From the NCBI GenBank assembly GCA_036489885.1, contig DASXEW010000003.1:2046001-2110000 (forward strand): a stretch of DNA of 64,000 nt. The letters are read 5' to 3'. A model generated the notes under the pieces. That model made no database searches and was not told the DNA's origin. It saw only the letters and a program-made list of their open reading frames with translations. Every line of letters begins with the position of its first letter. Within the stretch, counting starts at the first letter, position 1. Of this stretch, positions 1 through 64,000 are shown piece by piece. The position numbers and the translations under genes are program-made. Origin of the DNA: Candidatus Baltobacteraceae bacterium (GTDB taxonomy: Bacteria; Vulcanimicrobiota; Vulcanimicrobiia; Vulcanimicrobiales; Vulcanimicrobiaceae).

Positions 1-1336
1 CGGTCGCGAGATCTTCCATATAACCGTCGAGTAAGCTCGCGCCGAGACCCGTGAGATATCCGTGCCGGTAGCGAATGACGGTGCGCACGCCGGCCCGCGT
101 CCCGGTTTCGCTACGCGTCCCGATCCCTGTGGGCGCCGGTCGTAAATCCGGATGCGTGTTCGCGCTGGGGTCCCAGCGCGCAACCTGATTCGGAAACGGA
201 AATTGCGCAACCGCTATCTCGTTTTGATCGGGATGACCTGTCCAGGCGCCGTCCATGCCGGCCGAGGCTTCGTTCTTCTTGTCTTCGGCAAGCGCTTTGA
301 GCGCGCGTGCGTTGAGCTCCGGGTTCGAACGATCGGGGAAGAGTGCGGTCATGCCGCCGATTGCAAGAAGGTCGTGACGGTGGCAGATCTCGGGGATCAA
401 GCATCGCAAATTTTGGAAGAACGGCACGTCGTGCGGGATCGTGTTGCGGTCCGGCAAGATCCAGTCCGGATCGTTGAAGACAAAGTCGATCAAGCTCGCC
501 ATGTAGTCCCATCGCCCGAGGTTGAGCCCAACGATGTTGTCGCGCAGGTTGTAGGCGAATTCTTCCATCTGGTACGCCATCGGATGCGCCTCGACGAGTG
601 CCATGCACTTGATGTAGTCACGCCGCGCGCCTTTTGCGTCCGCAAGCGCCGCGAAAACGTCGCGCCACCAAGAGGCTTCTTCGGCCGATTCGGATTTCGG
701 AATATATATCGTGAGCGGATGGCGCAGGCGTGCGAAATCGAGCCGATAGACGAGCATCGCCAGGTCGAACAGCGACGCTGACGTCAGCGCATCCGGGATT
801 ACGCCGGCTTGCGAGAGGTGCAATCCGCGAGGCCGGATCGAAACGACGGTCGAGCTCGGCTCGATGCCCACACGGCGACCGCGCTTTGCATCGTCGTAGG
901 AAAGTTCGCCGTAGAGCGCTGCGATGCAATTGTCGATGCCTGCCATCGTCGCGTTCCAAACGTTGGCCATCGAGTCTTCGAGATCGAGCATCACGCCCGG
1001 AGAGCCTGAGTTCATCAACTTCACGGAAAGCTCGGCGTCGTCGGCCGGACCCGTCATTTGATTGCGTTGATCCGCGATCCACGCGGGAAGATCGATGCGC
1101 CAATCGCTCGTCGTTGCTTGAGATGGCGGAAGATATGTGGGTGGCGTTCCGGCACGCGAAGCGTCGTGCGCGATTCGGCGCTTCGCCGCGAGTGCTTGTT
1201 GTCGCGCGGTAAAGCCGTCGTGTAGCGCGCGATAAAACGCTGCGAAGCCCGGCGGCGCGTCTTTTCCGATCGTCCAACCCCTCGGGGCCGCATTCATGGG
1301 CGGGATGTGAACGCCAATTTGCATAATGCGCACCAT
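1..1336 (-). CDS. aceB: malate synthase, class A (C-terminus cut by window edge)
   Basis: Condenses glyoxylate with acetyl-CoA to malate, the second step of the glyoxylate shunt. I translated the minus strand by hand, because the frame runs off the left edge. About 445 codons are visible. The family signature is clear: GLNLGRWDY near 505-530, the DRNTIPHDVPFFQNLR stretch, then CHRHDLLAIGGMTALFPDR and a GMDGAWTGHPDQ block near 230-270. The frame ends in GYMEDLAT at the edge, so roughly the last 80-90 residues, which carry the catalytic Asp, lie outside. Two in-frame ATGs are possible (1336 and 1324), and neither has a clear ribosome binding site. The start is only 10 bp from the divergent tRNA-Arg gene. 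Family assignment is secure; the start is not. Confidence 0.93.
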   Translation of the reverse strand, partial: MVRIMQIGVHIPPMNAAPRGWTIGKDAPPGFAAFYRALHDGFTARQQALAAKRRIAHDASRAGTPPTYLPPSQATTSDWRIDLPAWIADQRNQMTGPADDAELSVKLMNSGSPGVMLDLEDSMANVWNATMAGIDNCIAALYGELSYDDAKRGRRVGIEPSSTVVSIRPRGLHLSQAGVIPDALTSASLFDLAMLVYRLDFARLRHPLTIYIPKSESAEEASWWRDVFAALADAKGARRDYIKCMALVEAHPMAYQMEEFAYNLRDNIVGLNLGRWDYMASLIDFVFNDPDWILPDRNTIPHDVPFFQNLRCLIPEICHRHDLLAIGGMTALFPDRSNPELNARALKALAEDKKNEASAGMDGAWTGHPDQNEIAVAQFPFPNQVARWDPSANTHPDLRPAPTGIGTRSETGTRAGVRTVIRYRHGYLTGLGASLLDGYMEDLAT

Positions 1337-1346
1337 AGCACGGCGG

Positions 1347-1420
1347 GCGGCCGTAGCTCAATTGGATAGAGCGAGGGACTCCTAAGCCCTAGGTTGGCGG
1401 TTCGATTCCGCCCGGCCGCG
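1347..1420 (+). tRNA. tRNA-Arg (anticodon CCT)
   Basis: The cloverleaf folds by eye: 7-bp acceptor GCGGCCG/CGGCCGC, D arm GCTC/GAGC, anticodon loop CTCCTAA giving anticodon CCT (reads AGG), and T arm GGCGG-TTCGATT-CCGCC. The base pair next to the anticodon loop is an A-G mismatch. The discriminator is G, and no CCA is encoded. Confidence 0.93.
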
Positions 1421-1430
1421 CGACTACTCT

Positions 1431-2903
1431 CTAGGGGACGACGCTGACGGCTTGTACGTTCGTGAGCGTCGACGATGTAATCGTCGCTGTCGGCGTCGCC
1501 GCCGACGACATCACCGGGTTGAGAATGAGCACGTCCGGATCGGTCTCGCCCGCAATGTAGAAGTTGTTCGATGCGTCGACGGCAAGCGTTGATTCGCAAA
1601 TGCAGCCAAACTGCAGCGTTCCACCGGAACCGCCGGTCAGCGTCGCGAGTGGGCTTTGGAAGCCATTTCCGTAGCTAAAGACGCTGATCGTCGTATTTGC
1701 CGAGTTTCCAACGTAAATGCGGCCCGTCGAATCGACTGCAAACGCGACGGGATGATCGATCGCCGAAGGCGTGCTGGTGATAACCGCAATGGGTGCGACG
1801 TTGAGCGTCCCGCTCCCCGCAAGCGCGCTCGCCGCGTACACGGTAATGCTCGAATTGCCGGCATTGAGAACGTAGAGGTTTCCGCTGCCGTCGAATCCGG
1901 CCTGATAGGGTGTGCTCAGCTGCGTGCTGTTTCCGGAGACGGATTTGAGCGCGGATGCGGCGCCGTTTGCACCAGGGCTGAAGAAGTCGACGGCGTTGTT
2001 CGAGGAGTCGGTCGCGACCAGATCGCCCGAGGCATCGATGACGAGTCCCCATGGTCCTGTGACGGTCGTTAGCGTCGTCGTAGGCGTGACGGTAGTTTGC
2101 CCGTCGTACGACGCGTACGTGTAAGAGTAGATGTTCGGCGACTGCGCAACGTAGACACGACCGGTGGCATCGACGGCCATCCCGCTCGGATGTGCGAGCA
2201 CACTCGATGTGAACGTCGTCAGCGCGGTAGCTCCGCTACTTGATCCGGCGGCAAATGCTTCGACCTGACTGCCGGCGTTGACGACGTAGATCGTCCCCGC
2301 TGCGGCTTGAGTGCTGCTCGTTTCGTAGAGCTCGAACAAGTAGGTCGTGTTCGCGTTAAGAGTCGTCGGTTGCGCCGGACCGGTGAACGTCAATGTCGAT
2401 CCGCTGACCGACGCCGGTCCGAGCGTCGCAAGTTCGCTCGCCGATGAGGTCGGGCCATCGAAGACTGCGATGTAAAATGTTTGACCACTCGTCGAGACCG
2501 AGCTGGGCAGCGATAGCACGAATGAAGGCAGCGCGGTGAATGTGACGGTGTTGTTCAGAGAAAGCTCAACGGAAAACGAGATATTGGGGGCTGCACCGGA
2601 CTTGATTCTCCGCAACGTCTGTGGTTGCGGACCACCCGCCGGCTGCCCAAGGATCGAGGTCAACGTCGCTTGCGTGTCGGCCGGCGCATTGCTCTGCGAG
2701 AACGTAATCAGACCGCTATACCCGCCGAGCGGGGCGAGTTTGAGAGAGTCCCCGCCCGGGAGCACGGGTCCGGTTACGTTGTTCGTCGCGGTAGTGAGAG
2801 CGCGATACGGCAAACTGGAGCCACCGCCGCAGCTGCACAGAGCAGTGACCGCGAAAACGGCAAACGCAAAAGTAACGAGCAAACGTGTGGGCAGCAGTGC
2901 CAT
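1431..2903 (-). CDS. secreted lipoprotein with NHL/beta-propeller-like repeats
   Basis: 490 residues. The N-terminus is a hydrophobic signal ending in a lipobox-like ALCSC followed by GGGSS, so export and lipid anchoring are likely. The C-terminal two thirds carries recurring blocks of the type GMAVDATGRVYVA, GLVIDASGDLVAT, AGFDGSGNLYVLN, AFAVDSTGRIYVG and LAVDASNNFYIAG. These are typical of NHL/SMP-30-like beta-propeller blades, about five in number. A GGAGAG element sits just upstream of the ATG. The function and any ligand are unknown; propellers of this type often bind proteins or sugars. The gene faces tRNA-Arg tail to tail and may be monocistronic. Confidence 0.75.
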   Translation of the reverse strand: MALLPTRLLVTFAFAVFAVTALCSCGGGSSLPYRALTTATNNVTGPVLPGGDSLKLAPLGGYSGLITFSQSNAPADTQATLTSILGQPAGGPQPQTLRRIKSGAAPNISFSVELSLNNTVTFTALPSFVLSLPSSVSTSGQTFYIAVFDGPTSSASELATLGPASVSGSTLTFTGPAQPTTLNANTTYLFELYETSSTQAAAGTIYVVNAGSQVEAFAAGSSSGATALTTFTSSVLAHPSGMAVDATGRVYVAQSPNIYSYTYASYDGQTTVTPTTTLTTVTGPWGLVIDASGDLVATDSSNNAVDFFSPGANGAASALKSVSGNSTQLSTPYQAGFDGSGNLYVLNAGNSSITVYAASALAGSGTLNVAPIAVITSTPSAIDHPVAFAVDSTGRIYVGNSANTTISVFSYGNGFQSPLATLTGGSGGTLQFGCICESTLAVDASNNFYIAGETDPDVLILNPVMSSAATPTATITSSTLTNVQAVSVVP

Positions 2904-2974
2904 CGCTCTCTCCCATGGCGAAGAACCTGACGCTTAGCGTTTACCCTATATTTAAGAAAACGGTCGCTTGAATA

Positions 2975-4036
2975 TTAGCTAGGCGCCGCTAGACCAAGAC
3001 GCTGCGCGTCCTTGAGCAACTCGTTCCAGGTCTCGGTCGCGATGCTCACGCCGTCGCGTGCGGCGGCGCGTTCTTTGTCCGCTTCGATCTTGCCGGGGAC
3101 CAGAATGCGATCGACGCCGATTGCGTGGGCTGACCCTTCGATGCGATCGAGCAGGGACGCGACCTTGGCTTGAAAGTCGTCCAGCTCAATGAAGCGCTCG
3201 ATTTGCAACGCAAGGAAAAAATGTCCGACCAGGCCGGGAGAGTCCAAGCTTTCCTGATGCGCGAGATCTCCTGACGCTTTTGATCCGACCAGGAGTCCGG
3301 CAAGCAAATCCATCGCAATCGAAAGACCGGTGCCCTTGTACATACCGATCGGGACGAGCAATCCGCGCATTGCTTCCGCGGAATCCGTCGTAGGGCGGCC
3401 CTGCGCGTCCATGGCCCAGCCGCTTGGAATGGCGCGTTTGGCGGCATACGCGAGACGGACCCATCCTTTTGCAACTTGCGAAAGCGCGAAGTCGAGCACG
3501 AAGGGATTGCCGTTCGCGCGCGGCGCGGCAAATGCGATCGGATTGTTACCGAGCATCTGCGTGATGCCTCCCCACGGCGCCATGCACGCGGGTGCATTGG
3601 TGGTGGCGATTCCGATCATGCCACGCTCGGCGGCTTGCAGCACGTACGCGCCGGCAGCACCGAAATGATTCGAATTACGCACCCCTACGGCGCCGATTCC
3701 GAACTGTTCCGCGAGCGCGAGCGCCTTGTCCATCGCAAAGCGGCTCGCGACGTAACCGGAGGCGTGGCGGGCGTCGACGACGGCGGTTGCAGAGGATTCG
3801 CGGATGACTTCCGGCCGGGCTTTTGGGTCGATGCCGCCCGCCGCCATCCGGCGCAAGTAGCTCGGCAGCCGGTAGAGGCCGTGCGAGCTGATCCCGCGCG
3901 CGTCGCAGCGGACCATGATTTCCACGAGGGTGTGGGCATCGGCGCCGTTCATCCCTTGCGCCTCGGCCAGGGCGACACCAAAAGCGAGCAGAGTCTCTTG
4001 GGACCGGCGGACGGTATCGGCGGCGGTCATGCTCAT
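2975..4036 (-). CDS. Ldh2/malate dehydrogenase-like NAD(P)-dependent oxidoreductase
   Basis: 353 residues, the full length of the Ldh_2 (malate/L-lactate dehydrogenase, type 2) family. These enzymes oxidise or reduce 2-hydroxy acids using a non-Rossmann NAD(P)-binding fold. Visible hallmarks are RGISSHGLYRLPSY (substrate-binding His), VRNSNHFGAAGAY, an LGNNPIAFAAPR block, IPSGWAMDAQGRPTTD, and YKGTGLSIAMDLLAGLL near the end. The substrate cannot be told from sequence: malate, lactate, ureidoglycolate and sulfolactate dehydrogenases all share this fold. The gene stands alone between the lipoprotein gene and the rpmG promoter. Confidence 0.88.
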   Translation of the reverse strand: MSMTAADTVRRSQETLLAFGVALAEAQGMNGADAHTLVEIMVRCDARGISSHGLYRLPSYLRRMAAGGIDPKARPEVIRESSATAVVDARHASGYVASRFAMDKALALAEQFGIGAVGVRNSNHFGAAGAYVLQAAERGMIGIATTNAPACMAPWGGITQMLGNNPIAFAAPRANGNPFVLDFALSQVAKGWVRLAYAAKRAIPSGWAMDAQGRPTTDSAEAMRGLLVPIGMYKGTGLSIAMDLLAGLLVGSKASGDLAHQESLDSPGLVGHFFLALQIERFIELDDFQAKVASLLDRIEGSAHAIGVDRILVPGKIEADKERAAARDGVSIATETWNELLKDAQRLGLAAPS

Positions 4037-4089
4037 TGCGGCTGTTCCTTCGACGGGTGGGGTCTGCTTGCTTTGGCCCTAAAATGCGG

Positions 4090-4118
4090 TGGACGGTCTT
4101 TGCAACGCATGGTATTAT
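4090..4118 (+). promoter_or_regulatory. sigma-70-type promoter for rpmG/tRNA-Trp
   Basis: TGGACG (4090-4095) and TATTAT (4113-4118) are separated by 17 bp, an acceptable -35/-10 pair about 60 bp ahead of rpmG. Called by eye only. Confidence 0.5.
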
Positions 4119-4176
4119 GGGGCCCGAACGGACTGCGTGTCCGTTTCTTTCATGTCCGCGCTTGAGGTTTTAGTCG

Positions 4177-4341
4177 GTGGCAAAAAAAGAGAACCGTGTG
4201 ATGGTCACGCTGGCGTGCACGGAGTGCAAGCGGCGCAACTATAACACTTTCAAGAATAAGGTGAAGACCACCGAACGGTTGGAACTCAGCAAGTATTGCC
4301 GCTGGTGCCGGTGTCAGCGCGCGCATCGCGAACAACGATAA
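4177..4341 (+). CDS. rpmG: 50S ribosomal protein L33
   Basis: A 54-residue gene found by reading the intergenic sequence. It starts at GTG 4177, with GAGG about nine bases upstream. It matches L33 throughout, with [15 protein letters not shown] near the N-terminus, a lysine-rich middle and [10 protein letters not shown] near the end. Cys14, Cys17, Cys41 and Cys44 form the zinc-binding pairs, so this is the zinc-containing (C+) form. The order rpmG, tRNA-Trp, secE, nusG is the common bacterial arrangement. Its survival as a C+ form in a genome with a Zur-type regulator is worth noting, because many bacteria keep a zinc-free spare copy. Confidence 0.95.
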
Positions 4342-4350
4342 CGCCCCCTT

Positions 4351-4426
4351 AGGGCGGTGGCGCAATTGGTAGCGTAGCGGTCTCCAAAACCGTCGGTTGC
4401 AGGTTCGAGTCCTGTCCGCCCTGCCA
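4351..4426 (+). tRNA. tRNA-Trp (anticodon CCA)
   Basis: Acceptor AGGGCGG/CCGCCCT, anticodon loop CTCCAAA (anticodon CCA) and T loop TTCGAGT. Discriminator G is followed by an encoded CCA (4424-4426). It lies 9 bp after rpmG and is probably cotranscribed with it. Confidence 0.95.
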
Positions 4427-4432
4427 TTAACG

Positions 4433-4464
4433 AAGACTCCAAACTTGGGTTTGGAGTCTTTACT
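4433..4464 (+). terminator. intrinsic terminator after tRNA-Trp
   Basis: A perfect 12-bp stem, AAGACTCCAAAC (4433-4444) with GTTTGGAGTCTT (4449-4460), has a TTGG loop and a following TTTACTTT tract. It separates the rpmG-tRNA-Trp transcript from the convergent ATPase gene and from secE. Confidence 0.85.
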
Positions 4465-4471
4465 TTGTGGC

Positions 4472-4876
4472 CTAGCTGCAGCTACGATCTTGCACGCGCG
4501 GGGAGAGCTCATCGAGACGCCGCTCGAGGCGAATGAGCCGTCCGCGCTTGAGGAACGTAATGCGACCTACCAGCATGCGCATGACCGTAATGCCAAAACC
4601 TCGCACGCTGCGCGGGTCACTCATATTTTGCGGCTCGAAACCCGGGCCGTCGTCCTCGACTTCAATGCGCAAAATACCCTCTTGGACTGCTGCACGAATC
4701 TCGAAGTACGAACCCTCGCGGAAGCCATGCTCGACAGCGTTGGCGATTGCTTCACCGGCGGCTTGTTCGAGGTCGACGAGATCGCTTTCAGCGACACCGA
4801 GGCTGGTGAGATACGCGACGACTGCTCGCCGGGCTTTGGTCGCGTACCGAGGAGTCGACGGAAAAATAACGCGCAA
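4472..4876 (-). CDS. RsbW/SpoIIAB-like ATP-binding protein (anti-sigma type kinase)
   Basis: 134 residues, a single HATPase_c_2 (GHKL) domain. Visible motifs are the N box EAIANAVEHG, the G1 box EDDGPGF and the G2 region RGFGITVMRMLV. There is no transmembrane segment and no histidine-kinase dimerisation domain. Proteins of this type bind a sigma factor or phosphorylate an antagonist STAS protein and are countered by PP2C/SpoIIE phosphatases; such a phosphatase is encoded at 49405-50841. No sigma factor or STAS gene lies next to it, so the partner is unknown. It reads convergently against tRNA-Trp. Confidence 0.85.
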   Translation of the reverse strand: MRVIFPSTPRYATKARRAVVAYLTSLGVAESDLVDLEQAAGEAIANAVEHGFREGSYFEIRAAVQEGILRIEVEDDGPGFEPQNMSDPRSVRGFGITVMRMLVGRITFLKRGRLIRLERRLDELSPRVQDRSCS

Positions 4877-5020
4877 TTTGCGCCGGCGTGTAGCGATCTC
4901 CGGACATCCTCCCAGGGGTTCTTTCCCAGACCAGGCCCTGGGCTAAACCAAGTAAGCCAAGCGGCTCAGCCGTATCCGTAGGGGGGATTTCAGGGTAGTA
5001 TGAGGAACGCGGGGCTCTTG

Positions 5021-5047
5021 AAAACCCCCGTTGTGTGGGTTTTTTAT
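5021..5047 (+). terminator. hairpin plus T-run directly ahead of secE (terminator or attenuator)
   Basis: AAAACCC (5021-5027) pairs with GGGTTTT (5037-5043) and is followed by more T residues. The structure ends 2-6 bases before the secE ATG. It looks like a short intrinsic terminator in the 5' leader, and no separate ribosome binding site is visible between it and the start codon. Confidence 0.45.
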
Positions 5048-5048
5048 T

Positions 5049-5306
5049 ATGGCTGAACGTACGATGAATCGGCCCCCGGGCCGTACGACCGCAAACACGC
5101 CGCGTGCAGAACGCATGGCGCGTAGTCGTGAATATATGCAAGGGCTCATTTCGGAGATGCGCCGGGTCACGTGGCCCACGCGTCAGGAATGGGTGAGCGC
5201 GACGGCGTTGACCGTAACGCTCGTCATCGTCGTCGGATTGTTTACGTCCGGTTGCGATTGGCTTTTCACCCAGCTCTTCGCGCTACTGCACGGAGGGTCG
5301 ACCTAA
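5049..5306 (+). CDS. secE: preprotein translocase subunit SecE
   Basis: 85 residues from ATG 5049. An upstream TTG at 5031 is in frame but lies inside the hairpin. SecE clamps the SecY channel in the inner membrane. The C-terminal half shows the family pattern: the amphipathic LISEMRRVTWPTRQEW stretch, then one transmembrane helix (about residues 50-72, ALTVTLVIVVGLFTSG). The N-terminus is basic and Pro/Arg-rich. It lies 4 bp before nusG, the near-universal neighbour, so the two are cotranscribed. Confidence 0.95.
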   Translation: MAERTMNRPPGRTTANTPRAERMARSREYMQGLISEMRRVTWPTRQEWVSATALTVTLVIVVGLFTSGCDWLFTQLFALLHGGST

Positions 5307-5310
5307 GGTT

Positions 5311-6042
5311 ATGCACGACACCCACGAAGAAACAGAGCTCGCCCCTCCGCAGAACGGCGAAACGACTCCGGAAACGGCGATCGCGGATGCAATTGTCGAG
5401 ACCGTGACGACCGAAGAAATGTCGAATGCGGAAGTCGTCGAGGCTGCGCAAGACGTCGATGAGGCAGAAGAGGAAGCACCTCGTCCGGCTGCGTCCTCGC
5501 AAAAGAGCGAGCGCAAAAAGTGGTACGTGATTCACACGTACTCGGGTTACGAGAACAAGGTCAAGGCCAATCTCGAGCGCCGCATTCACTCGATGAACAT
5601 GCAAGACAAGATCTTTCGCGTGCTCGTCCCGATGGAAGACGAAGTCGAGTTCAAAGACGGCAAGCGCAAGATCACGCCCAAGAAAGTGTTCCCGGGTTAT
5701 GTCTTGGTCGAGATGGACATGGACGATTCGTCCTGGTACGTCGTGCGTAACACCTCGGGCGTGACGGGATTCGTCGGCTCGCCGGGCTCCGGTGAGAAAC
5801 CGGTCCCGCTGCAAGATAAAGAAGTCAAGACGATTCTCAAGCAGATGGGCATCGAGACGCCCAAGCTCAAGATCGACTTCGCAAAGGGCGACCGCGTCAA
5901 GGTCACGTCCGGACCGTTCTTCGATTTCACTGGAATCGTGGACGAGATCCAACCCGAAAAAGAGAAAGTGCGTGCGCTTATCTCGATCTTCGGACGCGAA
6001 ACGCCCGTCGAGCTCGAGTTCTATCAGATCGAAAAGGTCTAA
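5311..6042 (+). CDS. nusG: transcription termination/antitermination protein NusG
   Basis: 243 residues, longer than the usual 175-190 because of an acidic, low-complexity N-terminal extension of about 65 residues. The NGN domain begins at KKWYVIHTYSGYENKVKANL and includes the conserved KKVFPGYVLVEM and VRNTSGVTGFVG. The KOW domain follows (FAKGDRVKVTSGPFFDFTG). NusG binds RNA polymerase across the cleft and couples it to Rho or to the ribosome. The acidic extension is unlike E. coli NusG; similar extensions occur in some other phyla. Codon bias does not change between extension and core, so I keep it as part of the protein. Confidence 0.95.
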   Translation: MHDTHEETELAPPQNGETTPETAIADAIVETVTTEEMSNAEVVEAAQDVDEAEEEAPRPAASSQKSERKKWYVIHTYSGYENKVKANLERRIHSMNMQDKIFRVLVPMEDEVEFKDGKRKITPKKVFPGYVLVEMDMDDSSWYVVRNTSGVTGFVGSPGSGEKPVPLQDKEVKTILKQMGIETPKLKIDFAKGDRVKVTSGPFFDFTGIVDEIQPEKEKVRALISIFGRETPVELEFYQIEKV

Positions 6043-6061
6043 GCCAAGCCTGACCAGGTCA

Positions 6062-7783
6062 GTGCCTCTTTTGGCTGGTCTGCTGATTGCGGCGCTACTG
6101 ACCGTGTCTGCGGCCCCGGCGCAGGGGAGCGCCGACGACGCTTATTCGGCATTCGCGCAGCAGTATTTTGCCCGGAGCTTCGCGCGCGACCCGATTGACG
6201 CGACGTCGACGGGCGTGCATTCCTACGACCGTCTGACGAACGATCTCTCGGCGGCCGCGTTCGCGCGCTATAACGCCGAGGATCATGCAAATCTGCGGAC
6301 GCTGCTGGGCATCGAGCAGCAGAATCTCTCACCTCGGACACGAATGGACGCGAAAGCCCTCGAGCTGCAGATTCGAGACAATCTTTTGCAGAACGAGACG
6401 ATGGCGCTCTGGCGACATCGCCCCGACAACTACGTGGGCGAAGCGAGCTACGGCGTCTTCGCCCTCATCAACCGCGATTTTGCACCGTTGACGACGCGGA
6501 TGCGCGACGTCATCGCACGGGAAAATGCGGTTCCACTCCTCTTCGCACGCGCACGCGCCAACCTTACGACGGTCGACGCGGCCAGCGCACTAATCGGGCG
6601 CGACGATGCGCTCGGGCTCGCATCGTTTTTCGGGAGCGACGTGCCGAAGGCGTTCGCGAGTGTGAAGGATGCGCGTCTCCAGCGTGATTTCCAGGCGTCG
6701 ACCCGGCGTGCAAGTGCGGCAGCCACACATTATGCAGCGTGGCTAGGAACAAAGATCACGCACCCCACGGGCAGCTATGCGATCGGCGCGACCAATTACG
6801 TCGCAATGCTGCGTTACGAAGACGGCATCGATCTCTCGCTTTCCGAGTATCTGTCCCTCGGTGAACGCGCGCTGGAGGTGAATCACGCGCGTATCGTCGC
6901 GGTCGCGCACCTCATCGATCCGCACAAGACCGTTCCGCAAGTGATCGCGGACGTTGCACGCCGGCATCCGTCCGGTGCCCAGCTCCTTGCGGCGTCCGCG
7001 CGTGATCTCGTGCGTCTGCGCCGATTCATCACCAAACACGACATCATCGCGTTGCCGCCCGAGGCGAACGTTGCGGTCCGCGAAACGCCGCCCTTCGCGC
7101 GTTCGACCGTGACAGCACAAGAAGACTCACCGGGCCCACTTGAAACCGTAGCGACGCGCGGCTACTACTTCGTCACGCCCCCCGATCCGCATGACCCGCC
7201 ACGTATTCAAGAGGCATATCTGGAGACGTTCAATGATTTCGAACGCCCGATCGTCGGCGCGCACGAAGTCTACCCCGGGCATTTCACCAACTTCATGCTC
7301 GATCGGCATCTGTCGCTTACGCTCACGGAGAAGCTCGTCTCGAGCAACTCCTTTTCGGAAGGCTGGGCGCACTACTGCGAACAGATGATCGTTGACGAGG
7401 GTTGGGGGAACGGCGATCCGCGCGTGCGCTTGATGCAACTGCGCGAAGCACTGCTCCGCAACGTGCGTTACGTCGCCGGCGTGAAGCTCCACACCCAAGG
7501 GATGACGGTCGCGCAAGCGCAGCGTTTATTCGAAGACGAAGGCTTCCAAGATCCGGCCGATGCGCGCGCCGAAGCCAAGCGCGGAACGCAAGATCCCATT
7601 TATGGGTACTACACGCTCGGAAAGATGGAGATTCTGAAGCTGCGCGGCGACTACAAGAAGAAGATGGGCGAGCAGTTTACACTCGCCGGCTTCCATGCTG
7701 CCCTCTTGCAGTACGGTGATTTCCCGATATCGCTCGTCCGGCCGCTGATACTGGGCGCCAACGACGACGGTAAGCTGCTTTAG
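6062..7783 (+). CDS. DUF885-family secreted zinc metallopeptidase-like protein
   Basis: 573 residues from GTG 6062, chosen because it begins a good signal peptide (PLLAGLLIAALLTVSAAPAQG). Earlier in-frame codons lie inside nusG and are an out-of-frame shadow. The family hallmark HEVYPGH is at about residue 401, with a second conserved block FSEGWAHYCEQM about 35 residues later. Together these give the HExxPGH...E zinc site. DUF885 proteins resemble M32/M1-type peptidases but have no well-established substrate. The gene ends 4 bp inside the convergent aminotransferase gene. Confidence 0.85.
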   Translation: MPLLAGLLIAALLTVSAAPAQGSADDAYSAFAQQYFARSFARDPIDATSTGVHSYDRLTNDLSAAAFARYNAEDHANLRTLLGIEQQNLSPRTRMDAKALELQIRDNLLQNETMALWRHRPDNYVGEASYGVFALINRDFAPLTTRMRDVIARENAVPLLFARARANLTTVDAASALIGRDDALGLASFFGSDVPKAFASVKDARLQRDFQASTRRASAAATHYAAWLGTKITHPTGSYAIGATNYVAMLRYEDGIDLSLSEYLSLGERALEVNHARIVAVAHLIDPHKTVPQVIADVARRHPSGAQLLAASARDLVRLRRFITKHDIIALPPEANVAVRETPPFARSTVTAQEDSPGPLETVATRGYYFVTPPDPHDPPRIQEAYLETFNDFERPIVGAHEVYPGHFTNFMLDRHLSLTLTEKLVSSNSFSEGWAHYCEQMIVDEGWGNGDPRVRLMQLREALLRNVRYVAGVKLHTQGMTVAQAQRLFEDEGFQDPADARAEAKRGTQDPIYGYYTLGKMEILKLRGDYKKKMGEQFTLAGFHAALLQYGDFPISLVRPLILGANDDGKLL

Positions 7784-9000
7784 GCTTTTTCGACGGCCTC
7801 AAAACCCTCGGCGATGCGCTCGGCCAGCTCCTCGACGTCTTCTTCGCTGATGATGAGAGGGGGGCAAATGCGGATGACGTGCGAGTGCGTTTCTTTCGTC
7901 AGCACGCCGGCCTTCGCAAGCGCTTCACAGTACTTGCGGGCGGGAACCTTCAGCTCGATGCCCAGCAGAAGCCCTTGACCGCGAATCTCAACCATGTTGC
8001 GCGAGCGCATGTCGGCCAGCTCGTACGTGAGCTGATCGCCGCGTTCCGTCGCCGCTTGCGCGAGATTCTCATCGTTCATGACGCGGATCGCTTCGCGTGC
8101 AACCGCGCACGCCAGCGGATTCCCGCCCCAGGTGCTGCCGTGACTTCCCGGATCAAAGACATCCATTACTTCGCGACGGCCGACGACCGCGGAGACGGGA
8201 TACACGCCGCCGCCCAGCGCTTTGCCGAGAATGAGGAGATCCGGCTTGACCTCATCGTAGTCGAGTGCGAAAAGTTTGCCCGTACGTGCGAGTCCGGTTT
8301 GAATCTCATCGGCAACGAACAGCACACCGCGCTGTTTGCAGAGCTCCGCGGCCTCTCGCATGTAACCGGTCTTTGGAACGATGATGCCGGCTTCGGCTTG
8401 AATCGGTTCGACGAGAAACGCGCAAACGTCATCGGTCAGCGCTTTCTCCAGCGCGGCGATGTCGTCGTACGGAACGCTAACGAACCCCGGAGTGAAGGGA
8501 CCAAAATCGCGCCGGTACGATTCGTCGCTGGAAAAGCCGATGATCGTGGTCGAGCGTCCGTGAAAGTTATTCTCACAGACGACGATCTTGGGCTCCTTGA
8601 TCTTCTTGGCGCGCACGCCCCAGCGCCGCGCCGCCTTGATTGCCGTTTCGACGGCTTCGGTTCCGGTGTTCATCGGGAGCACGACGTCCAGACCGCATAA
8701 CTCCGCCAGCTCCTCGCAGAAAAGCGGCAGCTGGTCGTTCCTAAACGCGCGCGAAGTGATCGTCAAGCGCTCGGCTTGTGCCTGGAGTGCAGCAATGATC
8801 CGCGGGTGTCGGTGGCCCAGGTTCAGCGACGAGTAGGCGCTGAGCGCGTCGATATAAGTCGCACCACCGACGTCGGTGACCCAGATACCCTCGCCCGAAG
8901 TGAGGACGATGTCGAGCGGGTCGTAGTTGTGTGCGCCGAACTCATCCTCGATCTTAACGAGGCCGTCGGCAGCGGGTTGGTCAGAAGCTTGGTTTGCCAT
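7780..9000 (-). CDS. rocD: ornithine aminotransferase
   Basis: 406 residues, a class III PLP aminotransferase of the usual length. It transfers the delta-amino group of ornithine to 2-oxoglutarate, giving glutamate-5-semialdehyde. The N-terminus ([26 protein letters not shown], with [13 protein letters not shown] following) is diagnostic of OAT rather than acetylornithine aminotransferase. PLP-binding features are the [10 protein letters not shown] phosphate loop, [11 protein letters not shown], and the Schiff-base lysine K260 in [10 protein letters not shown]. The start lies 8 bp from the -35 box of the divergent rplK promoter. No arginine catabolic genes are adjacent. Confidence 0.92.
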
Positions 9001-9007
9001 GCCGGTA

Positions 9008-9036
9008 CTGACAATTTACGGAGCCTTTGGTACAAT
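9008..9036 (+). promoter_or_regulatory. promoter of rplK-rplA
   Basis: CTGACA (9008-9013), a 17-bp spacer and TACAAT (9031-9036) make one of the best sigma-70 matches in the window. The predicted transcript start is about 9043. Confidence 0.75.
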
Positions 9037-9044
9037 GCCTGGGT

Positions 9045-9120
9045 TGCGCCCTCCGGGCGCAGGTGCGGATCCGGCCGACTCCACCCCCGCACTCGAACAA
9101 TGGGGCAGACCGCAATCGGT
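9045..9120 (+). promoter_or_regulatory. structured leader of the L11-L1 mRNA
   Basis: Two hairpins are visible: TGCGCCC/GGGCGCA (9045-9061, loop TCC) and GACCG-CAAT-CGGTC (9107-9120) just ahead of the AGGAAG ribosome binding site. L1 of many bacteria represses its own operon by binding the leader. Whether either hairpin is the L1 site is inference. Confidence 0.4.
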
Positions 9121-9136
9121 CGTTAGGAAGAAAAGA

Positions 9137-9562
9137 ATGGCAAAGAAAGTTGCCGGCAAGATCAACCTTGCGTTGGAAGCCGGAAAAGCGACGCCTGCGC
9201 CGCCCGTCGGACCTGCGCTCGGGCCGTATTCGCTCAACATCATGGACTTCTGCAAGCAGTACAACGAACGTACGCAGAGTCAAGCTGGAATGATCATTCC
9301 GGTCGAAATTACCGTTTATGAAGATCGCACGTTTTCGTTCATCACAAAGACGCCGCCGGCGTCGTTCCTGATCAAGCGCGCACTCGGCATCGAGTCGGGT
9401 TCGAAAGAACCAAACCGGCAAAAAGTCGGCAAGCTCACGCAAGCGCAGCTGCGCGAGATCGCGCAAACGAAGATGCCCGATCTGAACGCTAACGACATCG
9501 ACGCAGCGATGAAGATCATCGCCGGAACCGCGCGCAATATGGGCGTTGAGGTGAGCAGCTAA
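9137..9562 (+). CDS. rplK: 50S ribosomal protein L11
   Basis: 141 residues, the exact length of E. coli L11. The start is ATG 9137 with AGGAAG six bases upstream; a longer in-frame reading from 8927 is spurious. Conserved features are [26 protein letters not shown] with the proline-rich turn, [10 protein letters not shown], and the C-terminal rRNA-binding region ending [11 protein letters not shown]11 binds the GTPase centre of 23S rRNA. Its stop overlaps the rplA start by one base (TAATG), so translation is coupled. Confidence 0.97.
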
Positions 9563-10272
9563 TGGCAGTACATCACGGCAAGAAATATCGCAACATGGCC
9601 GAGAGCTATGATGCGACGAAGCTGTACGATATGTCCGAGGCCGCGGCGATCGTCAAGCGCAACGCGGCGAACCGAAAGTTCAACGAAACGGTCGAGCTGC
9701 ACATTCGTCTCGGCGTTGATCCGAAGAAGTCCGATCAAAATGTGCGCGGCACGGTCAGTCTCCCCCATGGAACCGGTCAGACGGTTCGCGTCATCGCATT
9801 CGCAAAGGGCGACAAGGCCAAGGAAGCGGAAGCGGCCGGCGCCGACGTGGTCGGCGAGCAAGACCTGATCGATCGCGTCAAGGGCGGCTTTGCCGACTTT
9901 GACGTTGCGGTTGCAACGCCCGATATGATGGGCGCCGTCGGCTCGAACCTCGGCCGTATTCTTGCGCAGAAGATGCCGAATCCCAAGAGCGGCACCGTCA
10001 CACCGAACATCGGCGCAGCGATTCGTGATATTAAAGCCGGCAAAGTCGAATATCGTCTCGATAAAGCCGCTATCATCCACACGATCGTCGGTAAGGCAAA
10101 CTTCGGTGAGCAACAGCTCGCGGAAAACGTCGGCGCGATTCTCGACGCGGTTGTTCGCGCCAAACCGTCGGCGTCCAAGGGAACCTATCTCAAATCGATC
10201 ACGATGACGAGCACGATGGGGCCCGGCGTTAAGATCGACCCGCTCAAAGTCAAGACCGCAACGACAACGTAG
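9562..10272 (+). CDS. rplA: 50S ribosomal protein L1
   Basis: 236 residues, typical L1 length. Recognisable blocks are [32 protein letters not shown], the [16 protein letters not shown] hinge, PNPKSGTVT, and the C-terminal [19 protein letters not shown]1 binds the L1 stalk of 23S rRNA and usually represses the L11-L1 operon translationally. rplJ does not follow, as it does in many bacteria: the next gene is a degraded transporter, and rplJ-rplL sits at 26.0 kb with its own promoter. Confidence 0.97.
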
Positions 10273-10282
10273 AACCTAGGGT

Positions 10283-12266
10283 GTGACCGCGAGCCTTCGG
10301 GCCGGCCTCGTCGGGGGAGCGCTGGCCACGATCCTCACCGTCACGTTCGCGTTGTCGTACGCCGTGCTGATCTTCAACGGCGATTTAGCGGCAGGGCTTA
10401 GCTTCGGTATTACGTCGTCACTGATTGCAGCAGCCGTCGTGTCGGTTGCCCTCGCCTTATTCGGGACGATGCGCTTTCAAATCGGAACGCCGACCGGCAA
10501 TACCGTAGCGGTCGTCGCGGTCGGGGCGGCTGCAATCTCGCGCACGCTGGCAGGCCCGGAGCATCATTCGGCGATTCCGACGGTCTTGGTTGCGATTGCA
10601 ATCTCGACGATCGCGGTGGGCATCGTCGTATTTGCGCTCGGCGTAATGCGGGCCGGACGATGGATGCGCTTCATCCCCTACCCCGTCATCGGCGTCGTCC
10701 TCGGCGCAGCCGGCTGGTTGTTTCTCACCGGCTCGTTCCGCGTCATGGGTTCCAATGAACGCGCAGAGCTGATCGTCGGATTGGTGTTCTCGTCGATCGT
10801 GATCGTCGCGACGATGCGCGTGAAGCATGCGCTCTTGTTGCCGGGATTACTGCTCGGCGGCGTCGCCGCGTTCTACGTCGTGGTCGTCACACGTGGGTTA
10901 TCTCTTGACGACTTGCGCAATGCCGGCTGGTTTCTGCACGTGCCGGGGTCGAACTCGGCTCGAATGAGGAAGCCGACCTCGATCACGAGATGCGCGTGCA
11001 GGGCATTGCCAATGTCGCAAGTGGCTTGCTGGGCGGGCTCGTCGGTCTCGGAGCCCTGACGAACACGCTCGTGAGTTACCGCGTTGCCGGGACAAGCCGC
11101 GTCCCGCCCATTTGCGTTGCCGTGGCTTCGATCGGAATTTTATTCGGCGGCTCGGTGATCGTCGAGGCGATTCCTTCATCTTCGGCGCCTTGATCTTCAC
11201 GACAGGCTTTAATTTGCTCTACGAGTGGTGCGTGCGTTCGGCACGGCGTTTGCCGTTGCCGGACTATCTCAGCATCCTTGCAATCGTCGCCGTCGTCGTT
11301 CGATTCGGCTACGTGGCCGGCGTTCTGACCGGGATTCTGATCGGATGCATCATCTTCGTCGTGAGCTATAGCCGCGTCCGCGTGGTCAAGCACGACCTTT
11401 CCGCCGACGTCTTCCGGAGCAGCGTCTTGCGCTCACTCGAAGAACGCGACGCGTTGCAAGCCCACGGGAAAGCCATTCGCATCCTGGTTTTACAAGGATT
11501 CATCTTTTTCGGGATGGCCGACCGGCTGTACCGTACGATCAAGGAGCTTTTGGAAGAACCCGGCCAGCATCCGGATTTTCTTATTCTCGATTTTCACGGA
11601 GTACACGGTCTGGATTCGTCGGCAGCGACCAGCTTCTCGAAGATTCAGCAACTTGCGACGCGCGATCAGTCAAAGCTCATCATCAGCGCGATTGCGCCGG
11701 ATCTCGAGAAACAGTGGAGGTTCGGCGGCGACGGTCAACACGGCGTGCTCGAATTTCGCGATCTGGACGCGGCACTCGAGTATTGCGAAGGCGAGCTGCT
11801 TCGAAAGCGTGTCGAACACTTGAACGCGGATACGAGCTTGGAGCAGTGGTTGGGGATCGAGCTGGGGGAGATTCGTCTGGCGCACCGCTTGGGAGGCTTT
11901 CTCGAGAAGCGCGAGCTGTCCGAAGGCGACATATTGTGTGAAGAGGGTACACCGGCGCAGGAGATGTTCTTCATCGAACAGGGTCGCGTCGGCGTCATTT
12001 TCGGTTCCGGCGAAGAGAGTGTCAGGCTACGCAGTCTGGGCGAACGGACGATCCTCGGCGAGATGGGCTTGTATCGCTCGCGCGTGCGCAGCGCGTCGGT
12101 GATTGCGGAACAATCATCGACGGTCTACGTGCTGAGCCGCGAGGCTTTTAACCGGATGGAGAAGACGGACCCGGTGCTCGCGGCGGCGTTCAACGCTGCG
12201 ATCGTTCGAACGCTCGCCGATCGCCTCGAATTCGAGAGCGCGATGGTTGCGTCGCTTCAGCGCTGA
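10283..12266 (+). pseudogene. SulP transporter-STAS-cyclic-nucleotide-binding protein, broken by two frame changes and a deletion
   Basis: Three consecutive plus-strand frames together spell one protein. Frame 1 (10283-about 10945, GTG start) has the SulP N-terminal transmembrane helices up to AGWFLHVPG. Frame 2 (about 10945-11175) continues with GVELGSNEEADLDHEMRVQG and two more helices. Frame 3 (about 11172-12266) has the last helices, a STAS domain (LILDFHGVHGLDSSAATSF) and a Crp-type cNMP domain (GEMGLYRSRVRSASV). Comparison with the family suggests that about 45-50 residues, roughly one helix, are missing at the first junction, while the second is a simple one-base loss. SulP proteins carry anions such as sulfate or bicarbonate. 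It could be a true pseudogene or an assembly error. Confidence 0.75.
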
Positions 12267-12790
12267 GCTCCGAGATACGCGTTGATCGCTCGTTCCCAAT
12301 CGGGGGCAGCGCGGTCATCCTGCTGCGCCATTTCTTGCACGATCGATGATGCATCGGGGCTGAGCGCGGTACGCTCGTAGCGCACCCTTACGATCGTATG
12401 CGCTTCGCGCGGCGACAGCGTCAGCGTGAGCAGCGTTGCCATGACGTCCGGCACGACGTACACATATTGAAAGCGTCCGTGCTCGGGATCGTATTGGGTG
12501 TTGATCCAGACCGAGGTTTTGTGTCCATGGGCGACGGTGAAGACCATGCCTTCCCGATCCGCAGGTGAGTCTGGCCACGCGAAGACCGGATTCCAGCCGG
12601 GTGACCAATCACGTTCGCGCTCAGCGCCGAACAGCGGCGCTACGCGCGCCATCGGCACGAAGGCGATGAATTCAAACGTGCGATCCGTGTGCGCGAGGAC
12701 GGTGTTTGATTGTGCGCTCGACGGACGAGCGGCGATGAGGATGCCGACAAGCACGCCGAGTCCGAGGCCGACGATGAGTCGCATGTTCAT
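12257..12790 (-). CDS. exported SRPBCC/START-like protein
   Basis: 177 residues. An N-terminal hydrophobic segment (LIVGLGLGVLVGILIAARPSSAQ) looks like a cleavable signal peptide. The rest resembles the SRPBCC (Bet v1/START-like) ligand-binding fold, with the block RDWSPGWNPVFAWPD, a VFTVAHGHKTSVWI strand, and TIVRVRYERTALS. Such domains bind hydrophobic ligands, but export is unusual for them. It overlaps the preceding small gene by 4 bp (ATGA), so the two form an operon, and its tail overlaps the broken SulP gene by 10 bp. Confidence 0.65.
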   Translation of the reverse strand: MNMRLIVGLGLGVLVGILIAARPSSAQSNTVLAHTDRTFEFIAFVPMARVAPLFGAERERDWSPGWNPVFAWPDSPADREGMVFTVAHGHKTSVWINTQYDPEHGRFQYVYVVPDVMATLLTLTLSPREAHTIVRVRYERTALSPDASSIVQEMAQQDDRAAPDWERAINAYLGAQR

Positions 12791-13047
12791 TTCTCCCGCA
12801 ATGCGTGACTGTCGTTCGAACGCAATGTAAGACCGTACAGCGCTTTGAGCGCAACGATTTGTTTGATCGTCTCTTTCGAGAAAGGTGCTTTGCCCTCGAA
12901 GGCATGGAGCACGATGCCTTCCAGCAGCTCGCCGACGCCCATGTCCTTGAGCTCTGCGAGACCTTTGAGCACCTTGAGCAGACGCTTTTCCATTCGCAGT
13001 CCGGTCTGCACGCGCTCGATCTCAACCGTATTTCGTTCTGGTACCAT
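12787..13047 (-). CDS. small ribbon-helix-helix-like protein, probable autoregulator
   Basis: 86 residues. The segment RVQTGLRMEKRLLKVLKGLAELKD, then MGVGELLEGIVLHAFEG, fits a beta strand followed by two helices, the pattern of MetJ/Arc/CopG-type DNA-binding proteins. A second basic helix follows (APFSKETIKQIVALKALYG). The start codon lies inside three tandem GTACC repeats spaced exactly 8 bp apart, as expected if the protein represses itself. It is the first gene of a two-gene operon with the exported SRPBCC protein. The fold call is inference from pattern only. Confidence 0.6.
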   Translation of the reverse strand: MVPERNTVEIERVQTGLRMEKRLLKVLKGLAELKDMGVGELLEGIVLHAFEGKAPFSKETIKQIVALKALYGLTLRSNDSHALREK

Positions 13048-13062
13048 AGTACCGAAGTACCA
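13039..13062 (-). promoter_or_regulatory. tandem 8-bp repeat operator
   Basis: GTACC occurs at 13041, 13049 and 13057, giving an exact 8-bp period. The outer ends also form an inverted repeat, TGGTAC (13039-13044) with GTACCA (13057-13062). The repeats cover the start codon of the ribbon-helix-helix-like gene. Confidence 0.6.
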
Positions 13063-13132
13063 ATATGACCCCTGAAGTCCCTTCTACGCATGGAAGGCAT
13101 CCGTGCCGCTCTGAGAAACACCGGACGGCAAC

Positions 13133-15127
13133 ATGCTGACACCATCGGATTTTCTCGGGCTCATCGGTGTGGAGGACCCGCAGATATCACCGGACGGGCG
13201 AAACATCGTCTACGTCAGGAGCCGTCACAATCTGGACGAGAACCGCACGGAGCGCTCGTTGTGGCGGCTGCGAAAGTCGGGAGCACAGTCGTTCACGCAA
13301 GGTATCGCCGACCGCTCTCCGCGCTGGTCGACGGACGGGACGAAGATCGCATTCCTGCGGACGAACGATGAGAAAGAAACGCACCTCTGCGTGATGCACG
13401 CCGACGGCGGCGAAGCCCACGCAGTCGCAGGACCTTTTAAGCGCATCGGTACAGCCGCGTGGTCTCCGGATTGTTCGCGTTTGGCGTTCGCGGCGGCGAT
13501 CGAGATGGAGCCGGCGCAAACATCGGTTGCGTTCGACGAGGTGAGCGGCGCGCGGCACATCGTCGCATTGCCCTACAAGCACGATTCAATTGGGCTTTTC
13601 GACGGCAAACGCATGCAGATTCACGTCGCAACACTTGACGGAGATGTAGAGGTCGTTGCACGCGGAGCATTCGATGCCGGAACGCCGGCATGGTCTCCGG
13701 ACGGTAAGCGTATTGCTTTTGTCGCGAACCTCGGGAACGGCGAACGCATCTACGCCAACGATCTGTACGATGTCCCGGCCGCCGGTGGCGAAGTTCGGCG
13801 GCTGACGTCGATGAACGGCATCTTCGATTCGCCGTCATTTTCGCGCGACGGCGACGAGCTCGCATTCGTCGGCTACGAAGACGACAAGATCATATCGGGA
13901 GCGCGCAATCGTCAATTGTGGTGCGTCCCGGCAAACGGTGGAAGGCCGCGCTCTCTGACGCCGGACCGTAAGGAGTATTTAGGCGACGCGATTATCAGCG
14001 ACATGCGTGCGCACGAGAACGACACACCGGTCTGGAGCCCGGACGATCAAGAGATCATCATTCAACGCTCACTCGAAGGCCGCTGCGATATCGTAGCCTA
14101 CAAACGCGATGGCAGCTCGAGCCGCGAGCTCGCCGGCGGCGAGATGGAGATCTACGCGTTTTCCGGAGCCCGCAACGGTGCAATCGCGTTTGCGTCGACC
14201 GATATCGCAGACCCGGGCAGCATCGTGCTCATCGAACCGGGCGAAACGTCGGCGATGCGATTTCCGAGCGAAAATGCAGCTTGGCTCGAAGCGCATCCGC
14301 CGCTCGTTCCGGAACGAATTCGCCCGATAGCCGACGACGGAACCGAGCTCGATGCGTGGTTTATTCGCGCGGCGAAAGATGGGCCGGCGCCGCTGGTGCA
14401 CGCGGTGCACGGCGGTCCGCACGGCGCCTACGGATTGTCGTACTTCTTCGAGTTTCAGCTCTTGGCGCAACTCGGCATGCACGTCGTGTACGGTAACCCG
14501 CGCGGCAGCCAGTCGTACGGCGAAGCTTACGCCGATGCGATTACCGGACACTGGGGCGACCTCGACGCAGCCGACGTGCTCGCGATCTTGCACGCGGCCA
14601 AACAGCGCCTTCCAATCGAGGGTAACAAGATCGGATTACAGGGCGGCTCGTACGGCGGCTTCATGACGACCTGGCTGATGGGACACTGCAAAGAGTACGT
14701 CTGCGGTGTTTCGATGCGCGCCGTCAACGAATACGTAACGGAGGGCACGGTAAACGACATTCCGGGCTTCCTCGAGTACGAGCTCAGCCTGGATTGGAGC
14801 GACGGTGGGCGCAAGCTGTTCGAGGCCTCACCGATGCGCGCCGTCGAGAACATCGACGCGCCGTTACTCGTCATGCACTCCGAGCGCGATCTGCGCTGCC
14901 CCATCGATCAAGGTGAACAGCTGTTCGGCAGGCTGCGCGCACTTGGCAAGACTGCGGAATTCGTGCGCTTCGCAAACGATGGCCACGACCTCTCGCGCAA
15001 CGGGACGCCGCGTAACAGACTCCTGCGCTATCGTGCGCTCTGTCATTGGATGCGGCGATATCTCGGGCTCGAGCAAGCCCACGGCGGAGCGGGCTGGTTG
15101 TTTGCACCAATTGCTGACGAGTCGTGA
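13133..15127 (+). CDS. S9 family (prolyl oligopeptidase/acylaminoacyl) peptidase
   Basis: 664 residues, no signal peptide, so cytoplasmic. The N-terminal half is a TolB/WD-like beta-propeller with repeated motifs (PQISPDGRNIVYV, SPRWSTDGTKIAFL, PAWSPDGKRIAFV, PVWSPDDQEIII). The C-terminal alpha/beta hydrolase has the nucleophile serine in QGGSYGGFM (about residue 505), Asp in MHSERDLRCP (about 586) and His in NDGHDLSRNG (about 617), a complete triad. HGGPHGAYG forms the oxyanion region. S9C enzymes cleave short or N-acylated peptides. Confidence 0.92.
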   Translation: MLTPSDFLGLIGVEDPQISPDGRNIVYVRSRHNLDENRTERSLWRLRKSGAQSFTQGIADRSPRWSTDGTKIAFLRTNDEKETHLCVMHADGGEAHAVAGPFKRIGTAAWSPDCSRLAFAAAIEMEPAQTSVAFDEVSGARHIVALPYKHDSIGLFDGKRMQIHVATLDGDVEVVARGAFDAGTPAWSPDGKRIAFVANLGNGERIYANDLYDVPAAGGEVRRLTSMNGIFDSPSFSRDGDELAFVGYEDDKIISGARNRQLWCVPANGGRPRSLTPDRKEYLGDAIISDMRAHENDTPVWSPDDQEIIIQRSLEGRCDIVAYKRDGSSSRELAGGEMEIYAFSGARNGAIAFASTDIADPGSIVLIEPGETSAMRFPSENAAWLEAHPPLVPERIRPIADDGTELDAWFIRAAKDGPAPLVHAVHGGPHGAYGLSYFFEFQLLAQLGMHVVYGNPRGSQSYGEAYADAITGHWGDLDAADVLAILHAAKQRLPIEGNKIGLQGGSYGGFMTTWLMGHCKEYVCGVSMRAVNEYVTEGTVNDIPGFLEYELSLDWSDGGRKLFEASPMRAVENIDAPLLVMHSERDLRCPIDQGEQLFGRLRALGKTAEFVRFANDGHDLSRNGTPRNRLLRYRALCHWMRRYLGLEQAHGGAGWLFAPIADES

Positions 15128-15162
15128 ACCAAACCCTCACGATTGCTTGCTAGATATGGGCC

Positions 15163-17487
15163 ATGTCCATCAGAGCCCGCTCTCTCGTCGCGTTTCTCGG
15201 CCCTGTTTGCCTGCTGCTTGCGCTTATCTTCGGTGACCTCTGGTTTGACGGACACCTAGATCAGTCGGAAGCAGCCGCGGCGCGTATCAACGCCGGGCTT
15301 TCGAACGCGCAAGTGCTGCTCGGTCAGATCCTCGACGCAGAGACGAGTGTGCACGGCTACGTCGCGACGAACAATGCGTCATTTCTCAAGTCGTATTACC
15401 GTGTCGTCAGCAAGATTCCCGATCATGCTCGGCAATTTTCGGAGGTCGCGTCGAATCCGCACGCCGCCGAGGCAATCGCAACCGAAATGCGGATGCTTCA
15501 CAATGAAGTTCTCCTCACGCAAATCGGTCACCGCGATGACGTCGTTTCGCGACTCTCATCGGCCGAGCCGCGGGCGAGCCTTAATGCCGTACGCGATTTG
15601 ATCGAGCAGCAAATCGATGATTGGGGTGCCAGGGCGAACCACCAGCTCGAAGCATCGCGCCGGACGAACGACGCCTGGACGGCCGTCACGCACGCGCTTG
15701 CCGCAGTCACGATCGTCGGCCTGCTCGGCGCTATATGGTTTTTCGCGTTCCGGCTGACGGGCCGAATCGAGCAGCTCAGCCGCAATTCGCTCAAGATCGG
15801 AGAAGATGAACCGCTCGGGCCGCCCTTGCCGGGAAACGACGAGGTAGCGATGCTCGATCGCACGCTGCGCCACATGGCCGGGCTCATCGCGGAACGGCAA
15901 GCAGCACTCGCCCGGCATCGTTTGATCGTTGAGATCGCGCGCGACGCGATCTTCTTCGTCGATTTCGATACGATGCGTGTCCTCGAGGCCAACCCCGCCG
16001 CGTGCGATCTCTACGGATACGCACACGAGGAGCTGCTTGGCCTGCCGGCCGTGCTATTGCGTTCTCCGTCGAGTCGCGGCGACATGAACGCGTTTTTCGA
16101 GGGAGCGATGGAATGCGGCATGAGCGGCGAGGTTATCGCGCTGCGCAAAGACGGTTCGACGTTCCCAATAGAGGTCACGGCGCGAGGCGCGACGCTCGAG
16201 GGCCGTCGCGTCGTCATAACCGTTGGGCGCGACGCTACGTTAAGCCGGCAAGCGCGTCAAGAGCTTACTTCAGCCCTGGATCAAGCCGTACGCGTCTCGC
16301 GCCTCAAATCGGATTTTGTGGCTACAATCAGTCACGAGATTCGTACGCCGATGAACGGCGTGATCGGGATGACTGATTTGCTGCTGCAAACGAAACTCGA
16401 TACCGAACAGCGCGAGTTCGCCGAAACCGTTCGCGAATCTGGCGCCGCGCTGTTGCGGATCATCGACGAGATCCTCGATTTCTCAAAGATCGAGGCCGGA
16501 AAATTCGAGATCGAGACCGCGCCGTTCGACATACGGAGAACCGTTGAGGCAGTGGCCTCAATCGTCGGACCAAACGCAGCGCGCAAAGGCATCGGTCTCA
16601 TGACATTCATCGATTACCGTTTGCCGGCGCTCGTCCGTGGAGACGCCGGACGGATACGTCAGGTGCTCATCAATCTCGTCGGTAACGCCGTCAAGTTCAC
16701 GAGCCACGGCAGCGTGACGTTGACTGTTGAAGCACAAGACGGCCAACGCGTGCAGTTTTCGGTCGTCGATACCGGCATCGGAATGACCCCCGAGGTGTTG
16801 TCCCGGTTGTTTACACCCTTTACGCAGGGTGACGCCTCGACGACTCGTCGCTTCGGCGGCACGGGGCTCGGGTTATCGATATCGCATCGCCTTGTCGAGC
16901 TCATGGGCGGAAAGCTCGACGTTGAGTCGCGCGAGGGCATCGGGTCACGGTTCTGGTTTTCAGTCGGCTTACCGGTCGTCACCGAAATCGACGCCAACGT
17001 TAGTAGCATGTCGCGTTCGCAGCTCAGCGTTCATCAAGCTCCGGGTGAAGTGCGAGGCCAGAGCGACATGCCGGTGCACATGCACGTCTTGCTAGCGGAA
17101 GACAACGCCGTCAATCAGCGTGTGGCGCGGAAGCAGCTCGAGCATATAGGCTGTAAGGTTACCGTCGTTCCGAATGGACGTGAGGCAGTCGCACGCGCAT
17201 CCGAACAGCGCTTCGACGCTGTCTTCATGGACTGTCACATGCCGGAGATGGACGGCTTTACCGCGGCGCGCGCCATACGCGAGGTCGAATCGCGCAACGA
17301 CACGCGAACGCCGATCATCGCTCTAACCGCGGGGGCGATGGAACAAGACCGCCTGGCCTGTCTTGCGGCCGGGATGGACGATTATCTCTCCAAGCCGATC
17401 GATGCCGGGGCGCTGCGCGCCACGCTGCTGCGGTGGGTTTCGAAGGAGGTAGAGTTACGGGACAACCACGTCGAAGGAAGAGCTTAG
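15163..17487 (+). CDS. CHASE3-PAS hybrid sensor histidine kinase with receiver domain
   Basis: 774 residues. There are two transmembrane helices (about 8-28 and 183-205) with a CHASE3 periplasmic sensor between them (DAETSVHGYVATNN is typical). A linker and PAS domain follow (about 248-350). The HisKA domain has its phosphorylated His at residue 391 in SHEIRTPMNGVIGMTDLLL. HATPase_c has NLVGNAVKFT, DTGIGM and GGTGLGLSIS. The C-terminal receiver has its phospho-acceptor Asp at about 690 (FMDCHMPEMDG) and a conserved Lys in DYLSKPI. All catalytic motifs are intact. The HD-GYP regulator 56 bp downstream is the obvious output partner. Confidence 0.94.
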   Translation: MSIRARSLVAFLGPVCLLLALIFGDLWFDGHLDQSEAAAARINAGLSNAQVLLGQILDAETSVHGYVATNNASFLKSYYRVVSKIPDHARQFSEVASNPHAAEAIATEMRMLHNEVLLTQIGHRDDVVSRLSSAEPRASLNAVRDLIEQQIDDWGARANHQLEASRRTNDAWTAVTHALAAVTIVGLLGAIWFFAFRLTGRIEQLSRNSLKIGEDEPLGPPLPGNDEVAMLDRTLRHMAGLIAERQAALARHRLIVEIARDAIFFVDFDTMRVLEANPAACDLYGYAHEELLGLPAVLLRSPSSRGDMNAFFEGAMECGMSGEVIALRKDGSTFPIEVTARGATLEGRRVVITVGRDATLSRQARQELTSALDQAVRVSRLKSDFVATISHEIRTPMNGVIGMTDLLLQTKLDTEQREFAETVRESGAALLRIIDEILDFSKIEAGKFEIETAPFDIRRTVEAVASIVGPNAARKGIGLMTFIDYRLPALVRGDAGRIRQVLINLVGNAVKFTSHGSVTLTVEAQDGQRVQFSVVDTGIGMTPEVLSRLFTPFTQGDASTTRRFGGTGLGLSISHRLVELMGGKLDVESREGIGSRFWFSVGLPVVTEIDANVSSMSRSQLSVHQAPGEVRGQSDMPVHMHVLLAEDNAVNQRVARKQLEHIGCKVTVVPNGREAVARASEQRFDAVFMDCHMPEMDGFTAARAIREVESRNDTRTPIIALTAGAMEQDRLACLAAGMDDYLSKPIDAGALRATLLRWVSKEVELRDNHVEGRA

Positions 17488-17542
17488 CGCCTGGGGATTG
17501 TCGCGTTTCTCGGACGCAGTTGGGCTCTTAAGGAGAGACCTT

Positions 17543-18592
17543 ATGCATGTCTTTGCCGTTGATGACGCGACCGTCAACCTCCGGGTCTACGAGAAGATCC
17601 TGCGGTCGATAGCCGGAGTCGAAGTCATGACCTTTTCGAAGGCCACCGAGGCTCTCGAATACGCGTCAAATCACGAGCCCGATCTCCTCATCACCGATTT
17701 CCGCATGCCGGAGATGGATGGGATCGAGCTCATCAAGCATTTTCGCTTGATCCCGAACTTCCGGGACATCCCGATCATCATGCTCACGGGCGAACAGGAT
17801 GCGGAGATTCGACGCAAAGCGATCGAATTCGGCGCGAATGATTTCTTGAACAAGCCTGCCGATCCGATCGAATTTTCCTCACGGGTGCGCAATCTGCTCG
17901 AGTTGCGTCAGCGTCGCAAAGAGCTAACGAATCGTGCCGAGCATCTCGCGGCTGAAGTTCGGGCAGCGACACGCGAGATTGCGCTGCGCGAGCGCGAGAC
18001 GATCAACCGTCTCTCGCGTGCGGCAGAATTTCGCGACAACGAGACGGGCATGCACATCGTACGAATGGGGCGATTTGCGCAGGTGATCGGTCGCGCGGTT
18101 GGACTCGGCGAAGAAGAGGCCGACCTGTTGCTGCTTGCGGCGCCGATGCACGACATCGGCAAGGTGGCGACTCCCGACGCCATTTTGTTGAAGCCCGGAA
18201 AGCTCACGCCGGACGAATGGACGATCATGAAGCAGCATACGACCGCGGGCTACGAGATATTGAAAGACAGCGCGTCCATTCTTCTGCAAAAGGGCGCCGA
18301 GATTGCCCTAACTCACCACGAAAAGTGGGACGGTAGTGGTTATCCGAACGGAGTCGCCGGCGACGACATCCCGATTTCTGGGCGCATCTGTGCGCTCAGC
18401 GACGTCTTTGATGCACTTACGTCCGTGCGTCCGTACAAGCCGGCGTGGCCGGTCGAGCAAGCGATCATCCACATTCACCAGTCGAGCGGCACGCACTTCG
18501 ATCCGCAGCTCGTCAAAACGTTCGAGCGCGTTCTCCCCGAGATCAATGATATTCGCTCAAAGCTCGTCGACCACGAGGAGCTTCCGGCGTAG
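17543..18592 (+). CDS. response regulator with HD-GYP cyclic-di-GMP phosphodiesterase output
   Basis: 349 residues from ATG 17543, chosen because AAGGAGAG lies just upstream; a TTG at 17498 would read through that site. The receiver domain (1-120) has phospho-acceptor D52 in LLITDFRMPEMDG and Lys in FLNKPADP. After a coiled linker comes an HD-GYP domain with AAPMHDIGKVATPDAIL (HD metal ligands near residue 202), LTHHEKWDGSGYP (the GYP motif intact, about 258-268), and SDVFDALTSVRPYK. Members hydrolyse c-di-GMP. The gene is paired with the hybrid kinase, and its tail overlaps the convergent ssuB by 50 bp. Confidence 0.94.
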   Translation: MHVFAVDDATVNLRVYEKILRSIAGVEVMTFSKATEALEYASNHEPDLLITDFRMPEMDGIELIKHFRLIPNFRDIPIIMLTGEQDAEIRRKAIEFGANDFLNKPADPIEFSSRVRNLLELRQRRKELTNRAEHLAAEVRAATREIALRERETINRLSRAAEFRDNETGMHIVRMGRFAQVIGRAVGLGEEEADLLLLAAPMHDIGKVATPDAILLKPGKLTPDEWTIMKQHTTAGYEILKDSASILLQKGAEIALTHHEKWDGSGYPNGVAGDDIPISGRICALSDVFDALTSVRPYKPAWPVEQAIIHIHQSSGTHFDPQLVKTFERVLPEINDIRSKLVDHEELPA

Positions 18593-19250
18593 CCGTAAGC
18601 GGTGCGCCGAGCGCAGCCAAAACTTGATCGCGCTGGGCGTCGTGCAACTCAGCCACAATCGATGCGGGTTCGCCGCCCAACACGAGAACGCGATCCGCAA
18701 GAAAAATCGCTTCGTCGACATCGTGCGTGACGATGAGCGCCGAGAGGCCGCGCGCCTCGACGATCGCGCGTAACTGACGCTGGAGCTCGTAGCGACGTAG
18801 CGCGTCGACCGCAGCAAACGGCTCGTCCAACAGAAGAATCTGCGGATTGCGAACGAGCGAGCGTGCGAGCGCGGTTCGCTGCGCCATGCCACCCGAAAGC
18901 TCTTTTGGGAGCTTCCTAGCGGCCTGGGTCAGACCCACGTCTTCGATCAGCTCGTCGACGCGAGCATGTTCCTGTGGCGTCCGCGCAGCAAACGCGACGT
19001 TGCCGCGCACGTCTTGCCACCCGAGTAGGCGCGGCTCTTGAAAGACGATCCCGCTCTCGCCATTGACGTTGAACCAGCCGGCGTCGGGCTTTTCCAAACC
19101 GGCAAGGCAACGCAAGACCGTCGTCTTTCCGCAACCGCTCGGGCCGAGCAGTGCGACCAACTCGCCACGATCGATGTGCAGGCTGAGCTTCGAAAAAATC
19201 GTGTGATCGCCGAATGCTTTTGAAAGGCCACGAACCTCGATCGCTTTCAT
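18543..19250 (-). CDS. ssuB: sulfonate/taurine-type ABC transporter ATPase
   Basis: 235 residues, the ATPase of a NitT/TauT-type importer. Walker A GPSGCGKTT, a Q-loop in GIVFQEPRLLGW, signature LSGGMAQR, Walker B ILLLDEPFAAVD and the switch His in VTHDVDEA are all intact. FQEPRLLGW is typical of SsuB/TauB/NrtD proteins. It is the last gene of the ssuA-ssuC-ssuB operon and overlaps the permease by 4 bp. Nitrate, taurine and aliphatic sulfonate systems are hard to tell apart by sequence; the Cys/Met-rich leader upstream points to a sulfur source. Confidence 0.85.
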   Translation of the reverse strand: MKAIEVRGLSKAFGDHTIFSKLSLHIDRGELVALLGPSGCGKTTVLRCLAGLEKPDAGWFNVNGESGIVFQEPRLLGWQDVRGNVAFAARTPQEHARVDELIEDVGLTQAARKLPKELSGGMAQRTALARSLVRNPQILLLDEPFAAVDALRRYELQRQLRAIVEARGLSALIVTHDVDEAIFLADRVLVLGGEPASIVAELHDAQRDQVLAALGAPLTATPEAPRGRRALSEYH

Positions 19251-20008
19251 GCCGCCGTCCCCAGCGTGTCGGTCCAGCGCAGCGAACGGTGCTCGATCGC
19301 ACGCATGCCGCTCTCGGTAAGCTTTCCGCAGAGCGCCAAGAGCAAAATCGCGACCAGAATCTGATCGGGACGCGTGATTTGCTGACCCTGCATCAGCAGA
19401 TAGCCGAGACCTTTCGTCGATGCGATCAACTCTGCCGCGACGAGAAAGAGCCAGGCTTGGGTGAATCCGATCCGCATGCCGACGAGCAAACCGGGTGAGG
19501 CTGCGGGGAAGACGATACGTCGCGCACGCTCGAAGCGACTCAAGCCGAAAACGTCGGCGACTTCGATCAGCTTGCGATCGACGTTGTGGATTCCGGCCAC
19601 GAAATTGATGTAGACGGGAAAGAAGGCCCCGATCGCGACCAGCGTGATCTTTGCCGTCTCACCGATCCCGAGCCAGAGAAGAATAAGCGGCACCCACGCG
19701 AGCGAGGGTACCGCACGAATTGCTTGCAAGGTCGGATCGATGATCCGTTCGGCCGTCCGCGACAGGCCGACAAGAATGCCGATCAAACACGCGAGCAGGC
19801 AACCAATCGCGAATCCTGCCACGACGCGCACGATGCTGGCCCAAAGATCACCGGCTAGAGTGCCGTCTTGTGCGAGTGCGATCAGTTCGCGCGCGACTTG
19901 AACCGGCGACGCCAGCTGGTAGGTTTTGACGATTCCGAGCGTCGTGATCGACCACCAGAATGCCAGCAGTGCCAGTGGAACGAGCAGTCCGAGACCCAGC
20001 CTACGCAT
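19247..20008 (-). CDS. ssuC: sulfonate/taurine-type ABC transporter permease
   Basis: 253 residues with about six transmembrane helices, a BPD_transp_1 permease of the SsuC/TauC/NrtB kind. The EAA loop that docks the ATPase is visible as LIEVADVFGLSRFERARRIVFPAASPGLLVGMRIG. An N-terminal LLVPLALLAFWWSITTLG helix and RAVPSLAWVPLILLWLGIGE are family-typical. It overlaps ssuA by 8 bp and ssuB by 4 bp, so the three are translated from one mRNA. Confidence 0.85.
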   Translation of the reverse strand: MRRLGLGLLVPLALLAFWWSITTLGIVKTYQLASPVQVARELIALAQDGTLAGDLWASIVRVVAGFAIGCLLACLIGILVGLSRTAERIIDPTLQAIRAVPSLAWVPLILLWLGIGETAKITLVAIGAFFPVYINFVAGIHNVDRKLIEVADVFGLSRFERARRIVFPAASPGLLVGMRIGFTQAWLFLVAAELIASTKGLGYLLMQGQQITRPDQILVAILLLALCGKLTESGMRAIEHRSLRWTDTLGTAA

Positions 20009-20990
20009 GATGCAGTGCCAGACGCGCGGCGGAGGGTTCGACGAGGCCGCTCAGCGCTTTGTCGAGATCGACGTCACCCGCGACCATCTTGTCGCTGCGA
20101 ATGATCGGCTCGCAGCCGCCGACGGCGCGCGCGTAGGTCGGACCCGGTATGGGATCGGGATACTTCGTTCGTTCGCGTAGCATCAAAGTTGCGACATCGA
20201 GCGGAACCGAGGACGCTTTCGCGACGATGGCAGCGGTTTGCGCTTGGTTCGCAAGCGCGAAGCGGCGCGCACGGTCGTACTGTTCGAGAACGATCGTTAC
20301 GATGTCGGCGTTTTGACGCAAGAAATCTTCGGGTGCATTGAGCGCACCGTACGTGTTATAGGCGAGATTGCGATACAGCAATCGCGACCCGGCTTGCAGC
20401 TGCGAAGCCGCCATATGCGGATCGAGTCCCGCCCAGGCGTCGACTTGTCCACGCTCGAGCGCAATGCGTCCATCAGGATGTTGCAGATCGACGATTTGAA
20501 CGTCCGTCGGTGCAAGGCCGGCGTCATGCAGCGAGCGGAGCAAGAAGAACCACGGATCGGTGCCGCGCGTCGCCGCGATTGTTTTGCCTTTGAGCTCCGC
20601 GACCGACTTGAACTTTGCGTCTTTGCCGACGACGATCGCCGTCCACTCGGGTTGCGAGTAGAGGAAAACGGTTTTGATCGGCGAGCCGTTGGCTCGTGCG
20701 AGCAACGCGGCGCTGCCGGCCGTCGAGCCGAATGCGACCGTGCCGGAGGTCAGATATTGATTGGCTTTGTTGGATCCGAGCGAGAGGACCCAATCGACTC
20801 CCACCCCTTTGGCGGCAAGGGCCGATTCAAGCCAGCCGTTTTCTTTGAGGATCAGGCTGGGCGGATTGTAGTATGCGTAGTCGACGCCGATGCGTGACGG
20901 AGCGGAATTCGCGACGCCACGTAAAGAGAGTGCTCCGATGGCTGCGGCGCTGGTAGCAATGAAATTTCGACGGGTGAATGGGGTGGACAC
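20001..20990 (-). CDS. ssuA: sulfonate/taurine-type ABC substrate-binding protein, Tat-like signal
   Basis: 329 residues from GTG 20990, chosen because AAGGAGG lies four bases upstream; a longer frame to 21050 would start in the terminator. The N-terminus TRRNFIATSAAAIGALSLRGVA is a twin-arginine-like signal. The mature part matches SsuA/NMT1 binding proteins: GVDYAYYNPPSLILKENGW, a TSGTVAFGSTAGSAALLARANG hinge, GKTIAATRGTDPWFFLLRSL, and QVDAWAGLDPHMA. Aliphatic sulfonates or taurine are the likely ligands, but nitrate or thiamine-precursor binding cannot be excluded. Its 5' leader contains the attenuator described separately. Confidence 0.85.
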   Translation of the reverse strand: MSTPFTRRNFIATSAAAIGALSLRGVANSAPSRIGVDYAYYNPPSLILKENGWLESALAAKGVGVDWVLSLGSNKANQYLTSGTVAFGSTAGSAALLARANGSPIKTVFLYSQPEWTAIVVGKDAKFKSVAELKGKTIAATRGTDPWFFLLRSLHDAGLAPTDVQIVDLQHPDGRIALERGQVDAWAGLDPHMAASQLQAGSRLLYRNLAYNTYGALNAPEDFLRQNADIVTIVLEQYDRARRFALANQAQTAAIVAKASSVPLDVATLMLRERTKYPDPIPGPTYARAVGGCEPIIRSDKMVAGDVDLDKALSGLVEPSAARLALHHA

Positions 20991-21020
20991 AATGCCTCCT
21001 TGTGAGATGGGAAGGGCATT

Positions 21021-21046
21021 AAAAAAGCCGCCCGATGAGGCGGCTT
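21021..21046 (-). terminator. intrinsic terminator inside the ssu leader (attenuator)
   Basis: On the minus strand AAGCCGCC (21046-21039) pairs with GGCGGCTT (21032-21025), followed by six T residues to 21021. It lies about 25 bp before the ssuA ribosome binding site, so full transcription of ssuACB requires read-through. The 5' arm and loop can pair instead with 21094-21085. Confidence 0.85.
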
Positions 21047-21087
21047 GCATATTTGCGTCTGCGGGGACGCTTAGAGCAACACGAACC

Positions 21088-21150
21088 TCACCGGCACCTA
21101 CTGGTGCAGCACATCGACATACAGCTGGACATCATGGCCTGTGAGAGCAT
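21088..21150 (-). CDS. Cys/Met-rich leader peptide of the ssu operon
   Basis: A 20-codon frame reads MLSQAMMSSCMSMCCTSRCR and then UGA. Four Cys codons (positions 10, 14, 15, 19) and five Met codons (1, 6, 7, 11, 13) make 45 % of the residues sulfur amino acids, which is far from chance. It lies 6-16 bp after a plausible promoter, so it is almost leaderless. The last two sense codons and the stop lie in the 5' arm of a 10-bp antiterminator (21094-21085 with 21041-21032). Ribosome stalling on Cys codons would leave this arm free; completing the peptide would cover it. I infer a sensor of Cys or Met supply. The peptide itself probably has no other role. Confidence 0.7.
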   Translation of the reverse strand: MLSQAMMSSCMSMCCTSRCR

Positions 21151-21160
21151 CGTGTGGCCC

Positions 21161-21190
21161 ACCTTACACGAAATTGCATACCGTCGTCAA
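21161..21190 (-). promoter_or_regulatory. promoter of the ssu leader and operon
   Basis: TTGACG (21190-21185), an 18-bp spacer and TAAGGT (21166-21161, preceded by TG as an extended -10). The predicted start near 21155 is a few bases ahead of the leader-peptide ATG at 21150. Confidence 0.55.
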
Positions 21191-21209
21191 CTACCCTTAT
21201 GCTGTCGGC

Positions 21210-22040
21210 ATGCCTGAGGTCTTACGGACCCTCGCCGAAGGGCGTGCCCGCCTGGCGTCTTTGCCCCGCCCGTTGGGACTCGTCCCGACGATGGGCGCGA
21301 TTCACGCCGGCCATCTCTCGCTCGTCGATCGGGCTCGCGCCGATTGCGCGACGATTGTCGCTTCGATCTTCGTCAATCCGCTTCAATTCGGGCCGAGCGA
21401 AGATTTCGAACGATACCCGCGTGCTTTCGAGAGCGACTGCGCGCAGCTCGACGCGCGCGGCGTTGGTTTCATTTACGCGCCCGCGGTCGACGTCATGTAT
21501 CCGGCGGGATTCGATACGCACGTCGACGTCGGTGACGTCGCAAGCCGCTACGAGGGCGCGCTACGGCCGGGGCATTTTCGCGGCGTCGCAACCGTGGTTC
21601 TCAAACTGTTTGATGCAATCGGTCCCGATGTCGTCTACTTCGGACAGAAAGATGCGCAGCAGTGCGCCGTCGTGTCCGCAATGTTGCGCGATTTCGATAT
21701 GCCGATCCGGATGGTCATTTGTCCCACGGTCCGCGAGCCGGACGGCTTGGCGCTTTCGAGCCGCAATGTTTATCTCACGCCGGAGCAGCGAGCCGCAGCG
21801 CCGTCACTCTACGCCGCGCTTTCGTCAATCGAAGCTGCGGTACGCAGCGGTGAGACGTCACGCGAGCGCGTTCTGGCTGCAGCGCGGAGCCGAATTGCGG
21901 CGCCTGCGGCAGAAGCTTATCTCGACGTCGTCGACCCCTCGACGTTTCGCGCGCTCGATTGCCTGAAGACGCCTTGCGTCGCGATCGGCAGCATGCAGCT
22001 GGGCGCGACGCGTATCATCGACAACATCGTCGTGCGCTGA
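21210..22040 (+). CDS. panC: pantothenate synthetase
   Basis: 276 residues from ATG 21210; in-frame codons back to 21141 cross the divergent ssu promoter and are unlikely to be translated. It joins pantoate and beta-alanine with ATP to make pantothenate, the CoA precursor. Family marks are GLVPTMGAIHAGHLSLVDRA (the HxGH nucleotide motif, residues 32-35), SIFVNPLQFGPSEDFERYPR, GQKDAQQCAVV, and the KMSKS-like DGLALSSRNVYL. It fits the CoA theme with coaD at 55.7 kb, though the two are far apart. The stop overlaps an upstream in-frame ATG of ogt. Confidence 0.95.
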   Translation: MPEVLRTLAEGRARLASLPRPLGLVPTMGAIHAGHLSLVDRARADCATIVASIFVNPLQFGPSEDFERYPRAFESDCAQLDARGVGFIYAPAVDVMYPAGFDTHVDVGDVASRYEGALRPGHFRGVATVVLKLFDAIGPDVVYFGQKDAQQCAVVSAMLRDFDMPIRMVICPTVREPDGLALSSRNVYLTPEQRAAAPSLYAALSSIEAAVRSGETSRERVLAAARSRIAAPAAEAYLDVVDPSTFRALDCLKTPCVAIGSMQLGATRIIDNIVVR

Positions 22041-22075
22041 TGCATCGGCTCGGGCCCGCGGCGTGTCTTCACAAC

Positions 22076-22606
22076 ATGATGGACGCTCTAGATTTTGTGG
22101 TCGAACGCATCCCGACGCCGGTCGGCATGATGATGCTCGTGACCGACGCGGACGGTAACGCACGCGCTGTCGACTGGGAAGATCATGAAGATCGTCTGCA
22201 GCGCTTGCTGCAGGGCTACTATCGTCCACACGCGATCGAACTCGAGCCGGCCGTGCGCCCGACCGGAGTACGGTCTAAGGTCGAGGCATATTTCGAGGGC
22301 GATTTACACGCAATCGATGCAATCCCGGTGGAGATGCCGGGGACGTCCTTTCAAAAGAAAGTGTGGGACGCGCTACGCCGGATTCCGGTTGGGACGACGA
22401 TTAGCTATGGGGATCTGGCGACGCAGCTGGGACGCCCCGAGTTGATGCGTGCCGTTGGTTCGGCAAACGGGTCGAATCCGATCGGTGTTATCGTTCCGTG
22501 TCACCGCGTCATCGGGGCGGACGGATCGCTGACGGGTTACGGCAGCGGAATTCCCCGCAAGAAATGGTTGCTCGAACACGAGGGCGTGCTGCTCAAACTG
22601 AGGTAG
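22076..22606 (+). CDS. ogt: O6-alkylguanine-DNA alkyltransferase
   Basis: 176 residues from ATG 22076, which aligns best with E. coli Ogt; another ATG at 22040 overlaps the panC stop and would add 12 residues. The suicide repair protein moves alkyl groups from O6-guanine to its active cysteine, C142 in VIVPCHRVIG. Upstream are the DNA-binding helix-turn-helix GDLATQLGRPELMRAVGSANGSNP and the acidic N-terminal domain ending in VEAYFEGDLHAIDAIP. The protein is complete. It is probably cotranscribed with panC. Confidence 0.93.
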   Translation: MMDALDFVVERIPTPVGMMMLVTDADGNARAVDWEDHEDRLQRLLQGYYRPHAIELEPAVRPTGVRSKVEAYFEGDLHAIDAIPVEMPGTSFQKKVWDALRRIPVGTTISYGDLATQLGRPELMRAVGSANGSNPIGVIVPCHRVIGADGSLTGYGSGIPRKKWLLEHEGVLLKLR

Positions 22607-22634
22607 CCCAGAACTCGGCTGAGCTCTCATTGTG

Positions 22635-22922
22635 CTACACGCCTTGCAAGCAGATTATCGAGCCATCCGATCCCGCCTGACGCTGCTTGATGAGCGGTGC
22701 GTAGTCGACGGAACCATAGAATCTCTGCAGCGTTTCCATGTCCGGAAATTCGAGAATGACGACACGTTTCGGGCTCCAAGAGCCTTCGAGGTTCTGCGGA
22801 TTTCCGCCGCGCACGATGTACTGGCCGCCGTATTTCTTGACGAGCGCCGGCACGGCGTCACGATACTTGACGTATTCCGCCTCGTTTTTGATCTCGATGT
22901 CCGCAATGATGTATGCTTTCAT
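22635..22922 (-). CDS. DUF1330 family protein
   Basis: 95 residues, a ferredoxin-like dimeric alpha/beta-barrel protein of the DUF1330 group. The pattern is MKAYIIADIEIKNEAEYVKYRDAVPALVKKYGG, then RVVILEFPDMETLQRFYGS and YAPLIKQRQAGSDGSIICLQG, which fits the family end to end. Function is unknown. Its ATG is only 2 bp from the GTG of the divergent MFS gene. Confidence 0.88.
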   Translation of the reverse strand: MKAYIIADIEIKNEAEYVKYRDAVPALVKKYGGQYIVRGGNPQNLEGSWSPKRVVILEFPDMETLQRFYGSVDYAPLIKQRQAGSDGSIICLQGV

Positions 22923-22924
22923 AG

Positions 22925-24121
22925 GTGTCTTCTAGCACGAATCCGGCCGCGGGGAAATACCCCATCGCGGCGGCGACGATCGGAGTCGTTTTGGGCGGCG
23001 CATACGTACCGACGCCGCTCTACGAGCTCTATCGCCGCGAGTGGGGACTCTCGCCGGCGGATATCACGCTCGTGTTTGCGGCATTAGCGGCGTCGCTCAT
23101 CCCGTCGATGCTTTTTCTAGGTGGGATCTCCGATGAGATTGGCCGTCGCAAAACGATGCTTTTTGCGCTCGCCTTCGCGGCGATGGGTTCGCTCGTTCTC
23201 GCCCTGGCCGGCGGCTTATGGTGGCTGATCGCGGGGCGCGTCTTGCAAGGCGTTGCCCTCGGAATCGGGGTCGGCACCGGCGCGGCGGCGGTTCGTGAAT
23301 GGATGGAACCGGGAATGCAGCGGCTCGCCGGCGAGGTGGTGTTGATCGGTACGGGCGTCGGTGCGTCGGTCTGCGCAATTCTTAGCGGAGTACTCGGACA
23401 ATACGCACCATATCCCACCGTGCTGCCGTACGTAGTTCACATCGTATTGGTTGGGTTCGTTGCGGCGATGGTCGCAGCTGTTCCGAGTTGTCCGCATCTT
23501 GCTTCCGCAGGTCATCACGGCTTGCCGTCGATCCGTGCGTCGATCCGGCGTCCTTTTTATCTCGCGGCCATGCAAGCGTTCATCGGTTGGGCAACGATCG
23601 CAATCTTTGTGTCGTTGATTCCGTCGTTCTTGGTGCGGTCGCTCGACTTGCACAGCCTGCTCGTCGGCGCATGCGTCGTGACACTCGTGCAAGGGGGACT
23701 CGTCGCAGCTTCGCTGATCGGCGGTAGCTTACGAATCAGGGTGATGATCATTTCTGGAATGCTTGCGCTGGGAGTGGGGCTTTGGCTGCTGCTGATCGCC
23801 GTGCCGTATCATCTCTATCCGCTCATTCTCTTGGCGTTCGTCGTTGTCGGAGCCGGAAACGGATTCTCGTACATGGCGGGGCTCAACCTCGTGAACCGCA
23901 TAGCTGAACCGGAGCATCGCGCCGAGCTGCTTTCAGCGTTTCTGGTCGTCACCTATACCGGGTTTAGCATACCGGCGCTGGCGGTCGGAATCGTCGCGGA
24001 CCGAATCGGGCTCTACGACGCGATCGTCTTTGCTGCGATTCTCTTCGGCGTTGTCGCCATCGTCGCGATGCTGCTCGCGACGGAGAAGAATCTGACGCCG
24101 GCCTCGGCGCCGGCGTCCTAA
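22925..24121 (+). CDS. MFS transporter
   Basis: 398 residues with about twelve hydrophobic helices. The MFS loop 2-3 motif is clear: LGGISDEIGRRKTMLFALAF. The first helix (AATIGVVLGGAYVPTPLYELYRREWG) begins 15 residues from the GTG start, so the start must be close to 22925 even though it abuts the divergent DUF1330 start. The substrate is unknown; drug/sugar efflux is the usual guess for this subgroup. Confidence 0.87.
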   Translation: MSSSTNPAAGKYPIAAATIGVVLGGAYVPTPLYELYRREWGLSPADITLVFAALAASLIPSMLFLGGISDEIGRRKTMLFALAFAAMGSLVLALAGGLWWLIAGRVLQGVALGIGVGTGAAAVREWMEPGMQRLAGEVVLIGTGVGASVCAILSGVLGQYAPYPTVLPYVVHIVLVGFVAAMVAAVPSCPHLASAGHHGLPSIRASIRRPFYLAAMQAFIGWATIAIFVSLIPSFLVRSLDLHSLLVGACVVTLVQGGLVAASLIGGSLRIRVMIISGMLALGVGLWLLLIAVPYHLYPLILLAFVVVGAGNGFSYMAGLNLVNRIAEPEHRAELLSAFLVVTYTGFSIPALAVGIVADRIGLYDAIVFAAILFGVVAIVAMLLATEKNLTPASAPAS

Positions 24122-24122
24122 G

Positions 24123-24494
24123 TTAGGCTGCGAAGAGCTCCGCAAACGCGGCCCGCTGCGGCCACTCGACGACGAACCACAGGATCGTCACGATGATCGC
24201 CATCGGCAATCCCGCAGGGTACATCGTGATATGCAGCGTCAAGATGTTTGCGAGAACCGCAGCCAGGACGACGAGCGCGAATCGTACGTAGCGGTTAATA
24301 AGGAGCAGGGCTCCAGCAACGACCTGCGCGCCCGCCGTTAGGTAGAGGTAGTGTGAGTGAAACATGGCTGACATCATGTTCCCGATGTTGCCGCTCAGCG
24401 GCGGGGCCGGCATGAAGAACAAGAACCCGTTCAATCCAAAGACGAAGAAGATGAGCCCGAGTAGAATCCGGGCGACGAGGAAGACGACGTGCAT
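24123..24494 (-). CDS. DoxX-like small membrane protein
   Basis: 123 residues from ATG 24494, which overlaps the stop of the upstream gene (TAATG); a longer frame to 24554 would lie inside that gene. Four hydrophobic segments match the DoxX/DUF4870-like four-helix family: ARILLGLIFFVFGLNGFLFF, then LTAGAQVVAGALLLINRYVRFAL, with two more helices after that. Function is not established. It is the last gene of an ArsR-SRPBCC-DoxX operon, a recurrent combination in bacteria. Confidence 0.82.
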   Translation of the reverse strand: MHVVFLVARILLGLIFFVFGLNGFLFFMPAPPLSGNIGNMMSAMFHSHYLYLTAGAQVVAGALLLINRYVRFALVVLAAVLANILTLHITMYPAGLPMAIIVTILWFVVEWPQRAAFAELFAA

Positions 24495-25387
24495 TATTGC
24501 ACCTTTTCCAGAAGCATGTCGAGTCGTTCGTTGCTCTGCATCATGCCGCCGCACATCCCTTGCGAGATCATCCGGTCGCGCATCGCGAGCGAGCTGAAAA
24601 CGATGCGGCTCGTTAAACGGGTCTTGCCGCCTGCGTCTTCGTAGGAGTTATACGAGGTGACGGTATCTTCGGGCGCGCCGCCCCATACGAACGTCATAAC
24701 GAGCCGCGAGGGCGGATCGATCTCGAGATATTTCCCGCCGAAATCGTGGATCTCACCGAACGCCTCTTGCTTGACGTGCCACTCACCGCCAACGCGTAAG
24801 TCGATGTCGACCGAGAGATTCTTTGTGTGGTGTGGTCCCCACCAGCGCATCATCATTTCCGGATCGGTATTGGCTTTGAACACAAGCTCTCGTGGTGCAT
24901 CGAAGACGCGAGTCGCGACCATATGTGGTCCGCTGGCGGCTGCCGCCGCTGCCGTGTATCCGGCGAATTCTGCGAGTCGCGCGAGCGTCTCTTCCAAACC
25001 CCGGATTGCGCCGTGTTCCTCGGCGATTCGATTGCGAGTCTCAACAGTGTCGAAGATCATGCGACTGGTGAGGCGCGTCTTTCCATTGACGTCTTCGAAC
25101 ATGATCTCGACGTCGAATTTTGGCGCCATGTGTGAGTAGCACAAGCGCGAAGGCGGTTCGACGACGCTGTAGACGATGTGATTGTCGTAGTTGCTTCCGT
25201 CCGGCCCGTGCATTACAAATTTCCACGAGCCGCCGGGATGGACGTCCATCGATTCGATCGTCATCGTGAAGCCTTTGGGACCGAACCACCACGCAACGTG
25301 ATCGGGATTGGTCCACATCTTGTAAACGAGCTCACGCGGCGCGTCGAATTCGCGCGACATCGCGATCTCGTTGACGGCGGTCATCAT
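24494..25387 (-). CDS. tandem SRPBCC/AHSA1 domain protein
   Basis: 297 residues made of two AHSA1-like SRPBCC domains: residues 1-about 145 (SREFDAPRELVYKMWTNPDHVAWWFGPKG) and about 155-297 (TRVFDAPRELVFKANTDPEMMMRWWGPHH). An Ala-rich linker (TAAAAAASG) joins them. Both repeat the WWGP and TRLTSRxxF motifs. It is a gene duplication and fusion of a normally 150-residue protein. Partners of ArsR-type regulators with this fold may bind small hydrophobic ligands. Four-bp overlap with arsR upstream, one-bp overlap with doxX downstream. Confidence 0.87.
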   Translation of the reverse strand: MMTAVNEIAMSREFDAPRELVYKMWTNPDHVAWWFGPKGFTMTIESMDVHPGGSWKFVMHGPDGSNYDNHIVYSVVEPPSRLCYSHMAPKFDVEIMFEDVNGKTRLTSRMIFDTVETRNRIAEEHGAIRGLEETLARLAEFAGYTAAAAAASGPHMVATRVFDAPRELVFKANTDPEMMMRWWGPHHTKNLSVDIDLRVGGEWHVKQEAFGEIHDFGGKYLEIDPPSRLVMTFVWGGAPEDTVTSYNSYEDAGGKTRLTSRIVFSSLAMRDRMISQGMCGGMMQSNERLDMLLEKVQ

Positions 25388-25719
25388 GGTTTCTCCTTAC
25401 GTTGAATTTCACGGAGGTAATCATCGAGGCGCTCGAAGCTCTCATCGAAGAAGCGGCGGTAGTGTTCGATCCAGTCCGCGGCCTCGCGCATGGGCTTGGC
25501 TTCGAGCCGACACGGTCGCCATTGCGCCTGACGTCCGCGCGAGATCAGTCCCGCGCGCTCGAGCACTTTCAGATGCTTGGTGATCGCCGGCATACTGAGC
25601 TTGAAGGGGGTCGCCAGCTCGGTCACCGAGGCTTGGCCCCTGGTCAGCCGCGCGAGGATCGCGCGCCGCGTCGGGTCGGCCAAGGCCGCGAAGGTCGAGT
25701 CGAGTTGGGTGGACGTCAC
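25384..25719 (-). CDS. ArsR-family transcriptional regulator
   Basis: 111 residues, a winged helix-turn-helix. FAALADPTRRAILARLTRGQASVTELA, then MPAITKHLKVLERAGLISRGRQAQW, is the classical ArsR DNA-binding region. No metal-binding Cys pair (CxC) is present, so it is not a metal sensor of the ArsR/SmtB kind. It is the first gene of the operon with the tandem SRPBCC and DoxX-like genes and probably regulates it. Confidence 0.92.
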   Translation of the reverse strand: MTSTQLDSTFAALADPTRRAILARLTRGQASVTELATPFKLSMPAITKHLKVLERAGLISRGRQAQWRPCRLEAKPMREAADWIEHYRRFFDESFERLDDYLREIQRKEKP

Positions 25720-25801
25720 GGTACTTCACCTATAAGTTAAATAACTATTCGGTAAAATAGCAAACCCAAAGCCAACTGTCAACCACGGCAGCGGGCTTCT
25801 C

Positions 25802-25831
25802 TTGACGCGGGACCCGGCTTCCTTATATGAT
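25802..25831 (+). promoter_or_regulatory. promoter of rplJ-rplL
   Basis: TTGACG (25802-25807), an 18-bp spacer and TATGAT (25826-25831). The predicted start is near 25838, giving a leader of about 170 nt. Confidence 0.7.
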
Positions 25832-25846
25832 TCGCGAGGCTCCAAT

Positions 25847-25890
25847 GACCGTAGGTGGGAGGCAACTCCCTTAATTCACGCCTACCGAGG
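25847..25890 (+). ncRNA. L10 leader (r-protein autoregulatory element)
   Basis: The mRNA motif bound by the L10-L12 complex is recognisable: CGTAGGTG (25850-25857) pairs with the CACGCCTACCG side (25878-25887). It encloses a GGGAG-GCAA-CTCCC hairpin (25857-25870) and the conserved CTTAAT bulge. CCTACCGAGG at the 3' side is the most conserved part of the family. Binding of excess L10 represses rplJL. Confidence 0.85.
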
Positions 25891-25902
25891 ATGCATCGTC
25901 GC

Positions 25903-25951
25903 TGCCCTTCGACTTCGGCGCGCCCCGCGCGCCTACGCTCAGGGTGACACC
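25903..25951 (+). repeat. REP-like palindromic repeat inside the L10 leader
   Basis: Read on the minus strand this is a GTCACCCTGAGC...GAAGTCGAAGGG element, a widespread interspersed repeat type in bacteria. The centre folds as GGCGCGC (25917-25923) with GCGCGCC (25927-25933) around a CCC loop. It lies between the L10-binding motif and the attenuator terminator. A fragment of the same consensus occurs at 43391-43414. Confidence 0.6.
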
Positions 25952-25955
25952 ATGT

Positions 25956-25990
25956 ACGCCTCGCAGAGTTTGCGGAGGCGTTTTTCTTTT
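25956..25990 (+). terminator. attenuator terminator in the rplJ leader
   Basis: ACGCCTCGCA (25956-25965) pairs with TGC(G)GAGGCGT (25971-25981), followed by TTTTTCTTTT. It ends just before the CAGGAAG ribosome binding site of rplJ. Termination here is probably linked to L10 binding upstream. Confidence 0.75.
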
Positions 25991-26007
25991 CAGGAAGCGA
26001 CCAACAT

Positions 26008-26532
26008 ATGCCGACCGCAAAAAAAGATGCGACAATCGAAGAGCTTCGTAAGCGAATCGCGAGTGCGCAGAATCTGTTTCTTACCGACTTTGTCGGGCTG
26101 ACCGTCGAAGAGATCACAAAACTTCGCGGCGAGCTGCGTAAAGACGGTACGACGTATGCCGTCGTCAAGAACACACTCTTCAAGCGCGCCGCAGGCGATG
26201 AGCTTGCAGCAAAACTTGACGCATTTCTTGCGGGCCCGACGGCGATCGTTTTCGGCGGACCCGATCCGGTCGCGCCCGCGAAAGCACTCAAGGCATTTTC
26301 CGACGCGACCAAACCCGTCACGGTCAAGGTAGCGTACATTGACGGTCAAATTGTCGACGCGAAGCAAGTCGCAACGCTCGCATCGTTACCGTCGAAAACC
26401 GAGCTGCTTGCAAGGCTGGTCGGTTCTCTCGCGAGCCCAATGCGTGGCCTCGTTACCGTTCTCTCAGGCAATCAAAGCGGTCTCGTTCGTGTTCTCAACG
26501 CAATTCGCGAGAAAAAATCCGCAGCGGCCTAG
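26008..26532 (+). CDS. rplJ: 50S ribosomal protein L10
   Basis: 174 residues, normal length. The rRNA-binding N-terminal domain is visible in TIEELRKRIASAQNLFLTDFVGLTVEEITKLRGELRKDGTTYAVVKNTLFKRAA, and the C-terminal helix that carries the L7/L12 dimers in SPMRGLVTVLSGNQSGLVRVLNAIREKK. L10 forms the base of the stalk. AGGAAG lies upstream of ATG 26008. It is regulated by the L10 leader and attenuator ahead of it. Confidence 0.97.
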   Translation: MPTAKKDATIEELRKRIASAQNLFLTDFVGLTVEEITKLRGELRKDGTTYAVVKNTLFKRAAGDELAAKLDAFLAGPTAIVFGGPDPVAPAKALKAFSDATKPVTVKVAYIDGQIVDAKQVATLASLPSKTELLARLVGSLASPMRGLVTVLSGNQSGLVRVLNAIREKKSAAA

Positions 26533-26550
26533 TTCACAAGGAGTATCATC

Positions 26551-26922
26551 ATGGCAGTAGCCGAAATCATCAATTCAATCGATAGTCTCACCGTTCTCGA
26601 GCTTGCGGATCTCGTGAAGCAACTCGAAGAGAAGTATGGCGTGAGCGCAGCCGCACCAGTTGCCGTCGTCGCAGCAGCAGGCGGGGTCGCAGCAGCGGCG
26701 CCGGAAGCGAAGACCGAGTTCGATGCAGTGCTGACCGAAGTCGGCGCCGAGAAGATCAAGGTCATCAAAGCGGTTCGCGAAGTCACGAGCCTCGGCCTCA
26801 CGGAGGCGAAAGCATTCGTTGAGAGCGCGCCCAAGCCGATCAAGACCGGCATTCCGATGGACGAAGCCGAGAAGATCAAGGCCAAGCTCGAGGAAGTCGG
26901 CGCGAAAGTCGAGATCAAGTAG
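26551..26922 (+). CDS. rplL: 50S ribosomal protein L7/L12
   Basis: 123 residues. The N-terminal dimerisation domain ([26 protein letters not shown]), an Ala-rich flexible hinge ([13 protein letters not shown]) and the C-terminal factor-binding domain (EKTEF-type strand, [32 protein letters not shown]) are all present. It recruits translational GTPases to the stalk. An AAGGAG site precedes the ATG. An intrinsic hairpin follows the stop. Confidence 0.98.
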
Positions 26923-26928
26923 AAAGAA

Positions 26929-26949
26929 ACGGGGCGCGACGCGCCCCGT
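26929..26949 (+). terminator. terminator after rplL
   Basis: A perfect GC-rich palindrome, ACGGGGCGCG (26929-26938) with CGCGCCCCGT (26940-26949), is followed by CTTCATCT. The T tract is poor, so efficiency is uncertain. Confidence 0.6.
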
Positions 26950-26958
26950 CTTCATCTC

Positions 26959-27249
26959 ATGAAGTATTTTCTGCTGTTTTACGAAGTCGTCGACAAATTT
27001 GCCGAGAAGCGCGAACCGTACCGGCCCAAACATTTGGGGTTAGTCGATGATGCGCACAAGCGAGGCGAGCTCTTACTGGCGGGAGCTTACGGCGATCCGC
27101 CGAGCGGCGCGGCGCTCCTGTTTCGAGCCAACTCGGCGGATGAGGTCCGGGCGTTCGCCGAGGCCGATCCGTACGTAACGAGCGGCCTCGTGAAGAGCTG
27201 GAGCGTTCATCCTTGGCATGTGGTGATCGGAGAAGGCGCCTCGCGCTAA
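26959..27249 (+). CDS. YciI-like protein
   Basis: 96 residues, a YCII-related ferredoxin-like fold: MKYFLLFYEVVDKFAEKREPYRPKHLGLVDDAHKRGELLLAGAYGDPP, then AEADPYVTSGLVKSWSVHPWHVVIG. The conserved His of the family is present at about residue 27 (RPKHLGL), and the ADPYV block is typical. Enzymatic activity is not established for most members. It starts nine bases after the rplL terminator. Confidence 0.85.
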   Translation: MKYFLLFYEVVDKFAEKREPYRPKHLGLVDDAHKRGELLLAGAYGDPPSGAALLFRANSADEVRAFAEADPYVTSGLVKSWSVHPWHVVIGEGASR

Positions 27250-27270
27250 TTCGAACGAACCCTTGTCTTC

Positions 27271-29286
27271 TTGAGGTTCGTACGCGGCTTGGCGATCATC
27301 GCATTGATCGCGCTCTGTATTCCGGCCCGACTGTTTGCGTCGGTGCTCAATACTGCGAACCTGGACCGCACGTGTCCCGCATGCCGCAACTTCTTTCAGT
27401 TTGCGAACGGCGGCTGGATTGCGCACCATCCGATTCCGAACAACAGTTCTACCGTCACAGCATTCGACGACCTGGCGAACCACAATTTCTCGATCGCGCG
27501 TGAGGTTCTCGAAGAGGCCGCTCACGACCCAATGGCGTTTGGAGACCGGCAACGAATCGGCGATTTTTATAGCGCCTGCATGAACGTCGATGCAGTCGAA
27601 CGTGCCGGCAGCGGTCCGCTTACACCACTTTTCGCGCGGATCGCGGCCGCAAACGACTTGCCGTCGCTCACCGAGGCTATCATCGAGATGCACCGGCGCG
27701 AGATCGAATCATTCTTTGAAGCGACCTCCGCGATCGACGCAAAGAATAGCACCCGTGAGATTGCGACCGTCCTGCCGGACGGTCTCTCTCTCCCCGACCG
27801 CGACTACTACACGCGCGACGATGCGAAATCCGTCGCCCTGCGCACGGAGTTCACGCAGCACGTTGCGGCGATGTTCGTGCTCATTGGTGACGATCGTGCA
27901 CGTGCTGCGGCGGAAGCGCAAAGCGTGCTCGCGATCGAAACGGCGATGGCGGAGACACAGTTGACGAACGTCGAGCGGCGCGACCCAAACAAGACCTATC
28001 ATTTGGTAACCCGGGCCGAGCTCGAGCGCGATGCCCCGCACATCGACTGGAATCACTACTTTGCCGCGCGCGGCTTCCCGTCGTTCGACGATCTGAATCT
28101 CTCGCAGGTCGTCTATCTTCGAGCGCTCGATGCGCAGCTCGCGTCGACGCCGATCGAGAATCTCAAAACGTATTTGCGCTGGCGCGTTCTGACCTCGTAT
28201 GCGCCCTGGCTCTCAAAGCGTTTCGTTGACGAGGATTTCGCTTTTGCATCGGACTTGACGGGAAGCAAGCAGGCGCCGTACCGCTGGAATCGTTGCGTCA
28301 ATTTGATCGATGCCGAACTGGGCGATGCGCTTGGCCGCGCTTGGGTGACATATGCGTTTCCGCCACAGGCCAAAGCGCGTGCCGAGAAGATGGTCGCAAA
28401 CCTCGTCGCGGCGCTGCGTGACGACATCACGACGCTTCCCTGGATGGGTGAAGCCACACGGCACGCCGCGCTCGCTAAGCTCGCAGCCATGAACCGCAAA
28501 ATCGGCTATCCCGATCACTGGCGCAGTTATTCGGGAGTGCGTATCGATCCCGGCTGGCTGATCGACGATATCGAGCATGCGGATATGTTCGACACGATGC
28601 TGGATCTTGCGAAGATCGGTAAGCCCGTCGATCGCGGCGACTTTGGGATGACGCCGCAAACGGTCAATGCCTACTACTCGCCGCAACGCAACGAGATCGT
28701 TTTGCCGGCCGGCGTCTTACAGCCGCCGCTCTTCGATTTCCGATCGGACGCAGATGATGCGATGAACTACGGCAGTGCCGGTGCGATAATCGGCCATGAG
28801 CTCACCCACGGATTTGACGACGAGGGGCGACGTTACGACGATCGCGGGAATCTACGAGATTCGTGGACGCCCGAAGACGCGGCTGGTTTTACGATCCGTG
28901 CGCAGTGTTTCGTCGACGAGTACTCAAGCTTTTCGGTCGACGATCTCCGGCTCAACGGACAACTCGTCGAGGGCGAAGCGATCGCAGATCTCGGGGGCTT
29001 GACGATTGCGTACCGTGCCTTCGAACGTGCCATGGCGTCGGAGCCGCGCGTAACGATCGAGGGATTTACCCCGGAGCAACGATTTTTTCTTGGGTTCGCC
29101 CACGTCTGGGCGGGTCAGACACGGCCGGAAGCTGCGCGCAACCGCGCGCTCACCGATCCGCATCCACCGGATTTCTTTCGCGTTAACGGCACTCTCGAGA
29201 ACATGCCGGAATTCGCGCAAGCCTTCGGATGCAAGGCCACGGACGCCATGATGAAGCCACCCGATCAGCGTTGCGGCTTATGGTAA
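27271..29286 (+). CDS. M13 family zinc metallopeptidase (neprilysin/PepO type), secreted
   Basis: 671 residues from a TTG start. The first 23 residues form a signal peptide (GLAIIALIALCIPARLFA). The N-terminal M13 domain opens with the family motif CPACRNFFQFANGGWIAHHPIP. The active site is HELTHGFDDEGRRYD near residue 509 and GEAIADLGGL near 570 (HExxH plus ExxxD). The C-terminal CKATD...RCGLW end matches the PepO/ECE pattern, where CxxW is conserved. A paralogue with the same layout lies at 39816-41876. It is likely periplasmic; substrates are unknown peptides. Confidence 0.92.
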   Translation: MRFVRGLAIIALIALCIPARLFASVLNTANLDRTCPACRNFFQFANGGWIAHHPIPNNSSTVTAFDDLANHNFSIAREVLEEAAHDPMAFGDRQRIGDFYSACMNVDAVERAGSGPLTPLFARIAAANDLPSLTEAIIEMHRREIESFFEATSAIDAKNSTREIATVLPDGLSLPDRDYYTRDDAKSVALRTEFTQHVAAMFVLIGDDRARAAAEAQSVLAIETAMAETQLTNVERRDPNKTYHLVTRAELERDAPHIDWNHYFAARGFPSFDDLNLSQVVYLRALDAQLASTPIENLKTYLRWRVLTSYAPWLSKRFVDEDFAFASDLTGSKQAPYRWNRCVNLIDAELGDALGRAWVTYAFPPQAKARAEKMVANLVAALRDDITTLPWMGEATRHAALAKLAAMNRKIGYPDHWRSYSGVRIDPGWLIDDIEHADMFDTMLDLAKIGKPVDRGDFGMTPQTVNAYYSPQRNEIVLPAGVLQPPLFDFRSDADDAMNYGSAGAIIGHELTHGFDDEGRRYDDRGNLRDSWTPEDAAGFTIRAQCFVDEYSSFSVDDLRLNGQLVEGEAIADLGGLTIAYRAFERAMASEPRVTIEGFTPEQRFFLGFAHVWAGQTRPEAARNRALTDPHPPDFFRVNGTLENMPEFAQAFGCKATDAMMKPPDQRCGLW

Positions 29287-29289
29287 GCT

Positions 29290-30981
29290 ATGGGCGTGCT
29301 TCTGCTCGCTTCATTCGTGTGGCTATTTAGCATATTCTCGGCATGGCCGTCGATTGGGCTCGACGCCGGCATTCAACAAGTCAGCATACTGCAAACTGCT
29401 CAAGCCGCGGACGGCAATGCTTCCTATGCGGACGTCAAGGCTGGCCGCGTCACGTTTCTTCCCTATCGTAAATTCAAGCCGAGGGGCTGGCCGGTTCACC
29501 TTTGGCTGCGCTTTGCAGTGAGCACGGACGAGCGTCAGGATCGTCGACGCTGGCTCATCGTTCTGCCGCGATGGATGGAATCGGCGACACTATATCGTGA
29601 GGATGCAGCGCCCGAACAGACCGGCATGTACGTTCGTTTCGATCGGAGACCTGTCGATGCGGACTATCCTGCCTTTCGTATTCGCGATCGCGATTTCGAC
29701 GGTGCACCTCTGCTGATCAATCTTGTCTACTTTCCGGATCGTCCGCTCGCAATCAGGATCATTTCGGATGACGCCCAGACACGATACATGGAGGCGATCC
29801 ACTCGATCGAAGGCTTCTTCGTCGGCGTTCTCGTTGCGATCGGCATTCTGAACATCTTTGTATTCGTGACCACGCGCGACAAGAATGCGTTTTGGTTCGT
29901 TTGTTTCATAGCTTCCGTCTTGATGGTCGAATTCTCGACCTCGGACGTTATCGACCGATTTTTCTGGACGGACCTCGGCCTTTCGACGAGGCTGCTCGAG
30001 TTTGCATTCCGGCTTTGCGCCGTCGGCGCGCTGATAATGTTCGAGCGTACGTTCCTACACACGAAGATCGAAGCGCCGCGACTCGATCGTTTGCTGGTCG
30101 CATATTTCTGGATATTGGCGGCATTTCAGACAGCTGAGCTGATCGTTCCGGGCGGAAACGCCATCGCACCGCTCGTCGAGCTCCTCCAGCTCCTGGGAAT
30201 CGGCTTCTTCGTTTACGTCGCGATCGCGCGCTGGCGCGCCGGATACACTCCCGCTCGGTTTTTCGTTCTGGCATTCATCCCGCTGGCCGCCGGGGTGGTT
30301 CCAAGCATCATTTACGATAACTCGCACCCTCCGCTGAACGCGTTTTGGTTCCTTGCGGAGAACGGCGGAGAGCTCGGAACCGTCGTTCAGGCGCTTGTGC
30401 TCTCGTTCAGTGTCGCCGATCGGATTCGGATTCTCGAACGGCTGCAGCGGCGTATCAGGCGCAAGCTTCGGAAGATGGAATCGCTGGCGCATTTCGACGT
30501 GTTGACGGGACTTCTCAATCGCGCACGTTTTTCGGAGCTTCTCAATTCCGCCGTGAAACAGGCTGTGGCAGCGGACGGCGGCTTCGCGTTACTGTTTTGC
30601 GATCTCGATGGCTTCAAGGGCGTAAACGATCACTTTGGTCACCATTACGGCGACGAGGTCCTACACGCGGTTGCGCAGCGATTGCTGCGTGTGCTGCGTG
30701 CGGATGACGTCATCTGCCGTTTGGGAGGCGACGAGTTCGCCGTCTTGATCGAAGGGGCGGACGAAGGCGTTGCCGTTCGGGTCGAAGAGACGCTGCGCGC
30801 TACGCTCGACGACCCGATTATTATTGAAGGCAGCACGATGCCGGTAGGAATCAGCATCGGGCACGCGATCTTCCCACGCGACGGTTTCAGCGCGCAAGCG
30901 CTGCTGGAGTTCTCGGACGCTCGAATGTATGAGAACAAACAGCGCCGTAAAGCCCTTGCCGGCGGCGATGGAGACGTTTAA
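29290..30981 (+). CDS. 7TM-DISM sensor diguanylate cyclase (GGDEF)
   Basis: 563 residues. An N-terminal hydrophobic anchor and an extracytoplasmic 7TMR-DISMED2-like domain (about 30-170, including WPVHLWLRFAV) precede seven transmembrane helices (about 178-385). A short coiled segment leads to the GGDEF domain (about 398-555), with DVLTGLLNRARF, LFCDLDGFKGVNDHFGHHYGDEVL and the intact active-site motif CRLGGDEFAV. No RxxD inhibitory site is visible directly upstream of GGDEF. It synthesises c-di-GMP in response to an outside signal. It lies 3 bp after the M13 peptidase gene and is probably cotranscribed. Confidence 0.92.
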   Translation: MGVLLLASFVWLFSIFSAWPSIGLDAGIQQVSILQTAQAADGNASYADVKAGRVTFLPYRKFKPRGWPVHLWLRFAVSTDERQDRRRWLIVLPRWMESATLYREDAAPEQTGMYVRFDRRPVDADYPAFRIRDRDFDGAPLLINLVYFPDRPLAIRIISDDAQTRYMEAIHSIEGFFVGVLVAIGILNIFVFVTTRDKNAFWFVCFIASVLMVEFSTSDVIDRFFWTDLGLSTRLLEFAFRLCAVGALIMFERTFLHTKIEAPRLDRLLVAYFWILAAFQTAELIVPGGNAIAPLVELLQLLGIGFFVYVAIARWRAGYTPARFFVLAFIPLAAGVVPSIIYDNSHPPLNAFWFLAENGGELGTVVQALVLSFSVADRIRILERLQRRIRRKLRKMESLAHFDVLTGLLNRARFSELLNSAVKQAVAADGGFALLFCDLDGFKGVNDHFGHHYGDEVLHAVAQRLLRVLRADDVICRLGGDEFAVLIEGADEGVAVRVEETLRATLDDPIIIEGSTMPVGISIGHAIFPRDGFSAQALLEFSDARMYENKQRRKALAGGDGDV

Positions 30982-31919
30982 ACGGGCGTGATCCAGTCTT
31001 TATGCTTTGAATCTTCGCCTTTGGTCGCTCGACGGTAGGCCGCGTGTAGCTTTTCGGTGACCGGATGGGCGCGCGAATAGACGTGATCGTCGACGCAGGC
31101 AACTGCGACGAGCTCTGCGGCGGTTCCGGTCAGGAAGACTTCGTCGGCGGCAAAGAGCTGCTCTTTGCTGATCGGGCCGATGTCGATGGTAAGAGCTGCA
31201 TCCTGTGCGAGCGTCATTGCGCTGCGGCGCGTGATGCCGTCGAGGATGTCTTCGCTGGTCGGGTTGGTGCGTAGCTTGCCGTCTTTGATCAAGAAGATGT
31301 TCTCGCCGGTTCCTTCGGCGATGTTGCCGCGATCGTTGAGCAGAAGCGCTTCGTCGAAGCCGCGCTGCATGGCATCGTGCAGCGCGCGAATCGAGTTCAT
31401 GTAGTGACCGCTGCCCTTGGCGGTCGACGACATCGCCTTTGACGGTGTTTTCATCACGGGCGAAATCGTGAGCCGGCATCCGGCTTCGCCGCCCGGTGCT
31501 ATCGTTCCCGAAAAGCCGCGCACCGCGATCATGACGTGCACGGCGTTGTTTTGAAACAGCGGTGCGAGCGCAAATTTCCCTTCGCCGAAAAATACAAGCG
31601 GGCGAATGTACGTTGCCTTGTGGCCGCTGGCGCGAACGGTCTCGACGATTGCCCGGCAGATGTCGTCGACCGATTGCGTCATCTTCAATCCGTATTCGGC
31701 TGCGGAGGTGAAAAGACGCTCGACGTGTTCGCGCAGACGAAAGATTCCCGAACCGTTCGCCGTCTCGTAAGACCGAATGCCTTCGAAGACGCCGCTGCCG
31801 TAGTGCAGTGCGTGCGCGTACGGGTCGATGACGATCTCGCGTTGCTGGACGAGGCGTCCATCGTACCAATAGGTGGTGTCGGTCGATTCGACCGAGGGAG
31901 GAGCGAGCGGGGAAGTCAT
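30978..31919 (-). CDS. ilvE: branched-chain amino acid aminotransferase
   Basis: 313 residues from ATG 31919; in-frame codons upstream belong to the divergent gene. Fold type IV PLP aminotransferase: ALHYGSGVFEGIRSYET, KATYIRPLVFFGEG, the PLP lysine in TAKGSGHYMNSI, then DEALLLNDRGNIAEGTGENIFLI and the phosphate-binding DILDGITRRSAMTLA. It catalyses the last step of Val, Leu and Ile synthesis. The length and motifs are those of bacterial IlvE rather than D-amino acid transaminase. No ilv genes are nearby. It overlaps the GGDEF gene tail by 4 bp. Confidence 0.93.
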   Translation of the reverse strand: MTSPLAPPSVESTDTTYWYDGRLVQQREIVIDPYAHALHYGSGVFEGIRSYETANGSGIFRLREHVERLFTSAAEYGLKMTQSVDDICRAIVETVRASGHKATYIRPLVFFGEGKFALAPLFQNNAVHVMIAVRGFSGTIAPGGEAGCRLTISPVMKTPSKAMSSTAKGSGHYMNSIRALHDAMQRGFDEALLLNDRGNIAEGTGENIFLIKDGKLRTNPTSEDILDGITRRSAMTLAQDAALTIDIGPISKEQLFAADEVFLTGTAAELVAVACVDDHVYSRAHPVTEKLHAAYRRATKGEDSKHKDWITPV

Positions 31920-31932
31920 ATTGAGAGAGATT

Positions 31933-32490
31933 ATGCGGGACGCAACTTGCGTCGTCCTCGCGGCCGGGCTCGGCACGCGGATGGGCGGTGAGAAACTCTC
32001 GAAATCGTTTGGGAGCGGGACGATTTTGGATGCAGTGCTCGATGCGTGCGCCGGCTTTCCGACGGTCGTCGTCGCGTCGCCGGCCGTCAAGCTCGATGTC
32101 TTGCCATCCAACATGCAGGTCTTGGTCAACAACGAGCCCGAGCGTGGGATGGCGCATTCGCTGCGTCTTGCGAACGCCGTGGTGACGGCGGATCATCCGA
32201 TTGCGGTGCTGCTTGGAGACAAACCCCTGGTCAATGCCGGGCTGCTGGAACGAATGATCGGCGAGCTCGGCGAGAATGACGTCACCTATCCGGTGCGTAG
32301 CGGGACGCCCGGTCATCCGGTAGTCTTCTCACCGTTTGCGCGCGCGTTGATCATCGGGCTGCGCGACGGCGATACCATTCACATGGTTCGCGATCACGAA
32401 ATGCTCACGCGCCATCCCGTCGAGATCAACGACGAGGGTGCGTACGCCGATATCGATACCGAAGAAGATTATCGAAAACTGCGCCCGTAA
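31933..32490 (+). CDS. MobA-like nucleotidyltransferase (molybdenum cofactor type)
   Basis: 185 residues from ATG 31933 with GAGAGA upstream. A Rossmann-type nucleotidyltransferase: CVVLAAGLGTRMGGEKLSKSFG is the NTP-binding loop, and LLGDKPLVNAGLLERMI has the DxP variant of the metal site. The C-terminal ADIDTEEDY motif is typical of MocA/MobA CTP:molybdopterin cytidylyltransferases. It could equally serve xanthine dehydrogenase-type enzymes. moaD and moaE are encoded at the right end of the window. It is divergent from ilvE with 13 bp between starts. Confidence 0.82.
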   Translation: MRDATCVVLAAGLGTRMGGEKLSKSFGSGTILDAVLDACAGFPTVVVASPAVKLDVLPSNMQVLVNNEPERGMAHSLRLANAVVTADHPIAVLLGDKPLVNAGLLERMIGELGENDVTYPVRSGTPGHPVVFSPFARALIIGLRDGDTIHMVRDHEMLTRHPVEINDEGAYADIDTEEDYRKLRP

Positions 32491-33269
32491 TCGCGCTTGG
32501 CAAGCGATAAGAGATATACGGCGACGCTGAGCGAGACGATCCAGAAACTGCTTGGCCAATCAGTGTAGTACGCGAGCGTGATGCCCAGCCAGGCCTCGGC
32601 AAGCGCGAGTAGCGCGGAAAGAAGAACACCCGAAGTAACGGACGTCGTGAAGCGCTGCGCGGCCGCTGCCGGGCCGACCATCAACGCGAACACGAGCAAG
32701 ACGCCGACGATCTGCGCGGATTCCGCGGTCGTGAGCGCAACGACGGCGAGAAACATCACGCCGTAGAGACGCAGCGAGACCCCCTTGGCCTCGGCGAGAT
32801 CCGGTTGCAAGCTCGCGAACAACAGCGGGCGCGCGATGATCGCCATGACGGCGAGACTCACGAGGCCGAGGGCCAGCAGCGTCCAGACGGTTCGAACGTC
32901 GACGGCCAGCACGTTTCCAAAAAGCAGCGTCGTGGCTTGCGTCGCGTACGCGGTGAAGAAGCTCAAGAACAAGAGGCCGAGCCCGAGCGCGAATGCGAGC
33001 ACCATCCCGATCGCGACGTCGCGCTGCGCGATCCGCTCGCCGAGGAGCCCCATCCCGATGCCGGCCAGCATCGTCACGAGCACGAGTCCCCAGAGTGGTG
33101 GAATGCCGATAAGGACAGCACCCGTCGCGCCCGTGAAGCCGACGTGCGAGAGCGCATGGCCCGCGAACGTTTGTCCGCGCAGCACGAGAAAGTAGCCGAC
33201 GGTGCCGGCGACCAGCGCGACGATCGTTGCGGCCGCAAAGGCATGCCGCATGAAATCGTACTCAAGCAT
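32469..33269 (-). CDS. znuB: zinc ABC transporter permease
   Basis: 266 residues with about eight hydrophobic helices, an ABC-3 family permease for Zn or Mn. Family features include RGQTFAGHALSHVGFTGATGAVL near the N-terminus (conserved His in the membrane) and LLVFALMVGPAAAAQRFTTSV. It is the last gene of the TonB-receptor-znuA-znuC-znuB operon and overlaps znuC by 8 bp. Zinc rather than manganese is inferred from the Zur-like operators upstream. Confidence 0.9.
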   Translation of the reverse strand: MLEYDFMRHAFAAATIVALVAGTVGYFLVLRGQTFAGHALSHVGFTGATGAVLIGIPPLWGLVLVTMLAGIGMGLLGERIAQRDVAIGMVLAFALGLGLLFLSFFTAYATQATTLLFGNVLAVDVRTVWTLLALGLVSLAVMAIIARPLLFASLQPDLAEAKGVSLRLYGVMFLAVVALTTAESAQIVGVLLVFALMVGPAAAAQRFTTSVTSGVLLSALLALAEAWLGITLAYYTDWPSSFWIVSLSVAVYLLSLAKRDYGRSFR

Positions 33270-34068
33270 GCGGATGCGAATGCGGTCCGGTGTGGTGTTC
33301 TTCGAGGTGGTGTCCGCCCGACATCACGAACACGCGGCCGTCGACGCGAACGACATCGATCTCTGATCCGTAGAGGCGCGAGAGAACGGGAGTCGTGATC
33401 ACTTCGTCGACGGTTCCCAGCTCAGCGTGGCCTCCGCCGAGATAGAGAACGCGGTTCATCGTGCCGATCAACGGATTTAGTTCGTGCGCACTGAACAGGA
33501 CCGTGATCTCGAGCTGCGCCTGCAGCGCCTTGACGAGTTGCACGACGTCGTCCTGATGACGCGGATCGAGACTAACCAGCGGCTCGTCGAGTAACAGTAA
33601 CCGCGGCTGCCCGATGAGCGCCTGTGCGAGTAGCAAACGTTGACGTTCGCCGCCGGAGATCTCGAAAAGTGGGCGCTTTGCAAGGGCGCGGGCTGAGACG
33701 AGATCGAGGACGCGGTCGATCTCGAGGCGGTCGTCGTTACTGAGGACCGGCAAACCAAGATGTCCACCGTTCACGGCGCTAGCGACGAAATCCCAACCGC
33801 GTAAACGTGTTCCCGCAAACGTACGATGGACTTGCGGCATGTATCCGACGTTCACGTTGCCGCGGGTCGCGGGCTCACCGAGAACGGCGATCGTTCCGCG
33901 AGACGGCGGGACCAGACCCAAGATCGAGCGGATCAGCGTTGTCTTACCGGAGCCATTCGGTCCGAGAAGTCCGACGAATTCGTTTGGCCCGATCGCGATG
34001 TTGACGTTTTCGAGGACCGTGCGGCTTCCGAGCCTCAACTGTACATTGCGAAACTCGATCGCGTTCAT
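33262..34068 (-). CDS. znuC: zinc ABC transporter ATPase with His-rich tail
   Basis: 268 residues. Walker A GPNGSGKTT, Q-loop VGYMPQVHR, signature ISGGERQR, Walker B LLLLDEPLVSLDPRH and the switch HELN are intact. The C-terminus ends GGHHLEEHHTGPHSHPHA, seven His in the last 17 residues, a metal-binding tail often seen in Zn transport proteins. Overlaps znuA by 4 bp and znuB by 8 bp. Confidence 0.93.
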   Translation of the reverse strand: MNAIEFRNVQLRLGSRTVLENVNIAIGPNEFVGLLGPNGSGKTTLIRSILGLVPPSRGTIAVLGEPATRGNVNVGYMPQVHRTFAGTRLRGWDFVASAVNGGHLGLPVLSNDDRLEIDRVLDLVSARALAKRPLFEISGGERQRLLLAQALIGQPRLLLLDEPLVSLDPRHQDDVVQLVKALQAQLEITVLFSAHELNPLIGTMNRVLYLGGGHAELGTVDEVITTPVLSRLYGSEIDVVRVDGRVFVMSGGHHLEEHHTGPHSHPHA

Positions 34069-34874
34069 AAGGCATTCTCGACTGCATCGAGTTCGCGCGA
34101 CATCCAGGCCTGATACATCGTTCCGGGCGGCTCGGTTTCCGTCGCTCCGACGACGGGGATACCGGACGCCTTTGCGAGATCGAGCATCCGCTGTGCGACC
34201 GGATCCGAGGCTTGGCTGTTGTAGACCAGCATCCGCACCTGGTGCGTTTTTAGATCGTTTTCAAACCGTGCGACCTCGAGGGCGCCGGGTTCGGTGTTGT
34301 TCATGACGGCGGTTTGGAAGCGCGTGTTGCGGATCTGCAGACCCAAAGCGTCGAGCATATAACCGAAGACGGGTTCGGTCGCGGTAACCGGCATACCGGC
34401 GAATCGTTTGTGCAGTGAGGCGATGCGTGTTTCGATCGGCCGGAGCGAACGCTCGAACGTTCCCAAATGAAGCGCGTATGCTTTGGCATTTGCCGGATCG
34501 ACCTGTGCAAGCGCGCCGGTCAGTGCCTTCGCGTACGCCAGCATCGTTTGCGGGTCGTACCAGACGTGAGGGTTGTCACCGGGTTTCTTTAATACGAGAT
34601 TCCCGACGATAATTGCCGTGCGATGCGGGTTCCGCGCAGCACTCAGCAGTTTGTCGACCCACGGATCGTAGTCGAGCCCGTTTGACACCACGATTTGTGC
34701 GCTCGAGATTGCACGTGCGACCGAAGGACTGGCTTCGAACAGATGCGGATCCTGATCCGGGTTGTTGAGGATGCTCGTTACGGAGACGTGATCGCCCCCG
34801 ATTTGACGCGCGACGTCGCCGTAGAAGTTTTCTGCGGCGACGATATTGACGGCGAGTGCGAGCACGCTGATCAT
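34065..34874 (-). CDS. znuA: zinc ABC transporter substrate-binding protein
   Basis: 269 residues from ATG 34874, which overlaps the receptor stop by 4 bp; a longer frame is a shadow of the receptor. The signal peptide is short (MISVLALAVNIVAAENFYGDV). Cluster A-I binding-protein features are DPHLFEASPS, ISSAQIVVSNGLDYDPWVDKLL, NPHVWYDPQTMLAYA and TEPVFGYMLDALGL. The His-rich loop of E. coli ZnuA is missing, and the usual HDAFGY motif is TEPVFGY here, so one metal ligand differs from the standard set. Manganese or iron cannot be excluded from this protein alone. Confidence 0.87.
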   Translation of the reverse strand: MISVLALAVNIVAAENFYGDVARQIGGDHVSVTSILNNPDQDPHLFEASPSVARAISSAQIVVSNGLDYDPWVDKLLSAARNPHRTAIIVGNLVLKKPGDNPHVWYDPQTMLAYAKALTGALAQVDPANAKAYALHLGTFERSLRPIETRIASLHKRFAGMPVTATEPVFGYMLDALGLQIRNTRFQTAVMNNTEPGALEVARFENDLKTHQVRMLVYNSQASDPVAQRMLDLAKASGIPVVGATETEPPGTMYQAWMSRELDAVENAL

Positions 34875-37249
34875 CGCCCGAACCGGTATCCTGCGTAGAA
34901 TTCGCGAGGTGGTGCATAGTGCGTGCCTTGCGCGTTGAGCAATGTGACGTAGTACCGGTCGTTCAGGAGGTTCTCTATGCGGAGCGTGAGCGCACCGCTC
35001 TTGCCGAACGCAATCCCCTTCTCGACGGAAAGGATCGTGTGCGGCGTTGCCTTGCAATCATCGGTTGGCGGCGAGCAGATTGCGGACGCAAGACCGCTGC
35101 CGTATTCGACGTCGCCGGACCACCAGCCGCCGCGCGAGTCGTTGAACAAGACGCCACCGGTCATCGACCAGCGTTGTTCGTGGTCGGCCGGCGTGAAATC
35201 CGTCGGTGAACCAAAGCACGGGGCAAGTAGCTGCGTCTCGCAGCCTTTGTTCACGGAGTCCGTATGGTTGACGTTCGTGTACCAGCGGCTGTCGCGCGAA
35301 AGCGGGGAGACATAGTCGAGAGTTTCCGCGGAGAGCCGTCCGAGCGTGTAGTTGATGTCCTGATGCAGCCCCGTCACGCCGACTTGCGTGTCGTCGATGA
35401 GGTCATTGGCGTTCTTTTGCCAGGCACGAAAACCCAGATCGCCTACGCCGAGGGGTGCGTGTCCGCCAACCTCGACCTGCGTGTCACGTTCCGGTTTCAG
35501 GTCGAACTGCGCGACCGCCGGCTGAAGTGGCAGATTCAAGAGCTCCGCCGCCTTTGGATCGACGTTTTCGAATGAGAACGGCTCGAAGAAGCGCCCGATG
35601 TAGGCATAGATCGAAGTCCGCGTTCCGAAAAAACGCGTGAGCTTGAAACGCGGACTGAAGGCTCCGAACCCTTGCGCGAAATCGCTCGACCGAATATTGA
35701 AGAAGTCGTACCTCAAGCCATAGTCAGCTTCCCAATCGCGTGAGAAGCGCCAACTATCCTGGACGTACGACTGATACGTGTTACCAACGTTGGGATTGTC
35801 GTCGCGGACGGTGGTGGGAGCCCCGGGCGTCGCCGGTGTTAGAATAGGCGCCAGAAAGTTGTCGGGCGCGAGCGTGACCGCGTAGTTCTTGTCGACGCTC
35901 GTCAGGTCGTAGACGACGCCGGCGCGGATTTCGTGTTTCCCGAAGCGCTGCACGTAGTCGGTCGACCAGATGTAGTCGATCGACGTCTTGTCATCGGCCA
36001 GCGAGAAGCCGCACGTCGTCGGCGTAAAGCTGCCGGTCCCCACGGCGTTCGCGCAATCGGTAGGCGACCCGCCGTTACCGAACGGCGGAGAAATGAGATT
36101 GAGCGCTTCGCCGTAGGCCCAGTCGTTCGCCGGGTCTCCGTAGTCCCGAATGCGAGAGACTTTTACGGCGGGGCCGAGCGTCAGAGCGCCGGTATCGCCA
36201 AGCGGATGACGGAAGCGTACGTTCAGGAACGTGTCGTCCTGCGATTCATTGTCATCGGTGTTCGCTGGTTCGCCGAAGTTGACGTCGTTGGGAATCTGAA
36301 ACGTACGAAAACTGTGCATGAGGCTGATGTCGGTGAAGTTGCCGCCGCTCGCCGCCAGCGTTAGGCGCGCGAATTCATTGGTATCGCTGCCGTTATTGTG
36401 CGGCGACGAGAGGTCGGGCGGATCGAGCGCGCGCGAGGTCTGCTCGTTGCGAACCGCGACGTCATATCCTCCTCCGTTGCCAAGCGATGCGTGATAGCCA
36501 AGCTGTTGAATGAAGTCATTATACGAGCCATATTCGAGATCTCCGTCAAAGCCGGCCGCACCGGAGCCGGAGCGCGTCGCGATGTTCAGGACCGAGCCGA
36601 AACGCAAACCGTATTGCGCGGGGTATGCGCCCTCGATCACGTCGAGGAATGAGATGTCGCTTGGATCGATCTCAGTGCCGATCTCGCGGTTGAGCGCTTG
36701 CGGCAGCGGAACGCCGTCAACGACGTAGTCGATTACGCCGTGGTCGCCGTTCATGTGGACGACGCCATTCGCGCCGCGTGCGGTTCCCGGAAGTTGGATC
36801 AATGTCTCGGGAAGACTGTTCGCGGCCGGCGAGCGCGTGAGGTCGGTCGAGTCCAGCGAGACATCCGCGCCGCTTCCACCGATGACGGGTGCGTGCGCAA
36901 CGCTGACGCTCCCGATCGTCTTGAGCGGCTGGAGGACCAGCTGCGCGCTGGCTCCGTTGCTGCCGACGTCGACACGTGCGACGGCCTGGAGCGCGTTCGT
37001 CGTTGCGGTCAGAATGTACGTGCCTACTCCAACTCCGGGAAACGAAAAGCGGCCATGCGCATCGGTCGTCGTTTGCAGAACGGCGTTATCGCCTGCCGCG
37101 CTGACGCTGACGCCGGCTATCGGCGCGCCGTCGTGCGTGACTGTTCCGGTGAGAAAACCGGCAGCTTGCGCCGGATGCGCCATCGCAAGGTGAAAGATAA
37201 AGGCGATGGCGGCTACGTGCAATTTGCATAATTTGCAAGTCATATGCAA
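34871..37249 (-). CDS. TonB-dependent outer-membrane receptor, probably for zinc
   Basis: 792 residues. Signal peptide up to about residue 29, then a carboxypeptidase-like regulatory domain (LTGTVTHDGAPIAGVSVSAAG...GTYILTATT), a plug domain (PETLIQLPGTARGANG, VDGVPLPQ) and a 22-strand barrel ending in an aromatic strand (FYAGYRFGR). The 4-bp overlap with znuA and the Zur-like operators in the promoter say that it imports zinc or a zinc chelate across the outer membrane, which needs TonB-ExbBD from elsewhere. The window shows no TonB genes. Two ATGs are possible (37249 and 37243). Confidence 0.9.
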   Translation of the reverse strand: MHMTCKLCKLHVAAIAFIFHLAMAHPAQAAGFLTGTVTHDGAPIAGVSVSAAGDNAVLQTTTDAHGRFSFPGVGVGTYILTATTNALQAVARVDVGSNGASAQLVLQPLKTIGSVSVAHAPVIGGSGADVSLDSTDLTRSPAANSLPETLIQLPGTARGANGVVHMNGDHGVIDYVVDGVPLPQALNREIGTEIDPSDISFLDVIEGAYPAQYGLRFGSVLNIATRSGSGAAGFDGDLEYGSYNDFIQQLGYHASLGNGGGYDVAVRNEQTSRALDPPDLSSPHNNGSDTNEFARLTLAASGGNFTDISLMHSFRTFQIPNDVNFGEPANTDDNESQDDTFLNVRFRHPLGDTGALTLGPAVKVSRIRDYGDPANDWAYGEALNLISPPFGNGGSPTDCANAVGTGSFTPTTCGFSLADDKTSIDYIWSTDYVQRFGKHEIRAGVVYDLTSVDKNYAVTLAPDNFLAPILTPATPGAPTTVRDDNPNVGNTYQSYVQDSWRFSRDWEADYGLRYDFFNIRSSDFAQGFGAFSPRFKLTRFFGTRTSIYAYIGRFFEPFSFENVDPKAAELLNLPLQPAVAQFDLKPERDTQVEVGGHAPLGVGDLGFRAWQKNANDLIDDTQVGVTGLHQDINYTLGRLSAETLDYVSPLSRDSRWYTNVNHTDSVNKGCETQLLAPCFGSPTDFTPADHEQRWSMTGGVLFNDSRGGWWSGDVEYGSGLASAICSPPTDDCKATPHTILSVEKGIAFGKSGALTLRIENLLNDRYYVTLLNAQGTHYAPPREFYAGYRFGR
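37224..37238 (-). promoter_or_regulatory. Zur-like operator of the TonB receptor operon
   Basis: Inverted repeat TTGCA-N5-TGCAA (TTGCATAATTTGCAA). It lies at the 5' end of the receptor gene, just inside the coding region. The same TGCAA half-sites recur at 37312-37333. Confidence 0.65.
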
Positions 37250-37310
37250 GTTTTAACTTGATGTCGAGCAAGCGCCACCCCTCTTTTTCCGAGGATATTT
37301 GCTCTAAGAT

Positions 37311-37742
37311 GTGCAAATTGCCACTAATTTGCAAAATATAACCGAACCGACGCCGCCTCGAGCAACCTACTCGACCTCCTCGCGCCGGTCGATCCTTGGA
37401 TTGCTGCAGGCAGAGCGGCGTTACCTCACCGCAGCCGAGATCTTCAAATCTCTGCGCAAGCGCAAGCGCGAGCTGGCGCTCACGACGGTCTACCGGACCC
37501 TCGCGCATCTGACGAAGCTCGGTGCGGTCTCGAGCCGCCCGGCGCCGAGCGGTGAGCTTGGTTACCTATTCTGCTCGAATGATGAGCACCACCATCACGC
37601 GATCTGCACCAGGTGTGGGCACGTCGAAGAAGTGAACTGTCACGTCATCGACGCCTTCAAGAAGTTGCTGCTCGCACGACAGGCGTTTGCGCTCGACGAT
37701 CATTCGGTCGAGCTCTACGGGCGCTGCGCCGCCTGTCAGTAA
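37311..37742 (+). CDS. zur: Fur-family regulator, probably Zur
   Basis: 143 residues from GTG 37311. The winged helix (RRSILGLLQAERRYLTAAEIFKSLRKRKRELALTTVYRTLAHLTKLG) and the metal-binding C-domain (DEHHHHAICTRCGHVEEV, with CxxC, and GRCAACQ at the end) are clear. Zinc as effector is inferred from the divergent receptor-znuACB operon and the shared TGCAA palindromes. The start is uncertain: GTG 37311 lies inside the operator, and the N-terminal 15 residues look poorly ordered, so translation may begin at TTG 37329. Confidence 0.87.
   Translation: MQIATNLQNITEPTPPRATYSTSSRRSILGLLQAERRYLTAAEIFKSLRKRKRELALTTVYRTLAHLTKLGAVSSRPAPSGELGYLFCSNDEHHHHAICTRCGHVEEVNCHVIDAFKKLLLARQAFALDDHSVELYGRCAACQ
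37312..37333 (+). promoter_or_regulatory. Zur-like operator overlapping the zur start
   Basis: Perfect 8-bp inverted repeat, TGCAAATT (37312-37319) and AATTTGCA (37326-37333), with a 6-bp centre. It overlaps the GTG at 37311, which suggests autoregulation. Confidence 0.7.
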
Positions 37743-39020
37743 TTACAGTGATGCGCGGTCGAGCAGCATCGCTCGCACGGCGTCGATGACGTGCTGGACC
37801 GGCGCTTTGCGATAATCCCAACGAACGTCTTCACCCGGTTCGACGATCACCATCGTTGCATTGGTCTCGAAGATGACGATTTGTCCGTCGGGTCCGAGCG
37901 CAAAGTCGATGCCCGCGTAGTCAAGGCCGAGAGCGTTTGCGATGTGGCCGAGCGTTGCGACCGCTTCCGTCCCCAATGCGTCCGGCATATCCGCAAGAAA
38001 GCGTTCGTCTTCGGCGCGATGCTCCGGTACGTTCGCCATATCTGCCGAGAAGTAGTGGACCTTCCAGTCGTTTGAGATAGCGAGGTGCAGCGGGTAGAGT
38101 CGTCCGTCAACGAACATGACGCGATACTTGCGAACTTTACCGTCGCGGCCGCGCAGATCGATATACTCGATCGCGTAGAGCTGGTCGCCGGGGAGCGCCG
38201 CAACCGCTAAGGCAAGATCTTCGGAACGTTCGATGAGATTGAAGTTATGGCCGGTGTGTTGCCCTGGCGAGCGCAGCAGTAGAGGAAACGCGAAGCCGTG
38301 ACGCTCGAGCGTCAGTGCCCCATCCTCACGGGCAAGTGCCGCGCGTTCAAAAAGCTGCGTGCGCGGAGTAAGGACGCCGGGGATCGCTCGCAGGCGCGAG
38401 GCGTTTTCGACCCGCGTCGTATGCAAGACACGATCGGGCGGATTGAGGACCGCGCCTTTGCGTTTGCCGGCGACGATGCGCTGCGCAATCATGAGCGCCT
38501 CGGCGCCGCTGTCTGCATCGCCGATCGCATTGAAAATCATGTCGAAGGGCGGCAACTGATTCGTGGCCGCGAAGAGCTCGACGACCACCTTGGTCGTCGC
38601 AAAAATGCGATCGTCGAGAAGCTTCTCGAGATGCAAGTTCCCGCTGCCGAGCGAGACCAACAGCACGACTGAGATCGGTTTGCGTGAACCGCGATATGGC
38701 AGAACAGTGATGGCATTTTCAGTGCCGGCAATCTCGCGCAGCTCCGAAGCGCCCGTTTTCCCGAGCTGCGCAAGAACTGCCGCCAGGCCACGCTTCGCGT
38801 CGGCGTGGGTTGCTTCAAGCCGAAGCGCGTTCTCGTATTCGCTCTTGGCTTCGTTGAGTGCGCCGGCGCGCAAGAAGACGAACGCGAGGTTCGAATGCGC
38901 CGTCGCGTTCGTAGGGAAGCGCTCCACGTTTTCGAGGAACATGGCAAAGGCTTCTTTGCGTTTTCCTTCGTTCCAGAGTTTGAGCCCGAGATCGTTGCGG
39001 GTGGCGAAATCCGAAGCCAT
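37743..39020 (-). CDS. TPR-ATP-grasp fusion protein of unknown function
   Basis: 425 residues from ATG 39020, which overlaps the SDR stop by one base (TGATG). Residues 1-about 100 contain three tetratricopeptide repeats (LGLKLWNEGKRKEAFAMFLENVERFP, AHSNLAFVFLRAGALNEAKSEYENALRLE). The rest is an ATP-grasp-like ligase, with FPLLLRSPGQHTGHNFNLI, an RKYRVMFVDGRLYPLHLA strand and the metal site GIDFALGPDGQIVIFETNATM. ATP-grasp enzymes join a carboxylate to an amine or thiol. No substrate is known for this combination. It follows the SDR gene directly and ends 1 bp from the convergent zur. Confidence 0.8.
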   Translation of the reverse strand: MASDFATRNDLGLKLWNEGKRKEAFAMFLENVERFPTNATAHSNLAFVFLRAGALNEAKSEYENALRLEATHADAKRGLAAVLAQLGKTGASELREIAGTENAITVLPYRGSRKPISVVLLVSLGSGNLHLEKLLDDRIFATTKVVVELFAATNQLPPFDMIFNAIGDADSGAEALMIAQRIVAGKRKGAVLNPPDRVLHTTRVENASRLRAIPGVLTPRTQLFERAALAREDGALTLERHGFAFPLLLRSPGQHTGHNFNLIERSEDLALAVAALPGDQLYAIEYIDLRGRDGKVRKYRVMFVDGRLYPLHLAISNDWKVHYFSADMANVPEHRAEDERFLADMPDALGTEAVATLGHIANALGLDYAGIDFALGPDGQIVIFETNATMVIVEPGEDVRWDYRKAPVQHVIDAVRAMLLDRASL

Positions 39021-39799
39021 CAGAACGTCCCGGGGTAGGCGCCTCCGTCGATCAAGAGATTCTGGCCCGTGATGTACGAGGCTTGCGCCGAGCAAATGTA
39101 GGCACACAGCTCACCGAACTCCGGCGGCTGGCCAAAGCGGCCGGCCGGGATCGTGGCCGCGCGAGCGGCCGACGCGTCTTCAAATGAAATGTTGCGCGCC
39201 GTAGCCTGCGCACGGATCGTCGAGAACAACCGATCCGTTCCGAACGAGCCGGGCAACAGATTGTTGATCGTAACGTTGTGCTTAACGGTCGTGCGCGCGA
39301 TCCCAGCGACGAACCCCGTCAGCCCTGAACGCGCTCCGTTCGAAAGCCCTAAGACGTCGATCGGTGCTTTCACCGCACTGGACGTGATGTTGACGATTCG
39401 TCCGAATTTGCGAGCAATCATACCGTCGACGACGGCCTTGATGAGCTCGATCGGAGTCAACATATTCGCATCGACGGCGCGAATCCACGTGTCGCGATCC
39501 CACTCGCGAAAATCGCCGGGAGGCGGCCCGCCCGCGTTATTGATGAGGATGTCGGGTTCGGGACACGCAGCGAGTGCGGCTTTACGTCCCTCGGGTGTCG
39601 TGATGTCTGTCGCAACGACGGTCACGTTCACGCCGCTTGCGTCGCGGATTTCCTTCGCAGTGGTTTCCAGTGGCTCGCGGGTGCGCGCCAGGATAACGAG
39701 ATCGACGCCCTCACGCGCCAGGGAGACTGCGCACGCCTTGCCGAGACCCTTGCTCGAGGCACAGACGATCGCCCGTCTTCCTTTTATTCCAAGATCCAT
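39020..39799 (-). CDS. short-chain dehydrogenase, NNAGG type without the YxxxK motif
   Basis: 259 residues from ATG 39799. Rossmann cofactor site in IVCASSKGLGKACAVSLAREG (GxxxGxG variant with S/K), then DILINNAGGPPPGDF, ANMLTPIEL, and INITSSAVKAPIDVLGLSNGARSGLTGF. At the position of the catalytic Tyr-Lys pair the protein has SNxxR, so the usual YxxxK is absent; this is a known SDR subgroup with NNAGGPPPG. Function is probably a carbonyl reductase, or a regulatory protein if inactive. It is coupled to the TPR-ATP-grasp gene and starts 17 bp after the M13 gene ends. Confidence 0.88.
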   Translation of the reverse strand: MDLGIKGRRAIVCASSKGLGKACAVSLAREGVDLVILARTREPLETTAKEIRDASGVNVTVVATDITTPEGRKAALAACPEPDILINNAGGPPPGDFREWDRDTWIRAVDANMLTPIELIKAVVDGMIARKFGRIVNITSSAVKAPIDVLGLSNGARSGLTGFVAGIARTTVKHNVTINNLLPGSFGTDRLFSTIRAQATARNISFEDASAARAATIPAGRFGQPPEFGELCAYICSAQASYITGQNLLIDGGAYPGTF

Positions 39800-39815
39800 G
39801 CGCGGGCGTTCGCCC

Positions 39816-41876
39816 TCACCACAGTGCGCACCGCTGAGCCGGAGGCTTGTACATCGGGTCGCGCCGGTGACAGCCGAAGGCTGCCGCAAACTGCGGCATG
39901 TTGAACAGCGTCCCGAGGACCCGGTCGCGCCCATCGGGATGGGGATCGATCAGCTCGTCGAGGCGCATTCGCTCAGGCCGTTCGAACGTCGCGTATGTCT
40001 GCGCAAATGCGAGAAAGAAACGCTGTTCCGGCGTCCAGCCGTCGATTTTCGCGCGCGGTTTGCCGGCCAGGGAACGTTCCAGCGTATCATATGCAATCTC
40101 GGCCCCGCCGAGATCCGCGAGCGCTTCGCCGACGATCAGCTTGTCGTTCTCGTGCATGCCGCGGTATTCGCGTGCGATGCAATTCGCGCGAAGCGACCAT
40201 GCGGCCGAGTCGGCGGCCTGCCACCAATCGCGCAGATTGCCTTGCGCATCGCTGCGCCGGCCTTCGTCGTCAAAGGCGTGCGTCAGCTCGTGCGCGACGA
40301 TCACACCCAGCGCGCCGTAGTTGGTCGCGTCATCGAAATGCGTCGAGAAGAAGGGCGACTGCAAGAGGCCGGCGGGAAACGTGATGTCGTTGTAGGCCGC
40401 GCTATATGACGCGTTGACGGTCGGAGCCGACATCGACCAGAATTCGCTGCTCATGTTTCGGCCGAGATGCGAGAACGTGTTGCGCGCCCGATACAGCGAT
40501 ACGCGGATCGAGTTGTCGAGGAAGGTACCGCGGTCAACAGTCAGCGTGTCGTAGTTGCGCCAAGCTTCGGGATAACCGACGTGATCGCTAATCGCGTCAA
40601 GCTTGTCGAGCGCTTCACGCCGCGTCGCACCGCTCATCCACGAAAGCGTGCTCAGGTTATCGCGAAAGGTCGTTTGTATCGTGGCGATCAGGCGGCGAGC
40701 CGCAACACGCGTTTCGGGCGAAAACTCGCGCTCGATGTAGAGCTGACCGAGCGCGTCGCTCAAGTCGGTGTCGACGGAGCGAACGCACCGGTACCACAGG
40801 GGTTGTTGTTCGTGCCGGCCAACCAGCGAGGCTTCGAAGGAATCGGCCTCGTCCGCAAAAGGCATCGAGAGTGCGGGCGCGGCGCGCTCGATCAACCGGT
40901 ACAGTAAATAGGCGCGCAGCTCCGTCAGCGGCGTGTTGCGGAGCACCGTATCCAGATTACGGAAATAGTCGGGCTGCGATACGTCGACCATATCGACGTT
41001 CGGAGCCATTCGGTCGCGGAAGTACACGGAGAGGTCGAAGCTCGGCAGCAGCGTTTGCGCGTCCGACAGTGTCATCTTGTGGTAGTTCGCGGTGCGGTCG
41101 CGAAGTGCGGCCCGCGTCCGCGATCCGCGCGCGAGCTCGATCTCGACCGCGATGACCGCGTGCGCTTCTGCGTAGCTCGTCGCGAGGTCGTCGCCGAGAA
41201 GATGAAAGTCGCGCGCCATGTGCGCGACATAGTCGGCGCGAATCAGATCCGCGCGTGCATCCGCCGCAAAGTACAGATCGCGATCGGGTAGTCCGAGGCC
41301 GCCTTGTGCAATGAACGCGATCGTGCGCTGCTCGTCGCGCGGGTCTCCTTCTGATCCGGCAAAGAAAAACGCCTTCGCGCCGAGGTTCTGCAAGACGGCG
41401 GTCTGCAGGCGTACGTCGGAAAGATCTTTGATCGCGCGAATACTGTGAATGTAGACTTGTATCGGGCCCAGGCCCGCCAAGTCGCGCTCGCGCACGTTCA
41501 TGCACGACGTGTAGTAGTCACCGGCTTTCTGGCCGGCGGAGCCGTGCGGCCAGGCGTCGCGCGAAACGTTCTCGAGCAAGTCGTGCAGTGCTGCGCGATT
41601 CGTATTGCGCAGCTGATCGAGAACCGACCACCGGCTTGCCGTCGGCGGAATCGGATTGTTGGCGCGCCATCCCCCCATCGCGTATCGGAAAAAATCCTGA
41701 CATGGTTTGCAGGTCGGATCGATGTTCGCAATGTTGAAGCCGCGCGCTGCGGACATGATTGCAACCGGCGACGCAGGTGAAACGAACAGCGGAGCGCCTT
41801 CGGCACCCAGCGCCAAATTCGCAAGCAGCATTAGGCCGGCGAACAAGCCGGCCGCGCGAAGTAGAGGCCCCCTCAC
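39816..41876 (-). CDS. M13 family zinc metallopeptidase (second copy)
   Basis: 686 residues from GTG 41876, which overlaps the aroQ stop by 4 bp (GTGA). The signal segment is LLRAAGLFAGLMLLANLALGAEG. M13 features are CKPCQDFFRYAMGGWRANNPIP, the zinc site AHELTHAFDDEGRR at about residue 530, GEALADLGG about 60 residues later, and a C-terminal PPAQRCALW. It is a paralogue of 27271-29286 with the same C-terminal CxLW. The position at the end of the shikimate operon is unexplained by function, but the overlap suggests cotranslation. Confidence 0.91.
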   Translation of the reverse strand: MRGPLLRAAGLFAGLMLLANLALGAEGAPLFVSPASPVAIMSAARGFNIANIDPTCKPCQDFFRYAMGGWRANNPIPPTASRWSVLDQLRNTNRAALHDLLENVSRDAWPHGSAGQKAGDYYTSCMNVRERDLAGLGPIQVYIHSIRAIKDLSDVRLQTAVLQNLGAKAFFFAGSEGDPRDEQRTIAFIAQGGLGLPDRDLYFAADARADLIRADYVAHMARDFHLLGDDLATSYAEAHAVIAVEIELARGSRTRAALRDRTANYHKMTLSDAQTLLPSFDLSVYFRDRMAPNVDMVDVSQPDYFRNLDTVLRNTPLTELRAYLLYRLIERAAPALSMPFADEADSFEASLVGRHEQQPLWYRCVRSVDTDLSDALGQLYIEREFSPETRVAARRLIATIQTTFRDNLSTLSWMSGATRREALDKLDAISDHVGYPEAWRNYDTLTVDRGTFLDNSIRVSLYRARNTFSHLGRNMSSEFWSMSAPTVNASYSAAYNDITFPAGLLQSPFFSTHFDDATNYGALGVIVAHELTHAFDDEGRRSDAQGNLRDWWQAADSAAWSLRANCIAREYRGMHENDKLIVGEALADLGGAEIAYDTLERSLAGKPRAKIDGWTPEQRFFLAFAQTYATFERPERMRLDELIDPHPDGRDRVLGTLFNMPQFAAAFGCHRRDPMYKPPAQRCALW

Positions 41877-42307
41877 CCCGCAGTTTTCGCGGCGAGTCGT
41901 TCCAGAGCTTGCAGGTACGAATCGAGACCGAGGCCGGAAATTTGCGCGTCGCAGACATCGGCGATGACGGAGGTCGCGCGGAACGGCTCGCGCCGATGGA
42001 TGTCGGAGAGATGTACTTCGACCGTCGGCTTCGCGACGGCCGCGATTGCATCGCGAATTGCGTAGGAATAGTGCGTCAAAGCCCCCGGATTGATGACGAT
42101 GCCGTCCGCCCAAGTACGCATGCGGTGCAAGTAGTCGATCAATCGCCCTTCATGATTCGACTGATAAAAGCGGACCTCGAAGCCAAGCTGGCTCGCGCGT
42201 TCGCGCACGCGGCGCTCCAGCTCGTCGAGCGTCAACCTTCCATAGACATCGGGCTCGCGCTCGCCCAAAAGGTTAAGATTTGGTCCATTGATGACCAAAA
42301 TCTTCAT
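41873..42307 (-). CDS. aroQ: type II 3-dehydroquinate dehydratase
   Basis: 144 residues, the usual length. It removes water from 3-dehydroquinate to give 3-dehydroshikimate, step 3 of the pathway. Signature VINGPNLNLLGEREPDVYG holds the catalytic Tyr, then FYQSNHEGRLIDYLH, the NPGALTHYSYAIRDAI block with the catalytic His region, and VEVHLSDIHRREPFRATSVIAD. It overlaps aroB by 4 bp and the M13 gene by 4 bp. Confidence 0.96.
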   Translation of the reverse strand: MKILVINGPNLNLLGEREPDVYGRLTLDELERRVRERASQLGFEVRFYQSNHEGRLIDYLHRMRTWADGIVINPGALTHYSYAIRDAIAAVAKPTVEVHLSDIHRREPFRATSVIADVCDAQISGLGLDSYLQALERLAAKTAG

Positions 42308-43389
42308 GATGGAAATCCAATGCCTCGAAGGGCCCCCAGCAGCTCACCCTGCGAGACGCCATCGTCGCCGATCGTCCCTCCGATCTTGCTGAGCAAGACG
42401 AATCGAACTCCGTTCGCGCCGCGCTTCTTATCGTGTCTGGCGGCTGCCGCGATCGAGCGGGCCGAATAACGTTGCCACGTATCCGGGACGGGAATCGCTT
42501 GCAAGAGTTTCTCGATCGCTAGAGCATCGACTTCGCGGAGGTGGCCACGGGCGGCCGAAAGCGCAACTGCGGCGCGCATGCCGACGATAACTGCTTCGCC
42601 GTGCCGCAGCGTTCCGTAACCGGCAACGTTCTCCACTGCATGCGCAACCGTGTGGCCAAAATTGAGTTGTTGGCGTATGCCGGTACGCTCGCGTTCGTCC
42701 GACGCGACGACGCGGGCTTTGATCGCGACGCAGCGCGCGATGATGCGAGTCGTGAGCGGCTCGCGCAGCGCTACGACGTCCTTCCATGCGGTTAGCAGCG
42801 TACGATAGAGGCGCGCATCAGCGATCAAAGCGGTTTTGACGATTTCTCCGAGTCCCGAGATGCGATCGCGCCGGTCGAGTCCGCGCAAGATGCTCGGATC
42901 GATGACGACGAGATCGGGTTGCGCGACGACGCCGATTAGATTCTTGCCGAGATCGTGGTTCAAACCGGTCTTCCCGCCGATCGACGAATCGACTCCAGCC
43001 AGCAGCGTCGTCGGAACCGAGATAAATCGCACGCCGCGGAGATACGTCGCCGCGACGAACCCGATCGCATCGCCGATCGTTCCACCGCCGACGCCGACGA
43101 TCGTGGAACGACGGTCGAGGCCGGCACGCAGGAGCTTTCCGTACAACGGCTCGACGCTGCGCAATGATTTGAGACGTTCCTCTGCCGCGACCGCAATCGT
43201 TGTGGCCGGGTTTCCGTATGCTTCGAACGCTCGCGTCAGTTGATGCAGCGTCTTCGTAAGACGGCGATCGCCGACGACCGCGACCCGCGTTCCACGCGGC
43301 GCGCCGGTCAGTCGCACGAGATCGTGCAGAGCCCCGTCGCGGATAACGACGTGGTACGGACGTCCTTTCAGCGGAACCGTAACCTTCAC
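42304..43389 (-). CDS. aroB: 3-dehydroquinate synthase
   Basis: 361 residues. It converts DAHP to 3-dehydroquinate (step 2), NAD- and metal-dependent. Visible: GVGGGTIGDAIGFVAATYLRGVRFISVPTTLLAGVDSSIGGKTGLNH (NAD and substrate site), GLGEIVKTALIAD (metal Glu), and the metal His in QQLNFGHTVAHAVE. All are conserved. Four-bp overlaps with aroK upstream and aroQ downstream. Confidence 0.96.
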   Translation of the reverse strand: MKVTVPLKGRPYHVVIRDGALHDLVRLTGAPRGTRVAVVGDRRLTKTLHQLTRAFEAYGNPATTIAVAAEERLKSLRSVEPLYGKLLRAGLDRRSTIVGVGGGTIGDAIGFVAATYLRGVRFISVPTTLLAGVDSSIGGKTGLNHDLGKNLIGVVAQPDLVVIDPSILRGLDRRDRISGLGEIVKTALIADARLYRTLLTAWKDVVALREPLTTRIIARCVAIKARVVASDERERTGIRQQLNFGHTVAHAVENVAGYGTLRHGEAVIVGMRAAVALSAARGHLREVDALAIEKLLQAIPVPDTWQRYSARSIAAAARHDKKRGANGVRFVLLSKIGGTIGDDGVSQGELLGALRGIGFPS

Positions 43390-43889
43390 GCTTCGACCAC
43401 GCTCAGGATGACACGAGAAATATCGCCGGGTGTTAGCGTGCTCGTATCAATTCGCAAGGCGGCGCGTTCAAAGCGCGCGATTCGGCGCGCGCGCATGCGC
43501 GAAAGCGCATCGGGCTGGGCAAGTAGCGGACGTACTTCGCCGCTGGGAGGCTCGAGGCGTGCGGCGAGAACCTCATCGGGTGCGTCGAGAAAGACGAGCA
43601 TCCCGGCCGCGCTCACGGCCTCGAACGAGTCATCGCGTTCGAGTGCGCCGCCACCGAGCGCCACGACCGAATGCGAGTGTGCGCAGGCCGATTTGACCGC
43701 ATACGCTTCACGCTCGCGAAACCCGCCCTCACCCTCGTGCGAAAAGATCTCGGCAATCGTCATTCGCGCGTCAGCCACGATCATCGCGTCGGTGTCGAGT
43801 GCGGTGAAGCCGCGCAGCTGTGCTACGAGGGGCGCAACCGTCGATTTTCCGCTACCCGAGAGCCCGCAGAGGAAGATGCTACCGGGCAC
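43386..43889 (-). CDS. aroK: shikimate kinase
   Basis: 167 residues from GTG 43889, chosen because VPGSIFLCGLSGSGKST starts directly at the P-loop strand; the longer frame is out of phase with aroC. It phosphorylates shikimate at O3 (step 5). Walker A GLSGSGKST, D34-type DTDAMI, FREREAYAV, VALGGGAL and RPLLAQPDALSRMRARR are family marks. The last residues VILSVVEA are encoded by a repeat-derived segment (43391-43414). It overlaps aroC by 11 bp and aroB by 4 bp. Confidence 0.93.
   Translation of the reverse strand: MPGSIFLCGLSGSGKSTVAPLVAQLRGFTALDTDAMIVADARMTIAEIFSHEGEGGFREREAYAVKSACAHSHSVVALGGGALERDDSFEAVSAAGMLVFLDAPDEVLAARLEPPSGEVRPLLAQPDALSRMRARRIARFERAALRIDTSTLTPGDISRVILSVVEA
43391..43414 (-). 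repeat. REP-like repeat fragment forming the AroK C-terminus
   Basis: The minus strand reads GTCATCCTGAGCGTGGTCGA followed by AGC, the consensus half of the same repeat type as 25903-25951. It is translated as the C-terminal VILSVVEA of AroK and lies next to its stop codon. Confidence 0.5.
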
Positions 43890-45051
43890 GCGCGATTGCG
43901 TCCCACGCGCGGACGCGGTCGACGACTTCGTCGATGGTATCGCCACCGAATTTTTCGAGCACGGAAGAAGCGAGGACCAGCGCCAGCAGGGATTCACCGA
44001 TTACCGCCGCTGCCGGTACCGCACAAACGTCGCTGCGCTCGATGTGCGCTTGTGTTGGCTCGCCCGTCCCCAGGTCGACGGAATCGAGCGGTTTCATCAA
44101 GGTTGCAAGCGGCTTCATCGCGGCGCGAACGACGATCGGTTGCCCCGTCGTCATTCCGCCGTCGATGCCGCCGGAACGGTTCGTGCGGTACGACGTTCGA
44201 GAGCCGTCGCCCTTACCGGGATAGAACGCGTCATGCGCGCTGGTTCCCGGCGTTCGCGCCAAGTCAAAGCCCAGCCCGACTTCAACACCCTTGATCGCGT
44301 TGAGCGAAAGAAATGCTTTACCGATCTCGGCCTCGAGACGGCGATCCCACTGCACGTACGAGCCGAGTCCGACCGGGACGTTGTGCGCGACGGCTTCGAT
44401 CACGCCGCCGAGTGTGTCGCCGGCCCGTTTGGCTGCTTCGATCACTTCGATCATGCGCTCCGCGGCCGCGGCGTCCAGCGCGCGGACAGGCGATGCGTCG
44501 ATCTTTTCGGTATCGACGTCGCTCCACGGCGACGTATCGACGGCCTCGCCGATTTGCACGACGCGGCTTTGGATTTGGATGCCGATGCACTCGAGGAACC
44601 GTCGCGCAACACTCCCCAGTGCAACCCGCGCAGCCGTTTCGCGCGCGCTCGCACGTTCGAGAACGTTGCGCATGTCGTCGTGTGCGTATTTGATCCCACC
44701 AACCCGGTCGGCATGCCCGGGTCGCGGAACGCTGACGACGCGCCGGGCGCGAATACTCTCGTCCTCCGGTTCTGCGACCGACATGATCTCAGACCACGAA
44801 CGCCAATCGCGATTGTCTATGACCAGACCGATCGGACTGCCGAGCGTTTTCCCGAAACGAACGCCGGCCAGTATTCGGATCTCGTCCGTTTCGATGTTCT
44901 GACGGTTTCCGCGACCGTAGCCGAGCTTGCGGCGTCTCGCCTGTGCGTGCAGATATTCGGCATCGAGCTCGATTCCGGCGGGAATCCCTTCGATGATCCC
45001 GAGCAACGCTTGGCCGTGCGATTCGCCGGCCGTCAAATAACGTAGGCTCAT
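43879..45051 (-). CDS. aroC: chorismate synthase
   Basis: 390 residues from ATG 45051, which overlaps the aroE stop by 4 bp; a longer frame back to 45114 would lie within aroE. It makes chorismate from EPSP using reduced FMN (step 7). Signature AGESHGQALLGIIEGIPAG, RRRKLGYGRGNRQNIETDE, RPGHADRVGGIKY, ERASARETAARVALG and the RSGGIDGGMTTGQPI block (FMN) are all present. It ends 11 bp inside aroK. Confidence 0.97.
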   Translation of the reverse strand: MSLRYLTAGESHGQALLGIIEGIPAGIELDAEYLHAQARRRKLGYGRGNRQNIETDEIRILAGVRFGKTLGSPIGLVIDNRDWRSWSEIMSVAEPEDESIRARRVVSVPRPGHADRVGGIKYAHDDMRNVLERASARETAARVALGSVARRFLECIGIQIQSRVVQIGEAVDTSPWSDVDTEKIDASPVRALDAAAAERMIEVIEAAKRAGDTLGGVIEAVAHNVPVGLGSYVQWDRRLEAEIGKAFLSLNAIKGVEVGLGFDLARTPGTSAHDAFYPGKGDGSRTSYRTNRSGGIDGGMTTGQPIVVRAAMKPLATLMKPLDSVDLGTGEPTQAHIERSDVCAVPAAAVIGESLLALVLASSVLEKFGGDTIDEVVDRVRAWDAIARAR

Positions 45052-45881
45052 GCCGCGAGCTTCTCGAGACGGATGCGTGACGCGCTGTCGAGCTGCGGAC
45101 GAAAACCGAACCAACCCTCGAATGTCGCAAGCGCTTGTTCCAACAGCATCGTAAACCCGCCGACCGCCTTCATTCCTTTCATTCGGGCATGCGCGAGGAA
45201 CGGCGTCGTAGCTGGACGATAGACAAGATCGAAAGCCAGCGACGACGCCGGCGCATTTGCAGGGAGCAAATCGCGCGCCGGTTGTCCCGCTTGCCCGAGC
45301 GGCGTCGCATTGACGTAGAGTTCCGCGCTCGGAAGCTCAGCATTCATGTCGAGCGCGGTGAACGACGTTTCGGGCGTCCGCTTCGAGGCATCCCCACACA
45401 GTGCGCGTGCGCGCGCGAGCGTGCGGGCAACGACTGTCACGGTTGCCGCACCGCGATCGCCGAGAACGGTCGCGACTGCACGTGCGCCTCCGCCTGCACC
45501 GAAAACCACCGCATCGATTCCTCGCACCTCGAATCGGGCAGAGTCGAACGTGGCCCCGATCCCGGCGACGTCGGTGTTGTCGCCGATGAAGCCCGCGCCG
45601 TCGCGGCGCACCACGTTGACTGCGGCCGTTGCGCGCGCAGCGTCCGTCCATCCCTCGAGCAATTCGACAATGCGTTCTTTGTGCGGCATCGTGACGTTGC
45701 ACCCGACGAATTGCGCGTCGTCACGCCAAACGGCGAGCGATCCGGCCAGCGCGTCCGGATGGACGTCGACCGCCTCATACTCGAGATCGATCTCCGCAAC
45801 GCGCGCGAACTCTGCGAACAGCGCGGGAGAGAGCGAATGTCCGATCGGGTGGCCGATCACTGCGGCGCGATACTCAGCCAC
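45048..45881 (-). CDS. aroE: shikimate dehydrogenase
   Basis: 277 residues from GTG 45881, which overlaps the end of aroA by 8 bp; an upstream ATG (45938) lies inside aroA. It reduces 3-dehydroshikimate to shikimate (step 4). Substrate site: AVIGHPIGHSLSPALF and CNVTMPHKERIVELL with catalytic Lys; FIGDNTDVAGI with catalytic Asp; NADP loop VFGAGGGARAVATVL. C-terminal GGFTMLLEQALATFEGWFG matches. Complete. Confidence 0.95.
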   Translation of the reverse strand: MAEYRAAVIGHPIGHSLSPALFAEFARVAEIDLEYEAVDVHPDALAGSLAVWRDDAQFVGCNVTMPHKERIVELLEGWTDAARATAAVNVVRRDGAGFIGDNTDVAGIGATFDSARFEVRGIDAVVFGAGGGARAVATVLGDRGAATVTVVARTLARARALCGDASKRTPETSFTALDMNAELPSAELYVNATPLGQAGQPARDLLPANAPASSLAFDLVYRPATTPFLAHARMKGMKAVGGFTMLLEQALATFEGWFGFRPQLDSASRIRLEKLAA

Positions 45882-47163
45882 GCAGCGAATCCAACGTAGA
45901 AAAAAAGTCCGGATACGAAATTGCAACCGAGTCGGCACCCGATATCGCGATCGGCGCCGGCGTGCCGAGCCCCGCGATCGCGAATGCCATGGCTATTCGA
46001 TGATCGCGCATCGCGTCGACCGTTCCGCCGTGCAACGAAGCCGGGCCCGTAACCGAGAATCCGTCGGCATGCGGCTCGATCTGCATCCCGATGGCGCGGC
46101 CGCCTCGAACGATCGCGTCGATGCGATCCGATTCTTTGTAGCGGAGCTCTTCAGCGCCGCGAACGTGCGTCGTCCCTTCGGCGAACGATGCAACGATCGC
46201 AAGCAGCGGCAATTCATCGACGAGGTCGGGCACTTCGGTGCCCTCAACGACGGTAGCGCGTAGCGGAGCGTACTCGGAAACGATCGTCCCGATAGGTTCG
46301 GCTGCCGCGCCGTGATGCGTAAGCGTAATCGACGCACCCATGCGGCGCAGAACGTCGACGAAACCCAGACGTGTCGGATTCAGACCAACGCCAGCGATCT
46401 CGACGCGGCTGTTCGGTACGATCGTAGCGGACGCAATCCAGTAGGCGGCGCTCGAGATATCTCCCGGGATCGTCAGCACCTGGGGCGAGGCGCGGAGATG
46501 CTGTCGTCCTTCGATCTGAAGCGTCCCCTCACGTGAGGTGATCGTCCCGCCGAATGCAGGCAGCATGCGTTCGCTGTGATCGCGACTGCGCAGTGCGCCG
46601 CGCAAAATCGTTGGGCCGTTGGCGTTGAGCGCGGCAAAAATAAGCGCGCCCTTGACCTGCGCGCTATTGACCGTAAGTTCATAGTTGAAGCCTTGCAGTC
46701 GTGACGTCCCACGCACGCGAATCGGCGCGTGAAGGCCCTCGGCAAGCTCGATCGTCGCACCCATCTCGGTAAGCGGCGTCGCAATCCGTCGCATCGGGCG
46801 TTTACGCAACGACTCATCGCCGTCGAGCGTAACGTCGAGATCCTTGGTTGAGAGAATGCCCGAGAGAAGGCGCATTGTCGTCCCCGAGTTTCCGCAATCG
46901 AGGGCAGTGGGCGGCTGCGTGAATGCGCCTCCGCGTCCTTCGACGACGACGTCCTCGATGCAGTCAGCGATCGTAATGCCGAGAGCTTCGAGACAGCGTC
47001 GTGTCGAGCGCACGTCGTGGCCGCTTGGGAGACCCGTGATACGGCTTGGGCCGCTCGCAAGCGCGGCGAACAAGAGCGCGCGATGCGCGATCGATTTGTC
47101 GCCCGGAACCGTGAGACGGCCGCGCAGCGCAGCCGCCGCCGGCGCGACGGCAAGATCGCTCAC
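45874..47163 (-). CDS. aroA: EPSP synthase (3-phosphoshikimate 1-carboxyvinyltransferase)
   Basis: 429 residues. It joins shikimate-3-phosphate and PEP (step 6). [20 protein letters not shown] is the N-terminal substrate motif, [14 protein letters not shown] the class signature, then [59 protein letters not shown] and [14 protein letters not shown]. It belongs to the glyphosate-tolerant-like or class I range; the subclass cannot be decided by eye, although the residue in the GNSGTTMR loop is of the usual type. Overlaps the upstream fusion gene by 4 bp. Confidence 0.96.
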
Positions 47164-48959
47164 GTCTTGAGTGTCGCCTGACCGGCGCGTGCCGAGTCGA
47201 AGATCGGAACGCGGTCGAGCTCCGCCACGATCTCGCGAAAGTCTTCGAACGTGAGGGCTTGATCCTTATCGCTGAGCGCTTCGGGCGGGTTCGGATGTAC
47301 CTCGAGAATCAAGCCGTGCGCTCCCGCCGCTTTCGCGGCGCGGCACATCGAGGCAATCCAGCGGCGAACGCCGACGCCGTGCGAAGGATCGACGAGGACC
47401 GGCAGATGTGTTTTTTCGCGCAGTACCGGAATCGCCGAGAGGTCGAGCGTGTTGCGCGTCGCCGTTTCGAAGGTGCGAATCCCACGCTCGCACAGCATCA
47501 CGTTCGGATTGCCTTCAGCCAGAATGTATTCGGCTGCGGCGATCAGCTCTTCGATAGTCGCGGAGAGGCCACGCTTGAGCAGCACCGGCTTGCCGGTACG
47601 GCCGACGGCTTTGAGCAGATCAAAGTTTTGCATGTTGCGCGCACCGATCTGCAGGACGTCGACTTGCGCGGCCATCCGGTCGACCTGATCGATGCTCATC
47701 ACTTCGCTGACGGTTGGCATGCCGGTCGCGCGGCCGGCCTCGCACAGGTGCGTGACGCCTTCCCATCCTAGCCCTTGAAAGGCGTACGGATTGGTGCGCG
47801 GCTTGAATGCGCCGCCGCGCAGCATGACGGCGCCGGCTTCGTGCACGGCGTGCGCTGTTTCGAGAACCTGCTGACGTGACTCAACCGAGCACGGGCCGGC
47901 GATGATCGCGAACATCCCGTCGCCGATGTCGACGTTGCCGACACGTACGCGCGTTCCGGTCGGACGCGAATCACGGGCCGCACGCGGCGTGCTCGATGAA
48001 GCGGAGCTCGTTTTCGGTTTCTGTGGTACGAACGCCGTTTTGGGCAGCATGTCGCGTAGGGACGGGATAGGCGGCGCTGCGATTCCGGCCGCTACGGCGG
48101 CGACATGCGCATTTGCGCGATAGCTTCCGATGATCCGTAGATCGAGTGCCGCTGCTCGCAACTCCGCGAGCGCGCCTGCATGCTGTGGATCGAGCAGATC
48201 CCCGTCGATGTCAAGATAGAACTCGGCTTCTTGCGGGCGGCCAAGCGTCGGCTTCGATTCCAATTTTCCGACACTGATCCCAGCCGCAGCAATGACGCCC
48301 AGACATCGCGATAGCGAGCCGGCAGCGTTCGACGTAATGAGAAGAAGCGACGTTTTGCGTGGTCCGTCACTTTCATCGACTCCGAGTGCAGGGTGACTGC
48401 TCTCTCGCGAACGGAAGACGATGAAACGCGTGAAATTTTCGGGATGGTCGGCGACCCGTGGTGCGAGCTCGACGAGTCCGTAGCGTACGGCCGCGCTTGG
48501 CGGCGCAATGGCTGCGATTCCGGCGTTACCGGCGCGCGCAACCTCGCGGGCGGCGATGCCGGTGTCTTCGCAGGGGACCGTTCGTGCGTGCGGGAGGCTT
48601 GCCAGAAATTTTCCGCATTCCGCGATAACGAGCGGATGGGCGAGAATTTCACGCACGTCCTCGATCGTCGTTCCCGGTGCACCGAGAAGACGGTGATCCA
48701 TGCGCCAGACGATCTCGGCGACGGGGACGAGGTCGAACTCGAGCAGCAGATCGTAGCCGTCACGCACGGTCCCGGCGATCGCGTTATCGATCGGAACGAT
48801 GCCGACATCGGCACGTCCGGCCGAAACGGCGACGGCTGCAGCACGAAAGCTCGGCGCCCCGAGCGTGGTCGCCTCTTCGGCGCCCAACCGCGCGCGAAAG
48901 TACGCTTCGAGCGCCAGCTGTGAGTGCGCCCCGTCGATACCTTCGAATGCTCCGATCAT
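47160..48959 (-). CDS. prephenate dehydratase-ACT-DAHP synthase fusion
   Basis: 599 residues from ATG 48959, chosen because GGGAG lies six bases upstream; ATG 48971 would overlap that site. Residues 1-about 180 are a prephenate dehydratase ([48 protein letters not shown]). Residues about 205-280 are an ACT domain ([36 protein letters not shown]), the Phe-binding module. After a Pro/Ser-rich linker, residues about 345-599 are a DAHP synthase of the AroA(Q)/type I-beta kind ([84 protein letters not shown]). First gene of the aro operon. It has no chorismate mutase domain. Allosteric control of both reactions by Phe is inferred. Confidence 0.92.
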
Positions 48960-48980
48960 CGTGTCTCCCATCCCACTTAT

Positions 48981-49015
48981 AAAGAAGAAACCCCCCGCCG
49001 CTTCGGCGAGGGGTT
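48981..49015 (-). terminator. terminator-like hairpin ahead of the aromatic fusion gene
   Basis: AACCCCTCGCCG (49015-49004) pairs with CGGCGGGGGGTT (49000-48989) around an AAG loop, followed by TTTCTTCTTT. It lies 22 bp upstream of the start codon, so it must be read through for expression of the aro operon. Confidence 0.7.
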
Positions 49016-49026
49016 CGCGCTTTCGC

Positions 49027-49134
49027 TTAATTCAGCGATCGTTTTAATGCGCGTACCAACTCAGCCGAGCGGCGACTCCACCCAGTAAAAGTAGTACGCA
49101 TAAAACGATGCCGTTGCCAACATTGCTTTTGCAT
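49027..49134 (-). CDS. candidate leader peptide with Trp and Phe codons
   Basis: A 35-codon frame (ATG 49134, TAA 49029-49027) just ahead of the hairpin has Trp at positions 6 and 19 and Phe at 11 and 16, and a basic C-terminus. Another 35-codon frame (49151-49044) overlaps it in a different phase, so neither is proven. The Trp19 codon (49080-49078) lies 11 bp before CGGCTGAG (49067-49060), which can pair with CTCGCCG (49010-49004) in the terminator stem. No good ribosome binding site is visible. Confidence 0.3.
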
Positions 49135-49209
49135 CCAATCACAGGAGCCATCACAGTGTCAAGCACAGGACGGCTAGGGGGGCCTCACGAACGAGGCTCA
49201 GCCCGCCGG

Positions 49210-49283
49210 GCGGGTGTGATGTAATGGTAGCCTGTTAGCTTCCCAAGCTGAACGTCCGAGTTCGATTCTCGGTACCCGCTCCA
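49210..49283 (+). tRNA. tRNA-Gly (anticodon CCC)
   Basis: Acceptor GCGGGTG/TACCCGC (last pair G-T), anticodon loop TTCCCAA giving CCC, T loop TTCGATT, discriminator T, and CCA encoded at 49281-49283. Confidence 0.93.
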
Positions 49284-49328
49284 AAACGTGCCCATGCTCA
49301 AGCGTGCCCAGCCCACCGATGCCCAGGT

Positions 49329-49403
49329 GGCGACGTAGCCAAGTGGTAAGGCAGAGCTCTGCAAAAGCTCCATTCCCCAGTTCGACTCTGGGCGTCGCCT
49401 CCA
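49329..49403 (+). tRNA. tRNA-Cys (anticodon GCA)
   Basis: Acceptor GGCGACG/CGTCGCC, anticodon stem GAGCT/AGCTC with loop CTGCAAA (anticodon GCA), T loop TTCGACT, discriminator T, and CCA encoded at 49401-49403. It ends 1 bp before the ATG of the phosphatase gene. Confidence 0.95.
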
Positions 49404-49404
49404 A

Positions 49405-50841
49405 ATGATATCTGAACCCCGTCGCGTTTCGCCCCGGTTCTCGCGAATTGGAACGGGCGGCGCGGTACTGCTTGCAAGTCTGATCTTCGTGGTGTCTGTG
49501 ATCGCGCTGGTCGCGGGCCTCGTTGCTGCGCGGCAATTGCGCGAATCGGCGCAAGAGCAGAGACTGTTGTTCGGCGTCCAAGAGCGGGCCGATCAGCTCG
49601 TTCGCATGCAGCTCGACGAAGAGACTTCGCTGCGCGGTTATCTGATCTCCAAGAGCTCGGCATTTTTGGATCCCTATCTTTCGACGCGCACCGATCCGTT
49701 CGAAGAACTCGGACGCACCCTCCATCAGAGGCTGGGTGAAAGCGACTTGAGCGAAGCACGCGCGCATCTGGCGCTCATTCTCGAGTGGCATCGGGAATGG
49801 CGCAGCGGCGTCGCCGAAGCGTTGATACGCAATCCCGCTCCGGGCAACGTCGCGCGCCTGGAATCGTACGGCAAGATTCTCGACGATCGAATTCGGCGCG
49901 AAGCCGCCGCATTGCGCGATGAGATTGCGGCCAAGAACGATCAAGTCGCAGCCTCACTCGAGTCGAACATCAGCCGAACTGTCGAGTTCGCGGTTGGTTT
50001 CGTTCTCATCGTCTCGCTCGGCGTTCTGTATCTCGCGCTCGCGCAGCACTCAACCTCGGCGGCGCTCGAGCGGCAGCATTCGATCGCAGGGCATTTGCAA
50101 GCTGCGCTGGGCGTTGGATGGCAACCAATTCCGGGATCGACGGTCGGAACTGCGTACGTTTCCGCGACGAGCGAAGCCGAGGTCGGTGGCGATTTATTTG
50201 CGGCGTGGCAGCTTCCCGACGATCGGGGCGCGATCATGATTGCGGACATGAGCGGCAAAGGCGTTGACGCAGTCGTGAACACCGCGTTCTGTAAGTACTC
50301 GATTCGCGCGCTCTTGCAAACATATGGACGTCCCGATCGCGTCATGACCGAATTCAATCGGCTCTTTGCGCACACGGTCAGCGACCCGTCGATGTTTGCA
50401 GTCGCTTTCTTGGGCGTGTTGGACGCGCGCACCGGCCGCTTCGACTACGTCAGTGCCGGAGGTGAGCCGGCGTTCTTGCGGCATGGCAACGCGGCGCGCA
50501 TCCTCGACGTCGGCGGTCCGATCGTGGGGCTGGAGAGCGACTCGGTTTACGTCGAATCGGCGGTCACGCTCGCGGCCGGCGATATCGTATTGCTTGCGAC
50601 CGACGGGTTGACCGAATCGCGCGATGAAACGGGAGATATGCTCGGCTCGGACGGCGCAGCGCAAATGATCGCGCAAGCGCCGAACGAACCGCAGGCCATA
50701 TGCGACGCGTTGATCGAGGCGGTCCGGCAGCGCAGCGCGGGTGATGTCGGCGATGATTTGGCGCTGCTTGCAATGCGCTTCGACGGAATCATCGACTCCG
50801 GCGGGCAAACGCGAACGCTCGCCGAAGCCAGCCGACCGTGA
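49405..50841 (+). CDS. CHASE3-SpoIIE-type PP2C phosphatase
   Basis: 478 residues. A membrane anchor (about 18-42), a CHASE3 periplasmic sensor (about 45-185, with LDEETSLRGYLISKSSAFLDPY), a second transmembrane helix (about 192-213) and a SpoIIE/PP2C domain (about 240-465). The latter has the metal-binding motifs EVGGDLFAAWQL, MIADMSGKGVDA and VLLATDGLTESRD, then GDDLALLAMRF. Such enzymes dephosphorylate STAS anti-anti-sigma proteins. The sensor resembles that of the hybrid kinase at 15163-17487. The ATG is 1 bp after the tRNA-Cys CCA and has no ribosome binding site. Confidence 0.92.
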   Translation: MISEPRRVSPRFSRIGTGGAVLLASLIFVVSVIALVAGLVAARQLRESAQEQRLLFGVQERADQLVRMQLDEETSLRGYLISKSSAFLDPYLSTRTDPFEELGRTLHQRLGESDLSEARAHLALILEWHREWRSGVAEALIRNPAPGNVARLESYGKILDDRIRREAAALRDEIAAKNDQVAASLESNISRTVEFAVGFVLIVSLGVLYLALAQHSTSAALERQHSIAGHLQAALGVGWQPIPGSTVGTAYVSATSEAEVGGDLFAAWQLPDDRGAIMIADMSGKGVDAVVNTAFCKYSIRALLQTYGRPDRVMTEFNRLFAHTVSDPSMFAVAFLGVLDARTGRFDYVSAGGEPAFLRHGNAARILDVGGPIVGLESDSVYVESAVTLAAGDIVLLATDGLTESRDETGDMLGSDGAAQMIAQAPNEPQAICDALIEAVRQRSAGDVGDDLALLAMRFDGIIDSGGQTRTLAEASRP

Positions 50842-51611
50842 TTGCGCGGCGAATCATACCTTGTTTGGACATCAAAGACGGACGCGTCGTTAAAGGCGTC
50901 CGGTTCGTCGATTTGGTCGACGCCGGCGATCCGGTTGCGCTCGCACGCGCTTACGAAGACGCGGGCGCCGACGAGCTCGTGTTTCTCGACATCACCGCAA
51001 CGGTCGAAGGCCGGCGTGCGACGCGCTCGGTTGTCGCGGCTGTGGCTGCCGAGCTGACGATCCCTTTTGCGGTCGGCGGCGGCATCAACGGGATCGAGGA
51101 TGCGCGCGATTTGCTGCGGAGCGGCTGCGACAAGATCTCGATGAACAGCGCCGCCGTGCGCAAGCCGGACTTAATCGCCGCAGCCGCCGCCGAATTCGGA
51201 AGTCAGTGCGTCATCGTCGCAATCGACGCGCGACGGAAAGACGATTCGTGGGAAGTCGTCGTCGACGGCGGACGAACTCCGGCAGGACGGGACGCAATCG
51301 AGTGGGCGCGCGAAGCGGCGCAGCGCGGTGCCGGCGAGATCTTGCTCACGAGCATGGACGGCGACGGGACGCGTGCCGGCTACGATCTTGCGCTAACGAA
51401 GGCGGTACACGAGGCCGTCGGCGTCCCGGTCATCGCGTCGGGCGGCGCCGGAAGCGTGCAAGATTTCATCGACGTCTTCGAGCAGGCGCACGCGGATGCG
51501 GCGCTTGCGGCGTCGCTCTTTCACTACGCAATCTTAGGCATCGGCGATCTCAAACGCGAGCTATCCGAACGCGGGCTGCACCTCCGGCCGGTACCGGTCA
51601 CAGCAACATGA
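50838..51611 (+). CDS. hisF: imidazole glycerol phosphate synthase cyclase subunit
   Basis: 257 residues from GTG 50838, overlapping the previous stop by 4 bp. A TIM barrel that makes IGP and AICAR with ammonia from HisH. Catalytic Asp in [13 protein letters not shown] (D11) and VAIDARR (about D129), phosphate loops FAVGGGI and VIASGGAGS, and [16 protein letters not shown] are all conserved. It is followed by hisIE with a 4-bp overlap. Other his genes are not in the window, and its upstream neighbour is a phosphatase, so the his cluster is split. Confidence 0.97.
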
Positions 51612-52234
51612 ACGTTGAGGAGATCAAGTTCGACGCATCCGGTCTCGTACCGGTCAGCATCGTCGACGCACATAGTAACCGCTTGCTGACGCTCGCATAT
51701 GCGAACCGGGAAGCCCTCGAGAAAACGATTGCAACCAAGCAGACGCACTTATGGTCGCGCTCGCGCAAACGCTTGTGGCGCAAGGGAGAGGAATCCGGAC
51801 ACACGCAAGACGTCGTCGAGATTGTTGCCGACTGCGACGGCGACGCTTTGATGTATCGTGTCGTTCCGCAGGGTCCGGCCTGTCATACGGGCGCCGACTC
51901 GTGTTTTGGAGATCCCGTATTTTCCGCAGCCGGCCAAGAGAATGCCGGCGCCTTCATGCGAGCGATCGAACATCTCGAGCGTACGATCGAATCCCGGCGC
52001 GGCGCGGATGTTTCGCAAAGTTATGTCGCAAAGCTGTTCGACGGCGGCGTCGACCGCATCGGAAAGAAGATCGGCGAGGAAGCGACCGAGCTGGTGATCG
52101 CCGCGAAGAACAAAGCGCGTGACGAAATCGTCTGGGAAGCCGCCGATCTCATTTTTCACACGCTCGTGCTTTTGGCGGAGGAAGGCGTCACGCTCGACGA
52201 GATCGGCGCAGAATTTCAGCGACGAGCACGCTGA
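51608..52234 (+). CDS. hisIE: bifunctional phosphoribosyl-AMP cyclohydrolase/phosphoribosyl-ATP pyrophosphatase
   Basis: 208 residues from ATG 51608; a longer frame reading through hisF is a shadow. HisI domain (1-about 110): VDAHSNRLLTLAYANREAL, HLWSRSRKRLWRKGEESGHTQDV, DCDGDALMYRV, then GPACHTGADSCF with zinc-binding Cys/His. HisE domain (about 118-208): FDGGVDRIGKKIGEEATELVIAAKN and VWEAADLIFHTLVLLAEEGVTLDEI. It catalyses steps 2 and 3 of histidine synthesis. Its stop overlaps the probable recG start (CTGA). Confidence 0.96.
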   Translation: MNVEEIKFDASGLVPVSIVDAHSNRLLTLAYANREALEKTIATKQTHLWSRSRKRLWRKGEESGHTQDVVEIVADCDGDALMYRVVPQGPACHTGADSCFGDPVFSAAGQENAGAFMRAIEHLERTIESRRGADVSQSYVAKLFDGGVDRIGKKIGEEATELVIAAKNKARDEIVWEAADLIFHTLVLLAEEGVTLDEIGAEFQRRAR

Positions 52235-54321
52235 AGTCCGAGACGCTCGAAGGGCTCGCCGGCGTCGGGCCTGCGAAGGCGCGAGCGCTGCGCGAGATGG
52301 GTCTCGAGGGGCCGCGCGATCTGCTCGCGCACATCCCTCGCGACTATAAGGATTGGCGCGAACCGCGTTCGCTTGCGGCGATCGCTGCCGACGCGTTGCG
52401 CTCGGATGAGCCGGCGGAAGAAATCGTGGTCGCAGAAGTCACGAGCGTTCGCGACGTTCGTGCGCGCATCGCGATAACGAGCGCCGAGCTGCGTGACGAG
52501 AGTGGCTCGCTCCGTGCCGTATGGTACGGAAGGCGCGGACTAGACGGCAAAATCCGGCCCGGGATGCGGCTGTTCGTGCACGGACGTGTCGCCGCAAAGC
52601 GCCGTCGGGGCGCAGTAACGATCGAGCTCAACGTCATGCACCATCGCGTGCTGGACGCTGACGCGACGTTCAGCGGTGAGATCGTCCCGGTCTATCCCGC
52701 GACGAAGGACGTTCCGACGCGTATGCTCCGTTCGATCATCTCGCGCAATCTTTCGCGCTTGCTCGAGAGCGTTGAAGAGCGGCTCCCCGACGACATCGTC
52801 CGCGCACACCGATTGATCACCGCGCGGAAGGCGTGGCACGACATTCACGTACCGAAAGCGCCGAGCGACATTGCACCCGCGCGCCGCCGCATCATCTACG
52901 AGGAGTTCTTTGCAATCGCGCTGGCAGCGGCGCTCGTTCGCGCCGAACGAAAACGTGAAGGCAACGCAATCCCCATCCACGTGCCGCCCGAGCTGTTCGA
53001 GCGTTTTGAAGAATCACTTCCGTTCCGGTTGACGGGCGCCCAGCGCAGCGTCATCGCACAAATTCTCACCGACATGCGCGAGCCACACGCCATGAATCGC
53101 TTAGTGCAAGGGGATGTCGGGTCCGGCAAGACGCTGGTTGCGGCTGCCGCAATCGTAGCGGCGGCATCGATCGGCATTCAAAGCGCGTTGATGGCTCCGA
53201 CGGAAATTCTGGCGGCACAGCACGCGCAGAAGCTCGCACCATTGTTGTTGCCGTTCGGCGTGACGGTCGAAGCCGTGTTCGGCAGCTTGTCGGCTCCGGC
53301 TCGCAGGAATGCGAACGACCTCATCGCGAGCGGTGAGGCGTTGCTCGCAATCGGCACGCACGCGCTACTGACGGAAAGCGTTTCGTTCAAGCGCTTGGGT
53401 TTGGTCATCATCGACGAGCAGCATCGCTTCGGCGTCGAACATCGCGCCGCGTTGCGCGCCAAAGCCACGGGTTCAATCCCGCACACGCTGCATATGACCG
53501 CGACGCCGATTCCGCGCACGCTGGCGCAAACGCGCTACGCGGATCTCGATCTCTCGGTCATAGACGAGCTTCCGCCCGGACGCACCCCGATTTCGACCTA
53601 CGTGATTCGTGAGAGCCGCAAACCTGTCGCGTACGAGTTCGTCCGGAAAAATGTCGGACGCGGACAACAAGCTTACGTCGTAGCGCCGGCTATCGAAGCC
53701 TCCGGTTTTGAGAACGCGCCACGGGTCGCTGCGCTGGACGAGGCAAAGCGCGTCAGCGGCGAAGATTTGGCGGGGCTCCGGGTCGACGTGCTCCACGGCC
53801 GAATGCCGCCGCGCGAGAAAGATGCAGCTATGGGCCGCTTTTCCCGGGGTGAGACCGACGTTCTGATCGCGACGACGGTCGTCGAGGTCGGCGTCGACGT
53901 CCCGAACGCCTCGGTTATGGTCGTCCTCGACGCACATCGCTACGGATTGGCCCAGCTCCATCAGCTTCGAGGCCGGGTCGGGCGCGGGGTGGCGAAATCG
54001 TTTTGCGTCCTTGTGGCACCTGACGATGTTTCTGAGACGCGGCGCCTGGAGATTCTCACCCAGACCGAGGACGGCTTTAGGATCGCTGAAGAAGACTTGC
54101 GTCTGCGACGGGCCGGGGACATGGCAGGGACTCAACAAGCCGGCACCGGGAGCGGAACCTTTGGGGACCTCGTGCAAGATTTCTCTGTGTACCTCGAAGC
54201 CAAGTGTGAGGCTGACCGTATTGTCGCCGGCGATCCGGCTTTGGAGCGCCCGGAGCACCGTGCGTTACGCAGTTTGGTCGAGACGATGCCCGCCGCCAGA
54301 GCGATGCTGATATCATCGTGA
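52231..54321 (+). CDS. recG: ATP-dependent DNA helicase RecG
   Basis: 696 residues if begun at CTG 52231; the first ATG is 52297. Between them lies SETLEGLAGVGPAKARALRE, which matches the N-terminal helix-hairpin-helix region of RecG, so ATG 52297 would truncate the protein. CTG sits in a CTGA overlap with the hisIE stop, like the ATGA/GTGA overlaps elsewhere. The helicase core has Walker A QGDVGSGKT, IIDEQHRFGV, TATPIPRTL, DVLIATTVVEVGVDVPNAS and QLRGRVGRG. RecG remodels stalled replication forks and Holliday junctions. The wedge/OB domain is at about 60-170. Confidence 0.93.
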   Translation: MKSETLEGLAGVGPAKARALREMGLEGPRDLLAHIPRDYKDWREPRSLAAIAADALRSDEPAEEIVVAEVTSVRDVRARIAITSAELRDESGSLRAVWYGRRGLDGKIRPGMRLFVHGRVAAKRRRGAVTIELNVMHHRVLDADATFSGEIVPVYPATKDVPTRMLRSIISRNLSRLLESVEERLPDDIVRAHRLITARKAWHDIHVPKAPSDIAPARRRIIYEEFFAIALAAALVRAERKREGNAIPIHVPPELFERFEESLPFRLTGAQRSVIAQILTDMREPHAMNRLVQGDVGSGKTLVAAAAIVAAASIGIQSALMAPTEILAAQHAQKLAPLLLPFGVTVEAVFGSLSAPARRNANDLIASGEALLAIGTHALLTESVSFKRLGLVIIDEQHRFGVEHRAALRAKATGSIPHTLHMTATPIPRTLAQTRYADLDLSVIDELPPGRTPISTYVIRESRKPVAYEFVRKNVGRGQQAYVVAPAIEASGFENAPRVAALDEAKRVSGEDLAGLRVDVLHGRMPPREKDAAMGRFSRGETDVLIATTVVEVGVDVPNASVMVVLDAHRYGLAQLHQLRGRVGRGVAKSFCVLVAPDDVSETRRLEILTQTEDGFRIAEEDLRLRRAGDMAGTQQAGTGSGTFGDLVQDFSVYLEAKCEADRIVAGDPALERPEHRALRSLVETMPAARAMLISS

Positions 54322-54400
54322 TGTTGTTGCGAGGCCGGCGTAAAAATCGTCGCTGCGTAGCGTGGGCGGCGCGTAGGCCTGGGGCCGGAGCGCCTTTCCA

Positions 54401-55123
54401 ATGAGAATCGCGATCGGATTCGATCTCGATCATACGCTGGCAATCGACAACAAGCTCGAACGCACGGCCATGATCGACTTGGCAAAAGAGTTGGGCGTCG
54501 TCGTCGGTGCGAACGACATCGCGCGTCTCGCGCAGATCGACACGCTGCTGCAAGAGATGCGCTCGGGCCGCCTCGATCTCGATCACATGATCTCGAGCTT
54601 CGTACATTCGATCCGCAAAGATAACAAAACAAAGGGCATCGGCGAGCGATTCCGCGAGATTTGTTTGGCGCTCGTACCCCATCACGTCGTCGCGCTGCCG
54701 GGAGTCAACGAGCTCTTCGCCGGCTTGGATTCGCGCGGGATACCGCACGCGATCCTCACGAATGGCTGGAGCCCGCTTCAAGAAAAGAAAGCGGAAGCGA
54801 TTCGCTACAATGGGACGGTCCTCGTCAGCGATGCGATTGGATTTGCAAAGCCGGCGCCCGAGGCGTTCGCGCTGCTTGCGGATACGTTCCCGACGGATGC
54901 CTGCATTTGGTATGTGGGCGACAACCCCGCGAGCGACGTGCGTGGCAGCATCGATTGCGGATTCGAGGGAATTTGGTACCACGAGCATTCGGGCGTGTCG
55001 TACCCGAGTCATATTCCGGCGCCGTCGGCAGTGATCGATCAGCCGCTCGATCTGCTCGAATTGGTCGACGCAGCCGACGAAGCGGGCATGCCAGGTCGCC
55101 TGGAGGCGATGCCGAAGACATAA
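54401..55123 (+). CDS. HAD-superfamily hydrolase
   Basis: 240 residues. Motif I GFDLDHTLAIDN, motif II LTNGW, motif III Lys in FAKPAPEAF and motif IV YVGDNPASDVRGSIDCG are intact. The long cap insert (about 20-95) is helical, the type I HAD pattern. The substrate cannot be told; phosphoglycolate- or haloacid-like enzymes are the nearest groups. It stands 80 bp after recG and 39 bp before rsmD. Confidence 0.85.
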   Translation: MRIAIGFDLDHTLAIDNKLERTAMIDLAKELGVVVGANDIARLAQIDTLLQEMRSGRLDLDHMISSFVHSIRKDNKTKGIGERFREICLALVPHHVVALPGVNELFAGLDSRGIPHAILTNGWSPLQEKKAEAIRYNGTVLVSDAIGFAKPAPEAFALLADTFPTDACIWYVGDNPASDVRGSIDCGFEGIWYHEHSGVSYPSHIPAPSAVIDQPLDLLELVDAADEAGMPGRLEAMPKT

Positions 55124-55162
55124 ACCCGAGATGTTAGTGCGCAGCCGCTCCGTTTGGAGTGA

Positions 55163-55714
55163 GTGCTCTTGCGACTAACCGGAGGAACGTTACGCAGCCG
55201 CCGGTTGCCTAACGTCCCCAAACGCGGCGTTCGGCCGACTCCGGCGCGCGTCAAAGAGTCGCTCTTCGCGATATTATCGACGCGCTCGGAAGATGCCGTC
55301 GTACTCGACCTGTTTGCGGGAAGCGGTGCGCTCGGTTTCGAGGCGCTCTCGCGGGGTGCGAGCTTCGTAACGTTCGTCGAATCGAATCCCGGGGTCGCCG
55401 ATCTCTTGCGTGAGGCTTCCGGCGAGCTCGGCGTCGAGAAGCAAGTCGAGATATTGACCATGCGCGCCGAGCGCGCCGTAACGCGGCTCGAGCGCAAGTA
55501 CGATCTGGTCTTTGCCGACCCGCCTTACGAGATGGGTTTCCCGGCGCAGCCGCTCGGAACGCTGCGTACGCGCGACTTGTTCTCAGAGGAGGCGGTTGTC
55601 GTGTTCGAACACAGCGGACACTCCTCACCCGAGACGCCCGGCTTTGAAGTTACCCGCGAAGAGCGCTACGGGGACGTGGTCATCGCGTTCCTCAAACCTG
55701 AGGCAAACTCGTGA
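55163..55714 (+). CDS. rsmD: 16S rRNA (guanine-966-N2)-methyltransferase
   Basis: 183 residues from GTG 55163. LRLTGGTLRSRRLPNVPKRGVRPTPARVKESLFAIL is the RsmD N-terminal signature; SAM site VLDLFAGSGALGFEALSRGA; target-base motif FADPPYEM. It methylates G966 of 16S rRNA. The stop overlaps coaD GTG by 4 bp; rsmD-coaD is a very common gene pair. Confidence 0.94.
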   Translation: MLLRLTGGTLRSRRLPNVPKRGVRPTPARVKESLFAILSTRSEDAVVLDLFAGSGALGFEALSRGASFVTFVESNPGVADLLREASGELGVEKQVEILTMRAERAVTRLERKYDLVFADPPYEMGFPAQPLGTLRTRDLFSEEAVVVFEHSGHSSPETPGFEVTREERYGDVVIAFLKPEANS

Positions 55715-56208
55715 ACGGCGGCTCGCACGCGGTCTATCCCGGCTCGTTCGATCCGCTCACGAACGGTCACCTTGACGTGATTCGCCGCTCCGCAGCGGTC
55801 TTCGATCGTCTGACCGTCGCGGTCGTCGTCAATCCGCAGAAGCGCGAGCCGCTCTTCACGCTCGAAGAGCGTCAGGCCATGCTTCGCGAGTGCGCAGCCT
55901 CGATGCCGAACATCGAAGTGATGGATTTCCGCGGGCTGCTTGCCGATTTCGTCAAACAAATCGGCGCGGACGTGATCATCAAGGGCTTGCGGGTCGTCTC
56001 CGATTTTGAATCGGAGCTCTCGACGGCGTTGATGAATCGCTCGCTTTCCGGCGTCGACACGATGTTCTTGATGTCGGATGCCAAATATAGCTTTGTCTCA
56101 TCGAGCTTGATCAAAGAAGTGTTCTTTCTCGGCGGCGACGTGAGTGGGTACGTTCCCGAACCCGTCTTGCGCACGATGAATGCGCGAAAAACCAGTCTAC
56201 ACCGCTAA
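55711..56208 (+). CDS. coaD: phosphopantetheine adenylyltransferase
   Basis: 165 residues. It transfers AMP to 4'-phosphopantetheine, the penultimate step of CoA synthesis. Motifs: AVYPGSFDPLTNGHLDVIRRS (TxGH family: NGH here), FTLEERQAML, GLLADFVKQIGADVIIKGLRVVSDFESE, and the C-terminal SxSSxxIKE motif as KYSFVSSSLIKEV. It starts with GTG in the rsmD stop (GTGA). Confidence 0.96.
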   Translation: MNGGSHAVYPGSFDPLTNGHLDVIRRSAAVFDRLTVAVVVNPQKREPLFTLEERQAMLRECAASMPNIEVMDFRGLLADFVKQIGADVIIKGLRVVSDFESELSTALMNRSLSGVDTMFLMSDAKYSFVSSSLIKEVFFLGGDVSGYVPEPVLRTMNARKTSLHR

Positions 56209-56217
56209 GGAGGCCGC

Positions 56218-56790
56218 ATGTCCATTTACCGCGTGATCGATCGACTCGAAGCCTACGTTCGGGAAGGCACCGTGCTCCCGTTCCGGCGGCGTATCCTGAG
56301 CGAGGAACGCATTCTCGAGCTCATTGAGAAGATGCGCGCGACGCTCCCCGAGGAAGTCGGTCGCGCGAAAATGATCGCGAAAGACAAAGATCGTATGCTG
56401 CGTGAAGCACAAGAGCGCGCGCAAGAGATCGTCAGTGAAGCCAGCGAGCATCACGCGCAGATGGTCGACAACCATGAGATCGTTCAGCAAGCGCGCGCGA
56501 CCGCGGAGACCGTTCTGCGCGACGCCGAGGAGCGCGCGAAGAAAGTCCGCGAGGGCGCGGATCAGTACGCTACGACGGTTCTCGGAGATCTGCAGAACCG
56601 CTTATCGGTTGCGCTCGCGCAAGTTCGAAAAGGACAAGACGCGCTCGGTTCTCGCCCGGTGACGCCGCAATCGGCTTCGATTACGGAAGCCGCGGCGCAG
56701 AGCAAACGGGCTGCCTTCGACGCGCAAGCACCCGAAGATATCGAGAAGACCCACGTCATGGTCGAGACGGCGGAGCTAAACGAAGTCTAG
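56218..56790 (+). CDS. coiled-coil protein (conserved neighbour of coaD)
   Basis: 190 residues, almost entirely charged helix: YRVIDRLEAYVREGTVLPFRRRILSEERILELIEKMRATLPEEVGRAKMIAKDKDRMLREAQERAQEIV and an AETVLRDAEERAKKVREGADQYAT heptad run. There is no signal, membrane segment or known domain. The pattern resembles the ATPase-like or DivIVA-like proteins encoded next to coaD in some Terrabacteria. A structural or division role is only a guess. AAGGAGG lies upstream of the ATG, 9 bp after coaD. Confidence 0.7.
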   Translation: MSIYRVIDRLEAYVREGTVLPFRRRILSEERILELIEKMRATLPEEVGRAKMIAKDKDRMLREAQERAQEIVSEASEHHAQMVDNHEIVQQARATAETVLRDAEERAKKVREGADQYATTVLGDLQNRLSVALAQVRKGQDALGSRPVTPQSASITEAAAQSKRAAFDAQAPEDIEKTHVMVETAELNEV

Positions 56791-56795
56791 ATCAG

Positions 56796-57737
56796 TTAAA
56801 CCGGCGGAGCTTGGACGTTGTGTGCGAAGGCCGAGAGTCGATCTCGGTCGAGCGCACGCACGCGCCCACGATCGAGTTCGACCGCTTTCGAATTTTTCAA
56901 GCGAAGCAACGCACGGGCCGCCATATCGCGCACCGTGCCGGCTGCGGCAGCGATCTGCGCTTGCGAAAGATTTTCGACGCCGGGCAGGCCACTCGCCATC
57001 CCGGCGGTGTTCGGCGCATAGGAGAGCAAGAATTTGGCGACGCGCTGCAGCACGTGCGCGAACGCGAGGTCGGCGATCGTGTCGATCGAGCGGCGCCGAG
57101 CTTGCGAAGCTGCCGCCAAGAACCCGAGCGCAAGCTCGTTGTCGGTTCGAACTGCGCTTTGCACGGCCTCACTCGGAACGAGGACGAGCGTCGCGTCGGT
57201 GAGTGCTTCGGTGCGAGTCGTCGCTCCGCCGCCGTCGAAAACGCCGGTTTCGTTGAGCGGATCGAATACAAGCCGCTCTCCGAGCGCCTGCGTTTTTCCG
57301 TCGGCCGAGAGCAGCGTCAGAACGATCTTGCCTTCTCGTACGAAGCCGAGATACGGCCACTTTTCGCCTTCATCAAATACGGTCTCGCCGTGCTTGTAGC
57401 GCCGCTCGGTTGCGACTGCGGCGAGCTGGCGGATCGTTTCGGCTTTGGCGGCGCCAAACGGCGGGCAGTGTGACAGAAACGTCTCGACGTCGGCACGCTC
57501 GTCGATGCGCTCCAGACGAACCGTCCAATGACCCGAGCCGAGATTCCGCGCGTCCCACGCAAATTTCCCGGGACGGTACTGCGCAAACTCGTTACGGAGC
57601 GCGCGAGGATCACTCTCCTCGGACAACTCGAGAACGCCGCCGATCGGAAGCCGGTCGAAAGCTTCGAGAATATACGAGCTGCGTTGTGCCGTTGGAATCG
57701 TGCGCGCGTCGAGCGTGACGGTTGCCGGTTTCGCCAT
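56796..57737 (-). CDS. DUF2249-Crp/Fnr fusion regulator
   Basis: 313 residues from ATG 57737, with AGGA nine bases upstream; ATG 57746 sits on that site. Residues 1-about 78 resemble DUF2249 (TLDARTIPTAQRSSYILEAFDRLPIGGVLELSEESDPRALRNEF...WTVRLERI). A cNMP-type sensor follows (GETVFDEGEKWPYLGFVREGKIVLT), then a Crp helix-turn-helix (LSQAQIAAAAGTVRDMAARALLRLKN). No Cys cluster for an Fe-S centre is seen. DUF2249 domains are often linked to nitric oxide or redox metabolism, so a redox or nitrosative signal is possible. It is divergent from the thioredoxin-like gene with 21 bp between starts. Confidence 0.83.
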   Translation of the reverse strand: MAKPATVTLDARTIPTAQRSSYILEAFDRLPIGGVLELSEESDPRALRNEFAQYRPGKFAWDARNLGSGHWTVRLERIDERADVETFLSHCPPFGAAKAETIRQLAAVATERRYKHGETVFDEGEKWPYLGFVREGKIVLTLLSADGKTQALGERLVFDPLNETGVFDGGGATTRTEALTDATLVLVPSEAVQSAVRTDNELALGFLAAASQARRRSIDTIADLAFAHVLQRVAKFLLSYAPNTAGMASGLPGVENLSQAQIAAAAGTVRDMAARALLRLKNSKAVELDRGRVRALDRDRLSAFAHNVQAPPV

Positions 57738-57758
57738 CGTCGTCATTCCTGGGGTGAT

Positions 57759-58316
57759 ATGCGTGCTCTGCGCCGGAAACTCCCGGTCCTCCTCGAAACC
57801 CCGTGCGTGAACCGCCGCTTCGCGAGGATCGCGGACATCGCCGCGATCGTGCTGATCGCTCTGGCCGTCTGGCAATTTCTGATTGCGCCGCGCTTTTTCG
57901 GACCGTCGTTCGTCCCGGTCCCGGCACCCGCGCTCACTCTGCCGCTGGAGGGCGGCGGCAGCTTCAATTTAGCGAAGGCCCAGGGAAAGGTCGTCTTTCT
58001 TGACTTTTGGGCCTCATGGTGCGAGCCGTGCAAGATGTCGATCCCGCTGATCGAGGAGTATAAGGCAACGCATCCGGAGGCACTTGTCTATAGCGTCGAC
58101 GCCGGTGAAGCGGAATCGGTAGCGGCGCACTACGCACGAAGCGTGAAGATGCGGCGCGTCGCTTTCGACCCGAATATGAAAGCGGCCGACGCCTTCGGCG
58201 TGTCCGTCTTCCCAACGATGATCGTGATCGGCCGCGACGGTAAAGAGCATGCGAAATGGATCGGATTTAATCCGCTCATCCAGCGCGACATGGCGCGCGC
58301 CGCGAAAGCGTTTTAG
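57759..58316 (+). CDS. TlpA/ResA-like thiol-disulfide oxidoreductase
   Basis: 185 residues from ATG 57759. One N-terminal membrane anchor (about 25-42, IADIAAIVLIALAVWQFLIAP), then a thioredoxin fold with FLDFWASWCEPCKMSIP (CxxC = CEPC) and the cis-Pro loop SVFPTMIVIG. Extracytoplasmic TlpA/ResA proteins reduce disulfides in exported proteins, for example during cytochrome c maturation. It is divergent from the DUF2249-Crp regulator, which may control it. It overlaps the convergent qor gene by 4 bp. Confidence 0.88.
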   Translation: MRALRRKLPVLLETPCVNRRFARIADIAAIVLIALAVWQFLIAPRFFGPSFVPVPAPALTLPLEGGGSFNLAKAQGKVVFLDFWASWCEPCKMSIPLIEEYKATHPEALVYSVDAGEAESVAAHYARSVKMRRVAFDPNMKAADAFGVSVFPTMIVIGRDGKEHAKWIGFNPLIQRDMARAAKAF

Positions 58317-59293
58317 ACGCGAACGATGATCTTGCCGAACGTCCTGTCGGATTCCATCAGACGATGCGACTCGGCGATTTGATCAAAGTCGAAAACGGTA
58401 TCGACCACCGGCCGTAGCTTCCCACTTTCGAATTGCGGGATGACGAGCCGCTCGAAGCGTCGCGCCAGAGCGATCTTTTCCTCGACTGGGCGGGCGCGAA
58501 GCATCGTCCCGATCCAGGCGACGCGCTTGCGGTGGAAGAGGCCGATGTCGATCTCGCTCTTCGCACCCGCAAGCGTTCCGATTTGCACGATACGCCCACC
58601 GATGCGAATAGCCGAGATGTTGTGTTCGTACGTCGACGGACCGATGAAATCCAAAATGACGTCTACGCCTGCGCCGTTCGTCCGTGCGCGTGCTAGCTGA
58701 TCCCATTCATCGCCGAGCAAGGTTCCGTCGCTCATCCCGAATTCACGCGCGCGATCAAGTTTGTCGCGCGTCCGCGACGTTCCAATTGCAATGCCGCCCG
58801 CCGCTGCAACTAATTGAGCGGCCGCGGTACCCACGCCGCTTCCGATTGCGTGAATGACGACGGATCCGCCCGGAACGAAACCGCCTTGTTCAAGCGCGTC
58901 CCACGCTGTCATGAAAGCTTCGGGGATCGCGGCGACCGATTCGAACGGCATACCTTCGGGTGCACGTACCGTGGCGCGCTCGTGCACGATGAGCTGCTCG
59001 GCGTAGGCGCCCGCGCCGGTTATGCCGCAAACGCGATCGCCGACCTTACGTTCGCGCGCGCGCGGACCGAGCGCATCGATCTGGCCCGCATATTCAAGGC
59101 CGGGAATGCGAGGATCGATCGCGTCGGGCGGCGCCGGATAGAGGCCGCGCCGCTGTAGTACGTCTGCGCGATTGATTCCGAAAGCACGAATGCGGACGCG
59201 GACTTCCTCACCTTGCGGTTCGGCAATCGGGACGCCGTCCGAGACGCGAAGGATATCGGCATCACCTTTTTTATCGAGGACGACTGCACGCAT
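58313..59293 (-). CDS. NADPH:quinone oxidoreductase, zinc-independent MDR family
   Basis: 326 residues. N-terminal GroES-like domain (VRIRAFGINRADVLQRRGLYPAPPDA, GLEYAGQIDALG), then the Rossmann NADPH loop HAIGSGVGTAAAQLVAAAGG and VDVILDFIGPSTYEHN, VQIGTLAGAKSEID. No zinc-binding Cys set is present, as expected for the quinone oxidoreductase branch (Qor/PIG3 type). ORF length is normal. Six bp separate it from the enoyl-CoA hydratase gene on the same strand, suggesting an operon. Confidence 0.9.
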   Translation of the reverse strand: MRAVVLDKKGDADILRVSDGVPIAEPQGEEVRVRIRAFGINRADVLQRRGLYPAPPDAIDPRIPGLEYAGQIDALGPRARERKVGDRVCGITGAGAYAEQLIVHERATVRAPEGMPFESVAAIPEAFMTAWDALEQGGFVPGGSVVIHAIGSGVGTAAAQLVAAAGGIAIGTSRTRDKLDRAREFGMSDGTLLGDEWDQLARARTNGAGVDVILDFIGPSTYEHNISAIRIGGRIVQIGTLAGAKSEIDIGLFHRKRVAWIGTMLRARPVEEKIALARRFERLVIPQFESGKLRPVVDTVFDFDQIAESHRLMESDRTFGKIIVRV

Positions 59294-59298
59294 CGTCT

Positions 59299-60081
59299 CT
59301 ACGCCCCCGTGAACGCGGCTTTACGCTTTTCGAGAAACGCGGTCGTGCCTTCCGCGAAATCAGCCGTCGTCGTCATCGCGCCGAAGTGCAACGCTTCGAT
59401 CTCGATCCCTTCCGCGAGAGGCACGACGGCGCCGGCGACGATCGCGCGCTTTGCGGCTTCGATGGCCAGCGGGGCTTTCGCCGCGATGACGCCGCCGATG
59501 CGCTTGGCTTCTTCGAGGAGCTCCGCGAGCGGCACGACTTTCTGAACGAGACCGAAGCGCAAGGCGTCGTTCGCATCAATCATCTCGCCGCTAAGGCAGA
59601 GGTACATTGCGGCGCCGATGCCGCAGATCCGTATCAAACGCTGCGTTCCGCCGTATCCGGGGACGAGTCCGAGATTAACCTCCGGCTGGCCGAAGCGCGC
59701 GTTTTCACTTGCGATCCGAAAATCGCACGCGAGCGCCAGCTCGCATCCGCCGCCGAGTGCGAAACCGTTGACGGCTGCAACGACGGGGACGCGCATCTCC
59801 GCAATTCTGGAAAAAATTGCTTGGCCGCGCCGCGCGAACGCCGCGCCGGCAACAGCGCCGTCAATCGTCTTGAACTCTGCGATGTCGGCGCCGGCCGCAA
59901 AAGCCTTCTCTCCGGAGCCGGTAATGACGACTGCGCGCACGTTGCGATTGCCGTCGATCGTCGTCAGTGCGTCGGAGAGCTCGCCAAGCAGCGCCGACGA
60001 TAGTGCGTTGAGAACGCTGGGCCGGTTGAGGGTAATGACCGCGACGCCGGCGGTCGATTCGACGATAAGCGTTTGATACAC
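59299..60081 (-). CDS. enoyl-CoA hydratase/isomerase
   Basis: 260 residues from GTG 60081, the position where the crotonase fold starts (YQTLIVESTAGVAVITLNRPSVLNALS); an ATG at 60162 would add 27 residues that overlap the phoU start. The oxyanion hole is AGADIAEF and GFALGGGCELALACDFRIAS; the catalytic Glu region is FGQPEVNLGLVPGYGGTQRLIR with E/P intact, as in true hydratases. It hydrates trans-2-enoyl-CoA in beta-oxidation. Substrate chain length is unknown. Confidence 0.92.
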   Translation of the reverse strand: MYQTLIVESTAGVAVITLNRPSVLNALSSALLGELSDALTTIDGNRNVRAVVITGSGEKAFAAGADIAEFKTIDGAVAGAAFARRGQAIFSRIAEMRVPVVAAVNGFALGGGCELALACDFRIASENARFGQPEVNLGLVPGYGGTQRLIRICGIGAAMYLCLSGEMIDANDALRFGLVQKVVPLAELLEEAKRIGGVIAAKAPLAIEAAKRAIVAGAVVPLAEGIEIEALHFGAMTTTADFAEGTTAFLEKRKAAFTGA

Positions 60082-60128
60082 GGGGTCGGGCTTGCGCCCG
60101 CATGGATGCGGTGCCCTGCCCGGAGTGC

Positions 60129-60134
60129 TATACT
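60129..60134 (+). promoter_or_regulatory. extended -10 of the phoU promoter
   Basis: TGCTATACT contains a TATACT -10 hexamer with a TG extension. A start near 60141 would place the phoU ATG (60145) almost at the 5' end of the mRNA. Confidence 0.45.
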
Positions 60135-60144
60135 CACTCTCGGC

Positions 60145-60780
60145 ATGCGAACCGCTTATCATGAAGCCCTAGAGAATGCGCGCCTGGACTGCGTCCGGCT
60201 GGCTGCGCTTGCAAGTGACGCCCTGCACTCTGCGGTGTCGGCACTCGAGGAGCGCGACGTCGATCTTGCAGCTCGCGTCATCGCGGGCGATGACGAGATC
60301 GATACGTTGCGCCGCCAGATCGAATCCGAGTGCATCGAGTTGATGTGGAAACAGCAGCCGTTGGCCGGCGAGCTGCGTCAGGTTGCGGCAATGCTGCAGA
60401 TCAACGTCGACTTGGAGCGAATCGGTGACTATGCGGTCGACATCAGTAAGAACGCGGTGAAGCTGATCGACGCGCCGATACGTCCCGCACACGTTGAGAT
60501 CGGGCGCATGGGTCACGAAGCTCGTCAGATGGTCGTCGATGCGATGCGCGCTTTCACCGACCGCTCGGTCGAGCTTGCCGACGCGGTCATCGCGCGCGAC
60601 GATCAAGTCGATCTGCTCTACCATCGCGGCATCGAGAAGCTGCAGCAAGAGATGCAAGCTGATCCGGGCGTCGTCCGCGCAGGCACCCTCCTGTTGTTCT
60701 CGCTCGCAGTCTTGGAACGGGTTGGCGATCGTGCGCAGAATATCGCGTGGCACACGAAAGAGATGGTCGGGGCTGTATAG
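60145..60780 (+). CDS. phoU: phosphate signalling regulator PhoU
   Basis: 211 residues from ATG 60145. Two PhoU helical repeats: (1) ALEERDVDLAARVIAGDDEIDTLRRQIESECIELMWKQQPLAGELRQVAAMLQINVDLERIGDYAVDISK and (2) ADAVIARDDQVDLLYHRGIEKLQQEM, with LLFSLAVLERVGDRAQNIAWHTKEMV. The E/D metal-binding motifs (ERIGDYA, ERVGDRA) are intact. PhoU links the Pst transporter to the PhoR kinase, but no pst or pho genes are in the window. The end overlaps the next gene. Confidence 0.94.
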   Translation: MRTAYHEALENARLDCVRLAALASDALHSAVSALEERDVDLAARVIAGDDEIDTLRRQIESECIELMWKQQPLAGELRQVAAMLQINVDLERIGDYAVDISKNAVKLIDAPIRPAHVEIGRMGHEARQMVVDAMRAFTDRSVELADAVIARDDQVDLLYHRGIEKLQQEMQADPGVVRAGTLLLFSLAVLERVGDRAQNIAWHTKEMVGAV

Positions 60781-61201
60781 AGCTGCGACCGCGGTACTGC
60801 TGGCTGCGATCGTCGTGTTCGCGGGCCCAGCCGTTCGTGCTGCCGACACACGTGTAAGCCTGACGCTGGACGGCAGACCGATCTCGTCGAGGCCATCCGT
60901 TGCGTTCGTTCGCGCCGGCGTGCTCTTCGTGGACGCCGTCGACATGACGCGCGTATTCAACGGTTTGCTCGTCTTCGAGCGGAATGGCGTGCGAATCGGC
61001 GTACGCGGTCACAACGAGTCGTTTACGATCGGCAGGCGTATCGCGGTCGTCGATAAGACGAATGTGCGCCTAAGCGCAGCGCCGTTCGAATACGGGGGCG
61101 ATATTTTCGTCCCGATCACACCGATCATCGCGGCTGACCCGGCCTTACACCTCACGTGGATCAACCGGCACCATGCCGATCTCCACGTCAACGCCTTCTA
61201 G
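60773..61201 (+). CDS. secreted stalk-domain (copper amine oxidase N-terminal-like) protein
   Basis: 142 residues if it begins at CTG 60773. A signal-like segment follows directly (YRAATAVLLAAIVVFAGPAVRAA) and the rest matches the Cu_amine_oxidN1 stalk domain: VSLTLDGRPISSRPSVAFVRAGVLFVDAVDMTRVF, and FIGRRIAVVDKTNVRLSAAPFEYGGDIFVPITPIIAA (approximate). No ATG, GTG or TTG lies between the phoU end and the signal; GTG 60829 would cut the signal in half. The stalk domain is a common surface/extracellular module. Its overlap with phoU suggests coupled translation. Confidence 0.65.
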   Translation: MYRAATAVLLAAIVVFAGPAVRAADTRVSLTLDGRPISSRPSVAFVRAGVLFVDAVDMTRVFNGLLVFERNGVRIGVRGHNESFTIGRRIAVVDKTNVRLSAAPFEYGGDIFVPITPIIAADPALHLTWINRHHADLHVNAF

Positions 61202-61204
61202 AGG

Positions 61205-62641
61205 CTAGGCGCCGCCCTCGCGGACGATGCAGGGCGCCATAATAGCGTCGCGCATACCGTGAATCAAACGTTTGTCCGCGGGTGCGACCGTTGCGAGCAC
61301 GCCGCCGAGCTTGGCACGGCCATTTGCCGCGAAGTAATAAGGCGAAAGACGAACGCGGCCGTCCATCGTTTTGATCTCGCCGCTCGCACGATCCCACCAC
61401 TCGGTTTGGACGCGGCGACCTTTGCGGAAACGTTGCAGAATGTAAGGCGTATTCGGATACGACGCGAGCGCATCGCGCAGTGCGGCCGCCCATTCCTCGC
61501 GGGAGAGATCGCTGGCAATCTTCACGCCGCGCGCTCCCCATGCCAGCTCGGAGAAGCCGGAGGGCTTCACGACCAAGTCGCGTTCCGATTTTCCGAGTTT
61601 TGTGAGCGCATCCCAATCGCTTACCGGCTTTCCGGTCAGCGTCAGCGAGTGAATCACGCCTTGCGGCGGCAGCGGTCGCGGATCCAGGATCCACGTCTGC
61701 GGCATCAGCGCAAGAAGGCGCTCGAAGGTCGGCCCGTCCAGCTCGGAGCGCCAATACTCTTCGAGCAACGGATGATGGAGCAGCGCAAAAGCGAGCTTCT
61801 CTTCGAGCTGCGCTTTGGGCGGCGGCGTGACGTGAACGCGGTTCTTACGCGCTGCGTAAAACATCAACTCCCACTTCGGAACGTTAAGAAGATCGAACAT
61901 CTCAAAGTTGCGGTACAACACGTCGATCTTCTCTTCGCGTCCGTCCGGGAGGCGAACGAACAGTGCTTGTTCCGTGAATACGATGTCTTGCGGCGCGACG
62001 CAATAGACCGTAGCAATCGAGGCGGCGGTGATGCGCTGCGCAAGCCAGGTCAGCTCGGCGCGATAATCAGTGGATTCTTCCGAAACGACGATCGCGGCAA
62101 CCGGATGCGGATGTCCGGCCAGATCGGCAAAGAGCAACGCAAGGCCTTCGGGCATCCCGGAGGAGCCGCCGAAACTTTCGAAGCCGATCCGGCAATATTG
62201 CTCGGCCATTGCGCCGACGAAGCCCATGCCGCCGGGGAGACTGTCGAGCTCGGTCGCGATGAATCCATCATCCGTAAGAATGAGATCCGGGCGAATGACG
62301 CCGATCAGGTCGCTGCGGAAGCGGTTTTGGCGCGCGAGTTTGATGACATGTTCGGGTTTACCCTGATCGAGATATTCCGCGATGAATTGCGGAGCGGTGC
62401 CGCGTACGCTGCGCGTGTAGAGCGCGTTGAGCGCGCGGTAAAACGCAAGCAGAGCGTCACCGAGCGTCTCGAGAGCGTTCGCCGTTGCGGACGAGAGGCC
62501 GAAAGGCTCAGGCGCGATCCGCCATGCCACGCGCTCATCGCCGCCATCGGCGACACGGAAGAGTCCAGCGGGTAAGTTCTCATCGATGAAGCGTCCCCGC
62601 TCACCGGCCGTCATCCCGGGCGCGATCGCCGTACAGCCCAT
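61205..62641 (-). CDS. orphan ATP-grasp-like protein
   Basis: 478 residues, cytoplasmic. No named family recognised with confidence. Features: DLILTDDGFIATELDSLPGGMGFVGAM near residue 120, a long helical middle, and DLVVKPSGFSELAWGARGVKI near 345, the last resembling the ATP-binding core of ATP-grasp ligases. The TELDSLPGG block recalls glutathionylspermidine synthase-like enzymes. The C-terminus (LGGVLATVAPADKRLIHGMRDAIMAPC) has no recognised motif. The gene ends 4 bp from the stalk gene. Confidence 0.55.
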   Translation of the reverse strand: MGCTAIAPGMTAGERGRFIDENLPAGLFRVADGGDERVAWRIAPEPFGLSSATANALETLGDALLAFYRALNALYTRSVRGTAPQFIAEYLDQGKPEHVIKLARQNRFRSDLIGVIRPDLILTDDGFIATELDSLPGGMGFVGAMAEQYCRIGFESFGGSSGMPEGLALLFADLAGHPHPVAAIVVSEESTDYRAELTWLAQRITAASIATVYCVAPQDIVFTEQALFVRLPDGREEKIDVLYRNFEMFDLLNVPKWELMFYAARKNRVHVTPPPKAQLEEKLAFALLHHPLLEEYWRSELDGPTFERLLALMPQTWILDPRPLPPQGVIHSLTLTGKPVSDWDALTKLGKSERDLVVKPSGFSELAWGARGVKIASDLSREEWAAALRDALASYPNTPYILQRFRKGRRVQTEWWDRASGEIKTMDGRVRLSPYYFAANGRAKLGGVLATVAPADKRLIHGMRDAIMAPCIVREGGA

Positions 62642-62768
62642 TACAGGACGTTTGAACCGAGGGACGATGCGGCCAGGTTGCAGTTGCGCGCCGGCTGGAG
62701 GCTGCGACTTAAGAAGGAAGGCTTGCTAGGAGCGTTGCCCGGCGTTCCCGTAGGGCTACACTGACGAT

Positions 62769-63569
62769 ATGCCCACGATCGATTTGATCGCGCTCGACCT
62801 CGACGGTACGTTGCTCAACTCGGAGGAGCACGTGTCGCTTCGCAATCAGCGCGCGATCGCGCGAGCCCTCGAGCAAGGTGTTCGCGTTGTTCTCGTTACC
62901 GGCCGAGGGGTTGAAACGCCGGTACGCATCTCACGCGAGCTGGGACTCAATCTCCCGGTGATTTGCTGTCATGGTGCGTTGACTAAGGATTTCGGAAGCA
63001 ATAGGACGCTGGTCCACATTCCGGTGCCGCTCGTCTATGCAAAGCCGATGATCGAGTTCGCGGAAGATGCCAAACTCCAAGTCGCCGTTTATATCGAAGA
63101 GTTTTTCTATCGCCTAACGGGAGGCGAGACGTTCATGGCCGACATGCAGGGTCCGGCCTGGCGCGAGGTCGGCTCGCTGCGCGAACTGCTTACGGAGGCG
63201 CCGACCTTCATTCGTTTTTTGGGTCCCCAAGCCGTCGCGGCGATGGATCGCGAGTTCAGCTCATTCCCGCTCAACTTCCGTTACGAGACATGGGGGAAAT
63301 TCATCGAGTGTGCCGTTCTCAGCCGCGAGGCCGGAAAGAAACAAGCGCTGATGCGACTGTGCGCGGATTTCCAGATTTCGCGTGAGCGCGTGCTCGCAGT
63401 CGGTGACTCGCGCAACGACGTGCCGATGCTGCAATGGGCCGGAACCGGGATCGCAATGGGCAATTCGCTCGACGAGGTGAAAAAGTCCGTTCGGATCACC
63501 ACGGCGACCAACGACGAAGACGGCGTTGCGCTTGCGATCGAACGCTTCGCGCTTGGCCGCGTCGCATGA
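62769..63569 (+). CDS. HAD-IIB (Cof-type) phosphatase
   Basis: 266 residues. Motif I LIALDLDGTLLNSEEHVS, VLVTGRG (motif II Thr), cap domain with SREAGKKQALMRLC (Lys) and motif IV VLAVGDSRNDVPMLQWAGTGIAMGNSLDEVKK all match Cof/YidA-type HAD phosphatases. They act on sugar phosphates, FMN or pyridoxal phosphate; the substrate is unknown. The stop overlaps the moaD ATG by 4 bp, so it is cotranscribed with moaD-moaE. Confidence 0.9.
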   Translation: MPTIDLIALDLDGTLLNSEEHVSLRNQRAIARALEQGVRVVLVTGRGVETPVRISRELGLNLPVICCHGALTKDFGSNRTLVHIPVPLVYAKPMIEFAEDAKLQVAVYIEEFFYRLTGGETFMADMQGPAWREVGSLRELLTEAPTFIRFLGPQAVAAMDREFSSFPLNFRYETWGKFIECAVLSREAGKKQALMRLCADFQISRERVLAVGDSRNDVPMLQWAGTGIAMGNSLDEVKKSVRITTATNDEDGVALAIERFALGRVA

Positions 63570-63808
63570 TACGCGTCATTGCGTTTGCTCGCGTGCGCGA
63601 GCTCTTAGGCTTTTCGGAGCGCGAGTTCGGCCTTGCCGAAGTACCGACCGTAGGCGCGCTACGCGCGCAGTTAGAACGTGATGTTCCCGCGCTTCTGCCG
63701 CTTCGAGAATCGACGCGTATTGCGCGCAATGGACAGATCGTCGATGACGGTGTGCCTCTTGCCGAAGGCGATGAAGTCGCCTTACTGCCGCCGGTCGGAG
63801 GCGGATAG
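63566..63808 (+). CDS. moaD: molybdopterin synthase small subunit
   Basis: 80 residues from ATG 63566 in the HAD stop (ATGA). A ubiquitin-like fold: VIAFARVRELLGFSEREF, a C-terminal GDEVALLPPVGGG ending in the diglycine that is thiocarboxylated. With MoaE it inserts sulfur into precursor Z. moaE follows directly (TAG then GTG). Confidence 0.93.
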   Translation: MIRVIAFARVRELLGFSEREFGLAEVPTVGALRAQLERDVPALLPLRESTRIARNGQIVDDGVPLAEGDEVALLPPVGGG

Positions 63809-64000
63809 GTGCTCGTAACGGGATCGCCGTTCATTGCGCTGAGCACGGAGCCGATCGAGATCGGAGAGCTCGCATCCGGCGTGCGAACCGATGCCTGCGG
63901 CGCGGTCGCCGTGTTTTTGGGCGTGGTTCGCGAGCAGAATGACGGTCGTAGCGTCAGCGGCCTTTCGTATGAGGCTTATCCGGCGATGGCGCTCGAGGAG
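63809..64000 (+). CDS. moaE: molybdopterin synthase large subunit (cut by right edge)
   Basis: The first 64 residues are in the window, from GTG 63809, directly after the moaD stop. FIALSTEPIEIGELASGVR, DACGAVAVFLGVVREQNDGRSVSGLSYEAYPAMALEE matches the MoaE N-terminus, where VFxGxVR and YEAYPxMA are conserved. The catalytic region lies beyond the edge. Confidence 0.93.
   Translation, partial: MLVTGSPFIALSTEPIEIGELASGVRTDACGAVAVFLGVVREQNDGRSVSGLSYEAYPAMALEE

Follow-up and report, generated by a model that had tools for sequence, protein, structure and literature searches.

The question this locus raises is whether a short run of repeats at the start of a small gene is the operator of the very protein that the gene encodes. 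The window, a 64,000-nucleotide stretch of a genome assigned to Candidatus Baltobacteraceae, holds two minus-strand reading frames that overlap by 4 nt: a gene for an 86-aa protein of ribbon-helix-helix (RHH) type (12787..13047, minus strand, ATG at 13045-13047), followed by one for a 177-aa SRPBCC (Polyketide_cyc2-like) protein (12257..12790, minus strand), which was assigned by a profile match below cut-off and by its relatives adjoining the RHH gene elsewhere. The original prediction placed three GTACC elements at 8-bp steps across the start codon of the 86-residue protein, and this is exact, as on the plus strand they occupy 13041-13045, 13049-13053 and 13057-13061. Read on the RHH gene's strand they make up a candidate tandem operator of three 8-bp boxes, each with a GTAC (13038..13061, minus strand), in the order GGTACTTC GGTACTAT GGTACCAG, with the third box inside the first codons of the RHH coding sequence. 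A -10-equivalent hexamer, TACTTC (13054..13059, minus strand; TACATT in the clearest relatives), ends 6 nt before the ATG, and the best -35, GGGACT, lies 16 bp further upstream. Since TACTTC is a poor -10 and the -35 matches at 3 of 6 positions, the promoter in the window is a weak representative of its kind. The further arrays that the original prediction proposed to look for in the genome were searched for, and the 3.48 Mb contain a single exact copy of the triple GGTAC array; allowing up to two mismatches adds two places, against three matches for a reversed control pattern. A single triplet in one genome, taken alone, is only suggestive. It goes beyond chance because relatives carry the same 8-bp arrays, and the RHH reading frame is real since 80 relatives align to it at 57-75% identity. 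The array region (window 13048-13132) is also common to a divergent gene at 13133 (plus strand), S9-type peptidase-like by eye, which might also be affected by the putative repressor.

A scan of 84,980 species genomes gave 249 confirmed relatives of the RHH protein, and the best 80 of these were analysed (42 from Acidobacteriota, 23 from Pseudomonadota, 7 from Actinomycetota, 5 from Thermodesulfobacteriota and 3 from Myxococcota). Two loci with less than 100 bp upstream (L044, L073) were left out, so the upstream set comprises 78 loci and the window (n = 79). When exact GTAC pairs were counted at distances from 4 to 24 bp, 62 fell at 8 bp, 26 at 16 bp, 4 at 24 bp, one at 9 bp and none elsewhere. 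An exact GTAC-n4-GTAC was present in 42 of the 79 upstreams, compared with a mean of 0.14 and a maximum of 1 in 200 shuffles. We then scored arrays by giving 2 to each exact box and 1 to each box with one mismatch, requiring at least two boxes; a score of at least 4 was reached in 60/79 upstreams (shuffle mean 0.35, maximum 2), and rerunning the score at periods 5 to 15 other than 8 gave 0 or 1. By phylum these arrays are found in 38/42 Acidobacteriota, 14/22 Pseudomonadota, 3/6 Actinomycetota, 3/3 Myxococcota and 1/5 Thermodesulfobacteriota. They sit at varied offsets from the start codon, in seven phases, and always in 8-bp steps. The repeats are therefore conserved in relatives, one of the two points on which the original prediction had staked itself (the other being an RHH fold), and since the array is kept at its 8-bp step before most examined relatives in several phyla, the RHH protein very probably uses it as a switch for its own gene and for the partner gene. 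It could be argued that chance repeats were simply kept through close sequence relationship, given that 42 of the 80 loci are from Acidobacteriota and many are closely related. We find this hardly credible, as arrays scoring at least 4 occur in five named phyla and in the window genome, the offsets vary while the 8-bp step is constant, the proteins are no closer than 57-75% to that of the window, and control upstreams from the same contigs are nearly empty.

Those controls were the upstreams of other mechanical ORFs (at least 150 codons) at the same loci, and 2 of 865 reached the array score. In both cases (L035, L067) the promoter is that of an MFS gene in an operon that ends with the RHH gene; because these arrays precede the MFS gene, the array belongs to the promoter of the RHH-carrying operon and not to the RHH reading frame. 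Of the 79 upstreams, 19 fall below a score of 4. A looser rule that has no null (at least two boxes, none with more than one mismatch) finds an array in 71/79 and none in eight (L021, L051, L055, L035, L045, L067, L070 and L063). In L021 the stretch is partly N-masked, in L055 the array is weak, and in L051 the start codon is misassigned and an array is visible there. L035 and L067 are the two operons just described, L045 has a weaker array at its MFS promoter when read from the sequence (ATAC-GTAC, with a degenerate third box), and the L070 contig starts inside an MFS-type gene. No array scoring at least 4 was found anywhere in the L063 locus. Two loci carry an additional array: in L080 (4340-4352) a second one (GGTACCATGGTACC) lies just downstream of the RHH gene, and in L011 (6039-6051) a further GTAC pair lies some 2 kb downstream, where the first codons of the RHH gene are repeated after it, an arrangement that looks like a duplication remnant.

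The position of the array within the promoter was then considered. Among the 71 array loci, 16 have a TTGACA-like -35 (at least 5/6) separated by 17 bp from the TAC of a box and 14 have one at 25 bp (17+8), with other spacings from 10 to 24 bp accounting for 0-3 loci each. Where such a -35 stands at a spacing of 16-18 bp, the -10 is TACATT in 11 of 18 loci. Relaxing the -35 to at least 4/6, a loose rule that takes the best of three spacings over several boxes and has no null, the first base of the -10 is 12 or 13 nt upstream of the ATG in 23 of 45 loci, which leaves 6-7 nt between hexamer and ATG, as would suit a leaderless message. In many loci the array ends at the start codon, and the -10 hexamer lies within the array. 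Because the array holds the -10 and often ends at the start codon, the RHH message would probably be leaderless, so far as the loose rule can be relied on. A Shine-Dalgarno-like stretch precedes the start in 15/79 upstreams; the array is farther upstream in 9 of these, adjoins the ATG in L066, and is absent at the RHH gene in the other 5.

Searching 20 RHH-carrying genomes for GTAC-n4-GTAC-n4-GTAC with at most one mismatch returned 55 forward matches versus 103 for the reversed control, and the operon's own site was among the matches in 17 of the 20. No genome-wide regulon was seen in these genomes at three-box stringency, which two-box sites would escape, and a triple pattern that does not rise above its control fits a single-operon autoregulator. 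The same search bears on whether the array might be the operator of another regulator, or some other DNA or RNA element, with the RHH gene merely travelling along. The 20 genomes show no enrichment of the triple pattern at other sites, and the array stands at the operon promoter even where the RHH gene is not first. The partners differ while the RHH gene is common to the array loci (by construction, as the loci were fetched with it), and invariant residues in the RHH strand accompany the shared GTAC core, as set out next. We consider this explanation very unlikely.

The AlphaFold2 model of the window RHH protein, built on an 81-row alignment, has a mean pLDDT of 90.5, with block means of 92-98 over residues 41-80, and contains strands at 8-10, 12-14 and 18-20 and helices at 21-33, 38-50, 58-71 and 77-82. 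From residue 15/16 to 51-53 it overlays the RHH domains of PutA and Arc at 1.8-2.5 Å over 37-39 residues, with a Z of only 3.2-3.8, the domain being small and unrelated chains tying at similar Z. The top candidate of the structural aligner was PutA with its operator (2rbf; Z 3.8, 1.8 Å over 38 residues), followed by Arc, AtaR, KacA and ParD, with acyl carrier protein and designed enzymes tied with these RHH candidates at similar Z. A Foldseek search against the PDB gave no significant match (best E 2.0). At the sequence level, Pfam RHH_4 (PF13467) matches the window protein below its cut-off (E 0.0099, 16.3 bits versus 25 bits) and 65/81 family members at E ≤ 0.01 (best 9.2e-6); the sole PDB sequence match at E ≤ 1 is 3kk4 (E 0.67), the uncharacterised RHH_4 protein BP1543 of Bordetella pertussis. 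The sole PHROGs match is an Arc-like repressor (E 0.081), and neither Pfam nor NCBIfam yielded a model specific to this family. Given the Foldseek result and the tied Z values, the fold call rests jointly on element order, profile and overlay, and on these the 86-residue protein models as ribbon-helix-helix, in agreement with the strand-helix-helix pattern first read from its sequence. R12, Q14, G16, R18, E20, H48 and H81 are invariant in 81/81 RHH proteins; the recognition strand covers about residues 12-19, and the helical C-terminal part (58-82) carries H81. In RHH proteins every second strand residue points towards the DNA, a pattern that R12, Q14, G16 and R18 fit, and these invariant strand residues accompany a GTAC core that is shared among the arrays.

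The locus had been proposed to encode a MetJ-type autoregulator; MetJ itself is the methionine repressor, with S-adenosylmethionine as its corepressor. As with MetJ, whose dimers bind side by side and cooperatively, an RHH protein is paired with an operator of tandem 8-bp boxes, here found by array score. Unlike MetJ, whose boxes are centred on ACGT, the boxes here are centred on GTAC, no regulon beyond the own operon was seen in the genomes searched, and no methionine gene was recognised among the partner families. No MetJ profile was matched in Pfam (E ≤ 1 for the window protein, E ≤ 0.01 for the 81 members) or in NCBIfam (E ≤ 1 for the window protein). The array boxes do not fit the MetJ box consensus, which one source gives as AGACGTCT (PMC4239095). 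What stands of the proposal is the tandem 8-bp architecture, which is conserved; membership of the MetJ family does not stand, repression is a matter of prediction, and MetJ identity was set aside on the missing profile match and the different box.

Other RHH systems were compared in the same way. The Arc, PutA and CopG-type repressors share the strand-helix-helix arrangement (the overlay was computed for Arc and PutA), and none of them is known to act on an operator of 8-bp GTAC arrays. We know of no operator for the RHH_4 (PF13467) proteins, whose profile matches the family here with the window protein itself below the Pfam cut-off, and a literature search for PF13467 found no account. F55, from a Sulfolobus spindle-shaped virus, is described as an RHH protein that binds ATAGATAG-type repeats in tandem, both at its own promoter and at others, with the repeats overlapping the start site (PMC5569661). 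It differs from the family here in being viral, in its archaeal promoter, in having several targets and in its repeat. Our literature search, which covered titles and the beginnings of abstracts and left subscription papers mostly outside, found no description of this RHH family.

The original prediction had the RHH gene controlling only an exported SRPBCC protein, an unusual pairing. That describes the window, where the SRPBCC N-terminus is signal-peptide-like by eye, but the relatives also use SRPBCC proteins without the extension, HxxH proteins and MFS proteins. Across the 80 loci, to which the window adds another SRPBCC, the partner is SRPBCC in 35 (located by tblastn with the window's protein), HxxH in 27, MFS in 4 and another or none in 14. 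The exact 4-nt overlap with the RHH gene recurs in 32/35 SRPBCC loci and 12/27 HxxH loci. The SRPBCC profile match in the window (E 6.4e-4, 20.5 bits) is below the 27.4-bit cut-off; 10 of 34 members match Polyketide_cyc2 in Pfam (best 7e-9) and 2 match AHSA1, and a PDB sequence search returned no SRPBCC-type match. By eye, the signal-peptide-like N-terminus is common to most acidobacterial SRPBCC proteins and absent from the actinobacterial rows and from the one myxococcal row. SRPBCC relatives (28-34% identity) are also present in three relatives of the window's genome (G014, G019, G059). Around these genes the stretches examined show no array in L088, L089 and L090 and one weak pair in L087; with no comparable array and no RHH match in the genomes, we rejected them as the same cassette.

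HxxH proteins, such as those at L036:4254-4649, L052:4270-4665, L082:4242-4625 and 24 other loci, are all-helical, have about 130 residues and carry the motif HxxH ... YHxTxT, with H22, H25, G57, T65 and T67 invariant in 25 rows (the short L033 and the fragment L071 were dropped). Their genes lie on the RHH strand in 25 loci and divergently in two (L033, L080), and never together with SRPBCC in the stretches examined at the 80 loci. No Pfam family was matched above cut-off, the weak matches being MPAB_Lcp_cat (E 0.007, one of 25 members) and DUF4864 (E 0.021, one member), and three members scanned against NCBIfam gave no match. The HxxH model has a pLDDT of 93.2, and against the PDB nothing was significant with Foldseek or convincing with the structural aligner (Z 3.6 at most). 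In three Thermodesulfobacteriota loci (L035, L045, L067) an MFS-type gene precedes the RHH gene, overlapping or abutting it; the assignment comes from NCBIfam profiles below their cut-offs in L035 and L067 (best TIGR00900, E 4e-59 and 3e-63) and from similarity in L045 and L070. A DUF2961-type gene lies 86-228 nt downstream in L025 (by profile), L037 and L042 (by similarity), and a DUF2961-type relative follows the SRPBCC gene in L019, L021 and L026. None of the four types is found in L010, L034, L038, L050, L054, L055, L057, L063, L068, L075 and L076, and in L054 another reading frame starts 13 nt downstream of the RHH gene. The SRPBCC/HxxH label changes at least four times on the best protein tree, which has few columns and many weak forks.

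A small RHH protein that usually comes first, a 4-nt overlap, an autoregulatory-looking operator, a patchy distribution and changing partners are typical of toxin-antitoxin modules, so the RHH protein could be an autoregulating antitoxin and its overlapping partner a toxin. We judge this unlikely. The partners include an MFS efflux-type protein and SRPBCC proteins with ends that are signal-peptide-like by eye, to our knowledge unlike known toxins, and the C-terminal part of the RHH protein is predicted to be ordered (pLDDT 92-98) and is conserved to H81, unlike a disordered toxin-binding tail. Furthermore, no toxin profile was matched by the partners scanned, that is 34 SRPBCC and 25 HxxH members in Pfam and a few in NCBIfam, both of which are general and not toxin-dedicated libraries. 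PADLOC was silent on the cassette, which says little because it is not a toxin-antitoxin library. A toxin-antitoxin identity was set aside on the partner types, the ordered C-terminal part and the lack of a toxin profile.

Taken together, we favour an autoregulated two-gene cassette in which an RHH autorepressor acts on a GTAC-array operator at its own promoter, alongside a partner gene, and would give this a probability of roughly 0.87. The two-stranded ribbon of an RHH dimer (R12, Q14, R18) would enter the major groove at each 8-bp box with its GTAC centre, and adjacent dimers may bind side by side on the tandem boxes in the fashion of MetJ. Because the boxes contain the -10 and the message start, and often the start codon itself, an occupied array would exclude RNA polymerase, and promoter occlusion would shut down the RHH gene and its co-translated partner. 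The array could be freed by a signal, probably a small molecule to which the conserved C-terminal part responds, or just by a drop in the repressor level. The partners being SRPBCC proteins, the HxxH protein and an MFS efflux-type pump suggests that they may handle a hydrophobic or toxic small molecule.

The distribution of the RHH gene is patchy around the window's own genome. A single-sequence search found it in that genome alone among 98, and a profile search added one distant genome among 198 (G180, E 1.7e-13), where no array scoring at least 4 was present within the 3.2 kb examined. The window copy sits on a long branch with Acidobacteriota as its nearest rows in the tree, and horizontal acquisition of the RHH gene with its partner and operator would be the likeliest account. 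Phage records gave no match to the RHH protein, and a phage origin of the cassette was set aside on that result. Plasmid records gave one match, in an 11.85-Mb record of Nonomuraea gerenzanensis that is listed as a plasmid and is unannotated at that place.

We take these loci to represent a new RHH family, made up of autorepressors that each act on a single operon and whose partners can be swapped. For a conserved RHH family the analysis thereby puts forward a function, an operator sequence and the residues likely to recognise it, and it links two partner families, both poorly characterised, to one putative switch. It also adds a further case of the MetJ-like 8-bp tandem architecture with a different box, which bears on how RHH proteins choose spacing and sequence. 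As the GTAC array is easily recognised and the protein has just 86 residues, binding and the signal are directly testable. A wider view is offered only tentatively: the family may be a class of RHH autorepressors, widespread but so far undescribed, that sense small molecules and form a portable cassette with interchangeable effectors (SRPBCC, HxxH, MFS efflux, perhaps others) in which operator, -10 and leaderless start are fused in one repeat. The ArsR, TetR and PadR cassettes are the helix-turn-helix counterparts of a portable cassette of this sort. In L035, one of the Thermodesulfobacteriota loci, the operon of MFS and RHH genes runs towards an SO_0444-type Cu/Zn efflux gene (4360-5439, minus strand), seen as two frames that each match part of the profile, with an ArsR-like frame behind it by eye. 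Similar minus-strand frames were noted by eye in L067 (2732-3808), and it is possible that the operon of MFS and RHH genes is tied to metal or toxic-compound resistance.
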